Below are positions 1-64,000 of a stretch of 64,000 bases of DNA, in pieces. The notes under the pieces were generated by a model. That model made no database searches and was not told the DNA's origin. It saw only the letters and a list, made by a program, of their open reading frames with translations. This stretch comes from an uncultured Treponema sp. (lineage in GTDB: Bacteria; Spirochaetota; Spirochaetia; Treponematales; Treponemataceae): the NCBI RefSeq assembly GCF_946187725.1, contig NZ_CAMHSK010000001.1:1-64000 (forward strand), read 5' to 3'. Made by a program: the position numbers and the translations under genes. The first letter of the stretch is position 1, and each line of letters opens with the position of its first letter.

Positions 1-105
1 CAAGGAATAATTGATGAAGTTTGGTATTCTATTCTAAGAAATGAATGGAAAAATAGAAATGTTTATAAGAAATATTTTCGTATAACAAAGCTTCAAAGCC
101 GATAA
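1..105 (+). CDS. 3' end of an unidentified gene
   Basis: The window opens inside a reading frame that runs 34 codons to a TAA at 103-105. The visible tail is rich in basic and aromatic residues and ends RITKLQSR. The beginning lies outside the window and I do not recognise a family. It could be a real C-terminus or chance coding, since the stretch is AT-rich and short. Confidence 0.45.
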   Translation, partial: QGIIDEVWYSILRNEWKNRNVYKKYFRITKLQSR

Positions 106-120
106 AAACTTTTGCGCCAA

Positions 121-151
121 TTCTGCCGTTGGCAGAACCGTTTTTACGGTT
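121..151. other. two small adjacent hairpins
   Basis: TTCTGCC-GTT-GGCAGAA (121-137) is followed at once by AACCG...CGGTT (136-151). They lie between the partial gene and the lipoprotein gene. They may terminate the upstream gene, although no T-run follows, or be a decayed relative of the structured spacer repeat described elsewhere in this window. Confidence 0.35.
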
Positions 152-204
152 TAAGCAGTTGTTACACGGACACCCGAACTGGGATGCTTTCAAGGAGAAG
201 CAAA

Positions 205-687
205 TTGAAAAAATACTTTTTTATTCTTTTTTCTATTTTTGTACTTTCATTTACGAGTTGTGTCACATTAAAAGATGCTGAAGTAACAAAAACTAAAGAT
301 ATAAGGGAATATAAATATATAATTGTAAATTCCACTGAAACATTAAACTCAAGTTTCGGAGCAACAGTATATGATGGCGGATATTTTTCAACTGGAAAAT
401 CCGTAAATCCAGGTGATGTGATAAGTGGTTACTTAATAAAAAAAGGTTTCATTATTCTCAAAGAAAAGGAAAATGATTTGATTGATAAAACTCTAATTGT
501 TAATTACGGCGAAAGCGGAAGGAGAGATGTTTTTTGGGGCTATACAACCGAAGTTACAATTCAATTTCTTACAGCAAATACAAATGAAGTCGTTTGTGTA
601 ACAACTGCAGAAGGAATTGGAGATACAGAAGCTGATGATATAAAAAAAGCAATTGCTAGAGCTTTGGATGCCGTATTTTTACAATAG
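205..687 (+). CDS. putative lipoprotein, function unknown
   Basis: The protein is about 160 residues. It has a basic N-terminus, a hydrophobic run and the lipobox-like LSFTSC, so it is predicted to be exported and lipid-anchored. I place the start at TTG 205 because AGGAG lies at 193-197 with proper spacing and translation begins directly at the signal peptide. An upstream in-frame ATG at 112 adds residues that look like translated hairpin sequence. The C-terminal part contains an alternating, strand-rich segment (VTIQFLTANTNEVVC) followed by an Ala-rich helix. I recognise no family. A strong hairpin follows the stop. Confidence 0.7.
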   Translation: MKKYFFILFSIFVLSFTSCVTLKDAEVTKTKDIREYKYIIVNSTETLNSSFGATVYDGGYFSTGKSVNPGDVISGYLIKKGFIILKEKENDLIDKTLIVNYGESGRRDVFWGYTTEVTIQFLTANTNEVVCVTTAEGIGDTEADDIKKAIARALDAVFLQ

Positions 688-690
688 AAT

Positions 691-721
691 TTTTTTCAGA
701 AAGACAAGCTTTCTGAAAAAA
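691..721. terminator. bidirectional intrinsic terminator after the lipoprotein gene
   Basis: A 13-bp stem, TTTTTTCAGAAAG (691-703) and CTTTCTGAAAAAA (709-721), encloses the 5-base loop ACAAG. The A/T tracts at the base of the stem would supply a U-run in either direction. It starts 3 bases after the lipoprotein stop codon. Confidence 0.8.
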
Positions 722-773
722 ATAATTTATATATTTTAAAGCAATGACGAAGAAGCACTTGAATAAATTGGAA

Positions 774-810
774 AATAATATAAAGCAAGTCAAGCTTGCT
801 TTATATTATT
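774..810. terminator. long perfect inverted repeat, probable terminator
   Basis: A perfect 16-bp stem, AATAATATAAAGCAAG (774-789) and its complement (795-810), encloses a 5-base loop and is followed by T-rich sequence. It lies in the spacer between the lipoprotein gene and argC. The tip of the hairpin forms an AAGCTT site, as in the terminator at 691-721. Confidence 0.65.
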
Positions 811-820
811 TATTTTACTT

Positions 821-870
821 TAGGGCGAAGCAAAGCCCGACAGTTCGCCGAAGGCGAACTGTAACGCCCA
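821..870 (-). repeat. structured spacer repeat, family 1, copy A
   Basis: Read on the minus strand it begins GGGCGTTACAG, forms a hairpin CAGTTCGCC-TTC-GGCGAACTG, continues TCGGGCT and closes with CGCCCTA. The outer ends GGGCG and CGCCC pair. This is the architecture of the copies at 19473, 33191, 41113 and 55600. It sits just ahead of argC. Confidence 0.6.
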
Positions 871-904
871 AAAAATAAAAAAACTAGCCACAAAGGAGCA
901 AAAA

Positions 905-1849
905 ATGGCATACAAGATTTTCATTGACGGAAAAGAAGGAACTACTGGTCTCAAGATTTACGAGCGATTTGAGAAACGCACGGACATTGAGATTCTTTTA
1001 ATTGACGAGGAGAAGCGAAAGGATCCGACTGAACGCGCTAAGATGATTAACGCTTCGGATTTTACCTTCCTTTGTTTGCCGGATGCGGCTTCTATCGAGG
1101 CTGTTTCACTTTGCACTAACCCGAAGGTACGCATTATCGACGCTTCTACGGCTCACCGCACAAACCCGGACTGGGCTTACGGCTTCCCGGAACTTTCGGC
1201 TGAGCACCGCGCTCGAATCGAAAAATCTAACCGTGTCGCTGGCCCTGGATGCTATGCTTCTGGTTTTGCTTCTATCTGCTATCCTCTTGTTTCACGCGGA
1301 ATTATGTCACCTGATTATCCTGTGGTTTGCCATGCGGTTTCGGGATATTCTGGTGCGGGCAAAAAAGCAATCGCCCAGTACGAAGATCCTGCCCGCAACC
1401 CGGAGCTTGATTCACCACGACTTTACGCCCTCACTCAGGAACACAAACATCTTCCTGAAATGATGAAAGTGAGCGGCCTCAACTACAAGCCGATTTTCAA
1501 TCCTTATGTCTGCGATTATTTCCAGGGAATGACTGTCACGGTCTCTCTCCATGCCCGCCTTCTGGAAAAAAAGCTCACCGCAAAGGAAATCGCCGAAGTC
1601 TTCAAGGAGCATTATGACGGCTGTAAATTCGTAAAAGCAGCTGACTTCATGGGCGAAGGCATTTTGACCGAAAGCTTTATCCCGGCAAACACTCTCGCCG
1701 GCACAAACAACATGCAGATTTTCGTCTGCGGCAACGATGAGCGAATCGTTATCACAAGCCGTTTCGACAATCTTGGCAAAGGGGCGAGCGGTGCTGCCGT
1801 CCAGTGCATGAACATCATGATGGGAATTGACGAAGGAACAGGACTGTAA
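905..1849 (+). CDS. argC: N-acetyl-gamma-glutamyl-phosphate reductase (short type 2 form)
   Basis: This enzyme reduces N-acetyl-glutamyl-phosphate to the semialdehyde with NADPH, the third step of arginine biosynthesis, in the cytoplasm. The 314-residue length and the opening IFIDGKEGTTGLKI match the short ArgC type. The nucleotide-binding loop is at the N-terminus and the catalytic Cys lies in GPGCYASGFAS (about residues 114-124). An AAAGGAG ribosome-binding site precedes ATG 905. The gene stands alone, and argA, the first pathway step, lies about 5 kb downstream. A hairpin follows the stop. Confidence 0.95.
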   Translation: MAYKIFIDGKEGTTGLKIYERFEKRTDIEILLIDEEKRKDPTERAKMINASDFTFLCLPDAASIEAVSLCTNPKVRIIDASTAHRTNPDWAYGFPELSAEHRARIEKSNRVAGPGCYASGFASICYPLVSRGIMSPDYPVVCHAVSGYSGAGKKAIAQYEDPARNPELDSPRLYALTQEHKHLPEMMKVSGLNYKPIFNPYVCDYFQGMTVTVSLHARLLEKKLTAKEIAEVFKEHYDGCKFVKAADFMGEGILTESFIPANTLAGTNNMQIFVCGNDERIVITSRFDNLGKGASGAAVQCMNIMMGIDEGTGL

Positions 1850-1880
1850 TTCACCACTTAGATAAAAGTAAAAAAAATAA

Positions 1881-1917
1881 GGCCAGAATTTCACCTGTAA
1901 ATGGCGAAATTCTGGCC
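1881..1917 (-). terminator. intrinsic terminator shared by converging genes
   Basis: A 12-bp stem GGCCAGAATTTC / GAAATTCTGGCC has a 13-base loop. On the minus strand it is followed by a T-rich run, so it best terminates the phytase-like operon. It also lies 30 bases after the argC stop and may serve it from the other side. A weaker inverted repeat GCAGGAA...TTCCTGC lies at about 1949-1983. Confidence 0.75.
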
Positions 1918-2006
1918 AAGCAAGCAAAACAAAAAAGTTTTGCAAAGGCAGGAACTCTTGCTCAAAAAAACAGCAATTCCTGCTAAAAAGGTATTTCAGT
2001 ACATCC

Positions 2007-2822
2007 TTAGAATTTTACTGGATAAACAACATTATCTTCAGCTGTAGTATCGCCACCAAGAATTTTCTGACAAAGTACATTGTCTTTTACAATAAGAGCA
2101 AAATCATTGTCATTAGCAACACAGAATGTGTCTTTGTCCAAAAGCCAGATACTTTCAAGTTTTTCGTGTTTGTAAGCTCTGTCTTTTACCAAATCTGTAA
2201 GCACTTCTTTTTTGACAAATACGATTCCAGCGTTAATCAATTCTTCCTGAGTTGGGTACTTGCTGTCGCGCTCGATTACGAGGAACTCATCATTTGAAAG
2301 AGCCTCGATTCCACAGCAAGAATCTGTTTCATCAGGAGTTTTTGTAAGACCTTCCATACCTCTGTTTGCACGACGTTTGGCATAAACGGCAGGGATTTTT
2401 CTACCCTTTGTTGTCATTTCATAAGGACTGATTCTCTCAAGCTCTACACCGTCTTTTGAATAATGAGCGATATGAGGACCATATTCATCTGAAACCCAGA
2501 AAGTTCCGTCGCTCATTGCGACAAGACCTTCAATATCAATACCGTATTCGTCAGTACCAAGAATGTTATTTTCAAGGTCGTAGCCAAGCTCGCCTGTTGC
2601 ACCCAGTCCTTTTGAATTTGGAAGGCCTGTAAGTTTTTTGCCTTCTGGATTTTTGAGGCTGATTCGGATTTCAACACCATCCTTTGTTTTTCCAAGAACC
2701 TTGTACGGAACTTTTGCTCCTTTTTCGTTGACCTTAAACTTTTTAGAAGATTCTGCAAAAACTGCTACAGAACAAATCGAAGCAAGTCCAAGAAGAATAC
2801 CAATTTTTTTGAATTTCTTCAT
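2007..2822 (-). CDS. exported phytase-like esterase family protein
   Basis: The product has a signal peptide (MKKFKKIGILLGLASICSV) and is predicted to act outside the inner membrane. Segments such as IEGLVAMSDGTFWVSDEYGP, NRGMEGL, GIEALSNDEFLVIERD and FCVANDNDF are typical of the 'esterase-like activity of phytase' family, a beta-propeller-like group whose substrate is seldom proven. The 271-residue product is short for that family: the stretch usually found between the GMEGL and IEALS blocks is nearly absent. ATG 2822 follows a clear AGGAGG. The gene starts 65 bases after the phosphate transporter-regulator gene on the same strand with no terminator between, so a phosphate-scavenging role is a reasonable inference. 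Confidence 0.7.
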   Translation of the reverse strand: MKKFKKIGILLGLASICSVAVFAESSKKFKVNEKGAKVPYKVLGKTKDGVEIRISLKNPEGKKLTGLPNSKGLGATGELGYDLENNILGTDEYGIDIEGLVAMSDGTFWVSDEYGPHIAHYSKDGVELERISPYEMTTKGRKIPAVYAKRRANRGMEGLTKTPDETDSCCGIEALSNDEFLVIERDSKYPTQEELINAGIVFVKKEVLTDLVKDRAYKHEKLESIWLLDKDTFCVANDNDFALIVKDNVLCQKILGGDTTAEDNVVYPVKF

Positions 2823-2887
2823 AATTCCTCCTACTGAATGTAAAAAGTATTGCAAAAAAGGAAAAAACAATAGTTCCGTAATTTTTT

Positions 2888-4867
2888 TTAGTTTATCTTA
2901 TAGCCAATCCCACGTACAGTTTCGATTATTTTCTGGTTATTCAGTTTTTGCCGCAAAAGTCTGATGTGCACATCAAGCGTCCTGCTTTCGATTTCTTTGT
3001 CATAATTCCAGACCGCTTCACGAATCTGATCTCTTGTGACAATCTCGCCTTTGTTTTCCATAAGAAGGGCAAGCAACTCGTATTCTTTTACGGCAAGCTG
3101 GATTTCACTGCCGGAAACAAACACTTTCCGGCTTTTTGTATTGATGATTATATTCTGCGCGCTTATCAGATTTTTTTCTGTACCGTCGGCTAAAATCGAA
3201 TCGTTTAAGTTCGGCTGTATTGCCTGAATCACACCGAAAACGCAATCTCCGGCTTTTTCAATCTTGCGGACAATATCCATGTAATTAAGCTCGGCTTTTA
3301 CATTGCTTCCATTTTCGATTCGTCTGCGGCTTGCTTTTTTAAGTTCCCGCTTTGACTTATCAATCTGGTCTTCAACTTCGGACAACAGAACCTTATCAAT
3401 TTCTGAAAGTCCCAGCGCGATGTAAGTGCAGGCCTGCTCATAAAAGACATGAACCGTGTCAAAATATGAAATCAATTCCGTTTTCTGATTTTCGAATGCG
3501 AGATTATCCGCCTCTTTCTTGAACTTACAGACTGTATGCATCATCGAACAGCACTCATCACTTAAATCTTCAAGATTCTGAACAATTGAAATCATGCGGG
3601 CAAAATTGTTTCGGTCATTGTGATTGGCTGTGGGAAGGCGGGAACATTTCTGAAGGAAATAAGTGATTTCGTGGTTCATCTCATCCACATATTCTTCTTT
3701 TGCATTGACCTCTTCGCTCAAAGCTTCAAGTCTGTCTGATTTCCGGCTCAGGCTTTCCCCCAGGCAGTCCATCATCTCCATTACACGGGCGGACATCTTG
3801 GTGACTTCTTTTTGAATCTGGAAACTGTACAAATCGGCGCTGATATGGTTTGAAGGAAGAATGACAGGCATCTTGTAGTGGGCGTCTTTTTCTTTCTGGC
3901 TTTCCGGGATAAATTTTTCGGCAAGGAAAGAAATCTGCTTTACGAAAGGAAGGAACAAAAGTGTCGCAGAGATATTGAAAACCGTATGCAGCATGGCTAT
4001 GTGGGTCGTTATGTTCTGTGACGGGCTTCCTGGAACGATAATATCAATCAGCTTAAGGAAAGGATGAAGGAAAATCAGCGCCAGGAGAGTTCCCGTGACA
4101 TTGAATCCGACATGAACCGCCGCCGTCCTTTTTGCGTTCACGCTTGCCCCAAAAGATGACATTACGGCATCAACCGTGGAGCCGATGTTGCTTCCAAGAA
4201 CCATGGCCGCCCCCAAATTCCAGGAAAGGGAGCCGTTGGCAGACATGGTAAGGACAATGGCTGTGGTGGCAGACGAAGAATGAATCAGTGCGGTAAAGAA
4301 AACTCCTATCAGAACTCCGAGCAAAAGCCCTGCCCAGCCAAGCTTGTTAAAATCCTGCAGAAAAGCGACTGACTCAGGCTTTAAGTTCATCGAAGCTTTT
4401 AAAAGCCCCAGTGCCATAAAAAGAAGGGCGAAGCCCATGAAACAGTCGGCGAAGTTGTGAATCTTGAGCTTCTTGAAATATTTGAGGATAAAGCCGAAGC
4501 CGAACAAAGGAATCGCCGCCGCCTCTATGCTGAAAGAAAAGCCAAAAAAAGCTACAATCCATGCCGTGACAGTCGTTCCGATATTCGCACCGAAAATTAT
4601 TCCTATCGCCTGCACAAGATTTATTATTTCCGCATTTACAAAACTCACGACCATTACCGTGGTCGCACCCGAGGACTGAATGATTGCGGTAACGGCCATA
4701 CCTGTCAGCACCGCCGTGAACCTGTTCCCGGAGATTTTTCCCAGCAAAGAGTGCAGGCTGTTTCCGGCTCCCTTCTGAATACCGTTGGAAAGCATCTCCA
4801 TACCAAAAAGAAGAAGGCAGAGAGAGCCGACAAATCCTGAAATTTGACTGATTACAGTTATCATCAT
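2888..4867 (-). CDS. Na+/phosphate cotransporter - PhoU - OmpR/PhoB-type DNA-binding fusion
   Basis: This is one 659-residue frame with three parts. Residues 1-315 are an NptA/PNaS-type Na/Pi cotransporter with two inverted halves marked QSSGATT (64-70) and HSSSATT (196-202). Residues 345-555 are a PhoU-like helical region. Residues 565-659 are a complete OmpR/PhoB C-terminal winged helix, including VKEYELLALLMENKG, TLDVHIRLLRQKL and TVRGIGYKI. Transporter-PhoU proteins are well known; the added DNA-binding domain is not something I know for this family. The protein should be a membrane-anchored phosphate sensor that can bind DNA. A TATAGT box lies 7 bases before the second ATG (4864), so the message may be leaderless from there. 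PhoP/PhoB-like repeats lie upstream. Confidence 0.85.
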   Translation of the reverse strand: MMITVISQISGFVGSLCLLLFGMEMLSNGIQKGAGNSLHSLLGKISGNRFTAVLTGMAVTAIIQSSGATTVMVVSFVNAEIINLVQAIGIIFGANIGTTVTAWIVAFFGFSFSIEAAAIPLFGFGFILKYFKKLKIHNFADCFMGFALLFMALGLLKASMNLKPESVAFLQDFNKLGWAGLLLGVLIGVFFTALIHSSSATTAIVLTMSANGSLSWNLGAAMVLGSNIGSTVDAVMSSFGASVNAKRTAAVHVGFNVTGTLLALIFLHPFLKLIDIIVPGSPSQNITTHIAMLHTVFNISATLLFLPFVKQISFLAEKFIPESQKEKDAHYKMPVILPSNHISADLYSFQIQKEVTKMSARVMEMMDCLGESLSRKSDRLEALSEEVNAKEEYVDEMNHEITYFLQKCSRLPTANHNDRNNFARMISIVQNLEDLSDECCSMMHTVCKFKKEADNLAFENQKTELISYFDTVHVFYEQACTYIALGLSEIDKVLLSEVEDQIDKSKRELKKASRRRIENGSNVKAELNYMDIVRKIEKAGDCVFGVIQAIQPNLNDSILADGTEKNLISAQNIIINTKSRKVFVSGSEIQLAVKEYELLALLMENKGEIVTRDQIREAVWNYDKEIESRTLDVHIRLLRQKLNNQKIIETVRGIGYKIN

Positions 4868-4871
4868 TTAT

Positions 4872-4877
4872 ACTATA
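4872..4877 (-). promoter_or_regulatory. -10 box of the phosphate transporter-regulator gene
   Basis: TATAGT on the minus strand ends 7 bases before the second ATG (4864) and 4 bases before the first. No Shine-Dalgarno sequence is present. An alternative -10 (TATCAT, 4895-4900) lies 9 bases downstream of the direct repeats. Confidence 0.45.
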
Positions 4878-4909
4878 ACGGCACAAAAACAAATATGATA
4901 GGGAATTTA

Positions 4910-4938
4910 TGTTAATTGTATGTAAATTTTGAGGTTAA
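4910..4938 (-). promoter_or_regulatory. PHO-box-like direct repeats
   Basis: On the minus strand TTAACC, TTTACA and TTAACA follow each other with 12- and 11-base spacing. The last two fit the Bacillus PhoP consensus TT(A/T/C)ACA with one helical turn between units. They lie directly upstream of the gene whose product carries a PhoB-type DNA-binding domain, so autoregulation is plausible. The region is AT-rich, so chance cannot be excluded. Confidence 0.45.
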
Positions 4939-4962
4939 GGTCTTTGCTGTTTGTTCAAAAAT

Positions 4963-5421
4963 TCAACTAGCATCTTGAATGATTTCACCGGCTTTCCAAC
5001 ACTCGTAAATATATTGGCGTGACTGATAGAAAAAATCTGTGTTGTAATTTGAAATCGCCTTGCTTATCCATGAATTGTAAACCTTGCAAAGCGTTTCTGC
5101 GATAAAATCAATGCTTTCATTTTCGCCGCAAATATCTTCTATCAATCGCTCATAAACTTCACCTATTGTCCAGTAATCTGGAACCTCGTAGCGACAAGAA
5201 ACGACATTATCAAAAACTCCGTTCGCTAGAGATTTCATTTCAATGACTTCATCCGCTATTTTTTCAATTGGCTCACAATGCAGGACATCAGCATCTTTGT
5301 AAATCCGAGTGACAAAATTTTTCCCTAGCAAAGTCACAACAACTGAACGCTCTTGTTTGAGTTTTCTTCCAATATATTCAATCAAACTGCATGTGTAAAA
5401 AAGTGAATTGTTATTTTTCAT
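4963..5421 (-). CDS. unknown protein paired with a DUF3990 ADP-ribosyltransferase-like gene
   Basis: A 152-residue soluble protein. The N-terminal half (SLFYTCSLIEYIGRKLK, RIYKDADVLHCEPIEKIADE) resembles small proteins I recall beside DUF3990 genes in gut bacteria. The second half has a WTIGEVYERLIEDIC helix and an aromatic C-terminus. I use ATG 5421 (MKNNNSLF); the frame reaches back to 5433. The start overlaps the end of the DUF3990 gene by 11 bases, so the two are translationally coupled. A neutralising or accessory partner role is inference only. Confidence 0.65.
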   Translation of the reverse strand: MKNNNSLFYTCSLIEYIGRKLKQERSVVVTLLGKNFVTRIYKDADVLHCEPIEKIADEVIEMKSLANGVFDNVVSCRYEVPDYWTIGEVYERLIEDICGENESIDFIAETLCKVYNSWISKAISNYNTDFFYQSRQYIYECWKAGEIIQDAS

Positions 5422-5887
5422 CGTAGACCTCATCAGCCGTTTTGAAGGAAAGAGTTTCCAATGCTCGTGCGGTATGAAAACTTATCTGGTGTGTTGGCTT
5501 TTTGAATCGTGCGAGTTCCCAAAATGCAGAGCGAGAAATCTTTCCGTCTACAAAATTCTGAATGTAATTGAAAATCGTATCATTTGCCTTCGGACCTTCT
5601 ACAATATCAAAATCATGCGACTTACCGCTTCGACAAGCAACAATAAAATCAAGCCATTCTTCTGTCATTTCTGGAAAAGAAAGAATCTTTAAATTCGGAT
5701 TCGGCATATAAGTATATTCATTCATAATACCCTTTTCGTTGAAACGAATTGCCCATCTTTTGGCCTGCTCCATAAGAAGCGTACAATAAAATCCAAAATA
5801 AAAATCCTTGTTGTATCGTGTTATTCGAATTTCTGGAGACCTAACGATTTCTTTGCTTCCATGATAGAGAATTTTTGATTCTGCCAT
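5411..5887 (-). CDS. DUF3990 family protein, ADP-ribosyltransferase-like
   Basis: A 158-residue protein that opens ILYHGSKEIVRSPEI and continues FYFGFYCTLLMEQAKRWA, the hallmark blocks of DUF3990, which is thought to have an ADP-ribosyltransferase-type fold. The H-G-S and the G-F-Y-C-T strand correspond to NAD-binding positions in related transferases. It has no signal peptide. A TATAAT box ends 6 bases before the ATG and there is no Shine-Dalgarno sequence. The overlap with the downstream partner gene suggests a two-gene module, possibly toxin-antitoxin or phage defence. Its target is unknown. Confidence 0.7.
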   Translation of the reverse strand: MAESKILYHGSKEIVRSPEIRITRYNKDFYFGFYCTLLMEQAKRWAIRFNEKGIMNEYTYMPNPNLKILSFPEMTEEWLDFIVACRSGKSHDFDIVEGPKANDTIFNYIQNFVDGKISRSAFWELARFKKPTHQISFHTARALETLSFKTADEVYDEK

Positions 5888-5893
5888 GAAATA

Positions 5894-5899
5894 ATTATA
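5894..5899 (-). promoter_or_regulatory. -10 box of the DUF3990 gene (leaderless layout)
   Basis: A perfect TATAAT on the minus strand is followed by exactly 6 bases and then ATG 5887. Transcription would begin at or next to the start codon. Confidence 0.6.
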
Positions 5900-5907
5900 G
5901 TGTATTT

Positions 5908-6153
5908 TTAGTGAAATAGCGAATGGAATTTATACTGGCAGGATATGCACTGCAAGGGAAGTCCACATTTTAGTAAAATACTTCCTGCCACAGTTATGCC
6001 AATAGAAGGTCTTTTAAAAGTTCTTTCCATTACATCAAGAACATTATAATAACTCATTTTACCATTCAATAATCCTATAAATTTTGATTGTTCTGGATTA
6101 CCGAGAAAATCATTAGCTGTAAGCCCATTCAAATCTATTCGTGAAAAATCCAT
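5908..6153 (-). CDS. small protein of unknown function
   Basis: An 81-residue frame with a good GGAGG site 7 bases before ATG 6153, just upstream of the DUF3990 pair on the same strand. The first 45 residues (MDFSRIDLNGLTANDFLG, then KFIGLLNGKMSYYNVLDVMER) look like a normal protein. The Cys-rich end CISCQYKFHSLFH may be read-through after a frameshift. I recognise no family. Confidence 0.5.
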   Translation of the reverse strand: MDFSRIDLNGLTANDFLGNPEQSKFIGLLNGKMSYYNVLDVMERTFKRPSIGITVAGSILLKCGLPLQCISCQYKFHSLFH

Positions 6154-6180
6154 ATCCCTGCCTCCAAATAAGGTAATCTT

Positions 6181-6255
6181 TTATTCACCGTGCTCAATAA
6201 TGTACGCACAAAGCTTTCTTATAAAAGTATCCAGAGCATTAACCGAAAATTTCAT
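6181..6255 (-). CDS. very small ORF (24 residues)
   Basis: ATG 6255 is preceded by GGGAG and encodes a 24-residue peptide beginning MKFSVNALDTFIRK and ending IIEHGE, 27 bases before the next gene. It overlaps the end of the truncated membrane gene at 6239. It could be a genuine small gene or the surviving 5' end of a larger one. Confidence 0.25.
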   Translation of the reverse strand: MKFSVNALDTFIRKLCAYIIEHGE

Positions 6256-6499
6256 GCTCCCTCGTGTTGAACCATTGGTTCGGAATCCAAATACAATAAA
6301 TTCCAAGCGTGACAAAAGCCAAAAGCAGGCAGAGCATCCATGTTCCGAACAAGCCTGTTACAATAGCACCGAGCAAACTCCATCCGATAAGCTGCAACAA
6401 TCCGCCGTCAAAATAACTTGCTTTTTCTTTGCGCAAATTTTGCTGTGCAGAAAAATTTGGAATTTCGTCTTCAAAGAATGTGTTTGATTCTCGCCATTT
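6239..6499 (-). pseudogene. internally deleted copy of the zinc-ribbon membrane gene
   Basis: The frame follows directly on the stop codon of the neighbouring copy. It contains SYFDGGLLQLIGWSLLGAIV and then FGTWMLCLLLAFVTLGIY, the beginning and end of the membrane domain seen at 6500-6862. The middle (the block around KHTVIDGHRL) and the zinc ribbon are missing. The only start is TTG 6436 without a clear ribosome-binding site. It is best read as a degenerate tandem duplicate. Confidence 0.6.
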
Positions 6500-6862
6500 T
6501 CAGATTTTGAGCGGTACCCAGAAATCGTAAATTCCAAAAGTTATGAGCGTAAGGAACCAACAGAGAATCCAAGTGCCGAAAAGTCCACCCGCACTTCCTG
6601 TGAATTTGAGCCTATGACCGTCAATCACTGTGTGTTTTGCTTCCCATTCATAAAGCCAGCAAATAGCAAGCGGATATAAGATTCCGAATGTTGGGCCTGT
6701 TACAAGCCCTCCAAGCAACGACCAACAAAATCTCTGCAAGACACCACCGTCAAAATAGCTTTCTGTTGAGTTTATTTTTGTCACAGATGTTGATGCAACG
6801 ACAGCTTCTGTTCCTCCGACTTTTGTTCCGCATTTCGGACAGAAAGCAGGATTTGATGCCTC
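6500..6862 (-). pseudogene. zinc-ribbon membrane protein (DUF898-like), start lost
   Basis: The product begins with a zinc ribbon (FCPKCGTKV) followed by a two-part membrane domain: SYFDGGVLQRFCWSLLGGLV, then HTVIDGHRLKF, then FGTWILCWFLTLITFGIYDFW. Such proteins normally start one or two residues before FCPKCG. Here no ATG, GTG or TTG stands there; the frame instead runs back through sequence that is the antisense of an XRE regulator fragment. The usual second Cys pair of the ribbon is also absent. I conclude a rearrangement removed the true start. Confidence 0.6.
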
Positions 6863-7117
6863 AAATATTGCTAGGGGAATCAGATTAAAAAGCAGTCCTT
6901 CTGTCGAAACTGCCGTAAAAATTGCAGAGGTTTTGAATGTTCCAGTTGAATATCTTGTAACAGGAAAAAATTTAAAATCAACCGAACAACAAAATTCCGT
7001 GAACATAAATAAATTCAAAAATACGCTCAAACCATCGAAAAATTGGAATCAATTCCCGAAAAATCCCGCAATTCTATTCTTTCACTAATTGAAAATCTGA
7101 GCGAAGATTGCAAGTAA
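6845..7117 (+). pseudogene. XRE-family regulator remnant with frameshift
   Basis: In one frame SSPSVETAVKIAEVLNVPVE and YLVTG match the C-terminal half of the XRE domain and closely resemble the intact regulator at 20503 (ADIAVKIADALNVSVEFLVTG). After NINKFK the frame breaks in an A-run near 7017-7021. Shifting by one base restores a sensible tail (KYAQTIEKLESIPEKSRN, ending SEDCK) up to TAA 7115-7117. The DNA-binding N-terminal half is gone, replaced by the zinc-ribbon gene on the other strand. The left edge is approximate. Confidence 0.7.
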
Positions 7118-7150
7118 CTCTCAATTCTATGCAAAAATCTTGCGCTGTGT

Positions 7151-7156
7151 TACAAT
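7151..7156 (+). promoter_or_regulatory. extended -10 box of argA (leaderless layout)
   Basis: TGT-TACAAT ends 6 bases before ATG 7163, and no Shine-Dalgarno sequence is present. The -35 region is weak. Confidence 0.6.
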
Positions 7157-7162
7157 TTCGGC

Positions 7163-8557
7163 ATGACCACATCCCCAATCCTTGAGAAAGCAGAGCGAAT
7201 CCGTGATGTTATTCGCTACATTAAGCGATTTAAAAACGCGGCGGTTGTCATTCATATTGACGATGAAATCATTGACTCTCCGCTGTTCGTTAGTCATATC
7301 CGTGACATTGCTTTGATTCATCAGGCAGGTCTTCGTGTGATTATCGTGCCTGGTGCCAGAAAAAAGATTGATGCAGTGCTTACTCAGAATCATATTTCCT
7401 GGACTTATCAGAATGGCTGTCGTATAACACCTGGCGAAGCAATTCCTTTAATCCGTAATGCAGCTTTTGAAGTCGCGAACGGTGTTATGACGAGTCTTGC
7501 GGGTGAAAATCTTACGGCTGTTATTGGAAACTGGGTTCGTGCACGCGGAAAAGGTGTTCTTTCTGGTGTTGATTTTGGAACTGCTGGTGAAATCGATAAG
7601 CTTGATGACAGTACAATCAACACGATTCTGGACAGTGGCTTTATTCCGATTTTCCCCTGCATCGGCTGGAGTTTGAACGGAAAGCCTTACAACATTTCTT
7701 CGGCACAACTTGCTTCTCAGATTGCGACTCATTTAAAGGCTGACAAGCTTTTCTTTCTGTTGCCAGATGCCGAACTTTCACAGAAATATTTTGAGATTCC
7801 AAAAGAGCAGGGGCTTTCTCCAGAAGGTTGTATTCCTGCGATGAATCTCGAAGAACTTGATGAATTCTTGAAGATTAATGAGTGCGGTGAATCTGTTCAT
7901 GACGATGAGAAAAATCTTCTGTCTGATAAAATCCTTTCCTTACTGAATCTTGCAAAAAAGGCTGTAAAATCAGGGGTTACGCGTGTTCATATTCTGAATG
8001 GTTCTCTTGAAGGTTCTTTGCCTTGTGAGATTTTCAGTGATTTGGGTTCTGGAACCATGATTTATGCTTCTAATTACGGCAAATTCCGTGCTATGAGGCG
8101 TGAAGATATTTCTGCGGTTCTTTCACTCATACGCCCCTTCGTTAACCGGGAGATTTTGCTTCCTCGTTCGGAACAGCAGATGGAAGCAGAATATAATGAT
8201 TTCATTGTGTATGAGCTTGACGGTGCGATTCGTGCTTGTGCGGCTCTTCACATTTATGACCGCTCGCAGGCGGAAATTGCGGCTGTCGCAGTTGATGAAA
8301 ATTGCAGTCACATTGGAATCGGGCCTAAAATGATGGAATATCTTGTCGAAAAGGCCAAAATGGTTTCAATTGAAAGCGTTTTCATTCTTACGACGCAGAC
8401 GGCTGATTGGTTCGAAAAGCAGGGTTTTGTTCCTGATGATATTTCGTCATTGCCGCAAAAACGGCGTGAAACATGGAATCCAAATCGTGGTTCAAAACTA
8501 TTCAGACTGAAGCTTAACAGTTCTGGAAATCAGTCTTTGAAACCACATCATTTTTAG
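7163..8557 (+). CDS. argA: amino-acid N-acetyltransferase (N-acetylglutamate synthase)
   Basis: This enzyme transfers acetyl from acetyl-CoA to glutamate, the first step of arginine biosynthesis. Residues 1-300 form an amino-acid-kinase-like domain that opens with a FKNAAVVIHIDDEI strand, with IVPGARKKIDAVL near residue 65. Residues 310-450 are a GNAT acetyltransferase domain (AEIAAVAVDENCSHIGIGPK is the acetyl-CoA loop). The 464-residue length and two-domain order fit classical ArgA, not ArgB. The kinase-like domain normally binds arginine for feedback control. The start has no ribosome-binding site but a TACAAT box 6 bases ahead. Confidence 0.93.
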   Translation: MTTSPILEKAERIRDVIRYIKRFKNAAVVIHIDDEIIDSPLFVSHIRDIALIHQAGLRVIIVPGARKKIDAVLTQNHISWTYQNGCRITPGEAIPLIRNAAFEVANGVMTSLAGENLTAVIGNWVRARGKGVLSGVDFGTAGEIDKLDDSTINTILDSGFIPIFPCIGWSLNGKPYNISSAQLASQIATHLKADKLFFLLPDAELSQKYFEIPKEQGLSPEGCIPAMNLEELDEFLKINECGESVHDDEKNLLSDKILSLLNLAKKAVKSGVTRVHILNGSLEGSLPCEIFSDLGSGTMIYASNYGKFRAMRREDISAVLSLIRPFVNREILLPRSEQQMEAEYNDFIVYELDGAIRACAALHIYDRSQAEIAAVAVDENCSHIGIGPKMMEYLVEKAKMVSIESVFILTTQTADWFEKQGFVPDDISSLPQKRRETWNPNRGSKLFRLKLNSSGNQSLKPHHF

Positions 8558-8593
8558 GCGAAATTTGTGATGTTCAATGACGGCGAGATTTGT

Positions 8594-8599
8594 TATAAT
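8594..8599 (+). promoter_or_regulatory. extended -10 box of the FMN oxidase-like gene (leaderless layout)
   Basis: TGT-TATAAT is followed by 6 bases and then an in-frame GTG at 8606. This decides the start over the ATG codons at 8567 and 8570, which lie upstream of the promoter. Confidence 0.6.
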
Positions 8600-8605
8600 A
8601 ATTCA

Positions 8606-9535
8606 GTGACTGAAAATAAGTTCAAGTGCAATTTCTGCAAGGTCTGTAACGGGAAAGGTTGTATCTCTCAGCTACCCGGAATGGGCGGTGTATATAAAAA
8701 CGAGAATTTCATAAAAAACTGCTCAGCCTGGGAAAAGGTACGGAATAAAAATATCGAAAAAATCAAACGATTTCTCGAATTGGAGCCGGAATTTCGTGTT
8801 CCATCTATAAGCATTGCCCCTATGACTGGTGCGGTTGAAAACATCGGTTTTGCACATGAATCTGATTTTTATGATGCGATTATACAGGCAATGCACAGGG
8901 TTGGAGTTGGCTTGAGCATAGGAGACGGCTACCCTGATGAAAAGCTGCGTTTTGGAATTGAAGCTCTTCAAAAAATCAAAATTGAAGCTCCGGATGCACG
9001 CACTTCTGTTTTTATAAAGCCATACACTAACGAAAAGATTATTGAACGCTTTGAATGGGCGAAAGATTGTGTAAAAGTTACTGGAATAGATATCGATTCA
9101 TACAATATTTTGACGATGCGAAATCTCGCAAAACTTGAAAAAAAGTCTGTCGCACAGTTGCTTGAAATCAAAAATCATATAAAGATGCCGTTTGCTATAA
9201 AGGGCATTTTTCTCAAAGAAGACCTTGAGCTTTTAAAAGAAGTCAAACCTGACATTGCTTATATTTCAAATCATGGTGGCAGGGTTGAAACTCGAAAGGG
9301 AAGTACTGCGGAATTTTTTGCAACTTACGGCGATGAAATCAAAAAATATTGCGGTGAACTCTGGATTGATGGAGGAATCCGCACTTCGCAGGATGTAGCG
9401 ACTGCAATGACTTTAGGTGCGGATTGTGTTCTTGTAGGCCGCCCCTTTGCTTCCGCCTTGTGTCATGGTGGAGCAGAGGAGCTTTGCGGTAAAGTTCTTG
9501 AATTGAGCCTTTTGAAATACGGTTTTTATTCGTAA
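8606..9535 (+). CDS. alpha-hydroxy-acid oxidizing protein (FMN barrel) with N-terminal Cys cluster
   Basis: A 309-residue TIM-barrel flavoprotein. The C-terminal half carries the FMN-family signatures: AYISNHGGR, ELWIDGGIRTSQDVATAM and LGADCVLVGRPFA. The first 25 residues carry CNFCKVCNGKGC (C-x2-C-x2-C-x4-C), a ferredoxin-like pattern that could hold an Fe-S cluster. Close relatives are annotated as alpha-hydroxy-acid oxidizing proteins, but the substrate is unknown and an isopentenyl-diphosphate isomerase-like role cannot be excluded. I use GTG 8606, since the longer frame starts before the promoter. The 3' end overlaps sppA on the other strand by 10 bases. Confidence 0.78.
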   Translation: MTENKFKCNFCKVCNGKGCISQLPGMGGVYKNENFIKNCSAWEKVRNKNIEKIKRFLELEPEFRVPSISIAPMTGAVENIGFAHESDFYDAIIQAMHRVGVGLSIGDGYPDEKLRFGIEALQKIKIEAPDARTSVFIKPYTNEKIIERFEWAKDCVKVTGIDIDSYNILTMRNLAKLEKKSVAQLLEIKNHIKMPFAIKGIFLKEDLELLKEVKPDIAYISNHGGRVETRKGSTAEFFATYGDEIKKYCGELWIDGGIRTSQDVATAMTLGADCVLVGRPFASALCHGGAEELCGKVLELSLLKYGFYS

Positions 9536-10605
9536 AGATAAAGGCATTTGCTGGAAGTGTTTCCCAAAAGCCCGTAAATACTTGCTTCTGGATTTTTGAT
9601 GAGACTAGAAGCCTCTGAAAAAAGTGAAATCCAGTTTTCGCCGTAGCGATATTTGTATTCAACGAAATTGATTTGCTCATCTTTTGCGTTTTCGTCTTTT
9701 TCAGACAGATAAGTCTTTATGTCAGATTTTGCGTCTTCAAGCGAGCAAACTTTGTCTACGAGACCGTTCTTGTGTGCCTGATTTGCCGTGTAAATTCTTC
9801 CGTCTGCAAGTTTTTTTACATCAGAAATGTTCATTTTGCGTGAATCGGCAACAATTTCCGTGAACTGCTCATAAGCTTCATCTGCGATTGACTGCAGGAT
9901 TGAACGCTGTTCTTCGGTCAGAACGGAATTGTAATTTCCCATGTTTTTGTTTTTTCCGGCCGTGATTGTGGTCATTTTGATTCCAAGCTTGTCGAGAAGG
10001 GCAGTTGCATCAATGCTCTGACCAGCGATTACGCCGATTGAACCTGTGAGGGTATTTCTGTTCGCGTAGATGTAATCTGCACCACATGCGATGTAATATC
10101 CGCCGCTAGCAGCCAGTGAGCCAAAGTAAGCGAAAACTGGTCTGCCGGTAGCTTTTTTGTAATCCATGAGGGCGAGATATGCTTCGTCTGATTCGTAAAC
10201 TGTGCCTCCAGGAGAATCGATGTTTACAAGAATTCCCCGGTTTTTGCTGTCATTTTTTGCGCGTTTGATTTGTTTTAAAAGCCATTTCTGATTGTAAGTT
10301 TTGTTTTCTGCGGAAATAACGCCGGAAATGTAAATTACTGAAATGTACGGTTTGTTGGTGTTTTTGGGTGCTTCATCAAAATCTTTGCCTAATTTAAGTG
10401 ATAAGATTTTGCTGAGAGTGTCGGAGCTTTCATCGTCAAAATCCTCATCAAAGTCTTCTTCGAAATCTTCGTTCTGATTTGTGCTGGAAATTTTGAAGGA
10501 GAAAGTGCCTTTGTCGCTGAGTTTTGAAATGATTGACTTGGCACCAAGAATCATTGAAATCGCCGCAATGATGATTAAGATTATCAATCCCTTTTTGTGT
10601 TTCAT
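9526..10605 (-). CDS. sppA: signal peptide peptidase SppA (S49 family)
   Basis: A membrane-anchored serine-lysine protease that degrades cleaved signal peptides. One N-terminal transmembrane helix (about 5-24) is followed by an acidic, Asp/Glu/Phe-rich linker (residues 47-60) and the ClpP-like S49 domain: VNIDSPGGTVYESDEAY, then FGSLAASGGYYIACGADYIY with the catalytic Ser, then TGSIGVIAG. The ADGRIYTANQAHKNGLVD block is typical of the family. At 359 residues it is the short, single-domain SppA form. An AGGAC site precedes ATG 10605. It is followed on the same strand by no gene and converges on the FMN protein gene. Confidence 0.88.
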   Translation of the reverse strand: MKHKKGLIILIIIAAISMILGAKSIISKLSDKGTFSFKISSTNQNEDFEEDFDEDFDDESSDTLSKILSLKLGKDFDEAPKNTNKPYISVIYISGVISAENKTYNQKWLLKQIKRAKNDSKNRGILVNIDSPGGTVYESDEAYLALMDYKKATGRPVFAYFGSLAASGGYYIACGADYIYANRNTLTGSIGVIAGQSIDATALLDKLGIKMTTITAGKNKNMGNYNSVLTEEQRSILQSIADEAYEQFTEIVADSRKMNISDVKKLADGRIYTANQAHKNGLVDKVCSLEDAKSDIKTYLSEKDENAKDEQINFVEYKYRYGENWISLFSEASSLIKNPEASIYGLLGNTSSKCLYLYE

Positions 10606-10624
10606 TTTACTGTCCTATTCAAAA

Positions 10625-11269
10625 TTATTCAAAATCTGAAGGTGAAAGCCTGTTCTGTGCGAAAGCCATTCGTTTTAAATCATAATACGCATAGGTTTTT
10701 GCCATTGTCATGTACGGATAAAGCCAAATGAACCCGATTCCGCAGGCAATCAAGCTTAATATCATCCAGCCCAAGAAGCTCAAATCCATGACGAAAAGAT
10801 CGGCTTTGTGACCGCTTGTTAAAATCTTGCTGATGTCCATTGCCTTTATCGCACTGATTTTTGGATTTTCGGCCATAACAAAGAACATCATTGAATAACT
10901 GTAAGATTTTACAACTCCGGGAATAAAGAAAAGAAGTGACCAGAGAAAAACCCACAGGAAATTCCAAAGACTGCCCAAAAGCGCGTTGAGCCAGTGTTCT
11001 TCGAGTCCCTGAAGGAAAGTGTTGAAAGAAATGTTTTCGTAAGGCTCAGAGGCTCTGCCACCCAAAGACATTGAAATGGAAATCATTTTCATGAAAGTGA
11101 AGATGATGCCGACACTCATAATTCCACCCACGCACATGCTGACCGGGAAGCCGCCTAAATTTGAAAGGCACGAAAGGACAAGATAAACCAATGCGATAAT
11201 GCATGGAACGCTCCAGTTTGAGTGAAGTGTGTTTAATGCCGCTGTTTTATATTTTACTCTGTCAAACAT
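10625..11269 (-). CDS. DUF975 family integral membrane protein
   Basis: A 214-residue protein with about five hydrophobic segments, opening MFDRVKYKTAALNTLHSNW. The central SYSMMFFVMAENPKISAIKAM block and the SFLGWMILSLIACGIGFIWL helix are characteristic of DUF975, a family of unknown function in Gram-positive and spirochaete membranes. ATG 11269 follows CAGGAG. The gene ends 19 bases before sppA starts, so the two are probably co-transcribed. Confidence 0.8.
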   Translation of the reverse strand: MFDRVKYKTAALNTLHSNWSVPCIIALVYLVLSCLSNLGGFPVSMCVGGIMSVGIIFTFMKMISISMSLGGRASEPYENISFNTFLQGLEEHWLNALLGSLWNFLWVFLWSLLFFIPGVVKSYSYSMMFFVMAENPKISAIKAMDISKILTSGHKADLFVMDLSFLGWMILSLIACGIGFIWLYPYMTMAKTYAYYDLKRMAFAQNRLSPSDFE

Positions 11270-11353
11270 AAAAAACTCCTGTAAAAGTCTTATGATAATA
11301 TCACTATTCCTTAAAAGATAATAGCTTAGGAAAGAGTGATTTATTATTTGTTT

Positions 11354-14300
11354 TTAAGATTTCAATTTTTCTTGCATGGTTTCAATTTCCTGCAAGGTAA
11401 GGAATCCTCCGGCTGTAAAATAATCAGTGAGCGATTTTTGCAAATCTGGAATGTCTTCGATAAATTCAACATTCAGGAGATGAATTATTGAATATTGAAC
11501 AGCTCCAGGCCCCCTGTATTCGTAGATTCCCATGTTAACTGAATCGCAGTAATCAGCCTCAATTTCTGCCCAGGACGCACCGCATAAGCCGGAAAGCACC
11601 GCACAGACAACACCAGTTCTGTCTGTTCCGATTGCACAGTGAATCTGATAGGGACCTTCGGTTTTATTGATGAACTGAACGATTTTCTTTATTCCTTCGG
11701 CAAATTTTTTGCTCGAAGAATTTTCATAACACTCACTGTAACTGCAATCCGTTATGTAAAGAACTGCATCATTATCGATGATTGACTGATAATATTCAGG
11801 CATTCCGTAAGTCGTGTTTTTTTGACATGAATCCGACAGGTTGATATCTGCCTTGATTCCTGCTGTTTCTGAAAGTTTTGCCACATATTCCATTCGCTTT
11901 TGGCTTGTATCTGAAACTGTTTTTTTGTCTTCATCATTGTATGGATGGAAAGAGCGGAAAAGATTTGTGGTTCCGGGAACAAGCCTGAAATTAGCAATCT
12001 GCTTTTGTCCTTCTTCGCTGTCGAGGTCAAAATCTGAAAGAGTCTTGCATTTTTTGGCTGCAGAGAGTCTTTCCGTAATGAATTGTTCGTTTTGTGTTGA
12101 ATAAATCAGCACAAGGAATTTCTCACCTTTATCAGTTCCGTTGAATTTCTGATAAATATATCCGTCGGGCACGAAATCTGGCGGCGGAATAATCTTACCA
12201 TCTACCTTGAAATTATACGAAGGCTGACCGGATTGGTTTGTCTGCTGAACATCACCATATTGGACTGAGCAGTACCAGAATCCTTTTGGGTTTCGTGTCA
12301 TCGTGTAGTGAGTACCTTTGTATTCGCCGTTGTGGTCGTTGATTCCCTTGTTGAAGTGAGCCTTTACGGAACGCGGTTTTGAGCCGAAAAGTTCTTCGCT
12401 AAATAGAACGACAAATCTTTTGTTTGCGCTGTCGTCAATGAAGCATTTTCGGAAATTTTCCTCAGTAATCTGAAGTTCATCAATCGGTGTCTGCCAGGAA
12501 GCAATTTTAGTGAGTGAAGCAAGTCCTGTGGAATAAACACAATAAACGCCCTTTGATTCCGGAATCATAGGTGTTAAACAGAATTTTTCTGAATCCTGCT
12601 CGGTTCCGTTTGTGATGAAAATTTCTGCGGAGAAAACATTCTTGAAGTCGTAAAGATAGAATTCTTTGAGAACTTCGCCGTCTCGTTGAGCCAGTGCTTC
12701 CTGCGGGGATTGAACTTTGATTTTTGTGATTATTTCGACTGGAACTTCTGTATCATGCAGCTTTTCTGCTTCGGGAACACTTTCGTCATATTTTAAATTT
12801 TTGTACTGAATAAACTTAAATTCTTTTCCAGAAGAGTATTTTTCTGAACGCATGATGATGGCGATTCCATCATGCTCAAGATGGCCCAAAACGCTTGTTT
12901 TTCCGCTTTCAACTTGAATTTCGTTTCTGTCAAGAATTTTTCCGTTTGAATCAGAAACTGACAGAATCCAGGTTCCCGGCGCAATGCCTTCAAGCACGAT
13001 TGAGCCTGAGGCATTCTGATTTGAGAGTTTTGATGACAGCGGATCATTTACGCTTACCGAAAAATTTTGACTGAGAAGATAGTCAAAAATGACCGCACCT
13101 GTTGAAAGCTTGTAATCGGCTTTTGTTGAGCTATAAGGGAAAGAAAAGCCTTGAAGCTCACCGATTAATTTTGAAGAATTGAACAGGCATGGTGGAAGTT
13201 CACTGTCGATTACGGCTCGAACCGTGTCCATTCGGCCGTCATTTTCAAGTTCTTCAAAGTTGAAGATATTTTTGACACCAAAAAGAACATCGCCAAAGGC
13301 CGTTGTGTTTTTGCTTACAAGAACCGAATTTTCTCTTCCCGCAATGATGTCAACGACAGCCCGCATTTGGAATACAGAAAGTTCTTTTTTAGTTTTATCG
13401 AATGCTTTTATTGTAACAATTCGGTCTCGGCCTGCGGGAACATTTTCAATTTTTATTTCGGTTGATTCCCTGAAGCGACTTGCAGGCAAGAAATTGATTT
13501 TTGGGCAATCATCGTCATTTATGTCATGACCGCTTATTATTATAGAATAGAACTGAATTTCTAAATCTTCGTTGTTCTTGAATCCGGACAGCGATGAGCG
13601 CGAAATTTTAAGGGAGCCGTGACCTGAATTTGAACTGGAAATGGTATTTCGGGCTTTTAAAGCAAGAGCTGCGAAAACCGCACCGATTACGGTTATTGCA
13701 ATTCCGGCAAGGAGCATTACTTCGATTCCAGCAGCGGAAATCAGGATTCCGCCAGCAAGACTTCCGGCAACAGAACCGATTGTTTGTGTACCGCTTAAAA
13801 AGGACTGGGCTGTTGTTTTGTCTTCGGAATTTACGGCTTCTTCTGCATAATAAACGGATGCGCTTGCATAAATTGCAAAGGAAATTGCCTGAGTCAGCTG
13901 CGTGATGAATAAAATCGGAATGTTGAGGGAAATTGCGTAACCTGTAGCTTTTATGATGAACGCAAGACCTGAAACAAGAAGAAGTTTTTTTGAGCTTATG
14001 TGCCTGTTTATTCGCGTGAAGCAGAACAACACTGGAAGCTCTACGACTGCGGAAATGGCAAGTGCGAATCCAAGTGTTTCTGAAGTGCCACCGGCTCGTC
14101 CACAAATCTGAATCAAAAATGTTGTCGCGAGATTGTGGAAAGTCATCTGAAGTATGCAGGAAATCCACATCAGCGTGAATGCAGGATATTTTTTTAGAAC
14201 CGAAAGAGGTGAGGCTGATGTTTTGGTTTGCGTTTCCGCGACAGGAGTTTCACCTTTTGGCATTGTGAGTATGACTGTTATGAGACAGAGTGATATTACA

Positions 14301-14791
14301 GCCGTACTAAGCGGAACGACAGAGCTTTCAAAAATCAGTGTGAGTTTTCCGAGAACAAGGGAAAGAAAGGCATAACTGAGCGAACCGATTCCCCGCGCGA
14401 TACCGTAGTTGATTTTCTCGCTTTTGCTTTGACATATAAAACCCGCCCGGTTTACTAGTGGCAGTGTAGAATTGAGGAAAATCAGGGAAAGACCAAAAAA
14501 CACTCCCTGAATAAGCGTATGGTCAAAAATAACGAGAATCAATGAACAGAAAGCGAGTGCTAAAATCAGTATAAAAGAAAGACTTTTCCAGCCGCTGCGT
14601 CCCCGGTCCACAAGGCGACCAAAAATCGGCTGTGCAAATGCTCCAATCAAACCGAAGGTCGCCGTGATAATCCCGATTCCAGAGGCAGAAAAGCCTCGTG
14701 AAAGAAGGTAAAAAGTAATATAACCATAAGTGCTGCAAAAGAGCATCCAGAAGAAGCCCTGTAGAAAGCAGTATTTTACCATTGTTTTCAT
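11354..14791 (-). CDS. MFS transporter fused to beta-rich region, E-set-like domain and CX5R phosphatase
   Basis: This is a single 1145-residue frame. Residues 1-380 are a 12-helix MFS carrier (PIFGRLVDRGRSGWKS is the helix 2-3 loop). Residues 385-760 are Ser/Asn-rich and strand-rich, like exported Treponema lipoproteins. Residues 775-905 align with the E-set/CBM48-like region of the protein at 51147 but lack its sugar-binding Trp residues. Residues 915-1145 are a tyrosine/dual-specificity-type phosphatase with HCAIGTDRTG (Cys1052, Arg1058). If the carrier has 12 helices, everything after it would be cytoplasmic, which suits a phosphatase but not the lipoprotein-like middle. A deletion-born fusion is possible. 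It ends near a stretch followed by a DUF975 gene; the GGDEF gene lies 9 bases upstream. Confidence 0.8.
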   Translation of the reverse strand: MKTMVKYCFLQGFFWMLFCSTYGYITFYLLSRGFSASGIGIITATFGLIGAFAQPIFGRLVDRGRSGWKSLSFILILALAFCSLILVIFDHTLIQGVFFGLSLIFLNSTLPLVNRAGFICQSKSEKINYGIARGIGSLSYAFLSLVLGKLTLIFESSVVPLSTAVISLCLITVILTMPKGETPVAETQTKTSASPLSVLKKYPAFTLMWISCILQMTFHNLATTFLIQICGRAGGTSETLGFALAISAVVELPVLFCFTRINRHISSKKLLLVSGLAFIIKATGYAISLNIPILFITQLTQAISFAIYASASVYYAEEAVNSEDKTTAQSFLSGTQTIGSVAGSLAGGILISAAGIEVMLLAGIAITVIGAVFAALALKARNTISSSNSGHGSLKISRSSLSGFKNNEDLEIQFYSIIISGHDINDDDCPKINFLPASRFRESTEIKIENVPAGRDRIVTIKAFDKTKKELSVFQMRAVVDIIAGRENSVLVSKNTTAFGDVLFGVKNIFNFEELENDGRMDTVRAVIDSELPPCLFNSSKLIGELQGFSFPYSSTKADYKLSTGAVIFDYLLSQNFSVSVNDPLSSKLSNQNASGSIVLEGIAPGTWILSVSDSNGKILDRNEIQVESGKTSVLGHLEHDGIAIIMRSEKYSSGKEFKFIQYKNLKYDESVPEAEKLHDTEVPVEIITKIKVQSPQEALAQRDGEVLKEFYLYDFKNVFSAEIFITNGTEQDSEKFCLTPMIPESKGVYCVYSTGLASLTKIASWQTPIDELQITEENFRKCFIDDSANKRFVVLFSEELFGSKPRSVKAHFNKGINDHNGEYKGTHYTMTRNPKGFWYCSVQYGDVQQTNQSGQPSYNFKVDGKIIPPPDFVPDGYIYQKFNGTDKGEKFLVLIYSTQNEQFITERLSAAKKCKTLSDFDLDSEEGQKQIANFRLVPGTTNLFRSFHPYNDEDKKTVSDTSQKRMEYVAKLSETAGIKADINLSDSCQKNTTYGMPEYYQSIIDNDAVLYITDCSYSECYENSSSKKFAEGIKKIVQFINKTEGPYQIHCAIGTDRTGVVCAVLSGLCGASWAEIEADYCDSVNMGIYEYRGPGAVQYSIIHLLNVEFIEDIPDLQKSLTDYFTAGGFLTLQEIETMQEKLKS

Positions 14792-14800
14792 AGTTTGCCT

Positions 14801-16369
14801 TTATTCTTCCCGAACAGCCTTCATTGCTTTTTTGTTAGTATACATCTCTTTGTCTGCTCGTTTAAATATATTATCGTAGGAGCAGTCGATTTCTTTATTG
14901 AAGATAGCATAACCGATTGCGGCTGAAGTTCTTTCCCAATATTCAAGTTCCGTATTGTCCTGAAGTTCTTTGATTTTCGCCTTGAATTTATTGGTAAGGT
15001 CTTCGACATTTGCCAAATCTTCGCCTTTTAAGATGACTACAAATTCATCGCCACCGATTCGGAAGACAGGAGAGTGGTTGAATATGTTGCAGAGGATTTT
15101 ACAAACAGAGACGATTGCGATGTTTCCTTTAGCATGGCCGTAAGTGTCATTGATTCGTTTGAGGAAATTCAAGTCAACCATGGCAACACCAATGTCTGTA
15201 AGGCCACAAGACATTTCCCATTCGATTTTTTGAACTTCTTTGTCGTATGATGTTTTGTTGCGGATTCCAGTGAGGGAGTCTTTTGTGGCAAGTTCGCTCA
15301 GCTCCATTGCCTTTTGCCTTGTGCTTTGCAAGTCCATTGCTGTACGAGACAGGCTCTTCATATAACGGTCAAGCTCATAAATCATTTCGGTGAATTTCCC
15401 GATGATTGAGGAAATTTCATCTTTGTTGGTGATTTCCAGCGTAAGATTCTCTGCGATTTCAGTCTTCTTTGTCTTTGAATATTCTTCGATGAAATCACGG
15501 ATTTTCATGAGTTTTCTGATGTATTTAGAGCGGATTAATAATAGAAGGAAAAACATGAAGAGATTCAGGACCACGCCAATCATGAGCATCTGCTGAATCG
15601 TGGCATAAAGAATTCCCTTGTGGACTTTGGCAATCTCAACTTCAACACCGATGGCACCTAGCTTTTCTCCGTTTATTATGACCGGTGAATAGAAAGCATA
15701 AGTTTTTCCGTATTCATTGTCAAAAGAATCGTAACCTTTGGGGCGTTTACCTGAGAGCCATGCTTCAAATTCTTTTTGGTGTTCTTCGCGCTTATGAGTT
15801 ACGGTAATTCCAAGCTCAATGTATTTTTTTTCATCAACGATTCTTTCATCACGCATGGCATCAAGGGCGTACATTATGTCCAGTGAATCTTCTTCAGCTG
15901 ATGGAAATGGAATAATGTATTCGACATAAATAAGGTTGAATCGCTGGCGTGATTTTTCAAATTTATCCAGATAATACTCATGCTTGTAAATGGCATAGGC
16001 TGTTTTGACTTCTTCTGCAAGCTCTTCAAAAGCGATGGTTTGTCCCAAAACTTTTCCAGGATGATTCTTTGCAAAAAGCGTCTCATATCTGGCTTTGCTG
16101 ACAGGAATGTCCTGGGCTGTAAAACTGTGAGGAACTAAAAGTTCTTTGTAGTGTTCAAGAAAATATTTCTGATACCAGATGAATTCATCGCCGTCAGTAA
16201 CAAGCAGGTCATCAAGATAAGATGCCACATACTGAATGCTTTCTTCGCGTTGTGTTTTGTAAAGTTTGGTCTGATTGATGTAGGATAGAAGTGAACTAAT
16301 GATAAGCGTCAGAAGAGTGAATGCCGCAAACATAAGCGTGAATTTGAAAGTGAGAGAGCGATTCTTCAT
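14801..16369 (-). CDS. membrane-bound diguanylate cyclase (GGDEF)
   Basis: A 522-residue sensor enzyme predicted to make cyclic di-GMP from GTP. It has a transmembrane helix at 9-31, a periplasmic sensing region of about 230 residues, a second helix near 262-285, a HAMP-like linker and a C-terminal GGDEF domain. The signature is intact (FRIGGDEFVVIL) and the substrate-binding MVDLNFLKRINDTYGHAKG is normal. No RxxD inhibitory site is visible before the signature. It is the active-looking member of a tandem pair with the gene at 16470, and it ends 9 bases before the MFS-phosphatase gene. Confidence 0.88.
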   Translation of the reverse strand: MKNRSLTFKFTLMFAAFTLLTLIISSLLSYINQTKLYKTQREESIQYVASYLDDLLVTDGDEFIWYQKYFLEHYKELLVPHSFTAQDIPVSKARYETLFAKNHPGKVLGQTIAFEELAEEVKTAYAIYKHEYYLDKFEKSRQRFNLIYVEYIIPFPSAEEDSLDIMYALDAMRDERIVDEKKYIELGITVTHKREEHQKEFEAWLSGKRPKGYDSFDNEYGKTYAFYSPVIINGEKLGAIGVEVEIAKVHKGILYATIQQMLMIGVVLNLFMFFLLLLIRSKYIRKLMKIRDFIEEYSKTKKTEIAENLTLEITNKDEISSIIGKFTEMIYELDRYMKSLSRTAMDLQSTRQKAMELSELATKDSLTGIRNKTSYDKEVQKIEWEMSCGLTDIGVAMVDLNFLKRINDTYGHAKGNIAIVSVCKILCNIFNHSPVFRIGGDEFVVILKGEDLANVEDLTNKFKAKIKELQDNTELEYWERTSAAIGYAIFNKEIDCSYDNIFKRADKEMYTNKKAMKAVREE

Positions 16370-16446
16370 AGTTGTACCCCTGTTTACATGGAATCTCTTT
16401 AAACCATTATAATTGAGGTTTTTAAGAAAATCAAAAAAATTAGGGG

Positions 16447-16482
16447 GTAGTGATTAACACTTACCTTGATTAATCGGCACTC
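16447..16482. repeat. palindromic repeat, family 2, copy 1
   Basis: GTAGTGATTAACACTTACC...GATTAATCGGCACT shares the pattern GTGxTGATTA-CACTT-N-GATTAAxCxGCAC with copies at 27398, 30703 and 34682. It overlaps the last codons of the degenerate GGDEF gene, whose stop codon lies inside the repeat. Confidence 0.5.
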
Positions 16483-18044
16483 TTTGTCAAATTCTGAAAA
16501 CGCGCCTTCATTTCTTTTTTGTTGGCATGCAGTGCTTCTTCGGCCCGTTTAAATAGGTTTTCGAATGCAGCGTCGATATTTGGGTCGTAAATTGCAAATC
16601 CGATTGCGGCGGAAACTCGCTGCCAGACTTCAAGATGGTGGTTTTTCTGGAAATCACCGAGCCTTCTCTGGAATTCAATTATGAGTTCCGTAATATTTTT
16701 TAAATCACTGTCTTTTAAAACAACTGCAAATTCGCCATCTTTGAGACGGAATACTGGTGAATGCTCAAATACGCGGCAAATGATTTCAGAAAGCAGTACG
16801 ATAGCGGCATTTCCTTTATCGTCACCAAAGGTTTCGTTGATTTTTTTAAGGAAGTTCAGGTCGATTAGGGCAATTCCGAATTCCTGCAGGCCTTCCGCCA
16901 TTTCCCACTCGATTAACATAACTTCCCTGTCATATCCGGTTTTATTTCGGATTCCAGTGAGTGCATCTTTGTAGGCAAGTTCGTTTAGTTCGATTGCCTG
17001 TTTGCGCGTTTTCTGTAAATCTTTTTTGGTTTTCCTGAGATTCTGCATGTAAAGTTCAAGTTCGTAAATCATGTCGGAGAACTTTGCCATGAGCGTGGAA
17101 ATTTCATCCTTGTTCTTAATTTCTGCCTTCAGTTTTTTGGTGATTTCAGGTTTCTTTTCATAGGAATATTCTTCAACAAAATTGCGTAATTTAACCAGCT
17201 TCTTTATGTAGAGTACGCGGATTATGACCAGAAGGAGGCTCATTGAAAGGATAAGTATGCTTCCAGTTACAAGCATTTGCTTGAGCGTATCGATTAGAAT
17301 TTCATGGTTTACATTTTCAATTTCTACTTCTACACCGATTACGCCGATTGTTTTTTCTTTGACAGAAAGAGGTGCATAATATGCGTAAGTTTTTCCGTAT
17401 TCGTTGTTGTAAATATGGTAGCCACGCGGGCTTTTTCCTGAATACCATGCTTCCCACATCAGAGGATATCCTTCTTCGGAATTTGGTACATCGATGCAAA
17501 GATTCATGTAAGTTTCACCGTCTTTTTCAACAGGTTCGCGAATTGCATCAAGAACCCAGTACATGTGCCCCTTTTCTCCAGTTGGAATCAGATAGTATGC
17601 GTAAATGATTCCAAAAGTGTCTTGAACCTCATCAAAAAGCATCCGGTAATATTCAAAATTGTACTGCGTGAAAATATGCTTTAATTCGTCGGAAAGCTCG
17701 TCAAAAGAAACTGTCTGTCCAAGAACTTTTCCTGGATTCTGCTGCTGAAAAAGCGTCTCGTACCGCACACGGTCTTGTTCTACGGTGTCCCAGTTAAAAT
17801 CGATAGGAATTTTGAATTCTGACGCGTGTTCGATAAAATATTGATTAAATAGAAGAAATTCTTCGCCATCGGTTACAAGAAGTTTTTCAAGATAGACTGC
17901 AACTTTCTGAAGACTTTCCTCCTTTTGGGATTTGTATATGTGCATCTGACTGTAAAATGAAAGCAGGGAAGTAAGAATAAGAGTGGCCAGCGTGAATCCC
18001 ACAAACATGAGTGTAAATTTGAAAGAGAGGCCTCTGTTCTTCAT
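16470..18044 (-). CDS. degenerate GGDEF paralogue, membrane sensor
   Basis: A 524-residue protein with the same layout as its neighbour at 14801: N-terminal helix, periplasmic region, second helix near 265-285 and a GGDEF-type domain. The two share the openings LFVTDGDEF/LLVTDGEEF and KVLGQT, so they arose by tandem duplication. Here the signature reads FRLKDGEFAVVL in place of R(G)GGDEF, which removes the metal- and GTP-binding residues, so cyclase activity is unlikely. It may still bind nucleotide, dimerise with the active paralogue or act as a receptor. GAGG precedes ATG 18044. Confidence 0.85.
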   Translation of the reverse strand: MKNRGLSFKFTLMFVGFTLATLILTSLLSFYSQMHIYKSQKEESLQKVAVYLEKLLVTDGEEFLLFNQYFIEHASEFKIPIDFNWDTVEQDRVRYETLFQQQNPGKVLGQTVSFDELSDELKHIFTQYNFEYYRMLFDEVQDTFGIIYAYYLIPTGEKGHMYWVLDAIREPVEKDGETYMNLCIDVPNSEEGYPLMWEAWYSGKSPRGYHIYNNEYGKTYAYYAPLSVKEKTIGVIGVEVEIENVNHEILIDTLKQMLVTGSILILSMSLLLVIIRVLYIKKLVKLRNFVEEYSYEKKPEITKKLKAEIKNKDEISTLMAKFSDMIYELELYMQNLRKTKKDLQKTRKQAIELNELAYKDALTGIRNKTGYDREVMLIEWEMAEGLQEFGIALIDLNFLKKINETFGDDKGNAAIVLLSEIICRVFEHSPVFRLKDGEFAVVLKDSDLKNITELIIEFQRRLGDFQKNHHLEVWQRVSAAIGFAIYDPNIDAAFENLFKRAEEALHANKKEMKARFQNLTKSAD

Positions 18045-18126
18045 AAAATATCCTCACTTATGGTTAAGGTGGTATTAAACATTTTACCAGAGAATTTTAA
18101 GAATTGTAAAGAAAATTGTTTTTGTC

Positions 18127-18156
18127 TTGCAGATACGGCAATTTCTTTGCTATATT
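18127..18156 (+). promoter_or_regulatory. sigma70-type promoter of the 18227-kduI unit
   Basis: TTGCAG (18127-18132) and TATATT (18151-18156, with TGC just before it) are separated by 18 bases. This predicts a leader of about 65 bases before ATG 18227. Confidence 0.5.
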
Positions 18157-18226
18157 GGACTTTGGGGTCAGAAATCTTTAGTTGTTTGAATCGACCCGCA
18201 AAACTTAATTTTAATGAGGTTTTTAT

Positions 18227-18535
18227 ATGAAAATCGCAAAAAAACTGTTTTTATCAGCTGTTTCTGTTTTTATGATTTGTGCAATTCCACTCGCTGCTTC
18301 CGGCAAGGCTGATGACACTGAAGTGCCAGTCGAAAAGTCAGCAAAAGACAAAAATTCGGCAACAAAATCTTCTGAAAAGAGTGCACAATCAGATAATCCA
18401 ACAGAAGGCTTTGAAGAAGCTGGAAAGGCTCTTGGTGAACTGGGCAAACAGATTGAATCAGCAGCCAAAGCTTTTGATAAAGGTTTCAAAGAAGCATTCT
18501 CATCAGACGATTCATCGAAATCTAAAAAGGACTAA
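18227..18535 (+). CDS. small exported Lys/Ser/Glu-rich protein
   Basis: A 102-residue product with a clear signal peptide (cleavage expected near LAASGKA). The rest is charged and low in complexity: a disordered Lys/Ser stretch, then an amphipathic Ala/Glu/Lys helix (EEAGKALGELGKQIESAAKA). I recognise no family. GAGG precedes the ATG. It is followed after 2 bases by kduI, so the two share a transcript, though no functional link is evident. Confidence 0.75.
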   Translation: MKIAKKLFLSAVSVFMICAIPLAASGKADDTEVPVEKSAKDKNSATKSSEKSAQSDNPTEGFEEAGKALGELGKQIESAAKAFDKGFKEAFSSDDSSKSKKD

Positions 18536-18537
18536 AA

Positions 18538-19380
18538 ATGGACATTCGTTATTCAACAGGAAAAGAGCCGTTCAAAAGAATGACTACAGAAGAAATGCGT
18601 GAGGAATTCCTCATCGAAAACATTTTCATCAAAAATGATGTTACTGCCGTTTACAGCCACATCGACAGAATTGTGACTTTGGGCGCAATGCCTGTAGATG
18701 AGACAATTCGCCTCGACAAAAATATTGATGCGATGAAAGATTTTGGTGTTGATTTCTTCCTGCAGAGACGGGAACTCGGCATGATTAACATCGGTGGTGA
18801 CGGAATTGTTGTTGCTGACGGTACAACTTACGAAGTAAAACACTATGATGCACTTTATCTTGGAGCAGGAACAAAAGAAGTTACATTGGCTTCAAAAGAT
18901 GCGTCAAAACCAGCAAAATTCTACATGAATTCAACTCCGGCTCACTGCACATACCCAAGCCGAATCATCACTTATGAACAGGCAAATCACATTCACATGG
19001 GTTCAGCCGCTGAGTCAAACGACCGCACAATCAACCAGTACATTCATCCGTCTGTTTTGGACACCTGCCAGCTTTCAATGGGCATGACACACTTGGAGAC
19101 AGGCTCAGTCTGGAACACAATGCCAGCTCACACACACGAGCGTCGCATGGAAGTTTACTTCTATTTTGATTTCCCGGAAGATCAGGTTGTATTCCATTTC
19201 ATGGGCGAACCACAGCAGACACGCCACATCGTAATGCACAACAACGAAGCCGTAATCAACCCAAGCTGGAGCATCCACTCAGGCGCCGGCACAAGCAATT
19301 ACACCTTCATCTGGAGCATGGGCGGCGAAAACCGCACCTACACCGACCAGGACTGGATTCGCACGCCGGATTTGCGATAG
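18538..19380 (+). CDS. kduI: 5-dehydro-4-deoxy-D-glucuronate isomerase
   Basis: This enzyme isomerises 5-keto-4-deoxyuronate to 2,5-diketo-3-deoxygluconate in breakdown of pectin and glycosaminoglycan oligouronides. The 280-residue length, IDRIVTLGAMPVDE, FFLQRRELGMINIGGDG and the cupin metal site MPAHTHERRMEVYFYFD (His and Glu ligands) are diagnostic. The start overlaps an AAGGAC ribosome-binding site located at the end of the previous gene. It is the only uronate gene here, so the rest of the pathway must lie elsewhere. Its last 24 bases are duplicated 78 bases downstream. Confidence 0.95.
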   Translation: MDIRYSTGKEPFKRMTTEEMREEFLIENIFIKNDVTAVYSHIDRIVTLGAMPVDETIRLDKNIDAMKDFGVDFFLQRRELGMINIGGDGIVVADGTTYEVKHYDALYLGAGTKEVTLASKDASKPAKFYMNSTPAHCTYPSRIITYEQANHIHMGSAAESNDRTINQYIHPSVLDTCQLSMGMTHLETGSVWNTMPAHTHERRMEVYFYFDFPEDQVVFHFMGEPQQTRHIVMHNNEAVINPSWSIHSGAGTSNYTFIWSMGGENRTYTDQDWIRTPDLR

Positions 19381-19458
19381 CAGTCTGGCGAAGTTAAATA
19401 ACTTCCTTGCAGAACGAGGCGGCTTGTCCGCCTCATTCGCACGCCGGATCTGCGATAG
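19357..19458 (+). repeat. direct duplication of the kduI 3' end
   Basis: The final 24 bases of kduI (19357-19380, including the stop) recur with one mismatch at 19435-19458. Between them lie 54 bases with a GAGGCGG-CTTGT-CCGCCTC hairpin (19417-19435) that can act as terminator. The arrangement looks like a short duplication or the scar of an insertion. Confidence 0.7.
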
Positions 19459-19472
19459 AAAATTTAAAAATT

Positions 19473-19577
19473 GGGCGCCACCGTCGCATGAAGCGACGGT
19501 CGGGCTATCCGTGGTTCCATTCCTTCGCTTTGCTACGGAACAGCCCTAACGGGCTGCCACTACTATCCCTGGCGCGT
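19473..19577 (+). repeat. structured spacer repeat, family 1, copy B
   Basis: GGGCGCCACC begins the element and TGGCGCG ends it, forming the outer stem. Inside are the hairpin ACCGTCGC-ATGAA-GCGACGGT, then TCGGGCT, then a second arm GTTCC...GGAAC, then CCCTAACGG. It fills the spacer between the converging kduI and outer-membrane protein genes. Confidence 0.65.
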
Positions 19578-19590
19578 TAAGCAAGAATTA

Positions 19591-20370
19591 TCAGAAGGTG
19601 TAGCGATAGCCTGCCGAAAGCAAGAACACAGAACGACATGCAACTTCGTCATTATCAACTTCAAGTTCTGTAAAATCATGCATATATCTGGTATTAAAGA
19701 CAAGAGCAGATGTTTTTGAGAAATTAATTGCCAAATCAGCGCCAATTTCCATTCCAAACAAAACAGAATTAGTGATTGTGTCTTTTGTTCCTTCATCGTA
19801 TAAAGGAATTGTTTTTCCTGCACCTTTTGCCGTAATCTCAAAATCTTCTTTACACTTTCCTAACGGAAAAGAAAGATAAAATCCTCCGTGCGGAATGAGT
19901 TCAAAGAAACCGCCCTTGTTTACGGTATATGTTAGCAGAATAGGAACTTCCATCGTCGTATAAGAAATCTTGCCTTTCATTTCCAAAGTTACAACACCAG
20001 CTTCAGAATCATAAGTTTTTGATTCGGCATTAATTTCTGTTCCATTATTGAAAAGGAAGCCTATCTCACCTTGAATACCAAGGGCTGGAAAATTTGTAAA
20101 ATTTCGATTGCACCAGAAAGCCAATCCTCCTGTACCGGCAGCATCATTATCAACAGAATAAGATGCTGTAGTTCCAGAGAGTCTAGTAGCAACCAAGCTT
20201 AAAATGCTTCCTAATTCGCGCTCTTCTTTTTCCGAGATGTTCAATATACTTGCGCCGAGCGAGCCACGAACGCCAAAAGATTTCTGGTCAAAAAGTGCTT
20301 CTGACTCTTGAGCTACCGCAGTAGAAGCAATCAAGATTCCAACTGCAACCAATGATACGATTTTTTTCAT
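19591..20370 (-). CDS. outer-membrane beta-barrel protein
   Basis: A 259-residue product with a signal peptide (MKKIVSLVAVGILIASTAVA), then alternating strands with glycine and aromatic residues and a terminal aromatic (ends SAGYRYTF). This is the usual pattern of an 8- to 10-stranded porin-like barrel inserted by the Bam machinery. Features such as FFELIPHGGFYLSFPLG and FNTRYMHDFTELE are typical of Treponema outer-membrane proteins. An AGGAG site precedes the ATG and an 11-bp inverted repeat lies in the leader. It is divergent from an XRE regulator gene. Confidence 0.75.
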   Translation of the reverse strand: MKKIVSLVAVGILIASTAVAQESEALFDQKSFGVRGSLGASILNISEKEERELGSILSLVATRLSGTTASYSVDNDAAGTGGLAFWCNRNFTNFPALGIQGEIGFLFNNGTEINAESKTYDSEAGVVTLEMKGKISYTTMEVPILLTYTVNKGGFFELIPHGGFYLSFPLGKCKEDFEITAKGAGKTIPLYDEGTKDTITNSVLFGMEIGADLAINFSKTSALVFNTRYMHDFTELEVDNDEVACRSVFLLSAGYRYTF

Positions 20371-20392
20371 GATAATAAACTCCTATGTGTAA

Positions 20393-20428
20393 AAATCCGC
20401 GTATTCAAATATATGACTACGCGGATTT
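20393..20428. promoter_or_regulatory. 11-bp inverted repeat ahead of the barrel gene
   Basis: AAATCCGCGTA (20393-20403) and TACGCGGATTT (20418-20428) flank 14 bases, just upstream of the AGGAG site of the barrel gene. It could be a hairpin in the 5' leader, or an operator for the divergent XRE regulator. Confidence 0.55.
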
Positions 20429-20491
20429 AACAACTGTGTCAAAGTATAACTTTAATCCAACTAATTTTCAATCATATTACGCACATCAAAG

Positions 20492-20497
20492 TATTAT
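20492..20497 (+). promoter_or_regulatory. -10 box of the XRE regulator gene
   Basis: TATTAT ends 5 bases before ATG 20503. The AAGG between them is too close to act as a normal ribosome-binding site. Confidence 0.4.
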
Positions 20498-20502
20498 AAG
20501 GC

Positions 20503-20865
20503 ATGGGCTTTAGAGAGAATCTGAAATCGGAGCTTTCCTTTCAAGGAATATTGGTCAAAGAGCTTTCTTTAAAAACAGGTATCAATAAACGGACGCTTGA
20601 TAATTATCTTCGAGAAAAAGGCAATATTCCGCCAGCCGATATCGCCGTAAAAATCGCTGATGCCCTAAATGTTTCCGTAGAATTTTTAGTTACAGGAACA
20701 GAAAAACGGTTAAATCTTGAAACCTCCGAAACTTTCTCTGCTGATATAAGGCAAATGGCCAGAAAAATTTCAGAAATGACAGAAAATGAGAAAAATCTGG
20801 TGCGTGCTCTTGTGGATGAAATTGTTCGGCAAAACTCCCCTGAAGAGAATTTAGCTCAATCCTAG
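20503..20865 (+). CDS. XRE family DNA-binding regulator
   Basis: A 120-residue cytoplasmic regulator. Residues 8-65 form the lambda-repressor-type helix-turn-helix (ELSLKTGINKRTLDNYLREK, then ADIAVKIADALNVSVEFLVTG). The C-terminal part (RQMARKISEMTENEKNLVRA) is a helical tail likely used for dimerisation. It diverges from the barrel gene, and the inverted repeat at 20393 lies between them, so that gene is the obvious candidate target. A degraded relative lies at 6845-7117. Confidence 0.85.
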   Translation: MGFRENLKSELSFQGILVKELSLKTGINKRTLDNYLREKGNIPPADIAVKIADALNVSVEFLVTGTEKRLNLETSETFSADIRQMARKISEMTENEKNLVRALVDEIVRQNSPEENLAQS

Positions 20866-20888
20866 CGAGAATTACTTCGTAATTCTCG
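20866..20888. terminator. hairpin between the XRE and folE2 genes
   Basis: A perfect 10-bp stem CGAGAATTAC / GTAATTCTCG with a TTC loop starts at the base after the XRE stop codon and ends 8 bases before the folE2 stop. It lacks a strong T-run. Confidence 0.6.
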
Positions 20889-20896
20889 TGAAACAC

Positions 20897-21778
20897 TTAT
20901 TCCCCATATTCAGCATAAGCGTATGCGTTGTGATAATGTATGCTTTCTTCCGTCTCGGCTTCGACCGTGAACCATTTGAAGTCCATTTTTTTTAAGGCAA
21001 GATAGACCTCGCGAACGACATCCTCAACAAAACGCGGATTGTCGTATGCGTGCTCCGTAACGAATTTTTCGTCCTGCCTTTTCAAAACTGAATAAAGCGG
21101 AGTCGATGCACATTCCTCAATCATCGAAATTACATCTTCAATCCAGAAAAATTTGCTGTAAAGCACTTTGACTTTCACAAATCCACGCTGATTATGCGCA
21201 CCGTATTCCGAAATTGCCTTAGAGCAAGGACAAAGCGTTGCAATCGGTACTTTAATTGAAATGAAGAATTTTGAATAAACTGGGGTTTTAGGGGCTTTGC
21301 CCCTAGGAGAAGGGGGTGTGGGTGAAAGCGAAGCTTGAACCCCAGGGGGAAGACTTTCCCCCTCCCCATTGCTAATTGCTAATTGCTCACTGCTAATTTT
21401 CACTTCCCCCTCGTACGAGCATGTGTATTCCATGAGGCCGGCGGATTTTGAAACCGGGGCGGATTTTTCGATAAAGTAAGGAAATGTGATTCGCCCGAAA
21501 GCACGCTCCGCGTCCAGCTTTGCACGAATTTCTTCGAGCATTTCAAGAAAATTGTTCATCGAAATGTCGTTGTGGTGCTTGTGGAAGACTTCGATAAAGC
21601 GGCTCATGTGAGTGCCCTTGAAATTATGCGGCAGATTGACAAAAAGATTTACCGTGCCAGTTGTTGACTGAACCTTATGGTTCTTGTCCAAAACCTGAAT
21701 CGGATAGCGGACATTTTTAACACCGACTTTTTGCAGAGGAACTTCGCGTGTATCTTGGGTTGACTGAATATCTATCAT
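20897..21778 (-). CDS. folE2: GTP cyclohydrolase FolE2 with an inserted repeat-encoded segment
   Basis: FolE2 opens GTP to dihydroneopterin triphosphate, the first step of folate synthesis, without the zinc form used by FolE1. Residues 1-126 and 170-293 align with the family: ATLCPCSKAISEYGAHNQRG holds the catalytic Cys, and the end HYHNAYAYAEYG is typical. Residues about 127-169 are extra. They are encoded by a G/C-rich palindromic repeat inserted in frame (21282-21399), giving Pro/Ser-rich sequence such as SLSPTPPSPRGKAPKTP. No stop is introduced, so the enzyme may still fold. It is the downstream member of a folate locus interrupted by a restriction-modification pair. Confidence 0.9.
   Translation of the reverse strand: MIDIQSTQDTREVPLQKVGVKNVRYPIQVLDKNHKVQSTTGTVNLFVNLPHNFKGTHMSRFIEVFHKHHNDISMNNFLEMLEEIRAKLDAERAFGRITFPYFIEKSAPVSKSAGLMEYTCSYEGEVKISSEQLAISNGEGESLPPGVQASLSPTPPSPRGKAPKTPVYSKFFISIKVPIATLCPCSKAISEYGAHNQRGFVKVKVLYSKFFWIEDVISMIEECASTPLYSVLKRQDEKFVTEHAYDNPRFVEDVVREVYLALKKMDFKWFTVEAETEESIHYHNAYAYAEYGE
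21282..21399 (+). repeat. palindrome-containing repeat inserted within folE2
   Basis: The segment holds TTAGGGGC-TTTG-CCCCTAG, AGGGGGTGTGGG, an AGCGAAGCTT core, GGGGGAAG-ACTTTCCCCCT and a tail of ATTGCTA units ending in GCTCACTGCTAATT. A shorter relative with the same head and tail lies after hisG at 35383-35430. Its base composition differs sharply from the surrounding gene, and it interrupts a conserved region of FolE2 without breaking the frame. Confidence 0.75.
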
Positions 21779-21789
21779 AAATGCCTATT

Positions 21790-22686
21790 TTATTGATTAA
21801 GTCGTTTTAAAATATTGTCATAATATATTGGATTTATCTCAAATCCAATATAATCTCTGTTAAGATTTTTTGCTGCAACCAATGTCGTTCCACAACCACA
21901 GAATGGGTCTAAAACAGTTTGACCTTCTAAAGTCACCATCTTTATCAATATCTCCATTAAGCTTACAGCTTTTTGTGTTGGATGCAAGCCTCTGTCAGAT
22001 TTTTGAGTTTTGACTTTCAGTATATTTGAACAAACTTCCAACCCTTCATTCAGCGTTTCGGAAGTTTTTAGTGCATATTCATTATATCCGCCCAAATTGT
22101 AATTGAGAATATTATCTGTCAATGTTGTTCCGATTGGATAAGGTTTCATAAACCACAAGATGGGCTCGAAAAGGGGGCGAAGATTACCAACTTTCCAACC
22201 TGACCATTTTTGGGAATTCTCAAAATCATTTCTTCTGTCAAAGACACAACTAACCCTCTGTGCACGATATGCAGCGGCATCTTTTTCCCAAGAAATCATA
22301 TCCTTAAAAATGAAACCAGAATCTTCAAGAGCACAAATACAACGATGTGCCATTCTTCTTCCAGCAAATATAAAACAACTTGCCCCGGGCTTCAAAACCC
22401 TGTACCAATCACCAGCCCAAGACTTACACCAATCATAATACTCTTGCGGTATATTCTTGTCAGCCTCTGACCAACCATTCAGAGGTTTTCCACGTTTCTT
22501 GAAAATTCCATGTGCTTGCTTTTCAATAGGATTTTCTTTAAGTAAAGCTGAATTTGTATTAGAGTGAAGAACATCCCAATCATCATAGTTAATTCCATAA
22601 GGAATATCAGAGAGAATTAAATGAATTGTTTCGTCTCCAATCGTCTTTATAAGCTGGATTGAATCTCCAAGCTCCACTCTATTCAT
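21790..22686 (-). CDS. HindIII-like DNA adenine methyltransferase
   Basis: A 298-residue beta-class methyltransferase that transfers methyl from S-adenosylmethionine to DNA. The catalytic motif IV is SDIPYGINYDDWD near the N-terminus and the SAM-binding motif I is LDPFCGCGTTLVAAKN near the C-terminus. The order and the DIPY variant fit M.HindIII, which protects AAGCTT by N6-adenine methylation. Its start overlaps the end of the nuclease gene by 8 bases. The AT-rich composition differs from the neighbouring fol genes, in keeping with horizontal transfer. Confidence 0.88.
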   Translation of the reverse strand: MNRVELGDSIQLIKTIGDETIHLILSDIPYGINYDDWDVLHSNTNSALLKENPIEKQAHGIFKKRGKPLNGWSEADKNIPQEYYDWCKSWAGDWYRVLKPGASCFIFAGRRMAHRCICALEDSGFIFKDMISWEKDAAAYRAQRVSCVFDRRNDFENSQKWSGWKVGNLRPLFEPILWFMKPYPIGTTLTDNILNYNLGGYNEYALKTSETLNEGLEVCSNILKVKTQKSDRGLHPTQKAVSLMEILIKMVTLEGQTVLDPFCGCGTTLVAAKNLNRDYIGFEINPIYYDNILKRLNQ

Positions 22687-23572
22687 CTTTTTCCCCTAAA
22701 GAAGAAATATAATCTGTGATGACTGAAATTTTCTCTTCAAGTTTCGTTTCTTTTATAAGCTCGTTAATTGCCTGATCTTTTGTATAATTCCTGATATTGT
22801 CAAGTTTTTCCACACAATATTTTATTTCATCATGAGCTCGATTTATTATCACATATTTATACGAATCAAGAATCTTATAAAACTCTGGCAAGTCAATATT
22901 AAGTTTTGCTGCAATAAATTCATTTACTTTTGGCAAAAAACAATTTTTTGCATTTTTATATGCAAAAGTCGAATCACGAGAAATTCTTGTCGAACTTTGC
23001 CAGATTGATTCTAAAGAGAAATTCTCATTTTCCTTTTTATTTTGCTCAAGCAAAATCGAAATATGCTCCCAAGATAAAAGACACACATCTTTATCAAGTG
23101 CTGTCTTATAAATCTGACTTTCTTCTTTTGGATATTGAAAATAAGGCGAAACTAAAACAGCATGTTCATGGTCTGCACCTCTCCAATCGCTCAACGCTGC
23201 AACTTTGAAATCTTTTTGATTTTTTGCAGTTCTGCTTAAACGAAAGCATTTTGCATCAGCAACAAGGCTATATCCATGATAAAAACTTTTTGCAACAACA
23301 TCCGCACTGTCACCACGCTCAGAAATTGCACGAGAATCCATACCCAAAAGTCTAAAACACTTTGCAAGAATTATATCAGATGCTTTTGAGAATAATTTTT
23401 CTTCTGAGGAACTTGCTTTTATATTTTCAGGAATCGTACCAATATTTTTTACGATATTTTTTATAGCAGTGTTATCCAAAGAATCTACATACTCGGAAAG
23501 TTTCTGAGTTTGGTCTAAGAATTTACCTGTTTTAGAAATTTCGAATAATTTATCTAAAAAAGCATTAAACAT
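22679..23572 (-). CDS. HindIII family type II restriction endonuclease
   Basis: A 297-residue nuclease predicted to cut AAGCTT. The core LVADAKCFRLSRTAKNQKDF is nearly identical to my memory of R.HindIII and contains the D-x-K half of the PD-(D/E)xK site, with the acidic partner in the preceding ERGDSADVV block. EEKLFSKASDIILAKCFRLL and LSWEHISILLEQ also match. GGAG precedes ATG 23572. It is co-transcribed with its methyltransferase, nuclease first. Both genes are AT-rich and separate folD from folE2. Confidence 0.92.
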   Translation of the reverse strand: MFNAFLDKLFEISKTGKFLDQTQKLSEYVDSLDNTAIKNIVKNIGTIPENIKASSSEEKLFSKASDIILAKCFRLLGMDSRAISERGDSADVVAKSFYHGYSLVADAKCFRLSRTAKNQKDFKVAALSDWRGADHEHAVLVSPYFQYPKEESQIYKTALDKDVCLLSWEHISILLEQNKKENENFSLESIWQSSTRISRDSTFAYKNAKNCFLPKVNEFIAAKLNIDLPEFYKILDSYKYVIINRAHDEIKYCVEKLDNIRNYTKDQAINELIKETKLEEKISVITDYISSLGEKDE

Positions 23573-23601
23573 TTTCAGCTCCGTTTTTAAGTTTTCAACA
23601 T

Positions 23602-24477
23602 TTATTTTACCGTATTCTCCGCAGCCTCTAATGTATTGTACATCAACATAGCGATTGTCATAGGGCCGACTCCGCCTGGAACCGGCGTGATGTAGCTTGC
23701 TTTTTCTTTGAGGTCGTCAAAATCACAGTCACCAATCAGGCGGAAGCCGCTCTTTTTCGTGCTGTCCGGGATTCGGTTTACGCCAACGTCGATTACAACG
23801 GCTCCGTCTTTTACCATGTCAGCCGTTACTGTGTGAGGGTGGCCGCTTGCAGCAATCAAAATATCTGCCTGGCGGGTGATTTCTGCCATGTTTTTTGTGC
23901 CTGTGTGACAGATTGTAACGGTGCAGTTTGTTTCTTTACGGGCAAGAAGAAGTGAGACCGGCTTTCCTACGATGTTGCTTCGACCGATTACAACGGCGTG
24001 CTTTCCGCTTGTTTCGATTCCCATGCGTTCAAGGAGAACGATGATTCCGTGCGGTGTGCAAGGAAGGAATGCTTTTTTGCCGATTACAAGATTGCCGACA
24101 TTGACCGGATGGAAGCCGTCAACATCTTTTTCTGGCGAAATTGCCATGATGATTTTGTCTTCGTTGATATGTTTGGGAAGAGGGAGCTGGACGAGGATTC
24201 CGTGAACTGTGTCGTCTTTGTTGAGTTTATCGATGAGGGCGAGGAGGTCTTCTTCGCTTGTGTTCTCTGGTAAAACTTCGCTTCGGTCGGCCATGCCTGC
24301 TTCGGCGAGTGCCTTGCGCTTTCCTGTGACATAGCTTACGCTCGCAGGATTTTCACCTACGAGAACGACTGCAAGACATGGGGTAATGCCTTTTGCTTTG
24401 AGGGCGGCAACTTTTTCTGCAACTCCAGCCCGTACATCCAAAGCAATCTGTTTTCCATCGATAATCTGTGCGCTCAT
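23602..24477 (-). CDS. folD: bifunctional methylenetetrahydrofolate dehydrogenase / cyclohydrolase
   Basis: FolD interconverts 5,10-methylene- and 10-formyl-tetrahydrofolate using NADP. The 291-residue length, [14 protein letters not shown] with the active-site Lys, [24 protein letters not shown] and [14 protein letters not shown] are diagnostic. AGAGG lies before ATG 24477. It heads a minus-strand unit followed by the HindIII-like pair and folE2, which suggests the two folate genes were once neighbours. Confidence 0.95.
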
Positions 24478-24580
24478 TTTGTAACCTCTTGGTAATTCTT
24501 TTCTTTATTCTATAAGAATTGAAAATATACTCTATTTTCGATAAAATTACTATCTATTATTTAAACCACACCGAGGATTT

Positions 24581-25240
24581 ATGAAACGCTTTCTTGCGCT
24601 TTTTTGTGCGCTTTTTTTGATTTCAGGTTTCGCTTTTGCGGACGATGAAGAAGTTGACATCAACGATGACATTGATCAGGAGCAGCCTAAGGTTGAAGAA
24701 GATAATGAAGATCAAGATGTAGTAATTAAAAGCACTTTGAATCTCAACGAACCTGGTGATCAGTACATAAAAATTGGTCTTATGATGACTTGCCCGCTTA
24801 ATTTTGGCGGTTCTTTCCCGTTGTTCCGCGATGGAAATCTTGCTACTGGCGGTTCGGGAATGCTTGGTTATCATCGGTTTATTACAAACTGGTGGATTGT
24901 CGGACTTGATGTGTATTTTGGATATCATCCTACAATCGGAGAAAACCTCTTTACTTACATTCCTTTTGTTCTAGACACAACGATTCAGCCGACCTTTAAA
25001 CGATTTGAATTTCCGCTCACAATTGGAATTGGTGCTGCAATGGAGAACTACCTGAGCCGCACTTATTTTCCTGGTTTGATTCTTCGTGGTTCGGCAGGTG
25101 CTTTTTACCGTGCTACGCCAAGCTGGTCTTTCGGACTTGAGGGAGATTACATGTACATGCCGCAGTGGTATGATGACCCGAAATATAATGATTACGGACT
25201 TTTCGGTTCATTCGTAGTTTCGGCCCGCTACCATTTCTAA
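24581..25240 (+). CDS. putative outer-membrane protein with acidic N-terminal segment
   Basis: A 219-residue product with a signal peptide ending near FAFADDEE, then a very acidic stretch of about 30 residues (EEVDINDDIDQEQPKVEED) and a strand-rich domain with many aromatic residues that ends in SFVVSARYHF, a barrel-like C-terminus. I recognise no named family; it resembles small Treponema barrel proteins. It is followed after 39 bases by a lipoprotein gene in the same direction. Confidence 0.65.
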   Translation: MKRFLALFCALFLISGFAFADDEEVDINDDIDQEQPKVEEDNEDQDVVIKSTLNLNEPGDQYIKIGLMMTCPLNFGGSFPLFRDGNLATGGSGMLGYHRFITNWWIVGLDVYFGYHPTIGENLFTYIPFVLDTTIQPTFKRFEFPLTIGIGAAMENYLSRTYFPGLILRGSAGAFYRATPSWSFGLEGDYMYMPQWYDDPKYNDYGLFGSFVVSARYHF

Positions 25241-25279
25241 ATCAGATTGCTCAAATTGTCTTATAAAATAGGAAGAAAC

Positions 25280-26398
25280 ATGAAAAATCATAAAACGATA
25301 AAAAAGACTTTGATTTCTGCTCTTGCAGGATTTTCCTCATTCTTTCTGCTTTCCTCATGTGACGGTGTTATTTTTGATACAATCCGTGATGAAGTAAAGC
25401 TCGCTGATGCGGAGATTACCGGAGACATTCAGAATATTGTTCGCTATACGCTTGATGGCAAAGAGCATGTTTTTGTCTCTACCGGTGAAATTTCTTACAG
25501 AAGCATTGATGGTACTCTTGCTGGCACAAAAATGACTTTTGGCGATTTCCCAACCCCGTCAGGCTTTGTTTTTTCGATTGCAGCTGATTCTTCAAATCTT
25601 TACGCGCTTTCAATTACAATCGAAAAAGATGATGATGGATACAATGTCGGTAAAGAGCGAAATCTTTACTGCTATGACGGCAGTGCCTGGAAAAACATAT
25701 GGTCAAAATCTTATGACGGCAGCGCTTCGGCAATTCTTATGAGTACAAACACTCCAAAAGTTGCAAACCGAAAGGCTTATTTCAGATATGGATCAGATAT
25801 TTGGGATTTGAGCGGTACCACAGAACTTTCAGACGAAAACAAACGAACTGATACGGTTCAGGAAAGTGGTATTGCGACAGGAAAGACTTTTTCTGACTAT
25901 GACAATAAAACCGTTCCGACCTATCTGTCACGCTCTTGTTCTTATTTTAAAGGATCTGTTTACTTCAGTTCTGCGTATGCAATGGCGACTAACGAAACTC
26001 CGGAATCTGATGCAACTTACATCTATTATTCAAGTAGCGACTATGTTTACTATTCAGCAGATGCTTCTACATGGACATCAGTTAGCTTGAATTGTGATGT
26101 GATTTATTCAATGGCACTTACTTCGGATTATCTTCTTGCCGGAACAGACAGCGGAATTGTTCATACATCACTCAAAGAAAATGTTCCTTCAGCGGGAAAT
26201 GCAGATTTTGATACAAATGCCGCTTCAACACTTTCTTCATATTACGAAGTTCCTTCAATTTTAGTGCTTGATTCCTCGCGAAACGAAACTAAAGCAACGA
26301 TTTTTGCTTCAGCTGTAACTTCAAGTACTTCTGCATCATTGGGAAATGTCGGTTTGTGGTCATATTTTGCAACAGACGGCAAATGGAACAGAGAATAG
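25280..26398 (+). CDS. putative lipoprotein, beta-propeller-like
   Basis: A 372-residue product. The signal peptide ends in the lipobox FLLSSCDGV, so it is predicted to be lipid-anchored. The rest is rich in short strands with repeated patterns such as YSMALTSDYLLAGTDSGIVH and DSSNLYALSI, suggesting a propeller or repeated beta fold. I use ATG 25280 because GGAAG precedes it; the frame opens at 25247. Function is unknown. Confidence 0.65.
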   Translation: MKNHKTIKKTLISALAGFSSFFLLSSCDGVIFDTIRDEVKLADAEITGDIQNIVRYTLDGKEHVFVSTGEISYRSIDGTLAGTKMTFGDFPTPSGFVFSIAADSSNLYALSITIEKDDDGYNVGKERNLYCYDGSAWKNIWSKSYDGSASAILMSTNTPKVANRKAYFRYGSDIWDLSGTTELSDENKRTDTVQESGIATGKTFSDYDNKTVPTYLSRSCSYFKGSVYFSSAYAMATNETPESDATYIYYSSSDYVYYSADASTWTSVSLNCDVIYSMALTSDYLLAGTDSGIVHTSLKENVPSAGNADFDTNAASTLSSYYEVPSILVLDSSRNETKATIFASAVTSSTSASLGNVGLWSYFATDGKWNRE

Positions 26399-26446
26399 AA
26401 GTAAACGCTTAATTATAAAAAGATTTTGAATTTCGAGGTGATTTTT

Positions 26447-27382
26447 ATGAAACACTTAATGCAGCAGCTTCAGGAAACTTCGCTCAAAAACGGCCCTCTT
26501 TGCGTAGGATTGGACACCGACCCGTCTTATCTTCCAGAATCGGTTTTAAAGGCTTTTGAAACTCCTGTTGAGGCAATCCTGACTTACAATAAAGAAATCA
26601 TAAAACGGGTTGCATCTGATAAATCTGCATGTTGTTTCAAAATTCAAATTGCTTATTATGAGGCAATGGGAATCGAAGGACTAAAAGCGTACATTGAGAC
26701 AATAAAGGCAGTTCACGAGGCTGGTTTTATCGCTATCAGTGACATCAAGCGCGGTGATATTGCAGATACGGCAAAAGCCTATGCAAGAGCACATTTTTCT
26801 GGCGAATTCGAGACTGACATTATTACCGTTAATCCTTACATGGGCTTTGATACACTCAAACCTTTCACAGAATATTGCAAACCACAGGGCGCAAAAGAAG
26901 GAAAAGGCATTTTCGTTTTGCTTAGAACTTCAAATCCTGGCATGGTTGATATTGAACAGCAGGAATTGAAGGCTGGCGGCCGGGTTCTTGATAAAACGGG
27001 TGCTGAACTTGAGCGTATTTCTTCTGAGTTCAAAACTCTTTATCCAGAGCAGACATGCTCGCCGGTTGGAGCTGTCGTTGGTTGCACTGAAGAAAGCGAT
27101 GCCAGAGCATTGAGGGATGCTTATCCTGATATTTTCTTCCTTATTCCTGGATATGGTGCGCAAGGCGGGGCTGCACGAATTGCCGCCACTCTGCTTGATA
27201 AAGCTGGCGGTGCAGTAAATTCTTCACGAGGCATTTTGTGCGCATGGAAGAAAGATGAAGAGCTTGCTGAAAAGCGTGATGCAGGAATCCTTTGTTTGAA
27301 GGACATCGCTGACTCGGCAGGAAAGGCTTGTCGAGATTCTACCGCAGACTTGCTTAATGCTAAAAAAGAACTTGGAATATAA
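26447..27382 (+). CDS. pyrF: orotidine 5'-phosphate decarboxylase (type 2)
   Basis: PyrF decarboxylates orotidine monophosphate to UMP, the last step of pyrimidine synthesis. The barrel begins GPLCVGLDTDPSYLP and the catalytic Asp-Lys-Asp cluster is in ISDIKRGDIADTAKAY. The 311-residue length and FLIPGYGAQGG at the phosphate site mark the longer type 2 form. GAGGTG precedes ATG 26447. It converges with the pyrK-pyrD gene, and a shared bidirectional hairpin separates them. Confidence 0.93.
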   Translation: MKHLMQQLQETSLKNGPLCVGLDTDPSYLPESVLKAFETPVEAILTYNKEIIKRVASDKSACCFKIQIAYYEAMGIEGLKAYIETIKAVHEAGFIAISDIKRGDIADTAKAYARAHFSGEFETDIITVNPYMGFDTLKPFTEYCKPQGAKEGKGIFVLLRTSNPGMVDIEQQELKAGGRVLDKTGAELERISSEFKTLYPEQTCSPVGAVVGCTEESDARALRDAYPDIFFLIPGYGAQGGAARIAATLLDKAGGAVNSSRGILCAWKKDEELAEKRDAGILCLKDIADSAGKACRDSTADLLNAKKELGI

Positions 27383-27397
27383 TTGAAATCTAAAAAA

Positions 27398-27436
27398 ATA
27401 CCGATTAGCTCGCACTTGAGTTAATCGGTATTTTTT
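27398..27436. terminator. bidirectional terminator, also family 2 repeat copy 2
   Basis: AATACCGATTA...TAATCGGTATT with T-rich flanks on both sides lies between the converging pyrF and pyrK-pyrD genes. The internal GATTA-GCTCGCACTTGAG-TTAATC follows the family 2 pattern. Confidence 0.75.
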
Positions 27437-29218
27437 TTACTGGGCGATTCCTTTGAATTCAGAGATTGTTCTGAATCCCTTTTCTTTCATGAAGTTTCGT
27501 AAGCCATTTACAATTTCAATCATTGTGTTTGGATTTGCGAAAGTCGCTGTTCCAACTTGTATTGCATCTGCGCCTGCCATCAGGAATTCTACTGCATCCT
27601 GCCAGCATGAAATTCCGCCGAGGCCGACAACAGGAATTCGTTCATTTTCGGGCAGTTTATTCATTGCCTGAACCACATCATAGACCATTCGGAGTGCAAT
27701 TGGTTTTACTGCCGGGCCAGAAAATCCTGCACGAATGTTATCAAATACCGGTCGGCCTGTATGCAAGTCGATTGACATTGCCTGAAAAGTGTTTACCAGG
27801 CTGAGCGCATCAGCTCCCGCTTCACGGACAGCCATTGCGATTCCGATTAAATCTGGTGCGTTCGGAGTGAGCTTTACCATGAGCGGCTTTTTTGTCACTT
27901 CCCGTACGGCTTTTGTGACGCTTGCTGCCGCCTCTGCTTGCATACCAAAACTCATTCCACCGGCTTTCACATTTGGACAGCTTATGTTAAGTTCAATCAT
28001 CGGAACGGCTGTTTTTTCAAGAAGTCGTGCGCCTTCAATATAAGTTTCAAGTGATGAGCCTGAAAGGTTGGCGATTGTGACAGGCTTTAATGCAAGCATC
28101 GAAGGTAATTCATGTTTGATAAAATGTGCAATTCCGGGATTTTCAAGACCTATAGAGTTTATTAAGCCTGATGGAGTTTCAACAAGTCTGGTGCCGGTGT
28201 TTCCAGGGCGTGCTTGCAGCGTGAGGCCTTTTGAGCAGATTCCGCCAAGAGAATTTACATCGAAAATGCTCGAATATTCTGAACCGTAGCCAAAAGTTCC
28301 GCTTGCCGCGATAACTGGATTTTCAAAGCGTACGCCCGCGACTTCAACACTTAAATCAATATCAGCGTCTGAAACTGGAGATTCTTTGCGGATTGCCTTA
28401 AATTTTGGTGGTTCGAAGTTCAAAATCTCGCCCGGGAAAACAGGACCGTCTTTACAGCAGCGTTTGTTTCCTTCGGTTGTGGTGATTGTGCATCCAAGGC
28501 AAGCTCCTACACCACAGGCCATGCGGTTTTCCATGCTCAGATAAGACTGAACGCCCGCTTCAATACAAATTTTCTGTAAATAAGCAAGCATTGGGGTTGG
28601 ACCGCAGGCATAAAGAACCGTGTAGCCTTTTTCTTTGAGAATTTGAGCGTTAAGGGCTGCCGGTAACATTCCGTGAATTCCGACGGAACCGTCATCCGTG
28701 GTGACGGTAAGTTCTGCGGGGTTTATGTATTCAAGACCATACGAGCCGCTTTTGAAACTCGCGAAGAAGTCATAGGATTTTTCGCTAAGAGTGGATGCAA
28801 AACCTGCCACAGGAGCAATGCCGATTCCGCCTCCTACGATACAAATTTTATCATCTGCTTTTGGTTGCGGGAAAGAATTTCCCAAGGGACCAATCAATTC
28901 AATCTGATCATTTTGTTTGAGCGCACAAAGTTCCTGAGTTCCTGTACCTTTTTTGAGGATTAGAAAATCAAGGGCGACACCGTTTCCAGCTTTTTTTGAC
29001 ATGTAAATGCTGATTGGCCGCCCAAGCAAAACACCTGATTTTACTGCGCGTAAAAGATAAAATTGCCCCGCGACAGGAAGCGGACTGTCATTCATCAGAA
29101 CTTTAAGAAGCCATACGCTCCCTTTAGGAGAAGCACCATTTTCAACAGAACAATATGTTACAACACCTTTTCCAAATACAGGTAAAGGCTCACCTTTGCA
29201 ATCAATCACTTTTTCCAT
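27437..29218 (-). CDS. fused dihydroorotate dehydrogenase: PyrK electron-transfer part + PyrD catalytic part
   Basis: A 593-residue protein. Residues 1-275 are PyrK-like: a flavin-binding barrel, an NAD-binding CIVGGGIGIAPVAGF and a 2Fe-2S site CGVGACLGC plus RCCKDGPVF (Cys 235, 240, 243 and 254/255). Residues 288-593 are class 1B PyrD with PVIAASGTFGYG and the catalytic Cys414 in LNISCPNVK. The two are normally separate subunits that oxidise dihydroorotate with NAD. The start is ATG 29218, since an extended -10 (TGC-TATAAT) ends 6 bases before it; the longer frame to 29293 lies upstream of the promoter. It faces pyrF. Confidence 0.92.
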   Translation of the reverse strand: MEKVIDCKGEPLPVFGKGVVTYCSVENGASPKGSVWLLKVLMNDSPLPVAGQFYLLRAVKSGVLLGRPISIYMSKKAGNGVALDFLILKKGTGTQELCALKQNDQIELIGPLGNSFPQPKADDKICIVGGGIGIAPVAGFASTLSEKSYDFFASFKSGSYGLEYINPAELTVTTDDGSVGIHGMLPAALNAQILKEKGYTVLYACGPTPMLAYLQKICIEAGVQSYLSMENRMACGVGACLGCTITTTEGNKRCCKDGPVFPGEILNFEPPKFKAIRKESPVSDADIDLSVEVAGVRFENPVIAASGTFGYGSEYSSIFDVNSLGGICSKGLTLQARPGNTGTRLVETPSGLINSIGLENPGIAHFIKHELPSMLALKPVTIANLSGSSLETYIEGARLLEKTAVPMIELNISCPNVKAGGMSFGMQAEAAASVTKAVREVTKKPLMVKLTPNAPDLIGIAMAVREAGADALSLVNTFQAMSIDLHTGRPVFDNIRAGFSGPAVKPIALRMVYDVVQAMNKLPENERIPVVGLGGISCWQDAVEFLMAGADAIQVGTATFANPNTMIEIVNGLRNFMKEKGFRTISEFKGIAQ

Positions 29219-29224
29219 AGGGAA

Positions 29225-29230
29225 ATTATA
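29225..29230 (-). promoter_or_regulatory. extended -10 box of pyrK-pyrD (leaderless layout)
   Basis: TGC-TATAAT is followed by 6 bases (TTCCCT) and ATG 29218. There is no ribosome-binding site. This is the clearest leaderless arrangement in the window. Confidence 0.7.
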
Positions 29231-29279
29231 GCATAGAACGGAATTTGAGTAACTAGGTGAGGCTGATAAACACTTGCCG

Positions 29280-30671
29280 CTATTTCCTTGCAAAAATTAA
29301 TTTTGCGTAGATTTGAGCGGTATTTATAAATTGTCGGGTATCTGCTTCTTGAGCAAACTTATCGGCCTTAAAAATGAAAGTGTCGTTCAAACCGAGTGAA
29401 AAATGATTGCTGATTTTGTGTTCATAAGAGGCTTTCGCCTGAAAAGCAAAATGGCTTGTTGCTTCAGATTCATCGAGTTTTGAATAAATATATGGAATCA
29501 AATAATTGATTTCAGCTTCTGCGTAAAGTGTTCCAAGTTTTTCACTTCCGATGGAAAATCCTGATTTTAAAAGTACTCCTGCACCGAAATTATATGTTCG
29601 TGGCGGATTCATACGGTCAACTTCTTTGTTTTTTCGTTTGAGTTCGATGTCTTGAGAAAGGCGATAGAGGCTTCGTGTTCCCAAGAAAATACCGTCCAAC
29701 TGCGTAAAGAAATTGAATTTTCCGTCTGTATTAAAAAGAGGCATTGAATAAAGATACTTTGCTCCTAAAGCGGCATTTGAAATGGCTGCGATGCTGGATT
29801 TTTCGCCCTCATAAATCAAGTTCAGACCGAGCGTGCCCTGACTTTCCTCAAAATAGAGGGCGCGCGAATACAGAAATCCGTCTATGCAAAATTCAATTTT
29901 ATAAAAATCGGATGAAATTCCTGAATCCAAATCTGCGGTAAACAAATCGAATGGTTCTTTTGTATCATGAGCTTCTGGGAGGCCATATTGAATGTGCATT
30001 CCGTGCCCGCCGGAGATTTTTTTTACAGTTTCAGAATCAAGTTCGCTTGAAAAATCTACATGTGAAAAATCCGAGCCGCCATGAAAAATAAAGTCGATTT
30101 CTTCTGTGCGACCGGAAACCTGCGTTGATTTTCCCTTGCACATTGTATTGATTGCATCCATTGGTGAAACAATCCAGCCCAAAGGATAAAAAATTTCACT
30201 TGCATCAATGTAAAGACGATGTAGAGTTTCGCCGACTATTGAACCGCAAATCGGCGTCGTTATGAAATCGTTGACGGCAGGACAAGTTGTTTCACCAAAT
30301 TCTTCCCACATGAGGGAACCGCCCGCCGTAATAAGAAATGATTGCCAGAAATTGAGGCCATTTGAACGACCTGCATTAAAATAGAGCGACCCCTGATAGG
30401 GATGCCCGAACTGATTCATAAAGAATCCGTCTTTATCCCAGCACCAGTTTTTGTGAAGGTTCTCGTTCATTGTGGAAAGATTTATTTCGGCATAATCTTC
30501 CTGAAGAATGATTCTGGCACCGCTATTAAAACCGATATTAATTAAAAAGACATCACCTGCCGCAATCACAATGTCTCGTGCTGAAAAATTACCAGATTCG
30601 CTTTCAGACTGGGCGGTAATGTTGTGAGAAAAAATCGTGAAAATGAAAAGAATGGTTAAAAGTTTTTTCAA
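29280..30671 (-). CDS. DUF3943 outer-membrane protein
   Basis: A 463-residue exported protein with a signal peptide ending near ITAQSES. The N-terminal part MNQFGHPYQGSLYFNAGRS and LMWEEFGETTCPAVNDFITT, with GETLHRL, is the DUF3943 signature. The rest is strand-rich like a barrel and ends YAKLIFARK. Function is unknown. Translation starts at TTG 30671. A TAAAAT box 6 bases ahead suggests a leaderless message. The gene ends 61 bases before pyrK-pyrD. Confidence 0.75.
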   Translation of the reverse strand: MKKLLTILFIFTIFSHNITAQSESESGNFSARDIVIAAGDVFLINIGFNSGARIILQEDYAEINLSTMNENLHKNWCWDKDGFFMNQFGHPYQGSLYFNAGRSNGLNFWQSFLITAGGSLMWEEFGETTCPAVNDFITTPICGSIVGETLHRLYIDASEIFYPLGWIVSPMDAINTMCKGKSTQVSGRTEEIDFIFHGGSDFSHVDFSSELDSETVKKISGGHGMHIQYGLPEAHDTKEPFDLFTADLDSGISSDFYKIEFCIDGFLYSRALYFEESQGTLGLNLIYEGEKSSIAAISNAALGAKYLYSMPLFNTDGKFNFFTQLDGIFLGTRSLYRLSQDIELKRKNKEVDRMNPPRTYNFGAGVLLKSGFSIGSEKLGTLYAEAEINYLIPYIYSKLDESEATSHFAFQAKASYEHKISNHFSLGLNDTFIFKADKFAQEADTRQFINTAQIYAKLIFARK

Positions 30672-30677
30672 AATATG

Positions 30678-30683
30678 ATTTTA
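30678..30683 (-). promoter_or_regulatory. -10 box of the DUF3943 gene (leaderless layout)
   Basis: TAAAAT is followed by 6 bases and a TTG start codon. No Shine-Dalgarno sequence is visible. Confidence 0.4.
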
Positions 30684-30702
30684 GAGTCGTACAGAAAATT
30701 AA

Positions 30703-30746
30703 GGGAAGTGCTGATTGTCACTTGTAGCGATTAACCCGTACTTCCC
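30703..30746. repeat. palindromic repeat, family 2, copy 3
   Basis: GGGAAGT...ACTTCCC closes a unit whose interior reads GCTGATTG-TCACTTGTAGC-GATTAACCCG. It lies between the lipoprotein gene at 30781 and the DUF3943 gene and could terminate the former. Confidence 0.6.
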
Positions 30747-30780
30747 ATTAAAAGTTTTCAGAACAGTTTTGATAAGAATT

Positions 30781-31476
30781 CTATTCTAAGTCAGCTGTCT
30801 GGATTTTTGACTGCTCAACCAAGTCGTTTTTGATTGATTCCTGAAGTTCATTTGAAACATCGATGTCTTTGATGTTCTTGAAGCCGTTGCTCAACTGCTG
30901 AGTGAAGAGCTGTTCATCCATTGCATAGACAACCATGTAGCTATACTGTGTGATGTAGTCGCTGGTATCTTCACCTTTTTCAAGACCATCCTTGAGGCGG
31001 CGGTTTCGTGTCCACCAGTCAGTTTCTTTTTCAAGACCTGCGACTGAAGTAACGGCAAGTCGCTCAGATTCGCGTTCGATTGTTTTTTCAAGATCTGTAT
31101 CTGCTGATGTTCCAGCCATGCTTGCCTTGATTCTGTCACCGATTGTCTGTTTGATTGATGCTGCGATTTCTGCGCGTGCATCTACTTGATCGACCCATGT
31201 CTGTAGGAAGTCGAGGTTTGAGCCGTTCTTTGTGAGAACCCAGATTTTTTTGTCAGAAAGGCCAAGTGCTTTTTTGAGTGTTTTCTGGTTCGGTGTTGTA
31301 AGAACTGTTCCGACCCATTCCGGCTGTGCTACACCCCAGGCAGTTCCTTTGTGTTCCAAAATCTCTGTAGCGATTGAAGCTGACATATCAACAACCTTTG
31401 GTTTTGGTGTTGAGCCGCATGAAATGAGCATAGCAGAAACTGCTGCACCCAAAGCAAGAGCGATGATTTTTTTCAT
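30781..31476 (-). CDS. lipoprotein, possibly LPP20-like
   Basis: A 231-residue product whose signal peptide ends in the lipobox MLISCGSTP, so it is predicted to be lipid-anchored. The PEWVGTVL segment followed by a domain with ARAEIAASIKQTIGDRI and SYMVVYAMDEQLFTQQL resembles LPP20-type lipoproteins, which are envelope proteins of unclear role. AGGAGG precedes ATG 31476. Family placement is tentative. Confidence 0.65.
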   Translation of the reverse strand: MKKIIALALGAAVSAMLISCGSTPKPKVVDMSASIATEILEHKGTAWGVAQPEWVGTVLTTPNQKTLKKALGLSDKKIWVLTKNGSNLDFLQTWVDQVDARAEIAASIKQTIGDRIKASMAGTSADTDLEKTIERESERLAVTSVAGLEKETDWWTRNRRLKDGLEKGEDTSDYITQYSYMVVYAMDEQLFTQQLSNGFKNIKDIDVSNELQESIKNDLVEQSKIQTADLE

Positions 31477-31497
31477 TTAAATTCCTCCATAATATAA

Positions 31498-31520
31498 AAA
31501 AAGGGCGTAAAGCCCTTTTA
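31498..31520 (-). terminator. terminator of the symporter gene
   Basis: AAAAGGGC-TTTAC-GCCCTTTTTTT on the minus strand lies 12 bases after the symporter stop and ahead of the lipoprotein gene. Confidence 0.85.
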
Positions 31521-31531
31521 GTTACAATTTT

Positions 31532-32953
31532 TTATAATGTTGGGAATCGTTTGAAGTAACTTTCGGTTTCTTTTGCGACTACGCCGCTCAAAACGATTAG
31601 CGAAATACAGTTTGGAATTGCCATAAGACCGTTTGTAATATCAGCAATGGTGAATACTGAATTTACTGTAAAATACGGTCCGATTGCAATTGCGAAGATG
31701 TAAATCAATCGGTAGATGAAAACGAGCTTCATTTTGCCGTTTGTTATGTATTCCAGACATTTTTCTGAGTAATAGTCCCAGCCAAGGATCGTAGTGAATG
31801 CAAAGAATGCAAGACAAAGCATGAGCAAGAACTGAACCGAAACGCCGTCACCGCCCAAGTCGAATGAAAGCGCTGCCGCTGTGAGCTGAACGCCTTTAAG
31901 TCCTTCAGAATTGAATGACGGGTTACAAAGTGCGATTACGATTGCAAGACCGGTCATTGTACAAACGATGAGTGTGTCGATTACAGTTCCTGTCATGTTA
32001 ACGAGGCCCTGCTCAACAGGCTCTTTTGTCTGAACCGGGGCAGCTGCGATTGGTGCAGAACCGAGACCTGCTTCGTTTGAGAAGATTCCTCGTGCAATAC
32101 CTTTCTGCATAGATTCAGTGACCTGTTTGATTGTCCAGCCGATTGCACCGCCAGCTACAGCATTAAATCCGAATGCAGATTTGAAGATAAGTGCAAATGC
32201 TGCCGGAATGTGAGTTGCGTTCATAATCAAGACTGAAATACCGAGGAATACATAGATTACAGCCATTGCCGGAACGACTTTCTCTGCAACCTTTGAAATT
32301 CGTTTGAGACCGCCAAGAATTACGAGAGCTGCACAAATTGTTACGACTGCACCGCCAATTACTGTTGCCCAAGTGTAAGAATTTTCACCAATTGTGAAAG
32401 CAATGTTCTGATTGTTCGGGTCAAATGCCATGTTTACAGCAGAAGTGATACCGTTGATTTGTGTCATTGTACCGATACCAAGAAGACCAGCAAGAACGCC
32501 GAAGACTGCAAAGAGAACAGCGAGCCACTTCCATTTGCTGCCCATACCTTTTTCGATTGTGTAAAACGGTCCGCCCAAAACATGACCGTCTTCCTTTACT
32601 TCGCGGTATTTGATTGCGAGCATACATTCAGCGAATTTTGTTGCAGTACCAAGAATTGCGGCAATCCACATCCAGAAGAGCGCACCAGGACCACCAGCTG
32701 CGATAGCTGTTGCAACACCTACGATGTTACCAGTACCGATTGTAGCAGAAAGAGCCGTACAAAGTGCGGAAAATCCAGAAAGTTCACCATGACCTTCATT
32801 TTCTTTGAAAATTGATTTGAAAGCACGGCCGAGTTTTGTGAACTGCAAGCCTTTGGCTCGAATTGTAAGAATCAAGCCGCTTGCAAGAATGAGTGCGATG
32901 GTCGGGATTCCCCATACTACATCGTCGATAGAGTTGAGGATTTTGTCAAACAT
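31532..32953 (-). CDS. AGCS family sodium:alanine/glycine symporter
   Basis: A 473-residue inner-membrane carrier with about 10-11 helices that imports alanine or glycine with Na+. The segments LSGFSALCTALSATIGTGNI, GGPGALFWMWIAAILGTATK and FSNEAGLGSAPIAAA are the family signatures. AAGGA precedes ATG 32953. A glycine riboswitch lies in the leader, which argues that glycine is a physiological substrate and that expression responds to it. Confidence 0.93.
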   Translation of the reverse strand: MFDKILNSIDDVVWGIPTIALILASGLILTIRAKGLQFTKLGRAFKSIFKENEGHGELSGFSALCTALSATIGTGNIVGVATAIAAGGPGALFWMWIAAILGTATKFAECMLAIKYREVKEDGHVLGGPFYTIEKGMGSKWKWLAVLFAVFGVLAGLLGIGTMTQINGITSAVNMAFDPNNQNIAFTIGENSYTWATVIGGAVVTICAALVILGGLKRISKVAEKVVPAMAVIYVFLGISVLIMNATHIPAAFALIFKSAFGFNAVAGGAIGWTIKQVTESMQKGIARGIFSNEAGLGSAPIAAAPVQTKEPVEQGLVNMTGTVIDTLIVCTMTGLAIVIALCNPSFNSEGLKGVQLTAAALSFDLGGDGVSVQFLLMLCLAFFAFTTILGWDYYSEKCLEYITNGKMKLVFIYRLIYIFAIAIGPYFTVNSVFTIADITNGLMAIPNCISLIVLSGVVAKETESYFKRFPTL

Positions 32954-32978
32954 TTTTAAATCCTTTTAAAATAAAATA

Positions 32979-33006
32979 GAGTTTGTCCCGGGAACGAAAC
33001 AAACTC
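32979..33006 (-). terminator. riboswitch expression-platform hairpin
   Basis: GAGTTTGT...ACAAACTC forms a hairpin followed by TATTTTATTTT on the minus strand, between the glycine aptamer and the symporter start. Its 5' arm overlaps the GGAGAG that closes the aptamer region, so pairing of the two can compete. Confidence 0.6.
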
Positions 33007-33117
33007 TCCAAAGAGTGACATAGAACTTTTGCCCTGTCCTTTGTGCCTGAGATGTCGGCTGTAATAGCTTTAACCCTTCGGCGTCTCACCCCATCGTGAG
33101 AACTCTCCAGAGAGCCG
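33005..33117 (-). ncRNA. glycine riboswitch (single aptamer)
   Basis: On the minus strand the conserved core is complete: CTCTGGAGAG, then CGCCGAAGGG and AAAGC, then ATCTCAGGCACAAAGGACAG. This matches one gcvT-type glycine aptamer. Downstream, ACTCTTTGGAGAG resembles the start of a second aptamer that is not completed, as in single-aptamer forms with a ghost helix. It controls the AGCS symporter, most simply through the hairpin at 32979-33006. Confidence 0.9.
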
Positions 33118-33190
33118 AAATCTGCCCACAAGCAAAAAACGGCTTAAATATTGTATCGGAAAATTTTGTGCTTGACTAGAGAGAAAATAG

Positions 33191-33319
33191 TGGGCGTTCC
33201 CGCCCGTACTTGCGCACGGGCGGTCGGGTCTTTCGCGCTTCCGCTTTCGCTCCATTCCTGCATTCGGTCGCCTTGCTCCCTCATTTCGGAACGCTGCGCG
33301 GCGCTACACTCCCTAACGC
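33191..33319 (+). repeat. structured spacer repeat, family 1, copy C
   Basis: TGGGCGTT at the left and CCCTAACGC at the right pair as the outer stem. The first inner hairpin is CCGCCCGT...GCACGGGCGG, followed by TCGGGT, then a long CATTCC...GGAACG arm. It separates the riboswitch promoter region from the end of the his fusion gene. Confidence 0.65.
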
Positions 33320-33335
33320 TGGTCTGAAAGTACGA

Positions 33336-34637
33336 TTATTTTTCTTTGTGGCGTCTGTCCAACTCGTTGTAGACATCCTGCCAGTTTACGCCTTCTTTGT
33401 ACATGAGAACGCTCACGAAGTAAAGCAAGTCCGCTGCTTCCCAGATGACTTCTTCTTTTGAATCCGCATCATCGCAAAGCTCTTCGGCTTCTTCCATGAC
33501 CTTTTCGCGCACTCGTTTTGCATCGAGGGTTGCGGTATAGCTTCCCGGTCGAGGATTTGCGAATCGCTCTGCAATCGTGCCGTAAAGTCGTTCTAGATTT
33601 GATTTTGCGTCAGCTTCGGAACTAAAGCAAGTGAAACTTCCAGTGTGGCAGACTCCGCCATGCGGGATAACAGTTGCAAGAACTGTGTCGCGGTCGCAGT
33701 CAACGCGCATTTTGAGAAGCTCAAGGAAGTGGCCGCTTGTCTCGCCCTTTGTCCAGAGAACATTTCGCGTGCGACTGAAGAAAGTGAGCTTTCCTGTTGC
33801 AAAAGATTTTTCGAATGCTTCTTTGTTAGAATAGCCCATCATCAAAACTTCGCCGCTTGGGCTCTGGGCAATCACTGGAATCATGCCGTCAACTTTCTCA
33901 AAATTGAGACAGCCGATGAAAGCGTCTTTGAGACTTACCTTGCCAGTGTACAAAGCCATTCCAAGCTGAACATCGCAGCCGAGTTTTTCAAGTTCAACAA
34001 TCTGCTCCAAAGTATTTACGCCGCCAGCAACAACGACACGGCAGCTGACAGCTTCTCGCAAAGCCTTGCATGAGTCCATGTCAGTTCCCTGCATACAGCC
34101 TTCTTTTTCGACACAAGTGAAAAGAAGCTCAGAGCAGTATTTTTCAGCCTGTTTTGCGCCTTCAATCAAAGGAATATCAACTGTCTCAGTCCAACCTTTG
34201 ACGGCAATCTTTCCGCCTATTGAATCAACGGAAATAATTACGCGCTGCTTTCCGATTGTCTTGCAGAGTTCTTCAAGAAATGCTTCGTTAAGAACAGATT
34301 CGCCAGTCTTTGGAGAAGGATTCCATGCGGCAGAACCGATGATGACCTTCTCAGCTCCCAAAGAAATAAGCTCGCGGGCCTTTTTAACATCGCGGATGCC
34401 ACCGCCAACGCGGACATTTCCTTTTCTGAGCAGGGATTTGAGCAGGGCTGTATTCTTGGTGTTACCCTTTTCGTCTGTGTTGCGGAGAGCCTGATCAAGG
34501 TCGATTATTGCAACTTCGCCGTATTTATTGAAATCAGAAATCAAAGAATCAGAATCGTCTCTCTGGAGAACCAAATCCTTTCCGTTTTTGAGCTGGACAA
34601 CATGTCCGTCTTTCATGTCGATTGAAGCAATTACCAT
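33336..34637 (-). CDS. trifunctional histidine enzyme HisA-HisI-HisE
   Basis: A 433-residue protein joining three pathway steps. Residues 1-240 are HisA, the ProFAR isomerase barrel, with VRVGGGIRDVKKA and VVVAGGVNTLEQI. Residues 245-345 are HisI, the PRA-CH cyclohydrolase, with LTFFSRTRNVLWTKGETSGH, RVDCDRD and GVCHTGSFTCF (the zinc Cys). Residues 348-433 are HisE, the PRA-PH pyrophosphatase, with KVMEEAEELC and EAADLLYF. HisI-HisE fusions are common; adding HisA is unusual as far as I know. A TATAAT box lies 8 bases before ATG 34637, so it has its own promoter although hisB lies upstream on the same strand. Confidence 0.93.
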   Translation of the reverse strand: MVIASIDMKDGHVVQLKNGKDLVLQRDDSDSLISDFNKYGEVAIIDLDQALRNTDEKGNTKNTALLKSLLRKGNVRVGGGIRDVKKARELISLGAEKVIIGSAAWNPSPKTGESVLNEAFLEELCKTIGKQRVIISVDSIGGKIAVKGWTETVDIPLIEGAKQAEKYCSELLFTCVEKEGCMQGTDMDSCKALREAVSCRVVVAGGVNTLEQIVELEKLGCDVQLGMALYTGKVSLKDAFIGCLNFEKVDGMIPVIAQSPSGEVLMMGYSNKEAFEKSFATGKLTFFSRTRNVLWTKGETSGHFLELLKMRVDCDRDTVLATVIPHGGVCHTGSFTCFSSEADAKSNLERLYGTIAERFANPRPGSYTATLDAKRVREKVMEEAEELCDDADSKEEVIWEAADLLYFVSVLMYKEGVNWQDVYNELDRRHKEK

Positions 34638-34645
34638 AGGAGAGA

Positions 34646-34651
34646 ATTATA
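34646..34651 (-). promoter_or_regulatory. -10 box of hisA-I-E (near-leaderless)
   Basis: TATAAT is followed by 8 bases and ATG 34637. The intervening TCTCTCCT is pyrimidine-rich and cannot act as a Shine-Dalgarno sequence. Confidence 0.6.
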
Positions 34652-34681
34652 ACGAAAAGAAAGATTTTAGGGAACTTAGGC

Positions 34682-34725
34682 AAGTGCCGATTACCACATA
34701 TCGCGATTAATCTGCACTTCCCGCA
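34682..34725. repeat. palindromic repeat, family 2, copy 4
   Basis: AAGTGCCGATTA-CCACATATCGC-GATTAATCTGCACTT is a near-perfect family 2 unit between hisB and the hisA-I-E gene. It may terminate hisB. Confidence 0.6.
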
Positions 34726-34745
34726 GTATTTTCTGAAAGTTCCCC

Positions 34746-35360
34746 TTAAACGATAACGCCTTTTGTTGAAGGAACTTCACCGTTACGGCGCGGGTCAACT
34801 TCAACTGCGGCGCGGATTGCACGGGCAGCCGCCTTGAACAAGCCTTCCATTTTGTGATGGTCGCTTCTGCCACGCAGCGTGTCGAGATGGAGATTGCATT
34901 TTGCTGCCTGCACGAAGCCGTTCCAGAAATCGTCAAAGCAATCGGTCTGGAAAGTTCCCTGCTTGCCGTTCTGCACGCTTACGAGCGGAATATTTGAAAG
35001 TTCTGCATTGCAGACAAGAAATGGTCGTCCGCCAAAATCAACTGCCGCACGAAGAAGCGATTCATCCATCGGATAAAGGAAAGAGCCGCTTCGGAAAATG
35101 CCGGCACAGTCACCAAGAGCCTTTCCGAAGCACTGACCCAAAACGATGCCTGTATCTTCGATTGTGTGGTGCTGGTCAACATCTAAATCGCCCTTGATAG
35201 AGCCGGACAAATCAAAAAGACCGTGCTTACAGAAAGATTTGAGCAAGTGGTCAAAGAACCCAATCGGGTTTTCCACGCTACACTTTCCAGTGCCATCAAG
35301 ATTAAGAGTAAGCGAAATCTGAGTCTCGCCAGTGATTCGTTCGATTGTAGCTGTTCTCAC
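34746..35360 (-). CDS. hisB: imidazoleglycerol-phosphate dehydratase
   Basis: HisB dehydrates imidazoleglycerol phosphate, step six of histidine synthesis, with Mn-binding His clusters. GFFDHLLKSFCKHG, DVDQHHTIEDTGIVLGQ and GRSDHHKMEGLFKAAARA are the metal-binding blocks. The 204-residue length is the monofunctional form without the phosphatase domain. The start is GTG 35360 behind GGAG. It is preceded by hisG on the same strand. Confidence 0.95.
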   Translation of the reverse strand: MRTATIERITGETQISLTLNLDGTGKCSVENPIGFFDHLLKSFCKHGLFDLSGSIKGDLDVDQHHTIEDTGIVLGQCFGKALGDCAGIFRSGSFLYPMDESLLRAAVDFGGRPFLVCNAELSNIPLVSVQNGKQGTFQTDCFDDFWNGFVQAAKCNLHLDTLRGRSDHHKMEGLFKAAARAIRAAVEVDPRRNGEVPSTKGVIV

Positions 35361-35382
35361 AAAAAACTCCTTTCAGCAAATC

Positions 35383-35430
35383 GGGGATTTTAAGGGGCTT
35401 GGGTTCATTGCTGATTGCTCACTGCTAATT
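35383..35430 (+). repeat. short relative of the folE2-inserted repeat
   Basis: GGGGATTTTAAGGGGCTTGGG and then CATTGCTGATTGCTCACTG and CTAATT match the head and the tail of the element within folE2 (21282-21399), with the G/C-rich middle missing. It lies 2 bases after the hisG stop codon, in the hisG-hisB spacer. Confidence 0.6.
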
Positions 35431-35432
35431 CT

Positions 35433-36305
35433 TTACATCATTACTTTTCGCAATGCGTATTCGAGGATGTCCGTTGCGCCCAGAGACTGTAATTTGGGCA
35501 AGAGGGTTGGAACTTCGCTCTTTTTGACTGCGATTTTAACTGCGTAGCCGTCATCACCGAAGAGAGGGCTGACTGTTGGGCTCTTCATTGAAGGAAGTGC
35601 CTTGATTAAGCCGTCGAATTTGTCTTTTGCGACATTCATTTCGAGCATTACGCGGCCACGAGCGTTCAAAACAGATTCGAAGAGCATTTTGAGCTCCATG
35701 ATTTTCTGTTTTTTTGCAGGATCTTTGAGGGCTTCTTTTGATGCGTACATTCTTGTTGAAGAAGTCATGAGCGTATCGACGATTTTGAGGTTGTTTGCAC
35801 GCAAGCTTGAACCTGTCGATGTGTTGTCAATCAAAATCTGTGCCAAAGAATCTTCGTTATCCTGAACGAAACCTTCGCTTGTGCCCCATGTTCGGAAAAT
35901 TGTTCCGTCAATCTTTTTGTCTGCAATCCATTTTTTGCTGAGGGTTTGATATTCTGTTGCGATTGTGACTTTGCCCTGAATGAGAGCTTCGAAATCTACG
36001 GTATTCGGAATTGCTGCAACGATTCGAACCGGGTCAAATCCCAAATCCATAATTTCTTCGACATCATCCTGAACGCCGTTTTCATAAACCCAGTCTTTGC
36101 CGGAGAAACCGACATCGGCTTTGTTTGAAGCAAGAAGTGCACTTGCAATCTGCGGTTTTACAACCTGAAATGCAAGGTCGTCCTGATTTGTAGAAGGGAA
36201 ATAAGTTCGTTCTGCAAGTTTGAGGGAAATACCTACATCGCTCAAAAGTTCGTAAACAGATTCGTAAATTCTGCCTTTTGCCAATAATACTCGAAGTTTA
36301 TCCAT
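35433..36305 (-). CDS. hisG: ATP phosphoribosyltransferase (long form)
   Basis: HisG joins ATP and PRPP in the first committed step of histidine synthesis. The protein opens MDKLRVLLAKGRIYES, and VDTLMTSSTRMYASKEAL covers part of the substrate site. The 290-residue length with a C-terminal regulatory domain (VMLEMNVAKDKFDGLIKALP) is the long form, which is feedback-inhibited by histidine and needs no HisZ. ATG 36305 follows AAGGA; the frame extends to 36395 but without a better start. It leads the hisG-hisB unit. Confidence 0.93.
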   Translation of the reverse strand: MDKLRVLLAKGRIYESVYELLSDVGISLKLAERTYFPSTNQDDLAFQVVKPQIASALLASNKADVGFSGKDWVYENGVQDDVEEIMDLGFDPVRIVAAIPNTVDFEALIQGKVTIATEYQTLSKKWIADKKIDGTIFRTWGTSEGFVQDNEDSLAQILIDNTSTGSSLRANNLKIVDTLMTSSTRMYASKEALKDPAKKQKIMELKMLFESVLNARGRVMLEMNVAKDKFDGLIKALPSMKSPTVSPLFGDDGYAVKIAVKKSEVPTLLPKLQSLGATDILEYALRKVMM

Positions 36306-36487
36306 AAAACATTCCTTAAAATAAAATCTAGCAAGCTCCAAAATTTGTCTGATTTTTGAAACAGCTTTTGTCTTTTTTATTGGAAAATTATACAAGATTT
36401 CACGATTGAATACAAATTTTTTCTATAAAATCTATGACTATCGTATGATTGTCTGAATTCCATCTTTAATTTTTCGCGCGAATTTGT

Positions 36488-36493
36488 TAAAAT
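36488..36493 (+). promoter_or_regulatory. extended -10 box of glgX (near-leaderless)
   Basis: TGT-TAAAAT is followed by 8 bases and ATG 36502. No Shine-Dalgarno sequence is present. Confidence 0.5.
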
Positions 36494-36501
36494 AATGTGA
36501 T

Positions 36502-38604
36502 ATGGATTCGATTCGAACTAAAGCGGGCCGCCCCATGCGAATGGGAACGTCCGTTACACCCAAGGGTGTATATTTCACTGTTTTCAGTCGGAATGCCAAA
36601 AAAATATATCTCGAACTATATGCTTCCGCCGAGGACGCAACACCGTATTATACGATTGAGTTGACTCCTGACAAAAACCGTACTGGTGATATGTGGCATG
36701 TTTTTGTTGAAGGTTTAAAAGCAGGAGATTTGTATTTATATCGTGTCGAAGGCCCATTTACTCCAAGCAGAGGTCACAGGTTCGATAAAACGCAATCTCT
36801 TTTTGACCCCAGGGCAAAGGCTTTTTCTGAAGGTTCTGTTTTCAAATATATGCTTCCCGGCAAAGACAAATACATGGAGCGTATGCCCAAATGCGTAATC
36901 GTTGATGATGAAGATTACGATTGGGAAGATGACAAACCTCTTTCAATTCCTCTTGAAAAAACAATCATCTACGAAATGCATGTAAAAGGATTCACCGCAT
37001 CTCCTTCTTCTGGAGTTGAGCATCCTGGAACATACCGTGGTTTAATCGAAAAAATCCCTTATCTTCAGTCGCTTGGAATTTCTGCCGTCGAGCTTCTTCC
37101 AATCATGGAATTTGACGAATACGAAAATACGAACATCAATCCGCGTACTGGTGCCCGAATGAAAAACTACTGGGGTTACAGCACAATCGGATTCTTTGCT
37201 CCAAAATGCTCTTATTCCAGTGACAGAACTCCCGGTGGCTGCGTGCGTGAATTCAAGGACATGGTAAAAGCCCTTCACAATGCAGGAATCGAAGTCATTC
37301 TCGATGTTGTTTTCAATCATACTGCTGAAGGCAATGAAAACGGCATTTCTCTCAATTTCCGGGGCTTTGACAACAAAATCTTCTATCACCTTGTACCAGA
37401 CCACAAAGAATATTACATGAACTATTCTGGCTGTGGTAACGCGGTCAATGCAAATCATCCGGTCGTGCAGGATTTCATCATCGACTGTCTGCATTATTGG
37501 GTTCTTGAAATGCATGTTGACGGCTTCCGTTTTGATTTGGCGAGCGAATTGTGCCGCGATGAAAAGGGCTTCATCTGCGACAATGCGCCAATAGCCAAAC
37601 GAATTGCAGAAGATTCTATCTTGCGTAACACAAAAATTATCGCTGAGCCGTGGGATTGTGGCGGCGGTTATCAAATCGGTAATTTCCCGGGCGGAAGATG
37701 GTGCGAATGGAATGACCACTACCGCGACGGAATCCGCCGTTTTATCCGTGGCGATGAATTCATTGCGAATGAGGCGGCCACGAGAATCGCAGGTTCTAAC
37801 GACATCTACGCTCTTAGTGGCAGAGGACCAATTCACTCAATTAACTTCATTACCGCTCATGACGGATTTACTCTCAATGATTTGGTGACTTACAACGGTA
37901 AGCACAATGAGGACAACGGCGAGGGCAATCGTGACGGCAATGACAACAATATGAGTTACAACTATGGTTACGAAGGACCTACCGTAAATCCAAAAATCGA
38001 AAACCTGCGTGCCCAGCAAATCCGCAATTTCTTTACGACACTTTTGATTTCTCAGGGTGTTCCAATGATACTTTCTGGTGATGAAGTGCGTCGTACTCAA
38101 GGGGGCAATAACAACGCCTACTGTCAGGATAACGAGACCTCATGGTTCAATTGGGAAGATTTAAATAACAACTCCCAGATACTTGAGTTCGTTCAAAAAT
38201 TAATCGCTTTGCGAAATCAGCATCCTGTTTTCCATCGCCGGACTTTCTTTGGCGGGGCTTCCACAAGTCAGTTCAATGAGCCTCCAGACATCAGCTGGTT
38301 CAATTATGACGGCACTGTTCCCGACTGGAAGAAAATGAACCGTTATCTTGCGTTCCGACTTGGCGGAAAGGCTGCGGGCTTGCCCAAAGATGACAATGAT
38401 TTTTTCATCGCTATAAATATGGATATTCATGACATGACGATTACCGTGCCAAAGCCTTCAAGCGGGCGCAAATGGTACAGGGCAATTGATACTTCAATTT
38501 CCAACCGTTCATCGATTTTGTTGAGCGGTGAAGAAGAAAACTTAAATTCCCAGGAGCACTGTGTGCTTGTTGCAAACAGCATCCTGGTTTTAATAAGCAA
38601 ATAA
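36502..38604 (+). CDS. glgX: glycogen debranching enzyme, GlgX type
   Basis: This enzyme hydrolyses alpha-1,6 branches of glycogen left by phosphorylase. A CBM48 domain (residues 10-110) is followed by a GH13 isoamylase-type barrel with ILDVVFNHTAEGNE, DGFRFDLASEL (nucleophile Asp), KIIAEPWDCGGGYQ (acid Glu) and NFITAHDGFTL (third Asp). At 700 residues it is a usual GlgX length. It stands 43 bases before glgP in the same direction, so the two act together on stored glycogen. Its own start lacks a ribosome-binding site. Confidence 0.94.
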   Translation: MDSIRTKAGRPMRMGTSVTPKGVYFTVFSRNAKKIYLELYASAEDATPYYTIELTPDKNRTGDMWHVFVEGLKAGDLYLYRVEGPFTPSRGHRFDKTQSLFDPRAKAFSEGSVFKYMLPGKDKYMERMPKCVIVDDEDYDWEDDKPLSIPLEKTIIYEMHVKGFTASPSSGVEHPGTYRGLIEKIPYLQSLGISAVELLPIMEFDEYENTNINPRTGARMKNYWGYSTIGFFAPKCSYSSDRTPGGCVREFKDMVKALHNAGIEVILDVVFNHTAEGNENGISLNFRGFDNKIFYHLVPDHKEYYMNYSGCGNAVNANHPVVQDFIIDCLHYWVLEMHVDGFRFDLASELCRDEKGFICDNAPIAKRIAEDSILRNTKIIAEPWDCGGGYQIGNFPGGRWCEWNDHYRDGIRRFIRGDEFIANEAATRIAGSNDIYALSGRGPIHSINFITAHDGFTLNDLVTYNGKHNEDNGEGNRDGNDNNMSYNYGYEGPTVNPKIENLRAQQIRNFFTTLLISQGVPMILSGDEVRRTQGGNNNAYCQDNETSWFNWEDLNNNSQILEFVQKLIALRNQHPVFHRRTFFGGASTSQFNEPPDISWFNYDGTVPDWKKMNRYLAFRLGGKAAGLPKDDNDFFIAINMDIHDMTITVPKPSSGRKWYRAIDTSISNRSSILLSGEEENLNSQEHCVLVANSILVLISK

Positions 38605-38647
38605 AATGTGTAACGACGCTGAAGCGTAGTTAAAAAGGAGAAAACAC

Positions 38648-41110
38648 ATGAAATTTGATGCAGAGAAATTCAGAGAGAACCTTTCCGCTCGTCTTCGCCG
38701 ACAGTACGGAAAAGACATTTCTCAGGCAAACAGTCACGACTTGTTCGACGCAGTTTCAGCTTCGGTACAGGAATTGATTATGCCGGCTTGGATGGCTACT
38801 CGAAATGCTTATGAGAAGAAGCCAACAAAGCAGCTCTACTATCTTTCTGCTGAATTCTTGATGGGACGCGCTTTGAGCAACAACCTCATCAACCTCGGAA
38901 TCAAAGAGGAAGTAAAAAAAGTTCTTAAAGACATGAACATCAACTTCAATCTCATTGAAGATGAAGAGCCTGATGCAGGTCTCGGAAACGGTGGTCTTGG
39001 CCGATTGGCAGCATGTTTCCTTGACTCATTGGCAACATTGGATTATCCAGGACACGGATACGGAATCCGTTATCAGTATGGTATGTTCGAGCAGAAAATC
39101 GAAAACGGATATCAGGTTGAATATCCTGACAACTGGCTCAAACACCGCGATCCATGGGAAATCAAACGCTCTGACTTGGCTGTAACAGTCAAATTCGGCG
39201 GCGAAATCAAATATGGTAAAACTCCGGATGGTCAGGACCGCTTCTATATCGAAAATGCAGAAGAAGTAACAGCTACTCCTTACGATATCGCAATCGTCGG
39301 TTTCGACACAAACACTGTAAATACTCTCCGATTGTGGCAGGCATCTTCACCGAACGGCTTCGATTTGCAGCTCTTCAATGATATGCGCTACAACGAGGCT
39401 GTTTTCCGACAGAACAGTGCAGAAAATGTAAGCCGCGTTCTTTATCCGAACGATTCAGGCCCAACAGGTAAGGCACTCCGCCTCAAGCAGCAGTACTTCT
39501 TTACATCTGCTTCATTACAGGATTTGGTACATCACTTTGTTGCCAACTATGGTACTGATTTCACTCGCTTCCCGGAACTCCATGTCATTCAGCTCAACGA
39601 TACACATCCTGTTGTTGCTATCCCTGAGCTTATGCGAATCTTCATGGACGAGTACGGCTTGGGCTGGAATGCTTCATGGGATATCGTTCAGAAGACATTT
39701 GCATACACAAACCACACAATCCTTGCAGAAGCACTCGAAAAGTGGGATATCGCAATTTTCCAGGGCTTGCTCCCACGAATCTACCAGATTGTTGAGGAAA
39801 TTAACCGCCGCTTCATGATTGAGCTTCGTGCAAAATATCCGAGCGACTACTCAAAGCACAACCACATGTCAATTATCCATGACGGAAAGGTTTACATGGC
39901 ATGGCTTGCAATCCACGCAGGTTTCAGCGTAAACGGTGTTGCTGCCCTCCACACAGACTTGCTCAAAAAGCAGGAACTTAAAGACTGGTACGAGCTTTAT
40001 CCTAAAAAATTCAACAACAAGACCAACGGTATCACACAGCGCCGCTGGCTTTTGAGCGCTAACCCAGAGCTTTCTGACTTCATTACAAAACGAATCGGTC
40101 ACGGCTGGGAAAAAGATTTGACAAAACTCAAGGAACTTGAGAAATTCGCTGATGATGACGCTTCACTCGAAGAACTCATCACAATCAAACGCCACAACAA
40201 AGAGGCTTTGGTTGATTACCTCAAGCACAAACAGAACGAATTCCTTGACCCGGATTCAATCTTTGATGTTCAGGTTAAACGACTTCACGAGTACAAACGA
40301 CAGCTTCTCAACATTCTGCACATCATGTATCTCTACAACCGAATCATTGAGGACCCGACATACAATGCACCAAACCGAACTTTCATCTTCGGTGCAAAGG
40401 CAGCTTCTGGCTACCGCCGTGCAAAGTCAATCATCAAACTCATTAATACAGTTGCTGAGCGCGTAAATAACGACCGCCGAATCGGTGGAAAACTCCGCGT
40501 CGTATTCATCGAGAACTACCGTGTTTCTGTAGCAGAAAAGATTTTCCCGGCAGCAGATGTCTCAGAGCAGATTTCTACAGCAGGTAAGGAAGCTTCTGGT
40601 ACTTCAAACATGAAGTTCATGGTCAACGGTGCACTCACAATGGGTACACTTGACGGTGCTAACATCGAGATTTTCGAGGAAGCTGGAAAAGAGAACGGAT
40701 TCGTATTCGGTCTCACAACTCCAGAAATCCTCAAAATGGAAGAAGAGCACTCATACAACCCGCAGCAGTATCTTGAGCGCAACCCACGCCTCGAAAAAGT
40801 TGTCGAGCAGCTTATCGATGGCACTTACGACCCAAGCCGCCAGATTTTCAAGGAATTGCATGATTCACTTGTTTACGGTGTTGAAGGTCAGCGTCCAGAT
40901 GTTTACTATGTTCTTGCAGATTTCGACAAATACTGTAAGGCACAGGAAGAGCTTGCAAAAGCTTACATGGACAAAAAAGGCTGGGCAAAGAAGGCTCTCA
41001 TCAACATCGCCAACGCTGGTAAATTCTCTAGTGACCGTACAATCGAGGATTATGTCCGCGACATCTGGCACTTGAAGAAAGTTATCGTTGACGACAGCGA
41101 AGTAAAATAA
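38648..41110 (+). CDS. glgP: glycogen/alpha-glucan phosphorylase
   Basis: GlgP releases glucose-1-phosphate from glycogen chain ends using inorganic phosphate and pyridoxal phosphate. The 820-residue length is normal for the family. DAGLGNGGLGRLAACFLDSL, DFQLNDTHPVVAIPELMR-like IQLNDTHPVV, and EASGTSNMKFMVNGALTMGT with the PLP-binding Lys are diagnostic. A strong AAAAGGAG precedes ATG 38648, unlike glgX, so it should be translated efficiently from a leadered message. A small imperfect hairpin (AACGACGCTGAAGCGTAGTT) lies in the glgX-glgP spacer. Confidence 0.96.
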   Translation: MKFDAEKFRENLSARLRRQYGKDISQANSHDLFDAVSASVQELIMPAWMATRNAYEKKPTKQLYYLSAEFLMGRALSNNLINLGIKEEVKKVLKDMNINFNLIEDEEPDAGLGNGGLGRLAACFLDSLATLDYPGHGYGIRYQYGMFEQKIENGYQVEYPDNWLKHRDPWEIKRSDLAVTVKFGGEIKYGKTPDGQDRFYIENAEEVTATPYDIAIVGFDTNTVNTLRLWQASSPNGFDLQLFNDMRYNEAVFRQNSAENVSRVLYPNDSGPTGKALRLKQQYFFTSASLQDLVHHFVANYGTDFTRFPELHVIQLNDTHPVVAIPELMRIFMDEYGLGWNASWDIVQKTFAYTNHTILAEALEKWDIAIFQGLLPRIYQIVEEINRRFMIELRAKYPSDYSKHNHMSIIHDGKVYMAWLAIHAGFSVNGVAALHTDLLKKQELKDWYELYPKKFNNKTNGITQRRWLLSANPELSDFITKRIGHGWEKDLTKLKELEKFADDDASLEELITIKRHNKEALVDYLKHKQNEFLDPDSIFDVQVKRLHEYKRQLLNILHIMYLYNRIIEDPTYNAPNRTFIFGAKAASGYRRAKSIIKLINTVAERVNNDRRIGGKLRVVFIENYRVSVAEKIFPAADVSEQISTAGKEASGTSNMKFMVNGALTMGTLDGANIEIFEEAGKENGFVFGLTTPEILKMEEEHSYNPQQYLERNPRLEKVVEQLIDGTYDPSRQIFKELHDSLVYGVEGQRPDVYYVLADFDKYCKAQEELAKAYMDKKGWAKKALINIANAGKFSSDRTIEDYVRDIWHLKKVIVDDSEVK

Positions 41111-41112
41111 TA

Positions 41113-41174
41113 GGGCGGTACGGCACATTCGTGCCGTCGGGCTAAGCAACAAAGTTGCGACGCATCCCTACCGC
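41113..41174 (+). repeat. structured spacer repeat, family 1, copy D (minimal form)
   Basis: GGGCGGTA and TACCGC form the outer stem. Inside are the hairpin ACGGCAC-ATTC-GTGCCGT, TCGGGCT, a short GCAAC...GTTGC arm and ATCCC. At 62 bases this is the most compact copy and defines the core. It begins 3 bases after the glgP stop codon. Confidence 0.7.
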
Positions 41175-41180
41175 AAAAAC

Positions 41181-41227
41181 AAAAACGCTCACTTTTCAGT
41201 GATTTGCTGAATCGTGAGCGTTTTTTT
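41181..41227. terminator. terminator between glgP and the LysR gene
   Basis: AAAACGCTCAC...GTGAGCGTTTT with an 8-T run on the plus strand terminates glgP; the A-run on the left serves the converging regulator gene. Confidence 0.85.
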
Positions 41228-41245
41228 TGCTTTGTATATTTTCCC

Positions 41246-42139
41246 CTACCGCATTTTGTCCAATATCTCGTTCACTGCCCGGCGGATTCGTTTGAGGGAT
41301 TCGCTGCCGGAAATTTCTTTCTTTTGGATGAAGCCGACTTCGTAGTAGCCTAGCGCGTTGCCTGCGGAAAGACAGGTGAAGCCTTGGTTGTACGGGCCGT
41401 TTGTGAGTACGATGTGCGGAATTAAGCCGATTCCAATTCCAAGCTGAACCAATGCCATGATGGCTTCGTTGCCTTCGGTTTCGGCGGCTATCATGGGCTT
41501 TACATTGCGGCTTTCAATCCAGGTGTCAAATCGTTCGCGGGCAAGGCCGGTTTTTGGTAAAATCAGCGGTACTGAAGAAACGATATCCTGCGGGCTTCCG
41601 GCGGCATTTTCATACGCACCGCCGATGTTTGCCGCAAAGACGAGAGGCGTTCGGCGGACAGGAATTGTGTCGAAGCCTGAAAGTCCGCTTTCTGGAATGG
41701 CGGCTACGGCAAGTTCAGCACGGCCTTCCTTGACAGCATTCACGGCACCGGCTGGGTCACCGGTTTCTATTTCGAGGTGAACTTTTGGGTATTTTTCGGA
41801 AAGTTCTTTTAAAAACGGCGGCATGATTGAATAGCAGGCCGTGACCGAAGCGTAGACATGGAGCGAGCCCGAAACTTCGTCACCGGACGATTTGAATGAA
41901 TTGAAGATGTCTTCCTGCTCTTCGAGGCATTTTTTGGCAAAACGGGCAAAATCGGCACCTTGCGGCGTTAGTTTTACTTCGCGGTTGTTGCGTTCGAGAA
42001 GGACTGTGCCTGTCTCATCTTCGAGGCGCGAAATCAATCGGCTCAATGCGGACGGACTAAGGTTCACTTTTTCGGCCGTGTGGGCAAAATGAAGCGTTTG
42101 AGAAAGATTCAAAAAGGCATTTAATTCAAAAAAGTCCAT
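41246..42139 (-). CDS. LysR family regulator, IlvY-like
   Basis: A 297-residue regulator. The N-terminal helix-turn-helix (LHFAHTAEKVNLSPSALSRL) is followed by a periplasmic-binding-protein-like effector domain (residues 90-295). The pattern SALSRLISRLEDETGTVL and LHVYASVTACYSIMPPFLKEL is typical of IlvY, the activator of acetohydroxyacid isomeroreductase. No ilvC lies nearby; proC and proB lie just upstream on the same strand, so its target here is uncertain. It has no clear ribosome-binding site. Confidence 0.8.
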   Translation of the reverse strand: MDFFELNAFLNLSQTLHFAHTAEKVNLSPSALSRLISRLEDETGTVLLERNNREVKLTPQGADFARFAKKCLEEQEDIFNSFKSSGDEVSGSLHVYASVTACYSIMPPFLKELSEKYPKVHLEIETGDPAGAVNAVKEGRAELAVAAIPESGLSGFDTIPVRRTPLVFAANIGGAYENAAGSPQDIVSSVPLILPKTGLARERFDTWIESRNVKPMIAAETEGNEAIMALVQLGIGIGLIPHIVLTNGPYNQGFTCLSAGNALGYYEVGFIQKKEISGSESLKRIRRAVNEILDKMR

Positions 42140-42162
42140 TTATGGCGCAAAATTAACTGTCT

Positions 42163-42243
42163 GACGCCTTTTCGCACTTCGGTCACCCTCATTCCTTCGC
42201 TCTGCTTCGGAACTGCTTCGCAGGTGCTACAAGGCTGTGCGGC
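42163..42243 (+). repeat. partial structured spacer repeat, family 1, copy F
   Basis: CGCACTTCGGTCACCC, TCATTCCTTCGCTCTGC, TTCGGAAC and a closing GTGCTAC share the right-hand arm of copies B and C, but the GGGC-hairpin-TCGGG core is eroded. It fills the spacer between proC and the LysR gene. Confidence 0.4.
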
Positions 42244-42245
42244 TT

Positions 42246-43034
42246 TTATTTTCCAAGTGCAATTGAACGGCTGTTTGCGGCAGTTACGGCTTCAATCACT
42301 GCATTACGGAAATTGTTTTTTTCCAATGCGGCGACTCCTTCAATCGTTGTGCCGGCCGGAGAGCAAACCATGTCTTTGAGGACTGCCGGGTGTGTACCTG
42401 ACTGCAAGACCATTCCCGCTGAACCGTAGACTGTCTGGGCTGCGTAAGTGTAGGCCTGGGCGCGTGGCATTCCGCAGCGTACGGCGGCATCAGCGAGTGC
42501 CTCAATGAACATGAACACGAAAGCCGGTCCTGAACCGCTTACAGCAGTAACACAGTCCATGAGCTTTTCGGGAACTTCTTCAACTTTGCCTGCCGCGCTC
42601 AAAATGTCTTTTACATAAGAAAGTTCCTGTTCTGTTATGTCGTCATTGCAGGTGATTGCGGTCATTGCTTCGCCAATTTGCGCACAGACATTCGGCATCA
42701 TTCGTACGAAGCGTGCCTTTGGAGCGAATGACTGAAGCTTTTCGATTTTAACGCCTGCAGCCATTGAAATGATTACGGACTCAGCACCGATTTCTTCTTT
42801 TATTTCATCAAAAACATCGCCCAAAAACTGAGGCTTAACTGCCAGGAAAATGAATTTTGCTTTGAGAGCGTCTTTGTTTGTTTTGACGAAAGTACAGCCG
42901 TTTTCAGCGGCAAATTTTTTACCTGCTTCGGCATTTTTATCTGTTACTTTGATTTGTTTTACATCAAATTTCTTGCAGACAGCGCGCATAATTGCACCGC
43001 CCATTGCACCAGTTCCAATACAAGATATTGTCAT
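42246..43034 (-). CDS. proC: pyrroline-5-carboxylate reductase
   Basis: ProC reduces pyrroline-5-carboxylate to proline with NAD(P)H, the last step of proline synthesis. The N-terminal Rossmann motif is IGTGAMGGAIM, and the C-terminal signature AVSGSGPAFVFMFIEALADA plus DMVCSPAGTTIEGV is diagnostic. The 262-residue length is normal. GGAG precedes ATG 43034. It follows proB by 55 bases, and proA is not in the window. Confidence 0.95.
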   Translation of the reverse strand: MTISCIGTGAMGGAIMRAVCKKFDVKQIKVTDKNAEAGKKFAAENGCTFVKTNKDALKAKFIFLAVKPQFLGDVFDEIKEEIGAESVIISMAAGVKIEKLQSFAPKARFVRMMPNVCAQIGEAMTAITCNDDITEQELSYVKDILSAAGKVEEVPEKLMDCVTAVSGSGPAFVFMFIEALADAAVRCGMPRAQAYTYAAQTVYGSAGMVLQSGTHPAVLKDMVCSPAGTTIEGVAALEKNNFRNAVIEAVTAANSRSIALGK

Positions 43035-43089
43035 AATCTACTCCAAAATATAGAAAACTTATTGCATTTGCCGGTTTGTTCCGGGATTT

Positions 43090-43884
43090 TTAGTCAGCCA
43101 AAAAGAGCGTTCCGCGGGCACTTCCGTCCACAAGTTTGTCCAGAACATTTTCGATTCCGCCGTTTGCCAGAATCATCGGGATTCCATAGCTTGTGGTTTT
43201 GGTTGCGGCCTGAATTTTGGTTTCGATTCCGCCTGTGCCGAATGCGTTTGTTTCACCGATTGTGATTTTTTTGCGGAGCTCAGAAATTGATTTTACGGAT
43301 TCGATGAGTTCTGCGTTTGGATTTGTTTTTGGATTGTCCGTGAAGATTCCTTCGATGTCGCTGAACAGTATGAGTAAATCCGCGCTCCACAAAATGGCTG
43401 TGAGAGCCGAAAGGTTGTCGTTGTCACCGATTGTGAATTCTTCGATTGCAACAGAGTCATTTTCATTAATGATTGGAACTACGCCTTCGTCAATCAAAGT
43501 AAAAAGCGTGTTGCGGATATTGAGCGAGCGGTGATTGTCTTCAAAATCGTCTTTTGTGAGCAAAAGCTGACCGATGTGCAAATCCTGTTCCGCAAAAGCC
43601 TTGCGCCACTGGCTCATTAGCTCAACCTGTCCGATTGAAGCGAGTGCCTGTTTATAATGGATGTCCTTTTTATGAGACCAGCCTGAAATCGTTGAAACCC
43701 CGGAAACCTGCGCTCCAGAAGAGACAACGACAATTTGTTTGCCCTTAGAGATGAGATTTTTGCACTGACGGGCAAAAGAATGCATGAATTCGGTGTTTTG
43801 AGTTCCGTCTTCTTTTGCGAGTGTGTTTGAGCCTATTTTGATAACGATTTTGCGTGATTCGTTCAATATTTGTGAGATAGTCAT
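43090..43884 (-). CDS. proB: glutamate 5-kinase, without PUA domain
   Basis: ProB phosphorylates glutamate, the first step of proline synthesis. The amino-acid-kinase fold shows KIGSNTLAKEDG, VVSSGAQVSG, IINENDSVAIEE and FGTGGIETKIQAA. At 264 residues it ends after the kinase domain and lacks the C-terminal PUA domain of the E. coli enzyme, as in several other lineages. AGGAAG precedes ATG 43884. It heads the proB-proC unit. Confidence 0.95.
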   Translation of the reverse strand: MTISQILNESRKIVIKIGSNTLAKEDGTQNTEFMHSFARQCKNLISKGKQIVVVSSGAQVSGVSTISGWSHKKDIHYKQALASIGQVELMSQWRKAFAEQDLHIGQLLLTKDDFEDNHRSLNIRNTLFTLIDEGVVPIINENDSVAIEEFTIGDNDNLSALTAILWSADLLILFSDIEGIFTDNPKTNPNAELIESVKSISELRKKITIGETNAFGTGGIETKIQAATKTTSYGIPMILANGGIENVLDKLVDGSARGTLFLAD

Positions 43885-44120
43885 AATTCTTCCTATTTTC
43901 TATATATAGTAACAGATTTTCGGTTTCATGTTAAGAAGTATGCCGATGCGTGCACGATATTTGATGACTTAAAGCGAATACGGAAAAATCCTAAAATGTC
44001 GGAAAAAGATTCTTTCTGTTATTCATAATTATTGAAATGCTTTTTAACAATGTGATATAATTTTTTGTTACGAAAATTTTAATATTTCCGTAGCGAATTC
44101 ATAAAGTCAGGAGCATCTTG

Positions 44121-45341
44121 ATGAAAAAAGTTACAAAACTTGCAGCCCTTGTTTGTGCTGCATCTCTCGTTTTGATTGGCTGTAATAAAAAAGCAGCTGA
44201 TACAAAAGCAGAAAGCGATTTCCACATCGGAGTCGTAACAGGAACAGTTTCGCAGTCAGAGGATGACTTGCGTGGTGCAGAAGAGCTTATCCGCCGCTAC
44301 GGTGCCGTAAAAGACGGTGGCATGATTCAGCACATCACTTACCCGGATGATTTCATGTCTCAGCAGGAAACAACAATTTCTCAGATTGTTGCACTTGCAG
44401 ATGACCCAAAAATGAAGGCCGTTGTTGTAAACCAGGGTGTTCCTGGAACAGCAGAAGCTTTCCGCCGAATCAAAGAAGCTCACCCGGACATTCTTTGCTT
44501 TACTGGTGAGCCACATGAAGATCCACTTGTTATCCAGAAGTCAGCAGATTTGGCTGTAAGCGCAGATTTCATGTCTCGCGGTTACACAATCGTTTGGGCT
44601 GCAAAACAGCTTGGTGCAAAGACTTTCGTTCACATTTCTTTCCCACGCCACATGTCTTATGAATCTTTGGGCTTGCGCCGAAACATCATGGAACAGGCTT
44701 GTGCAGATTTGGGAATTCAGTTCGTTTTCGAGACTGCTCCTGATCCAACAAGCGATGTCGGTGTTGCTGGTGCACAGCAGTTCATCCTTGAGAAAGTTCC
44801 TCAGTGGGTTGAAAAATACGGAAAAGATACTGCATTCTTCTGTACAAACGACGCACACACAGAGCCACTTTTGAAACAGCTCTCACAGTACGGCGGATTC
44901 TTTGTTGAGGCTGATTTGCCTTCTCCACTCATGGGTTATCCTGGAGCATTCGGAATTGACTTGACTGAAGAAGCTGGTGATTTCCCAAAAATCCTCAGAA
45001 AAGTTGAGCAGGTTGTTAGTGAGCACGGTGGTGCTGGCAAATTCGGAACCTGGGCATTCAGCTACGGTTTCTCTGTAAGTGCTGGTTTGGGTGAATTTGC
45101 AAAACGAGTTATTGAAGGAACTGCAAGCAAAGATTCAAGCGCTGATTTGTTCAAGGCTCTCGGAGAGTTCACTCCAGAGGCTAACTGGAACGGTGGTTAC
45201 TACATTGATCAGAGCACAGGCGTTCGTGCAAAGAATCAGATTCTTATCTACATGGACACATACATTCTTGGACAGGGCTTCCTCAAGACAACAGAACTTG
45301 AGGTTCCAGAGAAATACTTCAAGATTAAGTTCACAAAATAA
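44121..45341 (+). CDS. DUF3798 substrate-binding lipoprotein of an ABC importer
   Basis: A 406-residue lipoprotein. The signal peptide ends in VLIGCNKKA, and the mature part is a two-lobed binding protein of the DUF3798 family (FHIGVVTGTVSQSEDDLRGA, MSRGYTIVWAAKQLGAKTFV). It should capture an unknown solute outside the membrane and deliver it to the permeases encoded downstream. ATG 44121 follows AGGAG; a TTG directly before it also lies in frame. A hairpin separates it from the ATPase gene, which can yield more binding protein than transporter. Confidence 0.85.
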   Translation: MKKVTKLAALVCAASLVLIGCNKKAADTKAESDFHIGVVTGTVSQSEDDLRGAEELIRRYGAVKDGGMIQHITYPDDFMSQQETTISQIVALADDPKMKAVVVNQGVPGTAEAFRRIKEAHPDILCFTGEPHEDPLVIQKSADLAVSADFMSRGYTIVWAAKQLGAKTFVHISFPRHMSYESLGLRRNIMEQACADLGIQFVFETAPDPTSDVGVAGAQQFILEKVPQWVEKYGKDTAFFCTNDAHTEPLLKQLSQYGGFFVEADLPSPLMGYPGAFGIDLTEEAGDFPKILRKVEQVVSEHGGAGKFGTWAFSYGFSVSAGLGEFAKRVIEGTASKDSSADLFKALGEFTPEANWNGGYYIDQSTGVRAKNQILIYMDTYILGQGFLKTTELEVPEKYFKIKFTK

Positions 45342-45410
45342 TCGATTTTAATAAATAGTCATTGAGTCTGTGCATTTGCCTCTGGCGTTGCGAATGACTT
45401 CTCTTTTTTA

Positions 45411-45439
45411 TTGGTGGCTTTAGCAGATTCGGCCACCAA
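45411..45439 (+). terminator. attenuating hairpin between binding-protein and ATPase genes
   Basis: TTGGTGGC...GCCACCAA with a 13-base loop is followed by TTCTTATTTT. It lies 14 bases before the ATPase start and may act as a partial terminator that sets subunit ratio. Confidence 0.6.
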
Positions 45440-45452
45440 TTCTTATTTTACA

Positions 45453-47084
45453 ATGAAAGAAGAAACTCCATTGTTGCGTTTGAAGAGCGTAACAAAAGAT
45501 TTTGCAGGCACAGTCGTTTTGGAAGATGTTTCATTTGATCTGCATTCAGGCGAAATTTTGGGTCTTGTCGGAGAAAACGGTGCGGGCAAGACCACTTTGA
45601 TGAGCATTTTATTTGGAATGCCTGTAATCGCTTCGACTGGCGGTTATGGCGGAAGCATTCAGCTCGAAGGAAAAGAAGTTCAATTTTCAAGTCCATTTGA
45701 TGCACTTGATGCTGGAATCGGTATGGTTCATCAGGAATTCTCTCTTATTCCGGGCTTCACTACCACAGAAAACATCATGCTCAACCGCGAACTTACAAAG
45801 AATAATCCGATGGTTGACATTTTTGGTCAGCGAATGAGCGTTCTTGACCATGTTTCAATGAAAAAGCGTGCCGAAAAGGCAATTAATCGTCTCGGTGTTG
45901 AAATTGATCCGTCAATGAAGGTTTCTGAAATGCCGGTCGGACACAAGCAGTTCACAGAAATTGCGCGCGAGATTGACAGAGACAATGTTCGGATTCTTGT
46001 TTTTGATGAACCGACAGCCGTCTTAACCGAATCAGAAGCAGACATTCTCTTGAAGGCGATTAAAGAACTTGCCGCTTCGGGAATTGCAGTCATCTTTATT
46101 TCACACCGACTGCACGAAATCATGAAGATTTGTGACCGCGTTGTAACGCTACGTGACGGAAAAACTATCCGTGACATTGCAACTTCTGAGACAAATGTTT
46201 CTGATATTGCGGCTTCAATGGTCGGTCGTACAGTAACCGCAGAGCATCTGAAAAAACAGGCAGAACTTAATGCCGCTGAAAAAACTACGCTTCCTGAAGA
46301 TTATGTGCTTTCGGTTGAGCATTTGTGGGTCGATATGCCCGGTGAAACCGTACGCGATGTAAATTTTAAGGTCAGAAAGGGCGAGATTTTTGGAATCGGC
46401 GGTCTTGCGGGTCAGGGAAAGCTTGGAATTCCAAACGGAATCATGGGACTTTCTGCAGCTGGTGGAAAAGTCGTTTTTGAGGACGCTGAAGTTCCTCTCA
46501 ATGATGCCGCTGCCGTGCTTAAAAAAGGCCTTGCTTTCGTTTCTGAGGATAGGCGCGGTGTTGGTCTTTTGCTTGACGAAAGCCTTGACTGGAACATTTG
46601 TTTTTCGGCAATGCAGGTCAACGGTGAGTATTTAAAGCCTTATTTGGGCGGACTTTTCAAATTGCGTGATGAAAAGGCAATGAAAAAGAATGCAGAACGC
46701 TACATTGAAATGCTTGCGATAAAGTGTACTGGTGCAAAGCAAAAGGCAAAGGAACTTTCGGGCGGTAATCAGCAGAAAGTTTGTCTCGCCAAGGCATTCT
46801 CCCTCAATCCAAGGCTTCTTTTTGTTTCGGAGCCGACTCGTGGAATTGATGTCGGAGCGAAGGCTATCGTTCTTGATACGCTCAGAAGGTACAACAGGCA
46901 GATGGGAACGACAATCGTAATGGTTTCAAGCGAACTTGAAGAACTTCGTTCTGTTTGTGACCGTGTTGCGATTGTCACAGGCGGAAAGATTGCAGGTGTC
47001 CTTTCGCCGCGTGAAGCACCTGAAAAATTTGCCCTGCTGATGTCGGGCATTACAGAAGGAGCAGAAAATGATTCAAATAAATGA
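45453..47084 (+). CDS. ABC importer ATP-binding protein, tandem domain
   Basis: A 543-residue cytoplasmic ATPase of the sugar/nucleoside (RbsA/YufO-like) type. The first domain has an intact Walker A (GLVGENGAGKTTLMSI) and Walker B (ILVFDEPTAVL). The second has a degenerate A loop (GIGGLAGQGKLGIPNG) but a good signature (KELSGGNQQKVCLAKAF) and EPTRGIDVGAK, as is usual in this class. ATG 45453 is chosen as the first residue of the conserved part (MKEETPLLRLKSV). It overlaps the next gene by 17 bases. Confidence 0.88.
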   Translation: MKEETPLLRLKSVTKDFAGTVVLEDVSFDLHSGEILGLVGENGAGKTTLMSILFGMPVIASTGGYGGSIQLEGKEVQFSSPFDALDAGIGMVHQEFSLIPGFTTTENIMLNRELTKNNPMVDIFGQRMSVLDHVSMKKRAEKAINRLGVEIDPSMKVSEMPVGHKQFTEIAREIDRDNVRILVFDEPTAVLTESEADILLKAIKELAASGIAVIFISHRLHEIMKICDRVVTLRDGKTIRDIATSETNVSDIAASMVGRTVTAEHLKKQAELNAAEKTTLPEDYVLSVEHLWVDMPGETVRDVNFKVRKGEIFGIGGLAGQGKLGIPNGIMGLSAAGGKVVFEDAEVPLNDAAAVLKKGLAFVSEDRRGVGLLLDESLDWNICFSAMQVNGEYLKPYLGGLFKLRDEKAMKKNAERYIEMLAIKCTGAKQKAKELSGGNQQKVCLAKAFSLNPRLLFVSEPTRGIDVGAKAIVLDTLRRYNRQMGTTIVMVSSELEELRSVCDRVAIVTGGKIAGVLSPREAPEKFALLMSGITEGAENDSNK

Positions 47085-48132
47085 TTCAAAACGCGAAAAA
47101 ATTCGTGAAAGCCTGCGTGAATTCGGTCTGCCGCGTCTCATTATTGCAGGATTTCTTTTGGTGCTTTTTATTGCCGCTCCTTTCGTGGGCGTTTCAATGT
47201 CGGCAACCCTCAAGGATATCTGCAACCGATTTGGCCAGAATGAACTTCTGACACTTGCTATGGTGCCGATGATTCTTTCTGGAGCTGGCTTGAATTTTGG
47301 TCTTTCACTTGGCGTAATCAGTGGTCTTTTAGGCTCAACTCTTGCGATGCAGTTTGGCCTGACTGGCTGGGCAGGTATTTTTGGCGCAATCGCTATTTCT
47401 GTGCCGTTCGGTGTTCTTTTCGGCTGGCTTTACAGTCTTCTTTTGAACCGCGTTCGTGGCGAAGAAATGACAATTGCTCTTTATGTCGGATTTGCGGCCG
47501 TCATGTTCATGTCAATCATGTGGCTTATTCTGCCTTATACGAGCGTGAACATGGTTTGGGGCTATGAAGGAAAAGGTTTGCGAACAACAATCACTCTTGA
47601 CGGTTATTGGGTCAAGCAGTTCAGCAATTTCCTTATGATTAAAATTGGTGATTTTGAGTTCCCGACTGGTATGATTTTGTTCTGTGCACTCTGCAGCTTC
47701 CTCATGTGGCTCTTCATGCGAAGCAAAACTGGAACTGCAATCACGGCGGTTGGATCAAACCCGGATTATGCCCGTTCAAGCGGTATCAACATCAACAAGA
47801 TGAGGACAATCAGCGTAATCGTTTCAACAGTAACTGGTGCAATCGGAATCCTCATGTATCAGCAGAGTTACGGATTTATCCAGCTTTATCAGGCTCCTCT
47901 TTACATGGCTTTCCCTGCTGTTGCGGCTGTCCTCATTGGCGGTGCTTCAATCAACAAAGTCTCAATCGCAAATGTCATAATCGGAACAATTCTTTTCCAG
48001 GGAATTCTTACACTCACGCCTTCGGTTATCAACAGCGTATTGCAAACTGATATGTCGGAAGTAATTCGTATCGTTCTTTCAAACGGCATGATTCTTTATG
48101 CTTTGACTCGAAAAACAGGAGCAACACGATGA
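47068..48132 (+). CDS. ABC importer permease 1
   Basis: A 354-residue inner-membrane permease of the branched-chain/sugar permease family (BPD_transp_2) with about nine helices. LILSGAGLNFGLSLGVISGLLG-type membrane entry, AVGSNPDYARSSGININKM (the coupling loop to the ATPase) and LIGGASINKVSIANVIIG are typical. It overlaps the ATPase gene at its start and permease 2 at its end, so all are translationally coupled. It forms the channel with permease 2. Confidence 0.85.
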   Translation: MIQINDSKREKIRESLREFGLPRLIIAGFLLVLFIAAPFVGVSMSATLKDICNRFGQNELLTLAMVPMILSGAGLNFGLSLGVISGLLGSTLAMQFGLTGWAGIFGAIAISVPFGVLFGWLYSLLLNRVRGEEMTIALYVGFAAVMFMSIMWLILPYTSVNMVWGYEGKGLRTTITLDGYWVKQFSNFLMIKIGDFEFPTGMILFCALCSFLMWLFMRSKTGTAITAVGSNPDYARSSGININKMRTISVIVSTVTGAIGILMYQQSYGFIQLYQAPLYMAFPAVAAVLIGGASINKVSIANVIIGTILFQGILTLTPSVINSVLQTDMSEVIRIVLSNGMILYALTRKTGATR

Positions 48133-49250
48133 ACTCAATAAAATCACTTAAACCAAAAGAATTAAAAAGTGCGATGGCTGATTATCTGGTTGCGGAGATT
48201 TTCCTTGCACTCACAATCGTATCAATTCCGTTGTCGCAGTATTCAGGTCAGTTTATTGTTCAGGAACTTTTGAACCGAATCGCCCGAAACGCATTCCTTG
48301 TATTCTCGCTGATTCTTCCAATCATGGCGGGTATGGGAATCAACTTCGGTATGGTCTTGGGTGCAATGGCCGGTCAGATTGGACTTATTTTCGCAATGGA
48401 CTGGGGAATTGCAGGCATGCAGGGACTTATCTTTGCTGCTCTCGTCGGTCTTCCAATTTCGATTCTTCTTGGCTGCATTGCGGGCAACATTTTGAACAAG
48501 GCACGAGGCCGCGAGATGGTCACAAGTTACATCATCGGATTCTTCTTTAACGGAATCTATCAGTTCATCGTTCTCTATCTCTTCGGTTCACTTATTCCGC
48601 TTCACAACAAGGCAATCGCTCTTTCACGCGGTTATGGAGTCAGAAACACGCTGAACCTTGATCCTGTTCGTCAGAGTCTTGATAACATTCTCATGCTCAA
48701 AATCGGCTCACTTTCTGTCCCGATGTCAAGCTATCTTGTTATCATCGGGCTTTGCTTTATCATCATCTGGTTCAGAAAGACAAAGCTTGGTCAGGATATG
48801 AGGGCTGTCGGTCAGAATCAGGCTGTATCAAATTCTGCTGGAATTCCGGTTGAACGCACACGAATCATTTCAATCGTAATTTCAACTGCATTTGCCTGTA
48901 TTGGACAAATTATCTTCTTGCAGAACATGGGAAACATGCAGACTTATAATGCGCATGACCAGACCGGATTTTTTGCTGCTGCGGCAATTTTGGTCGGCGG
49001 TGCTTCGGCTTCAAAAGCGAGCATCAAAAACTGTTTTGCAGGCGTTGTTCTTCTTCATTTGATGTACATTGTCGTTCCAAGAGCCGGACAGAATCTTTTC
49101 GGAAACGCTAATATCGGTGAATATTTCAGACAGTTCATCGGCTATGGTGCAATCGCTTTCGCATTGATAATCCACGCATGGAGAACGCACAGAAAGGCCG
49201 AAAAAGCCCGTGAATCACTCAGACAGGCTGCGGCAGGAGGAAACGCATAA
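48129..49250 (+). CDS. ABC importer permease 2
   Basis: A 373-residue permease paralogous to the preceding one. It shows GMGINFGMVLGAMAGQIG, the coupling loop AVGQNQAVSNSAGIPVERT and ILVGGASASKASIKNCFAG. It has about nine helices and a basic C-terminal tail (HRKAEKARESLRQ). Its ATG overlaps the stop of permease 1. It should pair with permease 1 as a heterodimeric channel. Confidence 0.85.
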   Translation: MNSIKSLKPKELKSAMADYLVAEIFLALTIVSIPLSQYSGQFIVQELLNRIARNAFLVFSLILPIMAGMGINFGMVLGAMAGQIGLIFAMDWGIAGMQGLIFAALVGLPISILLGCIAGNILNKARGREMVTSYIIGFFFNGIYQFIVLYLFGSLIPLHNKAIALSRGYGVRNTLNLDPVRQSLDNILMLKIGSLSVPMSSYLVIIGLCFIIIWFRKTKLGQDMRAVGQNQAVSNSAGIPVERTRIISIVISTAFACIGQIIFLQNMGNMQTYNAHDQTGFFAAAAILVGGASASKASIKNCFAGVVLLHLMYIVVPRAGQNLFGNANIGEYFRQFIGYGAIAFALIIHAWRTHRKAEKARESLRQAAAGGNA

Positions 49251-49654
49251 TGAATTTGCAGTTGATTTCTAACAGTAAAAAACGCTCGCTTGTTGTAAGA
49301 AGCGTCATCATTGTGATTTATATTCTTCTTGCTATAATCATGTTTGTTTCAGGAAGAAGCCACACGGTTTTGATTGACAATCATGCTGCAGAAGACGGCT
49401 CATACAATGCAATTAAAGGCATGACTGTAACGGTTAACAACAGCAAACCGTCGGAATTCATGAAAGGTGACCGCGACAAGTTCGTCATCAAAGGGCAAAC
49501 ACTGAAAGTAAAGGTTCAGTCATTTGACGGCAAAATTGATAAGGTCTATACCTTCAAGATTCCGCTGAAGACTGACAGTGTGCTGATTTCAATCCCGAAA
49601 CTTGCTGCGGGAATGGATGAAACACAGGCAATGGAAGAATTTCAGTTGAACTAA
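49250..49654 (+). CDS. DUF6672 family membrane-anchored accessory protein
   Basis: A 134-residue protein with a basic N-terminus, one transmembrane helix (SVIIVIYILLAIIMFVSG, about 18-35) and a periplasmic beta-rich domain (IKGMTVTVNNSKPSEF). I recall DUF6672 proteins next to DUF3798 importers. It overlaps the permease 2 stop by one base, so it belongs to the transport operon. Its role is unknown; docking of the binding protein or complex assembly is a guess. Confidence 0.7.
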   Translation: MNLQLISNSKKRSLVVRSVIIVIYILLAIIMFVSGRSHTVLIDNHAAEDGSYNAIKGMTVTVNNSKPSEFMKGDRDKFVIKGQTLKVKVQSFDGKIDKVYTFKIPLKTDSVLISIPKLAAGMDETQAMEEFQLN

Positions 49655-49671
49655 GGAATTTCTTTAAAAAT

Positions 49672-49719
49672 AAAAGAGGTGTTCGGAATGCACATGGCTT
49701 TCTGGACACCTCTTTTTTT
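49672..49719. terminator. terminator of the ABC importer operon
   Basis: AAAAGAGGTGT...ACACCTCTTTTTTT lies 18 bases after the last gene of the operon. The A-run on the left can also serve hisF on the minus strand. Confidence 0.88.
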
Positions 49720-49727
49720 ATGGGTTT

Positions 49728-50492
49728 TTATAATCTTACCGGTACACCGAGATTTGACAAATCACGCTTGATTCCGTCAACGGTATAACCCATTGAGTGA
49801 ACCATACTCGCGATTAGAGCGGCATCAGCTTTGCCGTTTGTAAGGACATCGGCCAGATGCTGTGGAGTGCCGCCGCCACCCGAAGCGATTACAGGAACGC
49901 TCACATTTTCGGCAATCATGCGGGTGACATTAAGCTCGTATCCTTGCCGAACACCGTCCGCATCAATTGAATTGAGAACGATTTCACCAGCACCGAGCGA
50001 AACGGCTTTTTTTGCCCATTCGAGAGCGTCAAGGTCGGTTTTTACGCGTCCGCCGTTGATGTAAACACGGTAGCCGCTCGGCATTTCGCTGTCTTTTGCG
50101 GCATCCATTCCAAGAACAATGCACTGGTTTCCGAAGACTCTTGCGCCTTCACGAATGAGGTCGGGATTTTTGACCGCCTGAGAGTTCAGGCTGATTTTTT
50201 CGGCACCTGCAAGAATTGTTGAGCGAATGTCTTCGATTGAGCCGATTCCGCCACCAACACAGAATGGAATGAAAACCTGTTCTGCTACGCGTGAAATCAG
50301 GTCGAGAATCGGGCCTCGTCCGCGTGCGCTTGCCATGATGTCATAAAAAACAAGCTCGTCAACGCCCTGCTCATAATACTTTTTTGCCATTTCAACCGGG
50401 TCGCCGATATCAACATTATTCTGAAATTTAACGCCTTTAGTAGTTCGTCCGTCCTTAACATCCAGACAGACAATGATTCGTTTTTTTAGCAT
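49728..50492 (-). CDS. hisF: imidazole glycerol phosphate synthase, cyclase subunit
   Basis: HisF is the barrel subunit that uses ammonia from HisH to form imidazoleglycerol phosphate and [39 protein letters not shown] and [18 protein letters not shown] carry the catalytic Asp residues and the phosphate sites. The 254-residue length is standard. Its start overlaps the hisH stop by 7 bases, so the subunits are made together. Confidence 0.96.
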
Positions 50493-51115
50493 TTCACGCC
50501 CCCGATGTAATTCTCCAAAATCTTCAGGCCTGCTCTTCCGCTCTTTTCTGGGTGGAACTGGAATGCGGTGATGCTTCCCTGGCTTACACAGGCAGGAACT
50601 TTGCAGCCGTAGTCGGCATAAGCTTTTACAATGCTTTCATCGCTCGGCTGAATGAGGTATGAGTGTACGAAATAAAAATCTGATTTTGGGTCAACTCCGT
50701 CTAAAAGCGGGGTAGAGCCGTTTACATATTCAAGATTATTCCAGCCCATGTGAGGCACTTTGAGTGAATGGGAATTTTCTTTCCATACGCTGTCAAAATG
50801 GCGGATTGTGCCCTTGAGAAGGCCCAGACAGTCAACATCGCCTTCTTCGGAATGTTCAAAAATAATCTGAGAACCAAGACAGATTCCTACAAGAGGTTTG
50901 CCTGCCTGTGCCCAGTCTTTTAAGAAGGTGTCGAAACCAGTGAGCTTTAACTGTTCCATAGCGTATTTTGCTTCACCTACGCCAGGAAAAATCAGTCTGT
51001 CACATTTTTCCAAATCGCATGGATTCTTTGAAAGAACATAATCAGCCTTCAAGAAAGCCAGTGCGCGCTCTACACTTTTGATGTTGCCCGCGTTGTAATC
51101 TACAATTCCTACCAT
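50486..51115 (-). CDS. hisH: imidazole glycerol phosphate synthase, glutaminase subunit
   Basis: HisH hydrolyses glutamine and channels ammonia to HisF. The class I amidotransferase triad is visible: Cys in [14 protein letters not shown], and His and Glu in [14 protein letters not shown]. The 209-residue length is normal. There is no ribosome-binding site; an extended -10 (TGC-TACATT) ends 6 bases before ATG 51115. The other his genes lie 14 kb away. Confidence 0.95.
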
Positions 51116-51121
51116 GCAGAA

Positions 51122-51127
51122 AATGTA
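51122..51127 (-). promoter_or_regulatory. extended -10 box of hisH-hisF (leaderless layout)
   Basis: TGC-TACATT is followed by 6 bases and ATG 51115. It sits in the 31-base gap after the phosphatase gene at 51147. Confidence 0.5.
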
Positions 51128-51146
51128 GCATAAAGACGATAATTTC

Positions 51147-52352
51147 TCAATCTAGTTTTAAAATTATCTTACGAATCTCTTCTTCGGTGAGAATTGGTTT
51201 TCCGTGAAGGGGAGTGGTCGTGAAATAATCCCACAAAGCTTTTTGAAAATCTGGGATTTTTGAGACATCTTCGGTTTGGAGCAGATTTTGAAATGCCTGA
51301 GCCAGAAGTGCCTTTGAGCGGTACTCGTTTATGCCCATCCGGTTTGTTTTTTGATAATCTTCTGCGACTTCGTTCCAAGTTGCGCCACAAAGTCCGCCTA
51401 GCAATGCACTGAAAACGCCGGTTCTGTCCGTACCAATCGCACAATGAATCGAAAACGGGGCTTCGTGTGCATCATCGATTATAAAATACACGACATTCTG
51501 AACCCATTCACCGAAAAGCTCACCACGCGGTTTTGTGTAAACATAATCGTAGTATGGAACGACTTCAGAGGCCGACATTACATTGCATACGCTGTTTGAA
51601 TCGAGCATTTTCTGATAAAAATCAGGAATAGTTACCTTGCCGCTTGTACCGTCATACCAGTGAATGTCTTCGCCTGCATAAATGGTGTAGTCGTCAGTAA
51701 GGTTAATGTCGGACTTTATGCCTTCTTCTTCACAAAGTTTTTGAACCAGTTCGATTCGTGTTTTTTCTGTCTCATAACGGTTGCTTCTTCCGCCTGTTGA
51801 GTAAAATGGATGAAAGCACCGGAAAAGTTTTTTTGTGCCGGGAACGAGCCTGAAATTTGAGATTTCTTCCTGACCTTCGCGAGTGTTCAAGTCAAAATCG
51901 GAAAGTGATTTTATTGTCTCACCGATATTGCTTTCTTTTATGACTTCGCTTAAATCTTCACCTTCATGGACTATGACGAGATTTCTGTCGCTGCTGAAAA
52001 AAGCGTAGCCCGGCGGGATAAAGTTGATGCCCTGCAACCAGATGAATTCATGATTTATGCAGAATTTGTATTCCGGGTAGCCCGAATTTCCGATTATGCT
52101 GACTTTTGAAAAATCAACTGCAAGGTAATGAAGGTTAAGCTCTGGTGAGTAGTGCATTTTGAAATCTTCATTTTCCTGCCACGAATTAAACGAACCGCAT
52201 ACATAGGCTGATTCAACAGGCTGAATTTGCCCCCATGTCGCATGATCGAAGATGAACAGAATCCGGGAATTTTCTTTGTCCTCGATAAAGCATTTCTGGC
52301 GGTCTTCCTGAGTGATTTTGTATTCTTTTTGATTTACAATCAGACTGTCCAT
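51147..52352 (-). CDS. CBM48/AMPK-beta-like domain fused to a CX5R phosphatase
   Basis: A 401-residue cytoplasmic protein. Residues 45-115 resemble the glycogen-binding E-set of AMPK beta and CBM48: SAYVCGSFNSW, EYKFCIN and EFIWLQG keep the three sugar-contacting positions (Trp58, Lys96, Trp105). Residues 165-400 are a tyrosine/dual-specificity-type phosphatase with HCAIGTDRTG (Cys304, Arg310) and a distal LFRCFHPF block. The combination recalls laforin and SEX4, which dephosphorylate glycogen and starch, although their loop is CxAGxGR. glgX and glgP lie 10 kb away. A longer relative is fused to an MFS carrier at 11354. A TAAAAT box lies 9 bases before ATG 52352. Confidence 0.75.
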   Translation of the reverse strand: MDSLIVNQKEYKITQEDRQKCFIEDKENSRILFIFDHATWGQIQPVESAYVCGSFNSWQENEDFKMHYSPELNLHYLAVDFSKVSIIGNSGYPEYKFCINHEFIWLQGINFIPPGYAFFSSDRNLVIVHEGEDLSEVIKESNIGETIKSLSDFDLNTREGQEEISNFRLVPGTKKLFRCFHPFYSTGGRSNRYETEKTRIELVQKLCEEEGIKSDINLTDDYTIYAGEDIHWYDGTSGKVTIPDFYQKMLDSNSVCNVMSASEVVPYYDYVYTKPRGELFGEWVQNVVYFIIDDAHEAPFSIHCAIGTDRTGVFSALLGGLCGATWNEVAEDYQKTNRMGINEYRSKALLAQAFQNLLQTEDVSKIPDFQKALWDYFTTTPLHGKPILTEEEIRKIILKLD

Positions 52353-52361
52353 TGGTGAGTG

Positions 52362-52367
52362 ATTTTA
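52362..52367 (-). promoter_or_regulatory. -10 box of the CBM48-phosphatase gene
   Basis: TAAAAT is followed by 9 bases without a Shine-Dalgarno sequence and then ATG 52352. It is back to back with the promoter of the gene at 52424. Confidence 0.4.
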
Positions 52368-52410
52368 CACTTTTTCCGAAGACTTTAGCAAGAATCCTGC
52401 TTTTTTTGCC

Positions 52411-52416
52411 GATAAT
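52411..52416 (+). promoter_or_regulatory. -10 box of the small membrane protein gene
   Basis: GATAAT ends 7 bases before ATG 52424, and no ribosome-binding site is visible. Confidence 0.4.
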
Positions 52417-52423
52417 CGATTAT

Positions 52424-52657
52424 ATGATGAGTACTAATGATTTCGTTCCAGTTATAAAAGCAGTTCTCTCTGACAAGCGCGTGATTGTTACAGCCGTGAT
52501 TATGTTCCTCTTTATGGATTTTTGCGCTTATGTCGTGCGATACCGAAAAAAGCCTAAAGCTGGCAAGCCTAAGAAAACATTTGTTGCACCAGCTCCTGCA
52601 CCCGCAGAAAATGCTGCCGAAGGCGGTGGAGACGATGCAGGTGGCGATGAGGAATAA
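52424..52657 (+). CDS. small membrane protein with acidic tail
   Basis: A 77-residue protein with one hydrophobic helix (VIVTAVIMFLFMDFCAYVV), then a basic patch (RYRKKPKAGKPKK) and an Ala/Pro then Gly/Asp/Glu-rich tail ending DDAGGDEE. I recognise no family. ATG 52424 is chosen because a -10 box precedes it; the frame extends back to 52352. Its last 89 bases overlap the 3' end of recQ on the other strand. Confidence 0.6.
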   Translation: MMSTNDFVPVIKAVLSDKRVIVTAVIMFLFMDFCAYVVRYRKKPKAGKPKKTFVAPAPAPAENAAEGGGDDAGGDEE

Positions 52658-54239
52658 GAGAATAGAGGGATTTTTGCTTCTTTTGTGACTTTATTATGTC
52701 TAGCCGGCCTTTCCAGAAGGTTCCGCAGATTCTTATCCGCTGTTCCGAGAAGAGTTGAGCCAGAATTTCAGATATGTCTTTTGCTTCCCACACATTGATT
52801 CCAAAAATCCCCAGTTTCTTACGATTGCAGATTTCTGTAAGTTCTTTGACGGTTTCTTCCCTTGTATAGAGCCGCCGGTTTTTTCTGATAAAATTGAATG
52901 CAAGTTCCGCATCCCATGCTTTGTAGTCGATTTTTGTGCCTTTCTGTGCTGCGTCGCAAATGTCGCACCCAGAACATACAGCCTGTTCGCCGCCAAGATA
53001 GTCCAAAATCATCTGTCGGCGGCAAGTTTTGCTCAGTGCGAAGTCACCCAAAGCCCGCTCCCGGCTTCCTTCACTTGCCTGCCGCCATCTGATTTCATCT
53101 GCATGATTCCAAATCAAAAGAGAATTGACATTATCGCCGTTTCGTCCTGCCCGTCCAGCTTCCTGAACAAAATTCTCCAGATGTTCAGGGGCATCTAAAT
53201 GAACCACGCTTGCAATATCTGACTTGTCCACGCCCATTCCGTACGCACAAGTCGCCGCTAAAATTCCGTCTTTTGAATTGAAAAACCACTCTTCAACGGC
53301 AATTTTTTCTTCTTTTGAAAGCCCTGCATGATAAAATCGGATTTTATCTAGTCCAAAATATGCCGAGCACAGATGAGCCATTTCTTCGGTGCGTCTTCGG
53401 GTTCCGCAAAAAATTATCAGCGGTTTTTTCATTGTGAGTGCGGCTTCCAGGGCGGCTTTTTTCTTCGCGTAGGCATATTTTACTTCGTAGTGAATGTTTG
53501 CCCTGTCGCTTGCTCCTTGAACGAGATGATAATTCCCGTCAAAAAGGATTTCACCGATTCGGTCAAGAACGGGTTTGCTTGCTGTTGCAGTGAATGCGGT
53601 AATCAGCTTGCAGCCAAGCGTTTTTATGATTCGGCCAAGTTCCAGGTATGACGGTCTGAAAGAATCTCCCCATTCTGAGACACAGTGAGCCTCATCAATT
53701 GCGATATGAGAAATTTTGATTTTTGACAGCCGGTTAAGCAGATTTTCGCCGCTCAGGACTTCGGGATTAGCGATAATCACGCGTGCCGGATTTTCCTTAT
53801 CTTCAAGGCTTTTGAAATTTTCCTCACGCTCTTCTTTTGTTTGGCCGCCCTTAAAAACAACGCACTTTATTCCTGCGTCTTCCATGCGTCGTTTTTGATC
53901 GCTCATTAAGGCCAGAAGCGGATAAATTACAAGGCTTGCCCCTTCAAGAAGCAGAGCCGGCACCAGAAAGCACATTGACTTACCGGCACCGGTCGGAAGC
54001 AGCACAATCTGCCTCCCGCGATACAAATCATCATCGTCATGATTTTCCGAAAATTCTTTGTCTGCTTTGAGGGCTGCTTCTCCATCAAGAATATTTGCGA
54101 TAACAATTCTTTGCCATGGAAACAGATAGCTCACATGAAAGCCGTTTTGCGCTGCTTTTACCGCATTGTCTGCATCAAAAAGTTCAGTGCCTTCGGAAAC
54201 ACCTTCGCCGTCAAAAGAAATCTTTTCATTTTTTTCCAT
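52569..54239 (-). CDS. RecQ family DNA helicase
   Basis: A 556-residue ATP-dependent 3'-5' helicase for recombination and repair. LLPTGAGKSMCFLVPALLL is Walker A, SHIAIDEAHCVSEWGDSF is the DEAH box, and AGRAGRNGDNV is motif VI. The zinc-binding CRRQMILDYLGG and CSGCDICD follow. There is no HRDC domain. The final 40 residues (from about KSQKKQK on) are His/Arg-rich and antisense to the small membrane gene; they look like read-through after loss of the original stop. AGAGG precedes ATG 54239. Confidence 0.88.
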   Translation of the reverse strand: MEKNEKISFDGEGVSEGTELFDADNAVKAAQNGFHVSYLFPWQRIVIANILDGEAALKADKEFSENHDDDDLYRGRQIVLLPTGAGKSMCFLVPALLLEGASLVIYPLLALMSDQKRRMEDAGIKCVVFKGGQTKEEREENFKSLEDKENPARVIIANPEVLSGENLLNRLSKIKISHIAIDEAHCVSEWGDSFRPSYLELGRIIKTLGCKLITAFTATASKPVLDRIGEILFDGNYHLVQGASDRANIHYEVKYAYAKKKAALEAALTMKKPLIIFCGTRRRTEEMAHLCSAYFGLDKIRFYHAGLSKEEKIAVEEWFFNSKDGILAATCAYGMGVDKSDIASVVHLDAPEHLENFVQEAGRAGRNGDNVNSLLIWNHADEIRWRQASEGSRERALGDFALSKTCRRQMILDYLGGEQAVCSGCDICDAAQKGTKIDYKAWDAELAFNFIRKNRRLYTREETVKELTEICNRKKLGIFGINVWEAKDISEILAQLFSEQRIRICGTFWKGRLDIIKSQKKQKSLYSLIPHRHLHRLHRLRQHFLRVQELVQQMFS

Positions 54240-54318
54240 TTTTTCCTCTGACTATATATAGCAAAAGAAAATCACATTTCGGCAATCTTGAAGGAAAAAA
54301 ATCGAAATTTTTGAGAAA

Positions 54319-55578
54319 TTATTTATCGAGAATCGTGATTTCAACGCGACGGTTTTTGGCCATTCCTTCAGGGGTGGAATTTGAGGCGAGTGGAACGCGT
54401 GAACCGAATCCCTGTGTGAAGATGTGATATTTGTCACGAACGCCGGTTTTAATCAGATATTGCGCAACAGAATCTGCCCGCTCTTCACTTAGAACCTGAC
54501 AGCTTTCAGGTGTGCCGGAAAGGGCTGTGTGGCCTGAAATCAGAAGGTCGTTCGGGAAATCTTCAATGATTTTAGCAATCTTTTTGAGTTTAGCTTTTTC
54601 TGAATCCATAAGAACTGCAGAATTCGGCTTAAACTGAATGTTTTCGAGTGCAATTGTAAGGCCTTTTTCGCTTTTTGTGACGGAAACATCTTCAAGCTCA
54701 AGAACCTTCACTTTTTCAAGCACGACGGAGAGATTTTCATCGGTTGCGCTTCGTTCAAAGTCTGTTACTTCAGCGTGTGCCCTTCCTGTGAAATCATACT
54801 GATTGCCGAGATAGGTTTCCATTACGATTCTAAAATCTTCGGTATAATGGTCAATCTGTCCTTTTTCATTGTCCCACCAGAGTGTCTGATTAGAAAAACC
54901 CATCGTGGTGACAGGAAAATCATCGAGAGACCATGCGTTTTCAGGAATTGGACTTTCGAATGACATCGTGTATTTTACAGAAAGAACCTGAAATGTCTTT
55001 TTTTCGTGTTTTGAATCTGATGAAACACCCTGCTCATCGCGAATATATTTATAGGTCGCAGTAAAGGGCACAATGTAAGGTTCTTCATTTGCAAAAGAGC
55101 GTCTCAAATCGTGAGCTTCATGACCGTTTGCAGTCCATGTATCACCTGGTTTTACGGCTTTTTCTGGCAGGCATGGGACATCACGGACAACAGGCATAAA
55201 ATACTGCTTTCCGATTTCGTAGACGCCTTTCGCATCTCGCCAGTATTTGCTCTCGTATTCATTGCCGTAAGTGAGCGTGCCTTTTGCACTTGTTGATGTT
55301 GAATTTTCTGTCGTCATAAAAGTCGCTTCGTTTAATCCGCGTCCATTTTCATCGACATCAGTGATGTGTGCTGAAACGCGGTTTACGATTTCTGCGACAT
55401 GGTTCAATCTGCCGTTTACTTTGACGGTTTCATTGACCGTTGAAAGCACACGATAGTTGTCGCCGGTTTTGTATTTGAAACGGAGTAATTTTTCGCTGTC
55501 CTGGGCATTCGCGTCAAAAGTCAGAAGAAAGAAAAAACACAGCTTACACAGATTACGCTGATTAATGATTTTTTTCAT
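54319..55578 (-). CDS. OmpA family outer-membrane/peptidoglycan-binding protein
   Basis: A 419-residue exported protein with a signal peptide ending near FDANAQDS. Residues 25-300 are a strand-rich region of unknown fold. Residues 305-419 are an OmpA C-terminal domain (ENIQFKPNSAVLMDSEKAKL, LSEERADSVAQYLIKTGV, NRRVEITIL) that binds peptidoglycan. It should tie the outer membrane to the cell wall. AGGAG precedes ATG 55578. Confidence 0.85.
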   Translation of the reverse strand: MKKIINQRNLCKLCFFFLLTFDANAQDSEKLLRFKYKTGDNYRVLSTVNETVKVNGRLNHVAEIVNRVSAHITDVDENGRGLNEATFMTTENSTSTSAKGTLTYGNEYESKYWRDAKGVYEIGKQYFMPVVRDVPCLPEKAVKPGDTWTANGHEAHDLRRSFANEEPYIVPFTATYKYIRDEQGVSSDSKHEKKTFQVLSVKYTMSFESPIPENAWSLDDFPVTTMGFSNQTLWWDNEKGQIDHYTEDFRIVMETYLGNQYDFTGRAHAEVTDFERSATDENLSVVLEKVKVLELEDVSVTKSEKGLTIALENIQFKPNSAVLMDSEKAKLKKIAKIIEDFPNDLLISGHTALSGTPESCQVLSEERADSVAQYLIKTGVRDKYHIFTQGFGSRVPLASNSTPEGMAKNRRVEITILDK

Positions 55579-55599
55579 AAAAAATTCCTCCGTTCAAAA

Positions 55600-55694
55600 G
55601 GGCTAGGGTATGGAGCATCGCGAAGCGTTGCCGAAGGCAATGGAGCGTTAAGCGGAAATGCGTAACACCCGACCGTGCGAAGCACGGTAGCCCC
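55600..55694 (-). repeat. structured spacer repeat, family 1, copy E
   Basis: On the minus strand GGGCTACC and TAGCCC make the outer stem. Inside are ACCGTGC-TTC-GCACGGT, TCGGGT, a GCTCCATTGCC-type arm and ACCC. It fills the spacer between the GGDEF-EAL and OmpA genes. Confidence 0.65.
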
Positions 55695-55697
55695 CAA

Positions 55698-57473
55698 TTA
55701 TAAATGGTCGGCCAAATCGTAATTACCGTTGAGGATTTTTTCGCACATTTCTTTGGGCATTGGCTTTCCCTTCAAGAATCCCTGAATATTTTTACAGTTG
55801 ATTTGTTTCAAAACATCGAGCTGTTCTGTGCGTTCAACTCCTTCTGCAATTGTGTCCAGTCCCATTTTTGTAACCATAGAGATGATTGAGTCGGTAATGT
55901 TTGCCTCAACGCCGCCTCGGTCAGTGATGTTAGCGATGAAAGATTTGTCGATTTTGAGCGTGGTAATCGGGAGCATCTGCAAATAGCTGAGACTTGAATA
56001 GCCGGTTCCAAAGTCATCGAGCGAAAGACCGATTCCCATATCACGGATTTGATGAAGCAGCATGATGACTTCGCTCTTGTTGTCGATGAAAACGCCTTCT
56101 GTAATCTCAATTTCAAGATTTGCGGTCGGGATATCATACTTTTTGATGAGCTGCATTAAATCAAAAATGAATGTCGGTTTTTTGAGCTGAATCGGCGATA
56201 CATTTACGCTCATAATGCCGTCAAAATTGTACTTTTGAATCCAGTCTTTGAGCGTAGAAATTGCTGTTTCCAGAATCCAGTCACCAAGCGGGATAACGAG
56301 TTTTGTTTCTTCGGCGATTGGGATGAACTGTTCCGGGTTTATCCAGCCAGTATCTTCATCGTACCAGCGCAGAAGTGCCTCAAATCCACGAAGTTTGTTT
56401 GTCGCGACATCAAATTGCGGCTGGTAGTAAAGCTGGAAAAGCTCTTCTGAAACCGCCTGATTTAACTTGCTTTGGATAGAGACTTTTTCCATGAATCTTT
56501 CGCGCATGACTGACTGGAAGAAGCTCAAATCGTTCTTACCTTTGCGTTTTGCTTCGTACATTGCCATGTCAGCGTATTTGAGCAAATCATCGTAATTGTC
56601 GCCGTCATCAGGGTAAATCGCAATTCCGCCCGAAAAATCAATGCCTTCTTCGTTCATTACTTCAAGAAGCATGTCGCCCGCATTCAGAATTGTGTCCTGC
56701 GAGTTGATTTTCTTCATCATGACGATGAATTCATCGCCGCCGTAACGGTAGACTTTGAAAAATTCCTTTTTGAAGCGTTTGAGAATTTCTGCGGCGTGAC
56801 AGATTAAATCGTCGCCTTCCGAATGCCCCTGTGCATCGTTTATGAGTTTCATGTTGTCCAGATCGAGCAGAATCAGACCGAATTTTTCTTCATTTGCCTT
56901 ACATTCTTTGTTCCATTTTTCGAAATCCATCTTGAATTTCTGTCGATTGGAAAGGCCTGTCATGGCATCGTGATAAGCCGTAAATTCAAGCTGTTCGTTC
57001 AGGAAATTAATGCGTTCGAGCTGCTTTTTAAGGTCTTCGCGTGATGCCGAAAGTTCGTCCGTGAGGGCCGCAAATCTTAAATTCTGACGCAAAAGCTGCT
57101 GCTCGCGGTCTTTGTCTTTATCAATGTTTACAACTGCGATTATAAGGTAACCGCTCTGTGTTGAGTTGATGTGAACACGAAGCCATGTTGAGCGAATCTG
57201 TGAAAAGAAAGTGTTTTCTCTTTCTTCACCTGATTCAATGCTGTCGATTGCAAGTGCAATCCAATCTATTCCTTTTGTGAGTTTTTCTTCACATTCAGCT
57301 GCGGTGAGTCCTATTTTTATGAGGTCACCGTATGTACTTATGAAACTTTCATTCTCAAAGCAGACAGTGTAATCTGTCGAAAAATTTTCTACATTCTTTT
57401 TGTTACCTGAAGTAAGAACCATAATTGGTGTGGAAATTTTCTCTAGAATTTCCTTGAAATCTGTTTCTATCAT
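55698..57473 (-). CDS. cyclic di-GMP enzyme with GGDEF and EAL domains
   Basis: A 591-residue cytoplasmic protein. Residues 1-125 look like a PAS-type sensor, then a coiled coil (EQQLLRQNLRFAALTDELSA) leads to a GGDEF domain with an intact YRYGGDEFIVMM. The EAL domain (about 330-580) keeps GFEALLRWYD, LEIEITEG, LSLDDFGTGYSSL and IAEGVERTEQ, the metal and catalytic residues of a c-di-GMP phosphodiesterase. Both halves look active, so the net output must depend on the sensor. AGGA precedes ATG 57473. Confidence 0.9.
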   Translation of the reverse strand: MIETDFKEILEKISTPIMVLTSGNKKNVENFSTDYTVCFENESFISTYGDLIKIGLTAAECEEKLTKGIDWIALAIDSIESGEERENTFFSQIRSTWLRVHINSTQSGYLIIAVVNIDKDKDREQQLLRQNLRFAALTDELSASREDLKKQLERINFLNEQLEFTAYHDAMTGLSNRQKFKMDFEKWNKECKANEEKFGLILLDLDNMKLINDAQGHSEGDDLICHAAEILKRFKKEFFKVYRYGGDEFIVMMKKINSQDTILNAGDMLLEVMNEEGIDFSGGIAIYPDDGDNYDDLLKYADMAMYEAKRKGKNDLSFFQSVMRERFMEKVSIQSKLNQAVSEELFQLYYQPQFDVATNKLRGFEALLRWYDEDTGWINPEQFIPIAEETKLVIPLGDWILETAISTLKDWIQKYNFDGIMSVNVSPIQLKKPTFIFDLMQLIKKYDIPTANLEIEITEGVFIDNKSEVIMLLHQIRDMGIGLSLDDFGTGYSSLSYLQMLPITTLKIDKSFIANITDRGGVEANITDSIISMVTKMGLDTIAEGVERTEQLDVLKQINCKNIQGFLKGKPMPKEMCEKILNGNYDLADHL

Positions 57474-57607
57474 TATTAAATCCTATTTTGATGGTCGCCG
57501 CAAAAAATAAACAAGTTGACCTTTATAATATTATCGCCCTAATTTGCGTGAATGACAAGAAAAGTTTTGAACCTCGACTTTTGCTTGCATTTTGAAGATT
57601 TCAGGCT

Positions 57608-57613
57608 TATCAT
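57608..57613 (+). promoter_or_regulatory. -10 box of the methyltransferase gene (leaderless layout)
   Basis: TATCAT is followed by 6 bases (TAAATC) and ATG 57620. No ribosome-binding site is present. Confidence 0.45.
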
Positions 57614-57619
57614 TAAATC

Positions 57620-58351
57620 ATGGAATTACTTGAAAATATTGCAGAATATTATGATGAGTTGTTCCCTACGAACGATGAATTAAAAAAGTTCTATGCCGAA
57701 GAAACAAAAGACTTCGCTTTGCCTGTCAAATACCTGGGCATTAGTTGTGGTGCCGGTACTTTTGAACATTTTCTTGCAAAAGGTGAAGCTGATGTAACAG
57801 GTCTTGAAACAATTCCTTCTCTTCTCGAATCCGCAAACCGTAAGCGTCGCACTCAGCTAATGGCACTCCGCTTTTTCCAGATGTCCAGCTTGGAAATGTG
57901 CAGATTTTTGGGCAAGGGGTTCTACAATATAATTTCTATCCTTAACGGCAGAATCATCTTTACCCGCGACACTTCGCTTATGGCAAAGCTTTTTTATGAT
58001 TGCAAGCAACTTCTCGCTCCAAAGGGCAAGCTAATCATCTCACTGCCAAATTTTGAAAAGTACAACTTTGATTCGACTGTAAAATTACCTGTTCGCCAAA
58101 GCATCCGTGTCAGGCTCTTTTCAAGCATTCAGACCAGAAATGACGGAAAAAAAGTCTTGCAACAGGAACTTGAAACCGGCAATGGAAAGCGAATTTGCGT
58201 TACCGAAAATGCCGAAATCTTGCCGCTCAATAAAAATCAAATCGAGCAGTATGCAAGCAGTGCAGGTTTTACAAAATTTGACTATTTTGGTGGCTTTGAT
58301 AAAAGCGAATTTACTGCCAAATCAGATGAACTTGTCGTTGTTATAAGTTGA
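57620..58351 (+). CDS. class I SAM-dependent methyltransferase
   Basis: A 243-residue cytoplasmic enzyme with a Rossmann-type methyltransferase fold: LPVKYLGISCGAGTFEHFLA (motif I, SAM-binding), then ADVTGLETIPSLLESANR, then FYNIISILNGRIIF and LLAPKGKLIISLPNFEKY. The substrate is unknown. It converges with ricT and ends 2 bases before it. Confidence 0.8.
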   Translation: MELLENIAEYYDELFPTNDELKKFYAEETKDFALPVKYLGISCGAGTFEHFLAKGEADVTGLETIPSLLESANRKRRTQLMALRFFQMSSLEMCRFLGKGFYNIISILNGRIIFTRDTSLMAKLFYDCKQLLAPKGKLIISLPNFEKYNFDSTVKLPVRQSIRVRLFSSIQTRNDGKKVLQQELETGNGKRICVTENAEILPLNKNQIEQYASSAGFTKFDYFGGFDKSEFTAKSDELVVVIS

Positions 58352-58353
58352 GT

Positions 58354-59286
58354 TTATTTTATCAGCCACTTACCCCCGTCTTTTATGAATCTGCTTGCTG
58401 GAATTTCAAGCAGTCTTCCGTCTTCGCTCAACATTCTCACAATCTGCTTGATTGGATTTACATCGGTAATTCGGAAATTTGAGCCGTCATAGAAAATATG
58501 CAGGCCTTCATTTGGGAGTTTCTTTCGTGCTTCAGCGTACCAGTTGTATTCGTAGCTAAGGCAGCAGAGCAAACGCCCGCACTGACCGGAAATTTTTGTT
58601 GAATTAAGCGAAAGATTCTGTTCTTTTGCCATTTTAATTGAAACCGGAGGCAATTTGTCGCGTACTGAATGACAGCAATATGGTCTTCCGCAAACGCCCA
58701 AACCTCCAGTAATACGGCTTTCGTCGCGCACGCCAATCTGGCGCAATTCAATTCTCATTTTGAATACGCTGACCAAATCCTTGACGAGTTCGCGGAAATC
58801 AACACGGTTCTCGCTTGAGAAGAAAAAGAGTGCTTTTGATTCTTCAAGCAGAAAATGGACTGCTACGAGCTTCATATCAAGTCCGTGTTCCGCAACTTTT
58901 TCCTTGAAAGTTTTGAAAGCTTCTTCTTCTTTTGCAGAAAATTCATTGAATTTTTTGATATCTTCGTCGTTGGCTTTTCGTTCGACTTTTACGATGTCAC
59001 TTGATTTTAAGCCGACCGGATTTTTGGTACGTCCCAAAACAAGAGCCATGTCTTTTCCATAGCGGGTCGGTATGATGATTCTGTCACCGCCTTTTAATTC
59101 TTCAAATTTTTCTGGAACGGTGACATAAACGCCCTCGCTTGAATATTCTAGTCGTGCGAGATATAAAATCTTCGGATAAACAAAATGTTCGTCTTCTTCA
59201 GCTTCGTAGGCTTTAAAATCTGCGTCTTCAAGTTTTGAAATGTCTTCTTCGCTTTCACTTATATCTTGTTCAAAAATATCACTCAT
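58354..59286 (-). CDS. ricT: PSP1 domain protein RicT (YaaT)
   Basis: A 310-residue cytoplasmic protein. The PSP1 core carries the Cys cluster GVCGRPYCCHS and GQCGRLLCCLSYEYNWY; in Bacillus the Y-complex RicAFT binds 4Fe-4S clusters and directs mRNA maturation. The N-terminal 40 residues are very acidic. It lies directly after yaaR, as in Bacillus where yaaR and yaaT are close neighbours. RicA and RicF partners are not seen here. Confidence 0.88.
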   Translation of the reverse strand: MSDIFEQDISESEEDISKLEDADFKAYEAEEDEHFVYPKILYLARLEYSSEGVYVTVPEKFEELKGGDRIIIPTRYGKDMALVLGRTKNPVGLKSSDIVKVERKANDEDIKKFNEFSAKEEEAFKTFKEKVAEHGLDMKLVAVHFLLEESKALFFFSSENRVDFRELVKDLVSVFKMRIELRQIGVRDESRITGGLGVCGRPYCCHSVRDKLPPVSIKMAKEQNLSLNSTKISGQCGRLLCCLSYEYNWYAEARKKLPNEGLHIFYDGSNFRITDVNPIKQIVRMLSEDGRLLEIPASRFIKDGGKWLIK

Positions 59287-59290
59287 TGTG

Positions 59291-59833
59291 TTACCCCGCC
59301 ATCAAATCTATGATTAGACCGTTAATTTCTTCTACTTTTGCAAGAAGATTCAGATTTGCTCCATGAAGAATCAGCATTTCGTTTGCCAGCTGGTTCAGCT
59401 TCTGGTCAATAATCTGAATCTGACAGAAAGGATCTATTGGTTTTCCTTTTCTGTTTCTGCCGAAGCGTTTTTTTCTGATGAACTCAAAATTGTTTTTTAC
59501 AACGAATTTCATGAACTGGCTGACTCTTTTGCGATATTTTTCCATCGCTTCAAGACTCTGACGGGCTTTTAGCTCATCGCCAGCCATGTCCATCTCGTCT
59601 TTCAGAAAAACAATTGCTTCTTCCTGACTCATTCCCGCAAGTTCTACAGGAAGCCCTTCTGACATGAGCTGTGCTTTTTCCTGATTATGACTCAGGCTCA
59701 TGGCAAAGGCCGATTTTTCTTTTTTCTCAGTTTTTTTTGCCTGCTGTGCCATTTGCTGTGAAGCTGCCTGGGTCGCCGCAAAATAAAGTGACTGTGAATT
59801 GAGCTGCGAATTTACTGATGATATTTCAGCCAT
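59291..59833 (-). CDS. YaaR/DUF327 family protein
   Basis: A 180-residue helical protein. The N-terminus is Gln/Ala-rich, and residues 85-180 (LEAMEKYRKRVSQFMKFVVK, IDQKLNQLANEMLIL, VEEINGLIIDLMAG) match DUF327. The role is unknown, but the link to ricT is widely conserved. ATG 59833 overlaps the bactofilin stop codon (TGATG), so the two are coupled. Confidence 0.82.
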   Translation of the reverse strand: MAEISSVNSQLNSQSLYFAATQAASQQMAQQAKKTEKKEKSAFAMSLSHNQEKAQLMSEGLPVELAGMSQEEAIVFLKDEMDMAGDELKARQSLEAMEKYRKRVSQFMKFVVKNNFEFIRKKRFGRNRKGKPIDPFCQIQIIDQKLNQLANEMLILHGANLNLLAKVEEINGLIIDLMAG

Positions 59834-60252
59834 CAATGTGCCTTGTTGACGGCATGGCTTCGGATGCCGATTTCATTTGAGAAACGCTCTTCTGCTGCCG
59901 TGAATTCTTCGTCATTTTTGAGTGCGATACAATGACCGTGGAAGATTACATTCTCTTCGATTTCAAGATTTTTGGTTGTGATATTGCCGATGACTGCAGA
60001 CGATGAAAGCAACTTGATTCCATTTGGTGCGTAAATGTCACCTAAAACGATTCCGCCGATTACGATAGAAAGTGCAGTGATGCTTCCGTTTATACGGGCT
60101 TTATCGCCGACGATGATATTACCGGTGGATTCGAGATTTCCGTCGATATCTCCGTCCACGCGTATAAAACCGTTCGCATGGACATCTCCAGAAACTGCCG
60201 AGCCAAGACCGATGATTGTATTAATTGAAATATCGTCTGCTAAAAAAGCCAT
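59833..60252 (-). CDS. bactofilin
   Basis: A 139-residue cytoskeletal protein. The central right-handed beta-helix shows regularly spaced hydrophobic turns (FIRVDGDIDGNLESTGNIIV, INGSITALSIVIGG). Bactofilins polymerise without nucleotide and scaffold cell-shape enzymes, often with an M23 peptidase encoded next to them, as here. It starts 6 bases after the peptidase stop. Confidence 0.9.
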   Translation of the reverse strand: MAFLADDISINTIIGLGSAVSGDVHANGFIRVDGDIDGNLESTGNIIVGDKARINGSITALSIVIGGIVLGDIYAPNGIKLLSSSAVIGNITTKNLEIEENVIFHGHCIALKNDEEFTAAEERFSNEIGIRSHAVNKAH

Positions 60253-60258
60253 ATTTGT

Positions 60259-61281
60259 TTATTTGGCGACCTTAATGTTTACATATTTTGCTGGGTCTAC
60301 AACATCTGAACCGATGTGAACTTCATAATGCAAGTGCGGGCCTGTTGAAATACCTGTGCTTCCGATATAGCCGATTACATCTCGCTGTGATACAAACTGT
60401 CCTTTTTTGACTCGTGTTGAAGCCATGTGACAGTATCGGGTGTAAATTCCGTGCTTGTGTTTGATGATTACATAATTTCCGAAGCCTGAATCGTAAGCTA
60501 CTGTTACAACCTGACCGTTTGCTGTTGCAAGAATTGGGTCACCGCTTCTCCATGTTGAAATATCCAATCCTTTGTGAATGTACCAGTTGCCTGTGATTGG
60601 GTGAGTTGTCTGACCGAAAGGCTGCGAAACATGACCAATGCCGCCTCGAACTGGCCAAATGTTTGGAATGTCTGCGAAAAGTGTTTCCTGACTTTCGAGC
60701 ATTTTACCAATCTGCTCGATTGGCTGAATTGCACTCTCTAAATAAGAAGAAAGCTGGCGCATATCAGAGGCTTCTTTTGTAGAGCCTGCAACTGTGTCTT
60801 GTGTATCAAAAAGTGAATTTAAATCGCTGTCAGACATGGCTGCTTTTGCCACTGTGTTAGACTGGTTGATTCCCAGAAGAGAAAGTGTCTGTGAAAGAGA
60901 TGAGCGGAATCGTTTTGCTGTTTGAAGGACATTGTTGTTTTCATCGCGGAGCTCATCGAAGCTTGCAAGAAGTTCTCGGTTTTCTTTCATTGAGCGCGCA
61001 AGTTCTTCACGGATGCCGGAATCCTGCTTTTTAAAATAGATGAAAGATGAAACAATTCCTGCTACAAGTACGATTCCGAATGCAAGTGCGAAGACATTTG
61101 TACGGAAGTTGATAACTTTGCTCTGAGAGTGGGGAACAATCATGATTGTGAGTTTGCTGTCACATACCCGGAAAATTTTAACAAAGATTTTGCCGATGCC
61201 ATTGCAAAGATGCTGCAAGCCGTGCAAAAAAGACGAGACCAAATTCTTTTCAATCTTTTTATAATGTCTTGTTCTTGCCAA
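60259..61281 (-). CDS. M23 family peptidoglycan endopeptidase
   Basis: A 340-residue membrane-anchored protein: a cytoplasmic segment, one helix (about 63-85), a coiled coil (REELARSMKENRELLASFDE) and a C-terminal LytM/M23 domain. Zinc ligands are in HKGLDIST (His, Asp) and HLHYEVHIG (His-x-His), and GSTGISTGPHLHYE is typical. It should trim cross-links for cell shape, probably placed by the bactofilin. I use TTG 61281, since GGAG lies 6 bases before it; a TTG at 61293 is less supported. Confidence 0.9.
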   Translation of the reverse strand: MARTRHYKKIEKNLVSSFLHGLQHLCNGIGKIFVKIFRVCDSKLTIMIVPHSQSKVINFRTNVFALAFGIVLVAGIVSSFIYFKKQDSGIREELARSMKENRELLASFDELRDENNNVLQTAKRFRSSLSQTLSLLGINQSNTVAKAAMSDSDLNSLFDTQDTVAGSTKEASDMRQLSSYLESAIQPIEQIGKMLESQETLFADIPNIWPVRGGIGHVSQPFGQTTHPITGNWYIHKGLDISTWRSGDPILATANGQVVTVAYDSGFGNYVIIKHKHGIYTRYCHMASTRVKKGQFVSQRDVIGYIGSTGISTGPHLHYEVHIGSDVVDPAKYVNIKVAK

Positions 61282-61431
61282 TTGTAACTCCAATAATTCG
61301 GCTAAAAATTTATTTCTAGATAATTCTTAGAAATATATCACACAATAAGAGTTCGTGTCAAACATACACAGTCTATCAGTATATTATCGGCAAAAACTGC
61401 TATTACTTATATCCAAATTTTGAGGATTTTA

Positions 61432-62484
61432 TTATAAATATTGAGAAAAAATTGCTCTGTAATCGGCAGCACTCTCTGCTGAGACGATTTCTTTACGCAG
61501 TGCGGCACCGCCTTCCAGACCTTTTGAGTATGCGCAGAATCTTTTTCTTGCTTCGCGGCATGCGGAAAGTTCGCCTAAATCCTGAATGAGCAAATCAAGT
61601 TCCCGGAATCCTGCCTGAATTCTCTTTTCGACTGGAAGCTCAGTTATTGTGCCATTCGTGAGAAATTCATGAGTTTTTGTGAATAAAAATGGATTTCCCA
61701 TCGCTCCACGGGCAAACATTACTGCATCAACGCCGGTTTCTTCGAGCATTCGTTTTGCATCTTCAGGAGTGAAAGCATCCCCGCTTCCAAAGACAGGAAT
61801 TTTTTGTGAATCAGCGCATAATTCTGCGACAAATTTGACAAGTTCTGCCAGTGCATTCCAGTCAGATTTTCCCTCGTATCCCTGGGCGCGTGTCCGACCA
61901 TGCATTGTAACTGCGCTTGCACCAGCTTTGATTGCGGCTTCTGCACATTCTTTCCATGTAATGCTTTCGGAATCCCAACCAAGACGGAATTTCACAGTTA
62001 CAGGAACTTGCGTATTATATGGAACAATTTCGTTCGCACGGTTCAGGCGCTTTCCGTCATAGTTTTTTACAGATTCGACAACGGCACTTACGATTTTGAA
62101 AAGATGCTCCGGATCACGAGTGAGTGCACTGCCCGCATTTGATTTAATGATTTTTGGAACAGGGCATCCACCGTTAATGTCGATGCACTCACAGCTGGTT
62201 TTTTCCAGAACGATTCGTGCAGCCTGAGCCATTGTTTCTGGATTTCCGCCGAAAATCTGTACGGCATAAGCCGATTCATTTGGAGCACGACGCATCAGGG
62301 TTTCAGTTTTTTCGTTGTTGCGTGTAAGAGCTTCTGAACTGACCATTTCTGTGTATGCAAAATCTGCTCCACATTCCGCACATATAGAACGGAACGCACG
62401 GTCAGAATATCCCGCCACAGGGGCAAGAAACAGATTGCCTGGAAGAGAAAGATTGCCGATTTGAACAGGGTGATATAGCGACAT
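61432..62484 (-). CDS. dus: tRNA-dihydrouridine synthase
   Basis: This flavin enzyme reduces specific uridines in tRNA to dihydrouridine. LFLAPVAGYSDRAFRSICAE opens the FMN barrel. The catalytic Cys lies in IDINGGCPVPKIIKSNAG, and KFRLGWDS, MHGRTRAQGYEG and FGSGDAFTPEDAKRML are family blocks. The 350-residue length is normal. It is followed by a 118-base spacer with no clear operon link. Confidence 0.93.
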   Translation of the reverse strand: MSLYHPVQIGNLSLPGNLFLAPVAGYSDRAFRSICAECGADFAYTEMVSSEALTRNNEKTETLMRRAPNESAYAVQIFGGNPETMAQAARIVLEKTSCECIDINGGCPVPKIIKSNAGSALTRDPEHLFKIVSAVVESVKNYDGKRLNRANEIVPYNTQVPVTVKFRLGWDSESITWKECAEAAIKAGASAVTMHGRTRAQGYEGKSDWNALAELVKFVAELCADSQKIPVFGSGDAFTPEDAKRMLEETGVDAVMFARGAMGNPFLFTKTHEFLTNGTITELPVEKRIQAGFRELDLLIQDLGELSACREARKRFCAYSKGLEGGAALRKEIVSAESAADYRAIFSQYL

Positions 62485-62506
62485 AAATAGAACTTCTCAA
62501 AAAATG

Positions 62507-62524
62507 CCCCGCACGGATGCGGGG
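62507..62524 (-). terminator. intrinsic terminator of tatD
   Basis: CCCCGCA-TCCG-TGCGGGG followed by CATTTTTT on the minus strand lies 39 bases after the tatD stop codon. Confidence 0.88.
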
Positions 62525-62562
62525 TAAAAGCAAAGAGAGAATTTTCTGAAAGAAAATCCCAA

Positions 62563-63345
62563 TTACTCTGGTAAACGGAAAATCTTGCAGCTGTTAGTCC
62601 ACAGAATCTTGCTCAATTCCTCAAGATCGATTTCGAGCATTTCTGAAAGGAAGCGGGCTGTTGAAGGCAAATATGCCGGCATTGCACGCTTTCGTTCCCG
62701 GAATTCTGCCGGAACCATGAACGGACTTTCTGTTTCAATCAGCATTCGGTCAGTCGGAATATTAAGGACTGTTTCATGCAGATTTCTTGCATTGCGGTAA
62801 GTCAAATTTCCAGCGAATGAGAAATAAACATTAAGGCCTGCTTCGAGACATTTTTTTGCATAAGCGGCATCTTCACCGTAGCAGTGCAAAATTGCTCCAG
62901 CCGGCGGAATTCGCTCTTTAAGGATGTCGAAAACATCTTTTCCGGCTTCACGGCTATGAATGATTACCGGCTTGTCGTATTTTTTAGCGATTTCAAGCTG
63001 AGTGATAAAAAGCTCAGTCTGCATTCGCTTGTCACCGAACTGCTTGTAATAGTCGAGACCACATTCACCGACAGCAATTACATTCGGCAGTTTGAGACCT
63101 TCTTCAATTGTTTTAATCCAGTCTTTCCCAGGATTCATTACTTCGACAGGAGCAACGCCAACAGCGTGATACACTCCAGGCATAGATTTGATATTTGGGT
63201 AGACTTTCTTGAAATCATGAAGACTGTTATTAATGCTTACGATACGCGTAACGCCGGCCTGTTTTGCCTGCTGAATAACGCGTAACTGTTCAATCGGGTC
63301 CTCATAAATGAGCCCGATATGGGCGTGAGTATCAAAAAACTGCAT
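62563..63345 (-). CDS. TatD family metal-dependent hydrolase
   Basis: A 260-residue barrel hydrolase related to TatD DNases and D-amino-acid acylases. FFDTHAHIGLIYEDP has the first His-x-His pair, VGECGLDYYKQFGDK has the Glu, and PVIIHSREAGKDVFDIL has a His. The final Asp is not in the usual ETDSP but in ETESPF (residues about 207-212), which replaces the last Asp of the metal site with Glu-Ser. GGAAG precedes ATG 63345. Confidence 0.88.
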   Translation of the reverse strand: MQFFDTHAHIGLIYEDPIEQLRVIQQAKQAGVTRIVSINNSLHDFKKVYPNIKSMPGVYHAVGVAPVEVMNPGKDWIKTIEEGLKLPNVIAVGECGLDYYKQFGDKRMQTELFITQLEIAKKYDKPVIIHSREAGKDVFDILKERIPPAGAILHCYGEDAAYAKKCLEAGLNVYFSFAGNLTYRNARNLHETVLNIPTDRMLIETESPFMVPAEFRERKRAMPAYLPSTARFLSEMLEIDLEELSKILWTNSCKIFRLPE

Positions 63346-63461
63346 GGCTTTCTTCCAATATAGATATGATGATAAAGAAGCTCCGTTGAGTGCGGAGATT
63401 CATACTTTTAAACAATGTTGTTTTGTTTATTCTAATAGAATAGCAGAGAAAATCGTAACTG

Positions 63462-64000
63462 TCAAATTGCAGTTGATTTGTAGGTTAAAAGGAAATTCCA
63501 GATAGGGTCGTACCAGTTTTCAGATTTCGCCCCTTCAGCAAAATAGTTTTCGTAAGTTGAAAGTATATGATTTCGAATCAGTTTTGCATCTTCATTTGAG
63601 AAGCCTTCTGGTGAAGCGAACATGCCTGAGATGAATTTTCTGGCATCTTCAGTGCTAACAAGTTCCGGGAAATTCGCCGTGGCAAGATAAATAGCCGCAG
63701 GAATGCAGTTTACCGAATGCTGTTTGACATACAGAACAGTTTCCGTGATTTCGAGAGCGCAATTGTATAATTCTTTTTCCCAGAACGTTTTTTCGATTTC
63801 GGTGAAGGCCTCTTCAGAAAAAATCTTTCGATAGAAACCCCATGCAAGAAAGACCGTTGAAACATGAAGACTTGGAACGCACAGGAAATGAGGATCAAGG
63901 GCGTGAATCTGGCGGAATTCACGCATTTCTTTGTAGTTCGGGCGGTTTGTGGTCGTAAGTCGGAAGTGATAAATTTTTCCGCAGCACTGATAAAGTTTTC
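63462..64000 (-). CDS. PAP2-like membrane phosphatase, 5' end outside the window
   Basis: The frame enters from the right edge and ends at 63462. CVPSLHVSTVFLAWGFY matches the PSxH block of PAP2-type phosphatases, and VLYVKQHSVNCIPAAIYLA corresponds to the distal H-x3-D block, with Asn-Cys in place of the usual Asp. The upstream basic RLTTTNRPNYKE could hold the first motif. The absent Asp and long soluble C-terminus make a lipid-phosphatase role uncertain. The ATG at 63926 is internal, since coding continues upstream of it. Confidence 0.55.
   Translation of the reverse strand, partial: KLYQCCGKIYHFRLTTTNRPNYKEMREFRQIHALDPHFLCVPSLHVSTVFLAWGFYRKIFSEEAFTEIEKTFWEKELYNCALEITETVLYVKQHSVNCIPAAIYLATANFPELVSTEDARKFISGMFASPEGFSNEDAKLIRNHILSTYENYFAEGAKSENWYDPIWNFLLTYKSTAI

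Follow-up and report, generated by a model that had tools for sequence, protein, structure and literature searches.

Within a 64,000-nucleotide window of an uncultured Treponema genome (the window being the whole stretch of DNA that was analysed), we identified one gene that encodes a sodium-phosphate (Na/Pi) carrier, a PhoU-like region and an OmpR/PhoB-type winged-helix domain. We assign a probability of about 0.62 to the reading that its product is a sodium-phosphate importer that also acts as a membrane-tethered, one-component transcription factor of the PhoB type, with its own promoter as the main target.

The way in which bacteria use transporters and PhoU to sense phosphate has long resisted explanation, because the signal, PhoU, the kinase and the regulator are separate entities that are hard to dissect. 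In the fused protein, the kinase and receiver have apparently been removed and PhoU is joined directly to a DNA-binding domain. If the proposed reading is correct, the coupling of transport state to PhoU output could be tested with one purified protein and one promoter, and the system would be accessible in a cultured organism (T. ruminis RU1, JC4 or C6A8). To our knowledge, no transporter that is itself a transcription factor has yet been described; this protein would be the first. It would also represent a clear case of a multi-gene two-component locus condensed to a one-component system, found here in a set of Treponema bacteria from gut and rumen.

Architecture of the fused gene

The features discussed in the text are listed below, with positions in the window and the evidence for each.

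2888–4867 (stop codon included), minus strand: fused gene for a 659-residue protein, Na/Pi carrier – PhoU – OmpR/PhoB winged helix (reading frame, Pfam, orthologs)
3863–4867, minus strand: SLC34/NptA-type Na/Pi carrier, residues 1–335, with QSSG...HSSS repeats (Pfam, TIGR00704, SLC34A2 match)
3218–3841, minus strand: PhoU-like helical region, residues 343–550 (Pfam, structure model)
3158–3217, minus strand: linker, residues 551–570, poorly conserved and of low model confidence (pLDDT, dN/dS)
2891–3157, minus strand: OmpR/PhoB-type winged helix, residues 571–659 (Pfam, fold match, grouping with PhoB proteins)
2945–2986, minus strand: recognition helix, residues 628–641, inside the signature ESRTLDVHIRLLRQKL (alignment, model, codon analysis)
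4910–4926, minus strand: Pho-box-type operator with the sequence TTTACATACAATTAACA, lying 59 nt upstream of the ATG (conserved in 17 of 17 fused orthologs)
4872–4877, minus strand: -10 element TATAGT, 32 nt after the operator and shortly before the ATG (spacing shared by all 13 fused promoters compared in detail)
2007–2822, minus strand: phytase-like gene (PF13449), downstream of the fusion (Pfam)

A sequence-only reading of this DNA had described an uninterrupted 659-codon frame at 2888–4867 without giving its strand. The analysis confirmed this frame and placed it on the minus strand; the plus strand of the same interval contains 15 stops. The three parts said to share this polypeptide, including a complete PhoB-type DNA-binding domain, were all recovered above curated Pfam cut-offs: Na_Pi_cotrans (PF02690, E 4.1e-52, in two stretches), PhoU (PF01895, E 2.2e-7), PhoU_div/DUF47 (PF01865, E 2e-6) and Trans_reg_C (PF00486, E 1.2e-25, residues 586–657; 89.8 bits against a cut-off of 26.2).

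The carrier part also matches the NCBIfam family TIGR00704 (262 bits, cut-off 210). Its QSSGATT and HSSSA motifs are invariant or nearly so, and it is related to a protein of solved structure, SLC34A2 (sequence match E 2.5e-13). The carrier part is a predicted sodium-phosphate importer.

For the C-terminal tail, the top regulator family in NCBIfam by score is PhoB, the match covering the DNA-binding half only. Modelled alone (pLDDT 77), the winged-helix domain fits the DNA-binding domains of ArlR, YycF and PhoB in structure comparison, and it superposes on PhoB bound to Pho-box DNA (1gxp) with a TM score of 0.82 at 1.5 Å. The full-length model (pLDDT 75, pTM 0.46) has pLDDT values below 50 at residues 553–589 and is too weak to fix the position of the winged helix relative to PhoU. 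Pfam and the model agree on a polytopic carrier as the membrane part and a winged helix at the C-terminus. Pfam detects no receiver domain in the fused protein, PhoU and the linker being what comes ahead of the winged helix, and gives no HisKA or HATPase match.

The phytase-like gene downstream of the fusion is a possible co-regulated neighbour; apart from this genome, L047 alone has it next to the fusion. Compared with the 426-residue homolog in L047, the phytase-like protein lacks some 65, 47 and 40 residues in three separate in-frame blocks, which may reflect real deletions or the assembly. Upstream of the fusion lies a cassette of small genes (4963–6153, minus strand), one of which encodes a DUF3990 protein (5411–5887) and is set between unassigned partner genes. 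Two plus-strand genes, one resembling N-acetyl-glutamyl-phosphate reductase and containing semialdehyde dehydrogenase domains (Pfam; 905–1849) and one resembling N-acetylglutamate synthase/kinase by eye (7163–8557), suggest that arginine synthesis genes flank the fusion region on both sides.

Distribution and origin of the fusion

Among a 196-genome sample of the genus, 17 other genomes match the fused protein through residue 658/659 without a stop. These matches comprise 14 full-length proteins at 79–94% identity, one divergent full-length protein at 63% and two that are partial at contig edges. A further divergent full-length fusion (L046) has 67% identity. The fusion is present in the cultured strains T. 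ruminis RU1 (closed genome), JC4 and C6A8 and, among 393 genomes spread over the phylum, is confined to the genus Treponema. With the same junction in at least 17 genomes, and no stop between PhoU and the winged helix in any of them, an assembly chimera or a missed stop can be ruled out.

Codon analysis yielded the same median dN/dS, 0.053, for the winged helix and for the transporter. Constraint is strongest in the recognition helix (0.030) and weakest in the linker (0.215). The winged helix is thus under strong purifying selection. Its recognition helix, described as normal from the sequence of this one gene, is conserved across relatives, and a general loss of recognition residues did not occur.

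In a tree of residues 1–550, all fused proteins fall in one supported clade (100/98). This clade also includes two unfused members, L049 (placed inside it, 99/83) and L084. Most simply, the history of the fusion would be one gain followed by one or two losses. The apparent losses of the winged helix in L049 and L084 suggest that a genome with a separate PhoB can do without the domain. One further copy (G014; L138, 1078–2199) has an intact box and carrier N-terminus but ends early, at 374 residues; its genome also encodes an unfused nptA and both members of a phoB-phoR pair in complete form.

Unfused homologs are about 550 residues long, have 57–68% identity to the fused protein and commonly adjoin genes for a 223-residue OmpR-type regulator and a 445-residue histidine kinase. 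The best family for the regulator is PhoB, and the best families for the kinase are PnpS and PhoR, all with scores below cut-off. One such locus (L129) has pstSCAB, phoU and an alkaline-phosphatase-like gene near the regulator, kinase and transporter.

The fused winged helices cluster with the PhoB-like regulators of the genus, apart from the four other OmpR-type regulators of this genome, which were the only outgroups in the winged-helix tree. The fused winged helices and the PhoB-like regulators share the signature ESRTxDVHIRxLRxKL. With this grouping, an origin from an unrelated regulator is not favoured. The winged helix likely descends from the PhoB of an ancestral phoB-phoR-nptA locus; this origin is likely rather than proven because the nearest outside sequence, S. 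aureus ArlR (46–47% identity), is almost as similar to the winged helix as the PhoB proteins of the genus are.

A conserved operator and its candidate reader

A direct repeat, TTWACM-N5-TTWACA, lies upstream of all 17 fused genes with a readable flank, compared with 0.017 occurrences expected from first-order Markov shuffles. Chance occurrence in AT-rich DNA is thereby ruled out. The surrounding DNA and the upstream genes vary between many fused orthologs, yet the box is kept. Thirteen fused promoters were compared in detail, and in each of them exactly 32 nt separate the repeat from a TATAGT-like -10 element. The operator stops about 9 nt short of a poor -35 hexamer, outside the core promoter.

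A Pho box consists of two 11-nt direct repeat units (PMC4415409), and the repeat ahead of the fused genes fits that definition as a sequence pattern. Most phoB genes and most unfused nptA genes of the genus likewise have the repeat, at about -60. Further boxes were found near pst genes, upstream of pstS in L130 and L134 and between pstS and pstC in L129 and L134. The -10 element (4872–4877) ends a few nucleotides before the ATG (4865–4867), as it does in other Pho-box promoters of the genus, which suggests that these promoters produce leaderless or nearly leaderless messages. In most of them the gap between the -10 element and the ATG ranges from a few to about a dozen nucleotides.

In one subclade (L037, L038, L039, L040, L041, L076 and L017) the recognition helix has Gly in place of Arg (HIG for HIR). 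The second half-site is TTTACA in all seven HIG proteins with readable promoters and TTAACA in nine of ten HIR proteins, the exception (L045) being close kin of the HIG group. This pattern amounts to a single evolutionary event and is only suggestive of protein-operator co-evolution.

Neither a search for exact boxes in four fused-only genomes nor a search for box plus -10 element in eight revealed a recognisable second shared site, and neither produced an excess over a reversed-pattern control. The lack of a second shared site in these genomes points to self-control as the core function of the fused protein. A larger regulon with degenerate boxes may exist, since the searches covered exact-type boxes.

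Several observations bear on which protein reads the box. Where the gene is unfused, 23 of 26 genomes that encode a PhoB ortholog have the box, against 0 of 10 that lack the ortholog (Fisher p 1e-6). Corrected for kinship, this association comprises three independent contrasts, of which two agree, one is a tie and none opposes. The fused genes retain the box even in genomes without PhoB, PhoR, Pst or Pit. Because the box is kept in fused genomes that have no PhoB and is absent from unfused genes in genomes that have none, the tethered winged helix is the simplest and best candidate reader in PhoB-less fused genomes.

The genus sample contains 20 fused genomes, namely 18 from the ortholog search (this genome included), G066 and G131. 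A PhoB ortholog is absent from 16 of the 20 and PstB from 17. No PitA-type carrier was found among the 19 fused genomes tested; a PhoR-like kinase is intact in four of these 19 and a fragment in one more. The proposal, made from the sequence alone, that the fusion replaces the PhoR/PhoB/PstSCAB-PhoU chain is consistent with these counts, but only in part: four fused genomes keep PhoB, and the whole sample of 196 genomes has a PhoB ortholog in just 36 and PstB in 37. Absence of PhoB and Pst is the usual state of the genus (about 80%) and is not specific to fused genomes. Nor is the fusion the sole importer, because a second NptA-PhoU carrier, about 40% identical and without a winged helix, is encoded in this genome and in most of the fused genomes listed. 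The second copy in this genome has no box.

The case for a regulatory role itself has become considerably stronger than the sequence-only reading had made it. Two things that had not entered that reading argue strongly for it: a conserved Pho-box-type operator at the promoter of the fused gene itself, and the phoB-phoR-nptA loci in which relatives encode the parts separately.

Proposed mechanism and comparison with known systems

In S. aureus NptA, the PhoU domain represses PhoR when phosphate is plentiful (PMC13170248). Without its receiver, PhoB binds DNA constitutively through its DNA-binding domain (PMC4415409). A receiver-less version could work for that reason, and a kinase-free switch made by joining PhoU to the DNA-binding domain is conceivable on the same grounds.

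We propose that the winged helix is on the cytoplasmic side of the membrane, where it would bind its own operator. During phosphate inflow, the PhoU domain would hold the tethered winged helix inactive. Falling inflow would free or pair the winged helix, leading to operator binding and activation of the fused gene. Import would then rise until PhoU turned activation off again. Carrier, flux sensor and regulator would form a closed loop in a single chain, operating without a kinase, a receiver domain or a phosphorelay. We lean towards the fuller account in which the carrier is a DNA-binding activator of its own gene, uniting import, flux sensing and control in one protein with a one-gene core regulon, and in which it arose from a phoB-phoR-nptA locus by capture of the PhoB DNA-binding domain and loss of the phosphorelay.

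Activation at low phosphate is probably the direction of control. The same tethered winged helix on the same operator could instead repress its own gene at plentiful phosphate and so limit importer number, and negative feedback of this kind is equally compatible with membrane-tethered self-control and a single conserved site. We regard such autorepression as unlikely, though credible. The operator is outside the core promoter, ahead of the poor -35 hexamer and at a distance of 32 nt from the -10 element. It is placed as in the promoters of phoB and of unfused nptA, which are normally activated by phosphorylated regulators of the PhoB type. Activation is favoured over repression because of this position and shared placement.

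Regulated proteolysis at the flexible linker could release the winged helix as a soluble regulator. Residues 551–570 are the least conserved of the protein and are modelled at low confidence, but unlinking the domain would also lose the PhoU input, and we consider this route improbable. A soluble form made by separate translation from an internal start is unlikely, as no conserved Met occurs between residues 531 and 602.

It is quite improbable that the winged helix has ceased to bind DNA and gives the transporter a tail for protein contacts or allostery, with another OmpR-type regulator reading the box. This genome does encode four other such regulators, and one subclade of fusions has the Arg-to-Gly change in the recognition helix. 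However, the recognition helix is the very part under the strongest constraint (dN/dS 0.030), the recognition helices of the other regulators differ from it (e.g. EENSVDVYVRHLR), and the closest of these regulators, on contig 3, is paired with its own kinase. Regulators similar to the four are also present in unfused genomes, and genomes that lack PhoB have no box before their unfused genes, so such regulators seem not to maintain it.

The box could also be left over from former control by PhoB, with the fusion in another role, but this is very improbable indeed. Unfused nptA genes have the box as well, so it is no exclusive mark of the fusion; against this reading, it is intact with exact spacing across the divergent fused lineage and is missing from unfused genes in PhoB-less genomes.

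The preferred reading, a self-regulating importer, has partial counterparts among known systems. We found no account in the open-access literature of a solute carrier, PhoU and a DNA-binding output in one chain, in line with the earlier remark that no described example was known. In its accessible part, a survey of NptA proteins names only NptA with PhoU, NptA without PhoU and the Vibrio type (PMC13170248). The parts are all known, and their combination in one chain appears to be new.

S. aureus NptA belongs to the same carrier family and has the same carrier-PhoU order, and its PhoU domain modulates phosphate-responsive gene control through PhoPR (PMC13170248). It has no DNA-binding domain, its regulator being a separate two-component system, whereas the fused protein carries its own winged helix. 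PhoB and PhoP have a winged helix of the same family, and the Pho box is a direct repeat of the kind that lies ahead of the fused genes; the fused protein differs from them in having no receiver domain or phosphorylation site and in being tethered to a transporter.

Transmembrane transcription regulators of the CadC/ToxR type have a DNA-binding domain that acts from the membrane, as we propose for the fused protein. They typically have their winged helix at the N-terminus, together with a single transmembrane helix and a periplasmic sensor (PMC10269533), whereas the fused protein has a polytopic transporter and a C-terminal winged helix. The transceptor CbrA (SLC5-STAC-histidine kinase; PMC13022988) likewise combines a transporter and a signalling output in one polypeptide. 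The output of CbrA is a histidine kinase that acts on a separate regulator, whereas that of the fused protein would be the DNA-binding domain itself.
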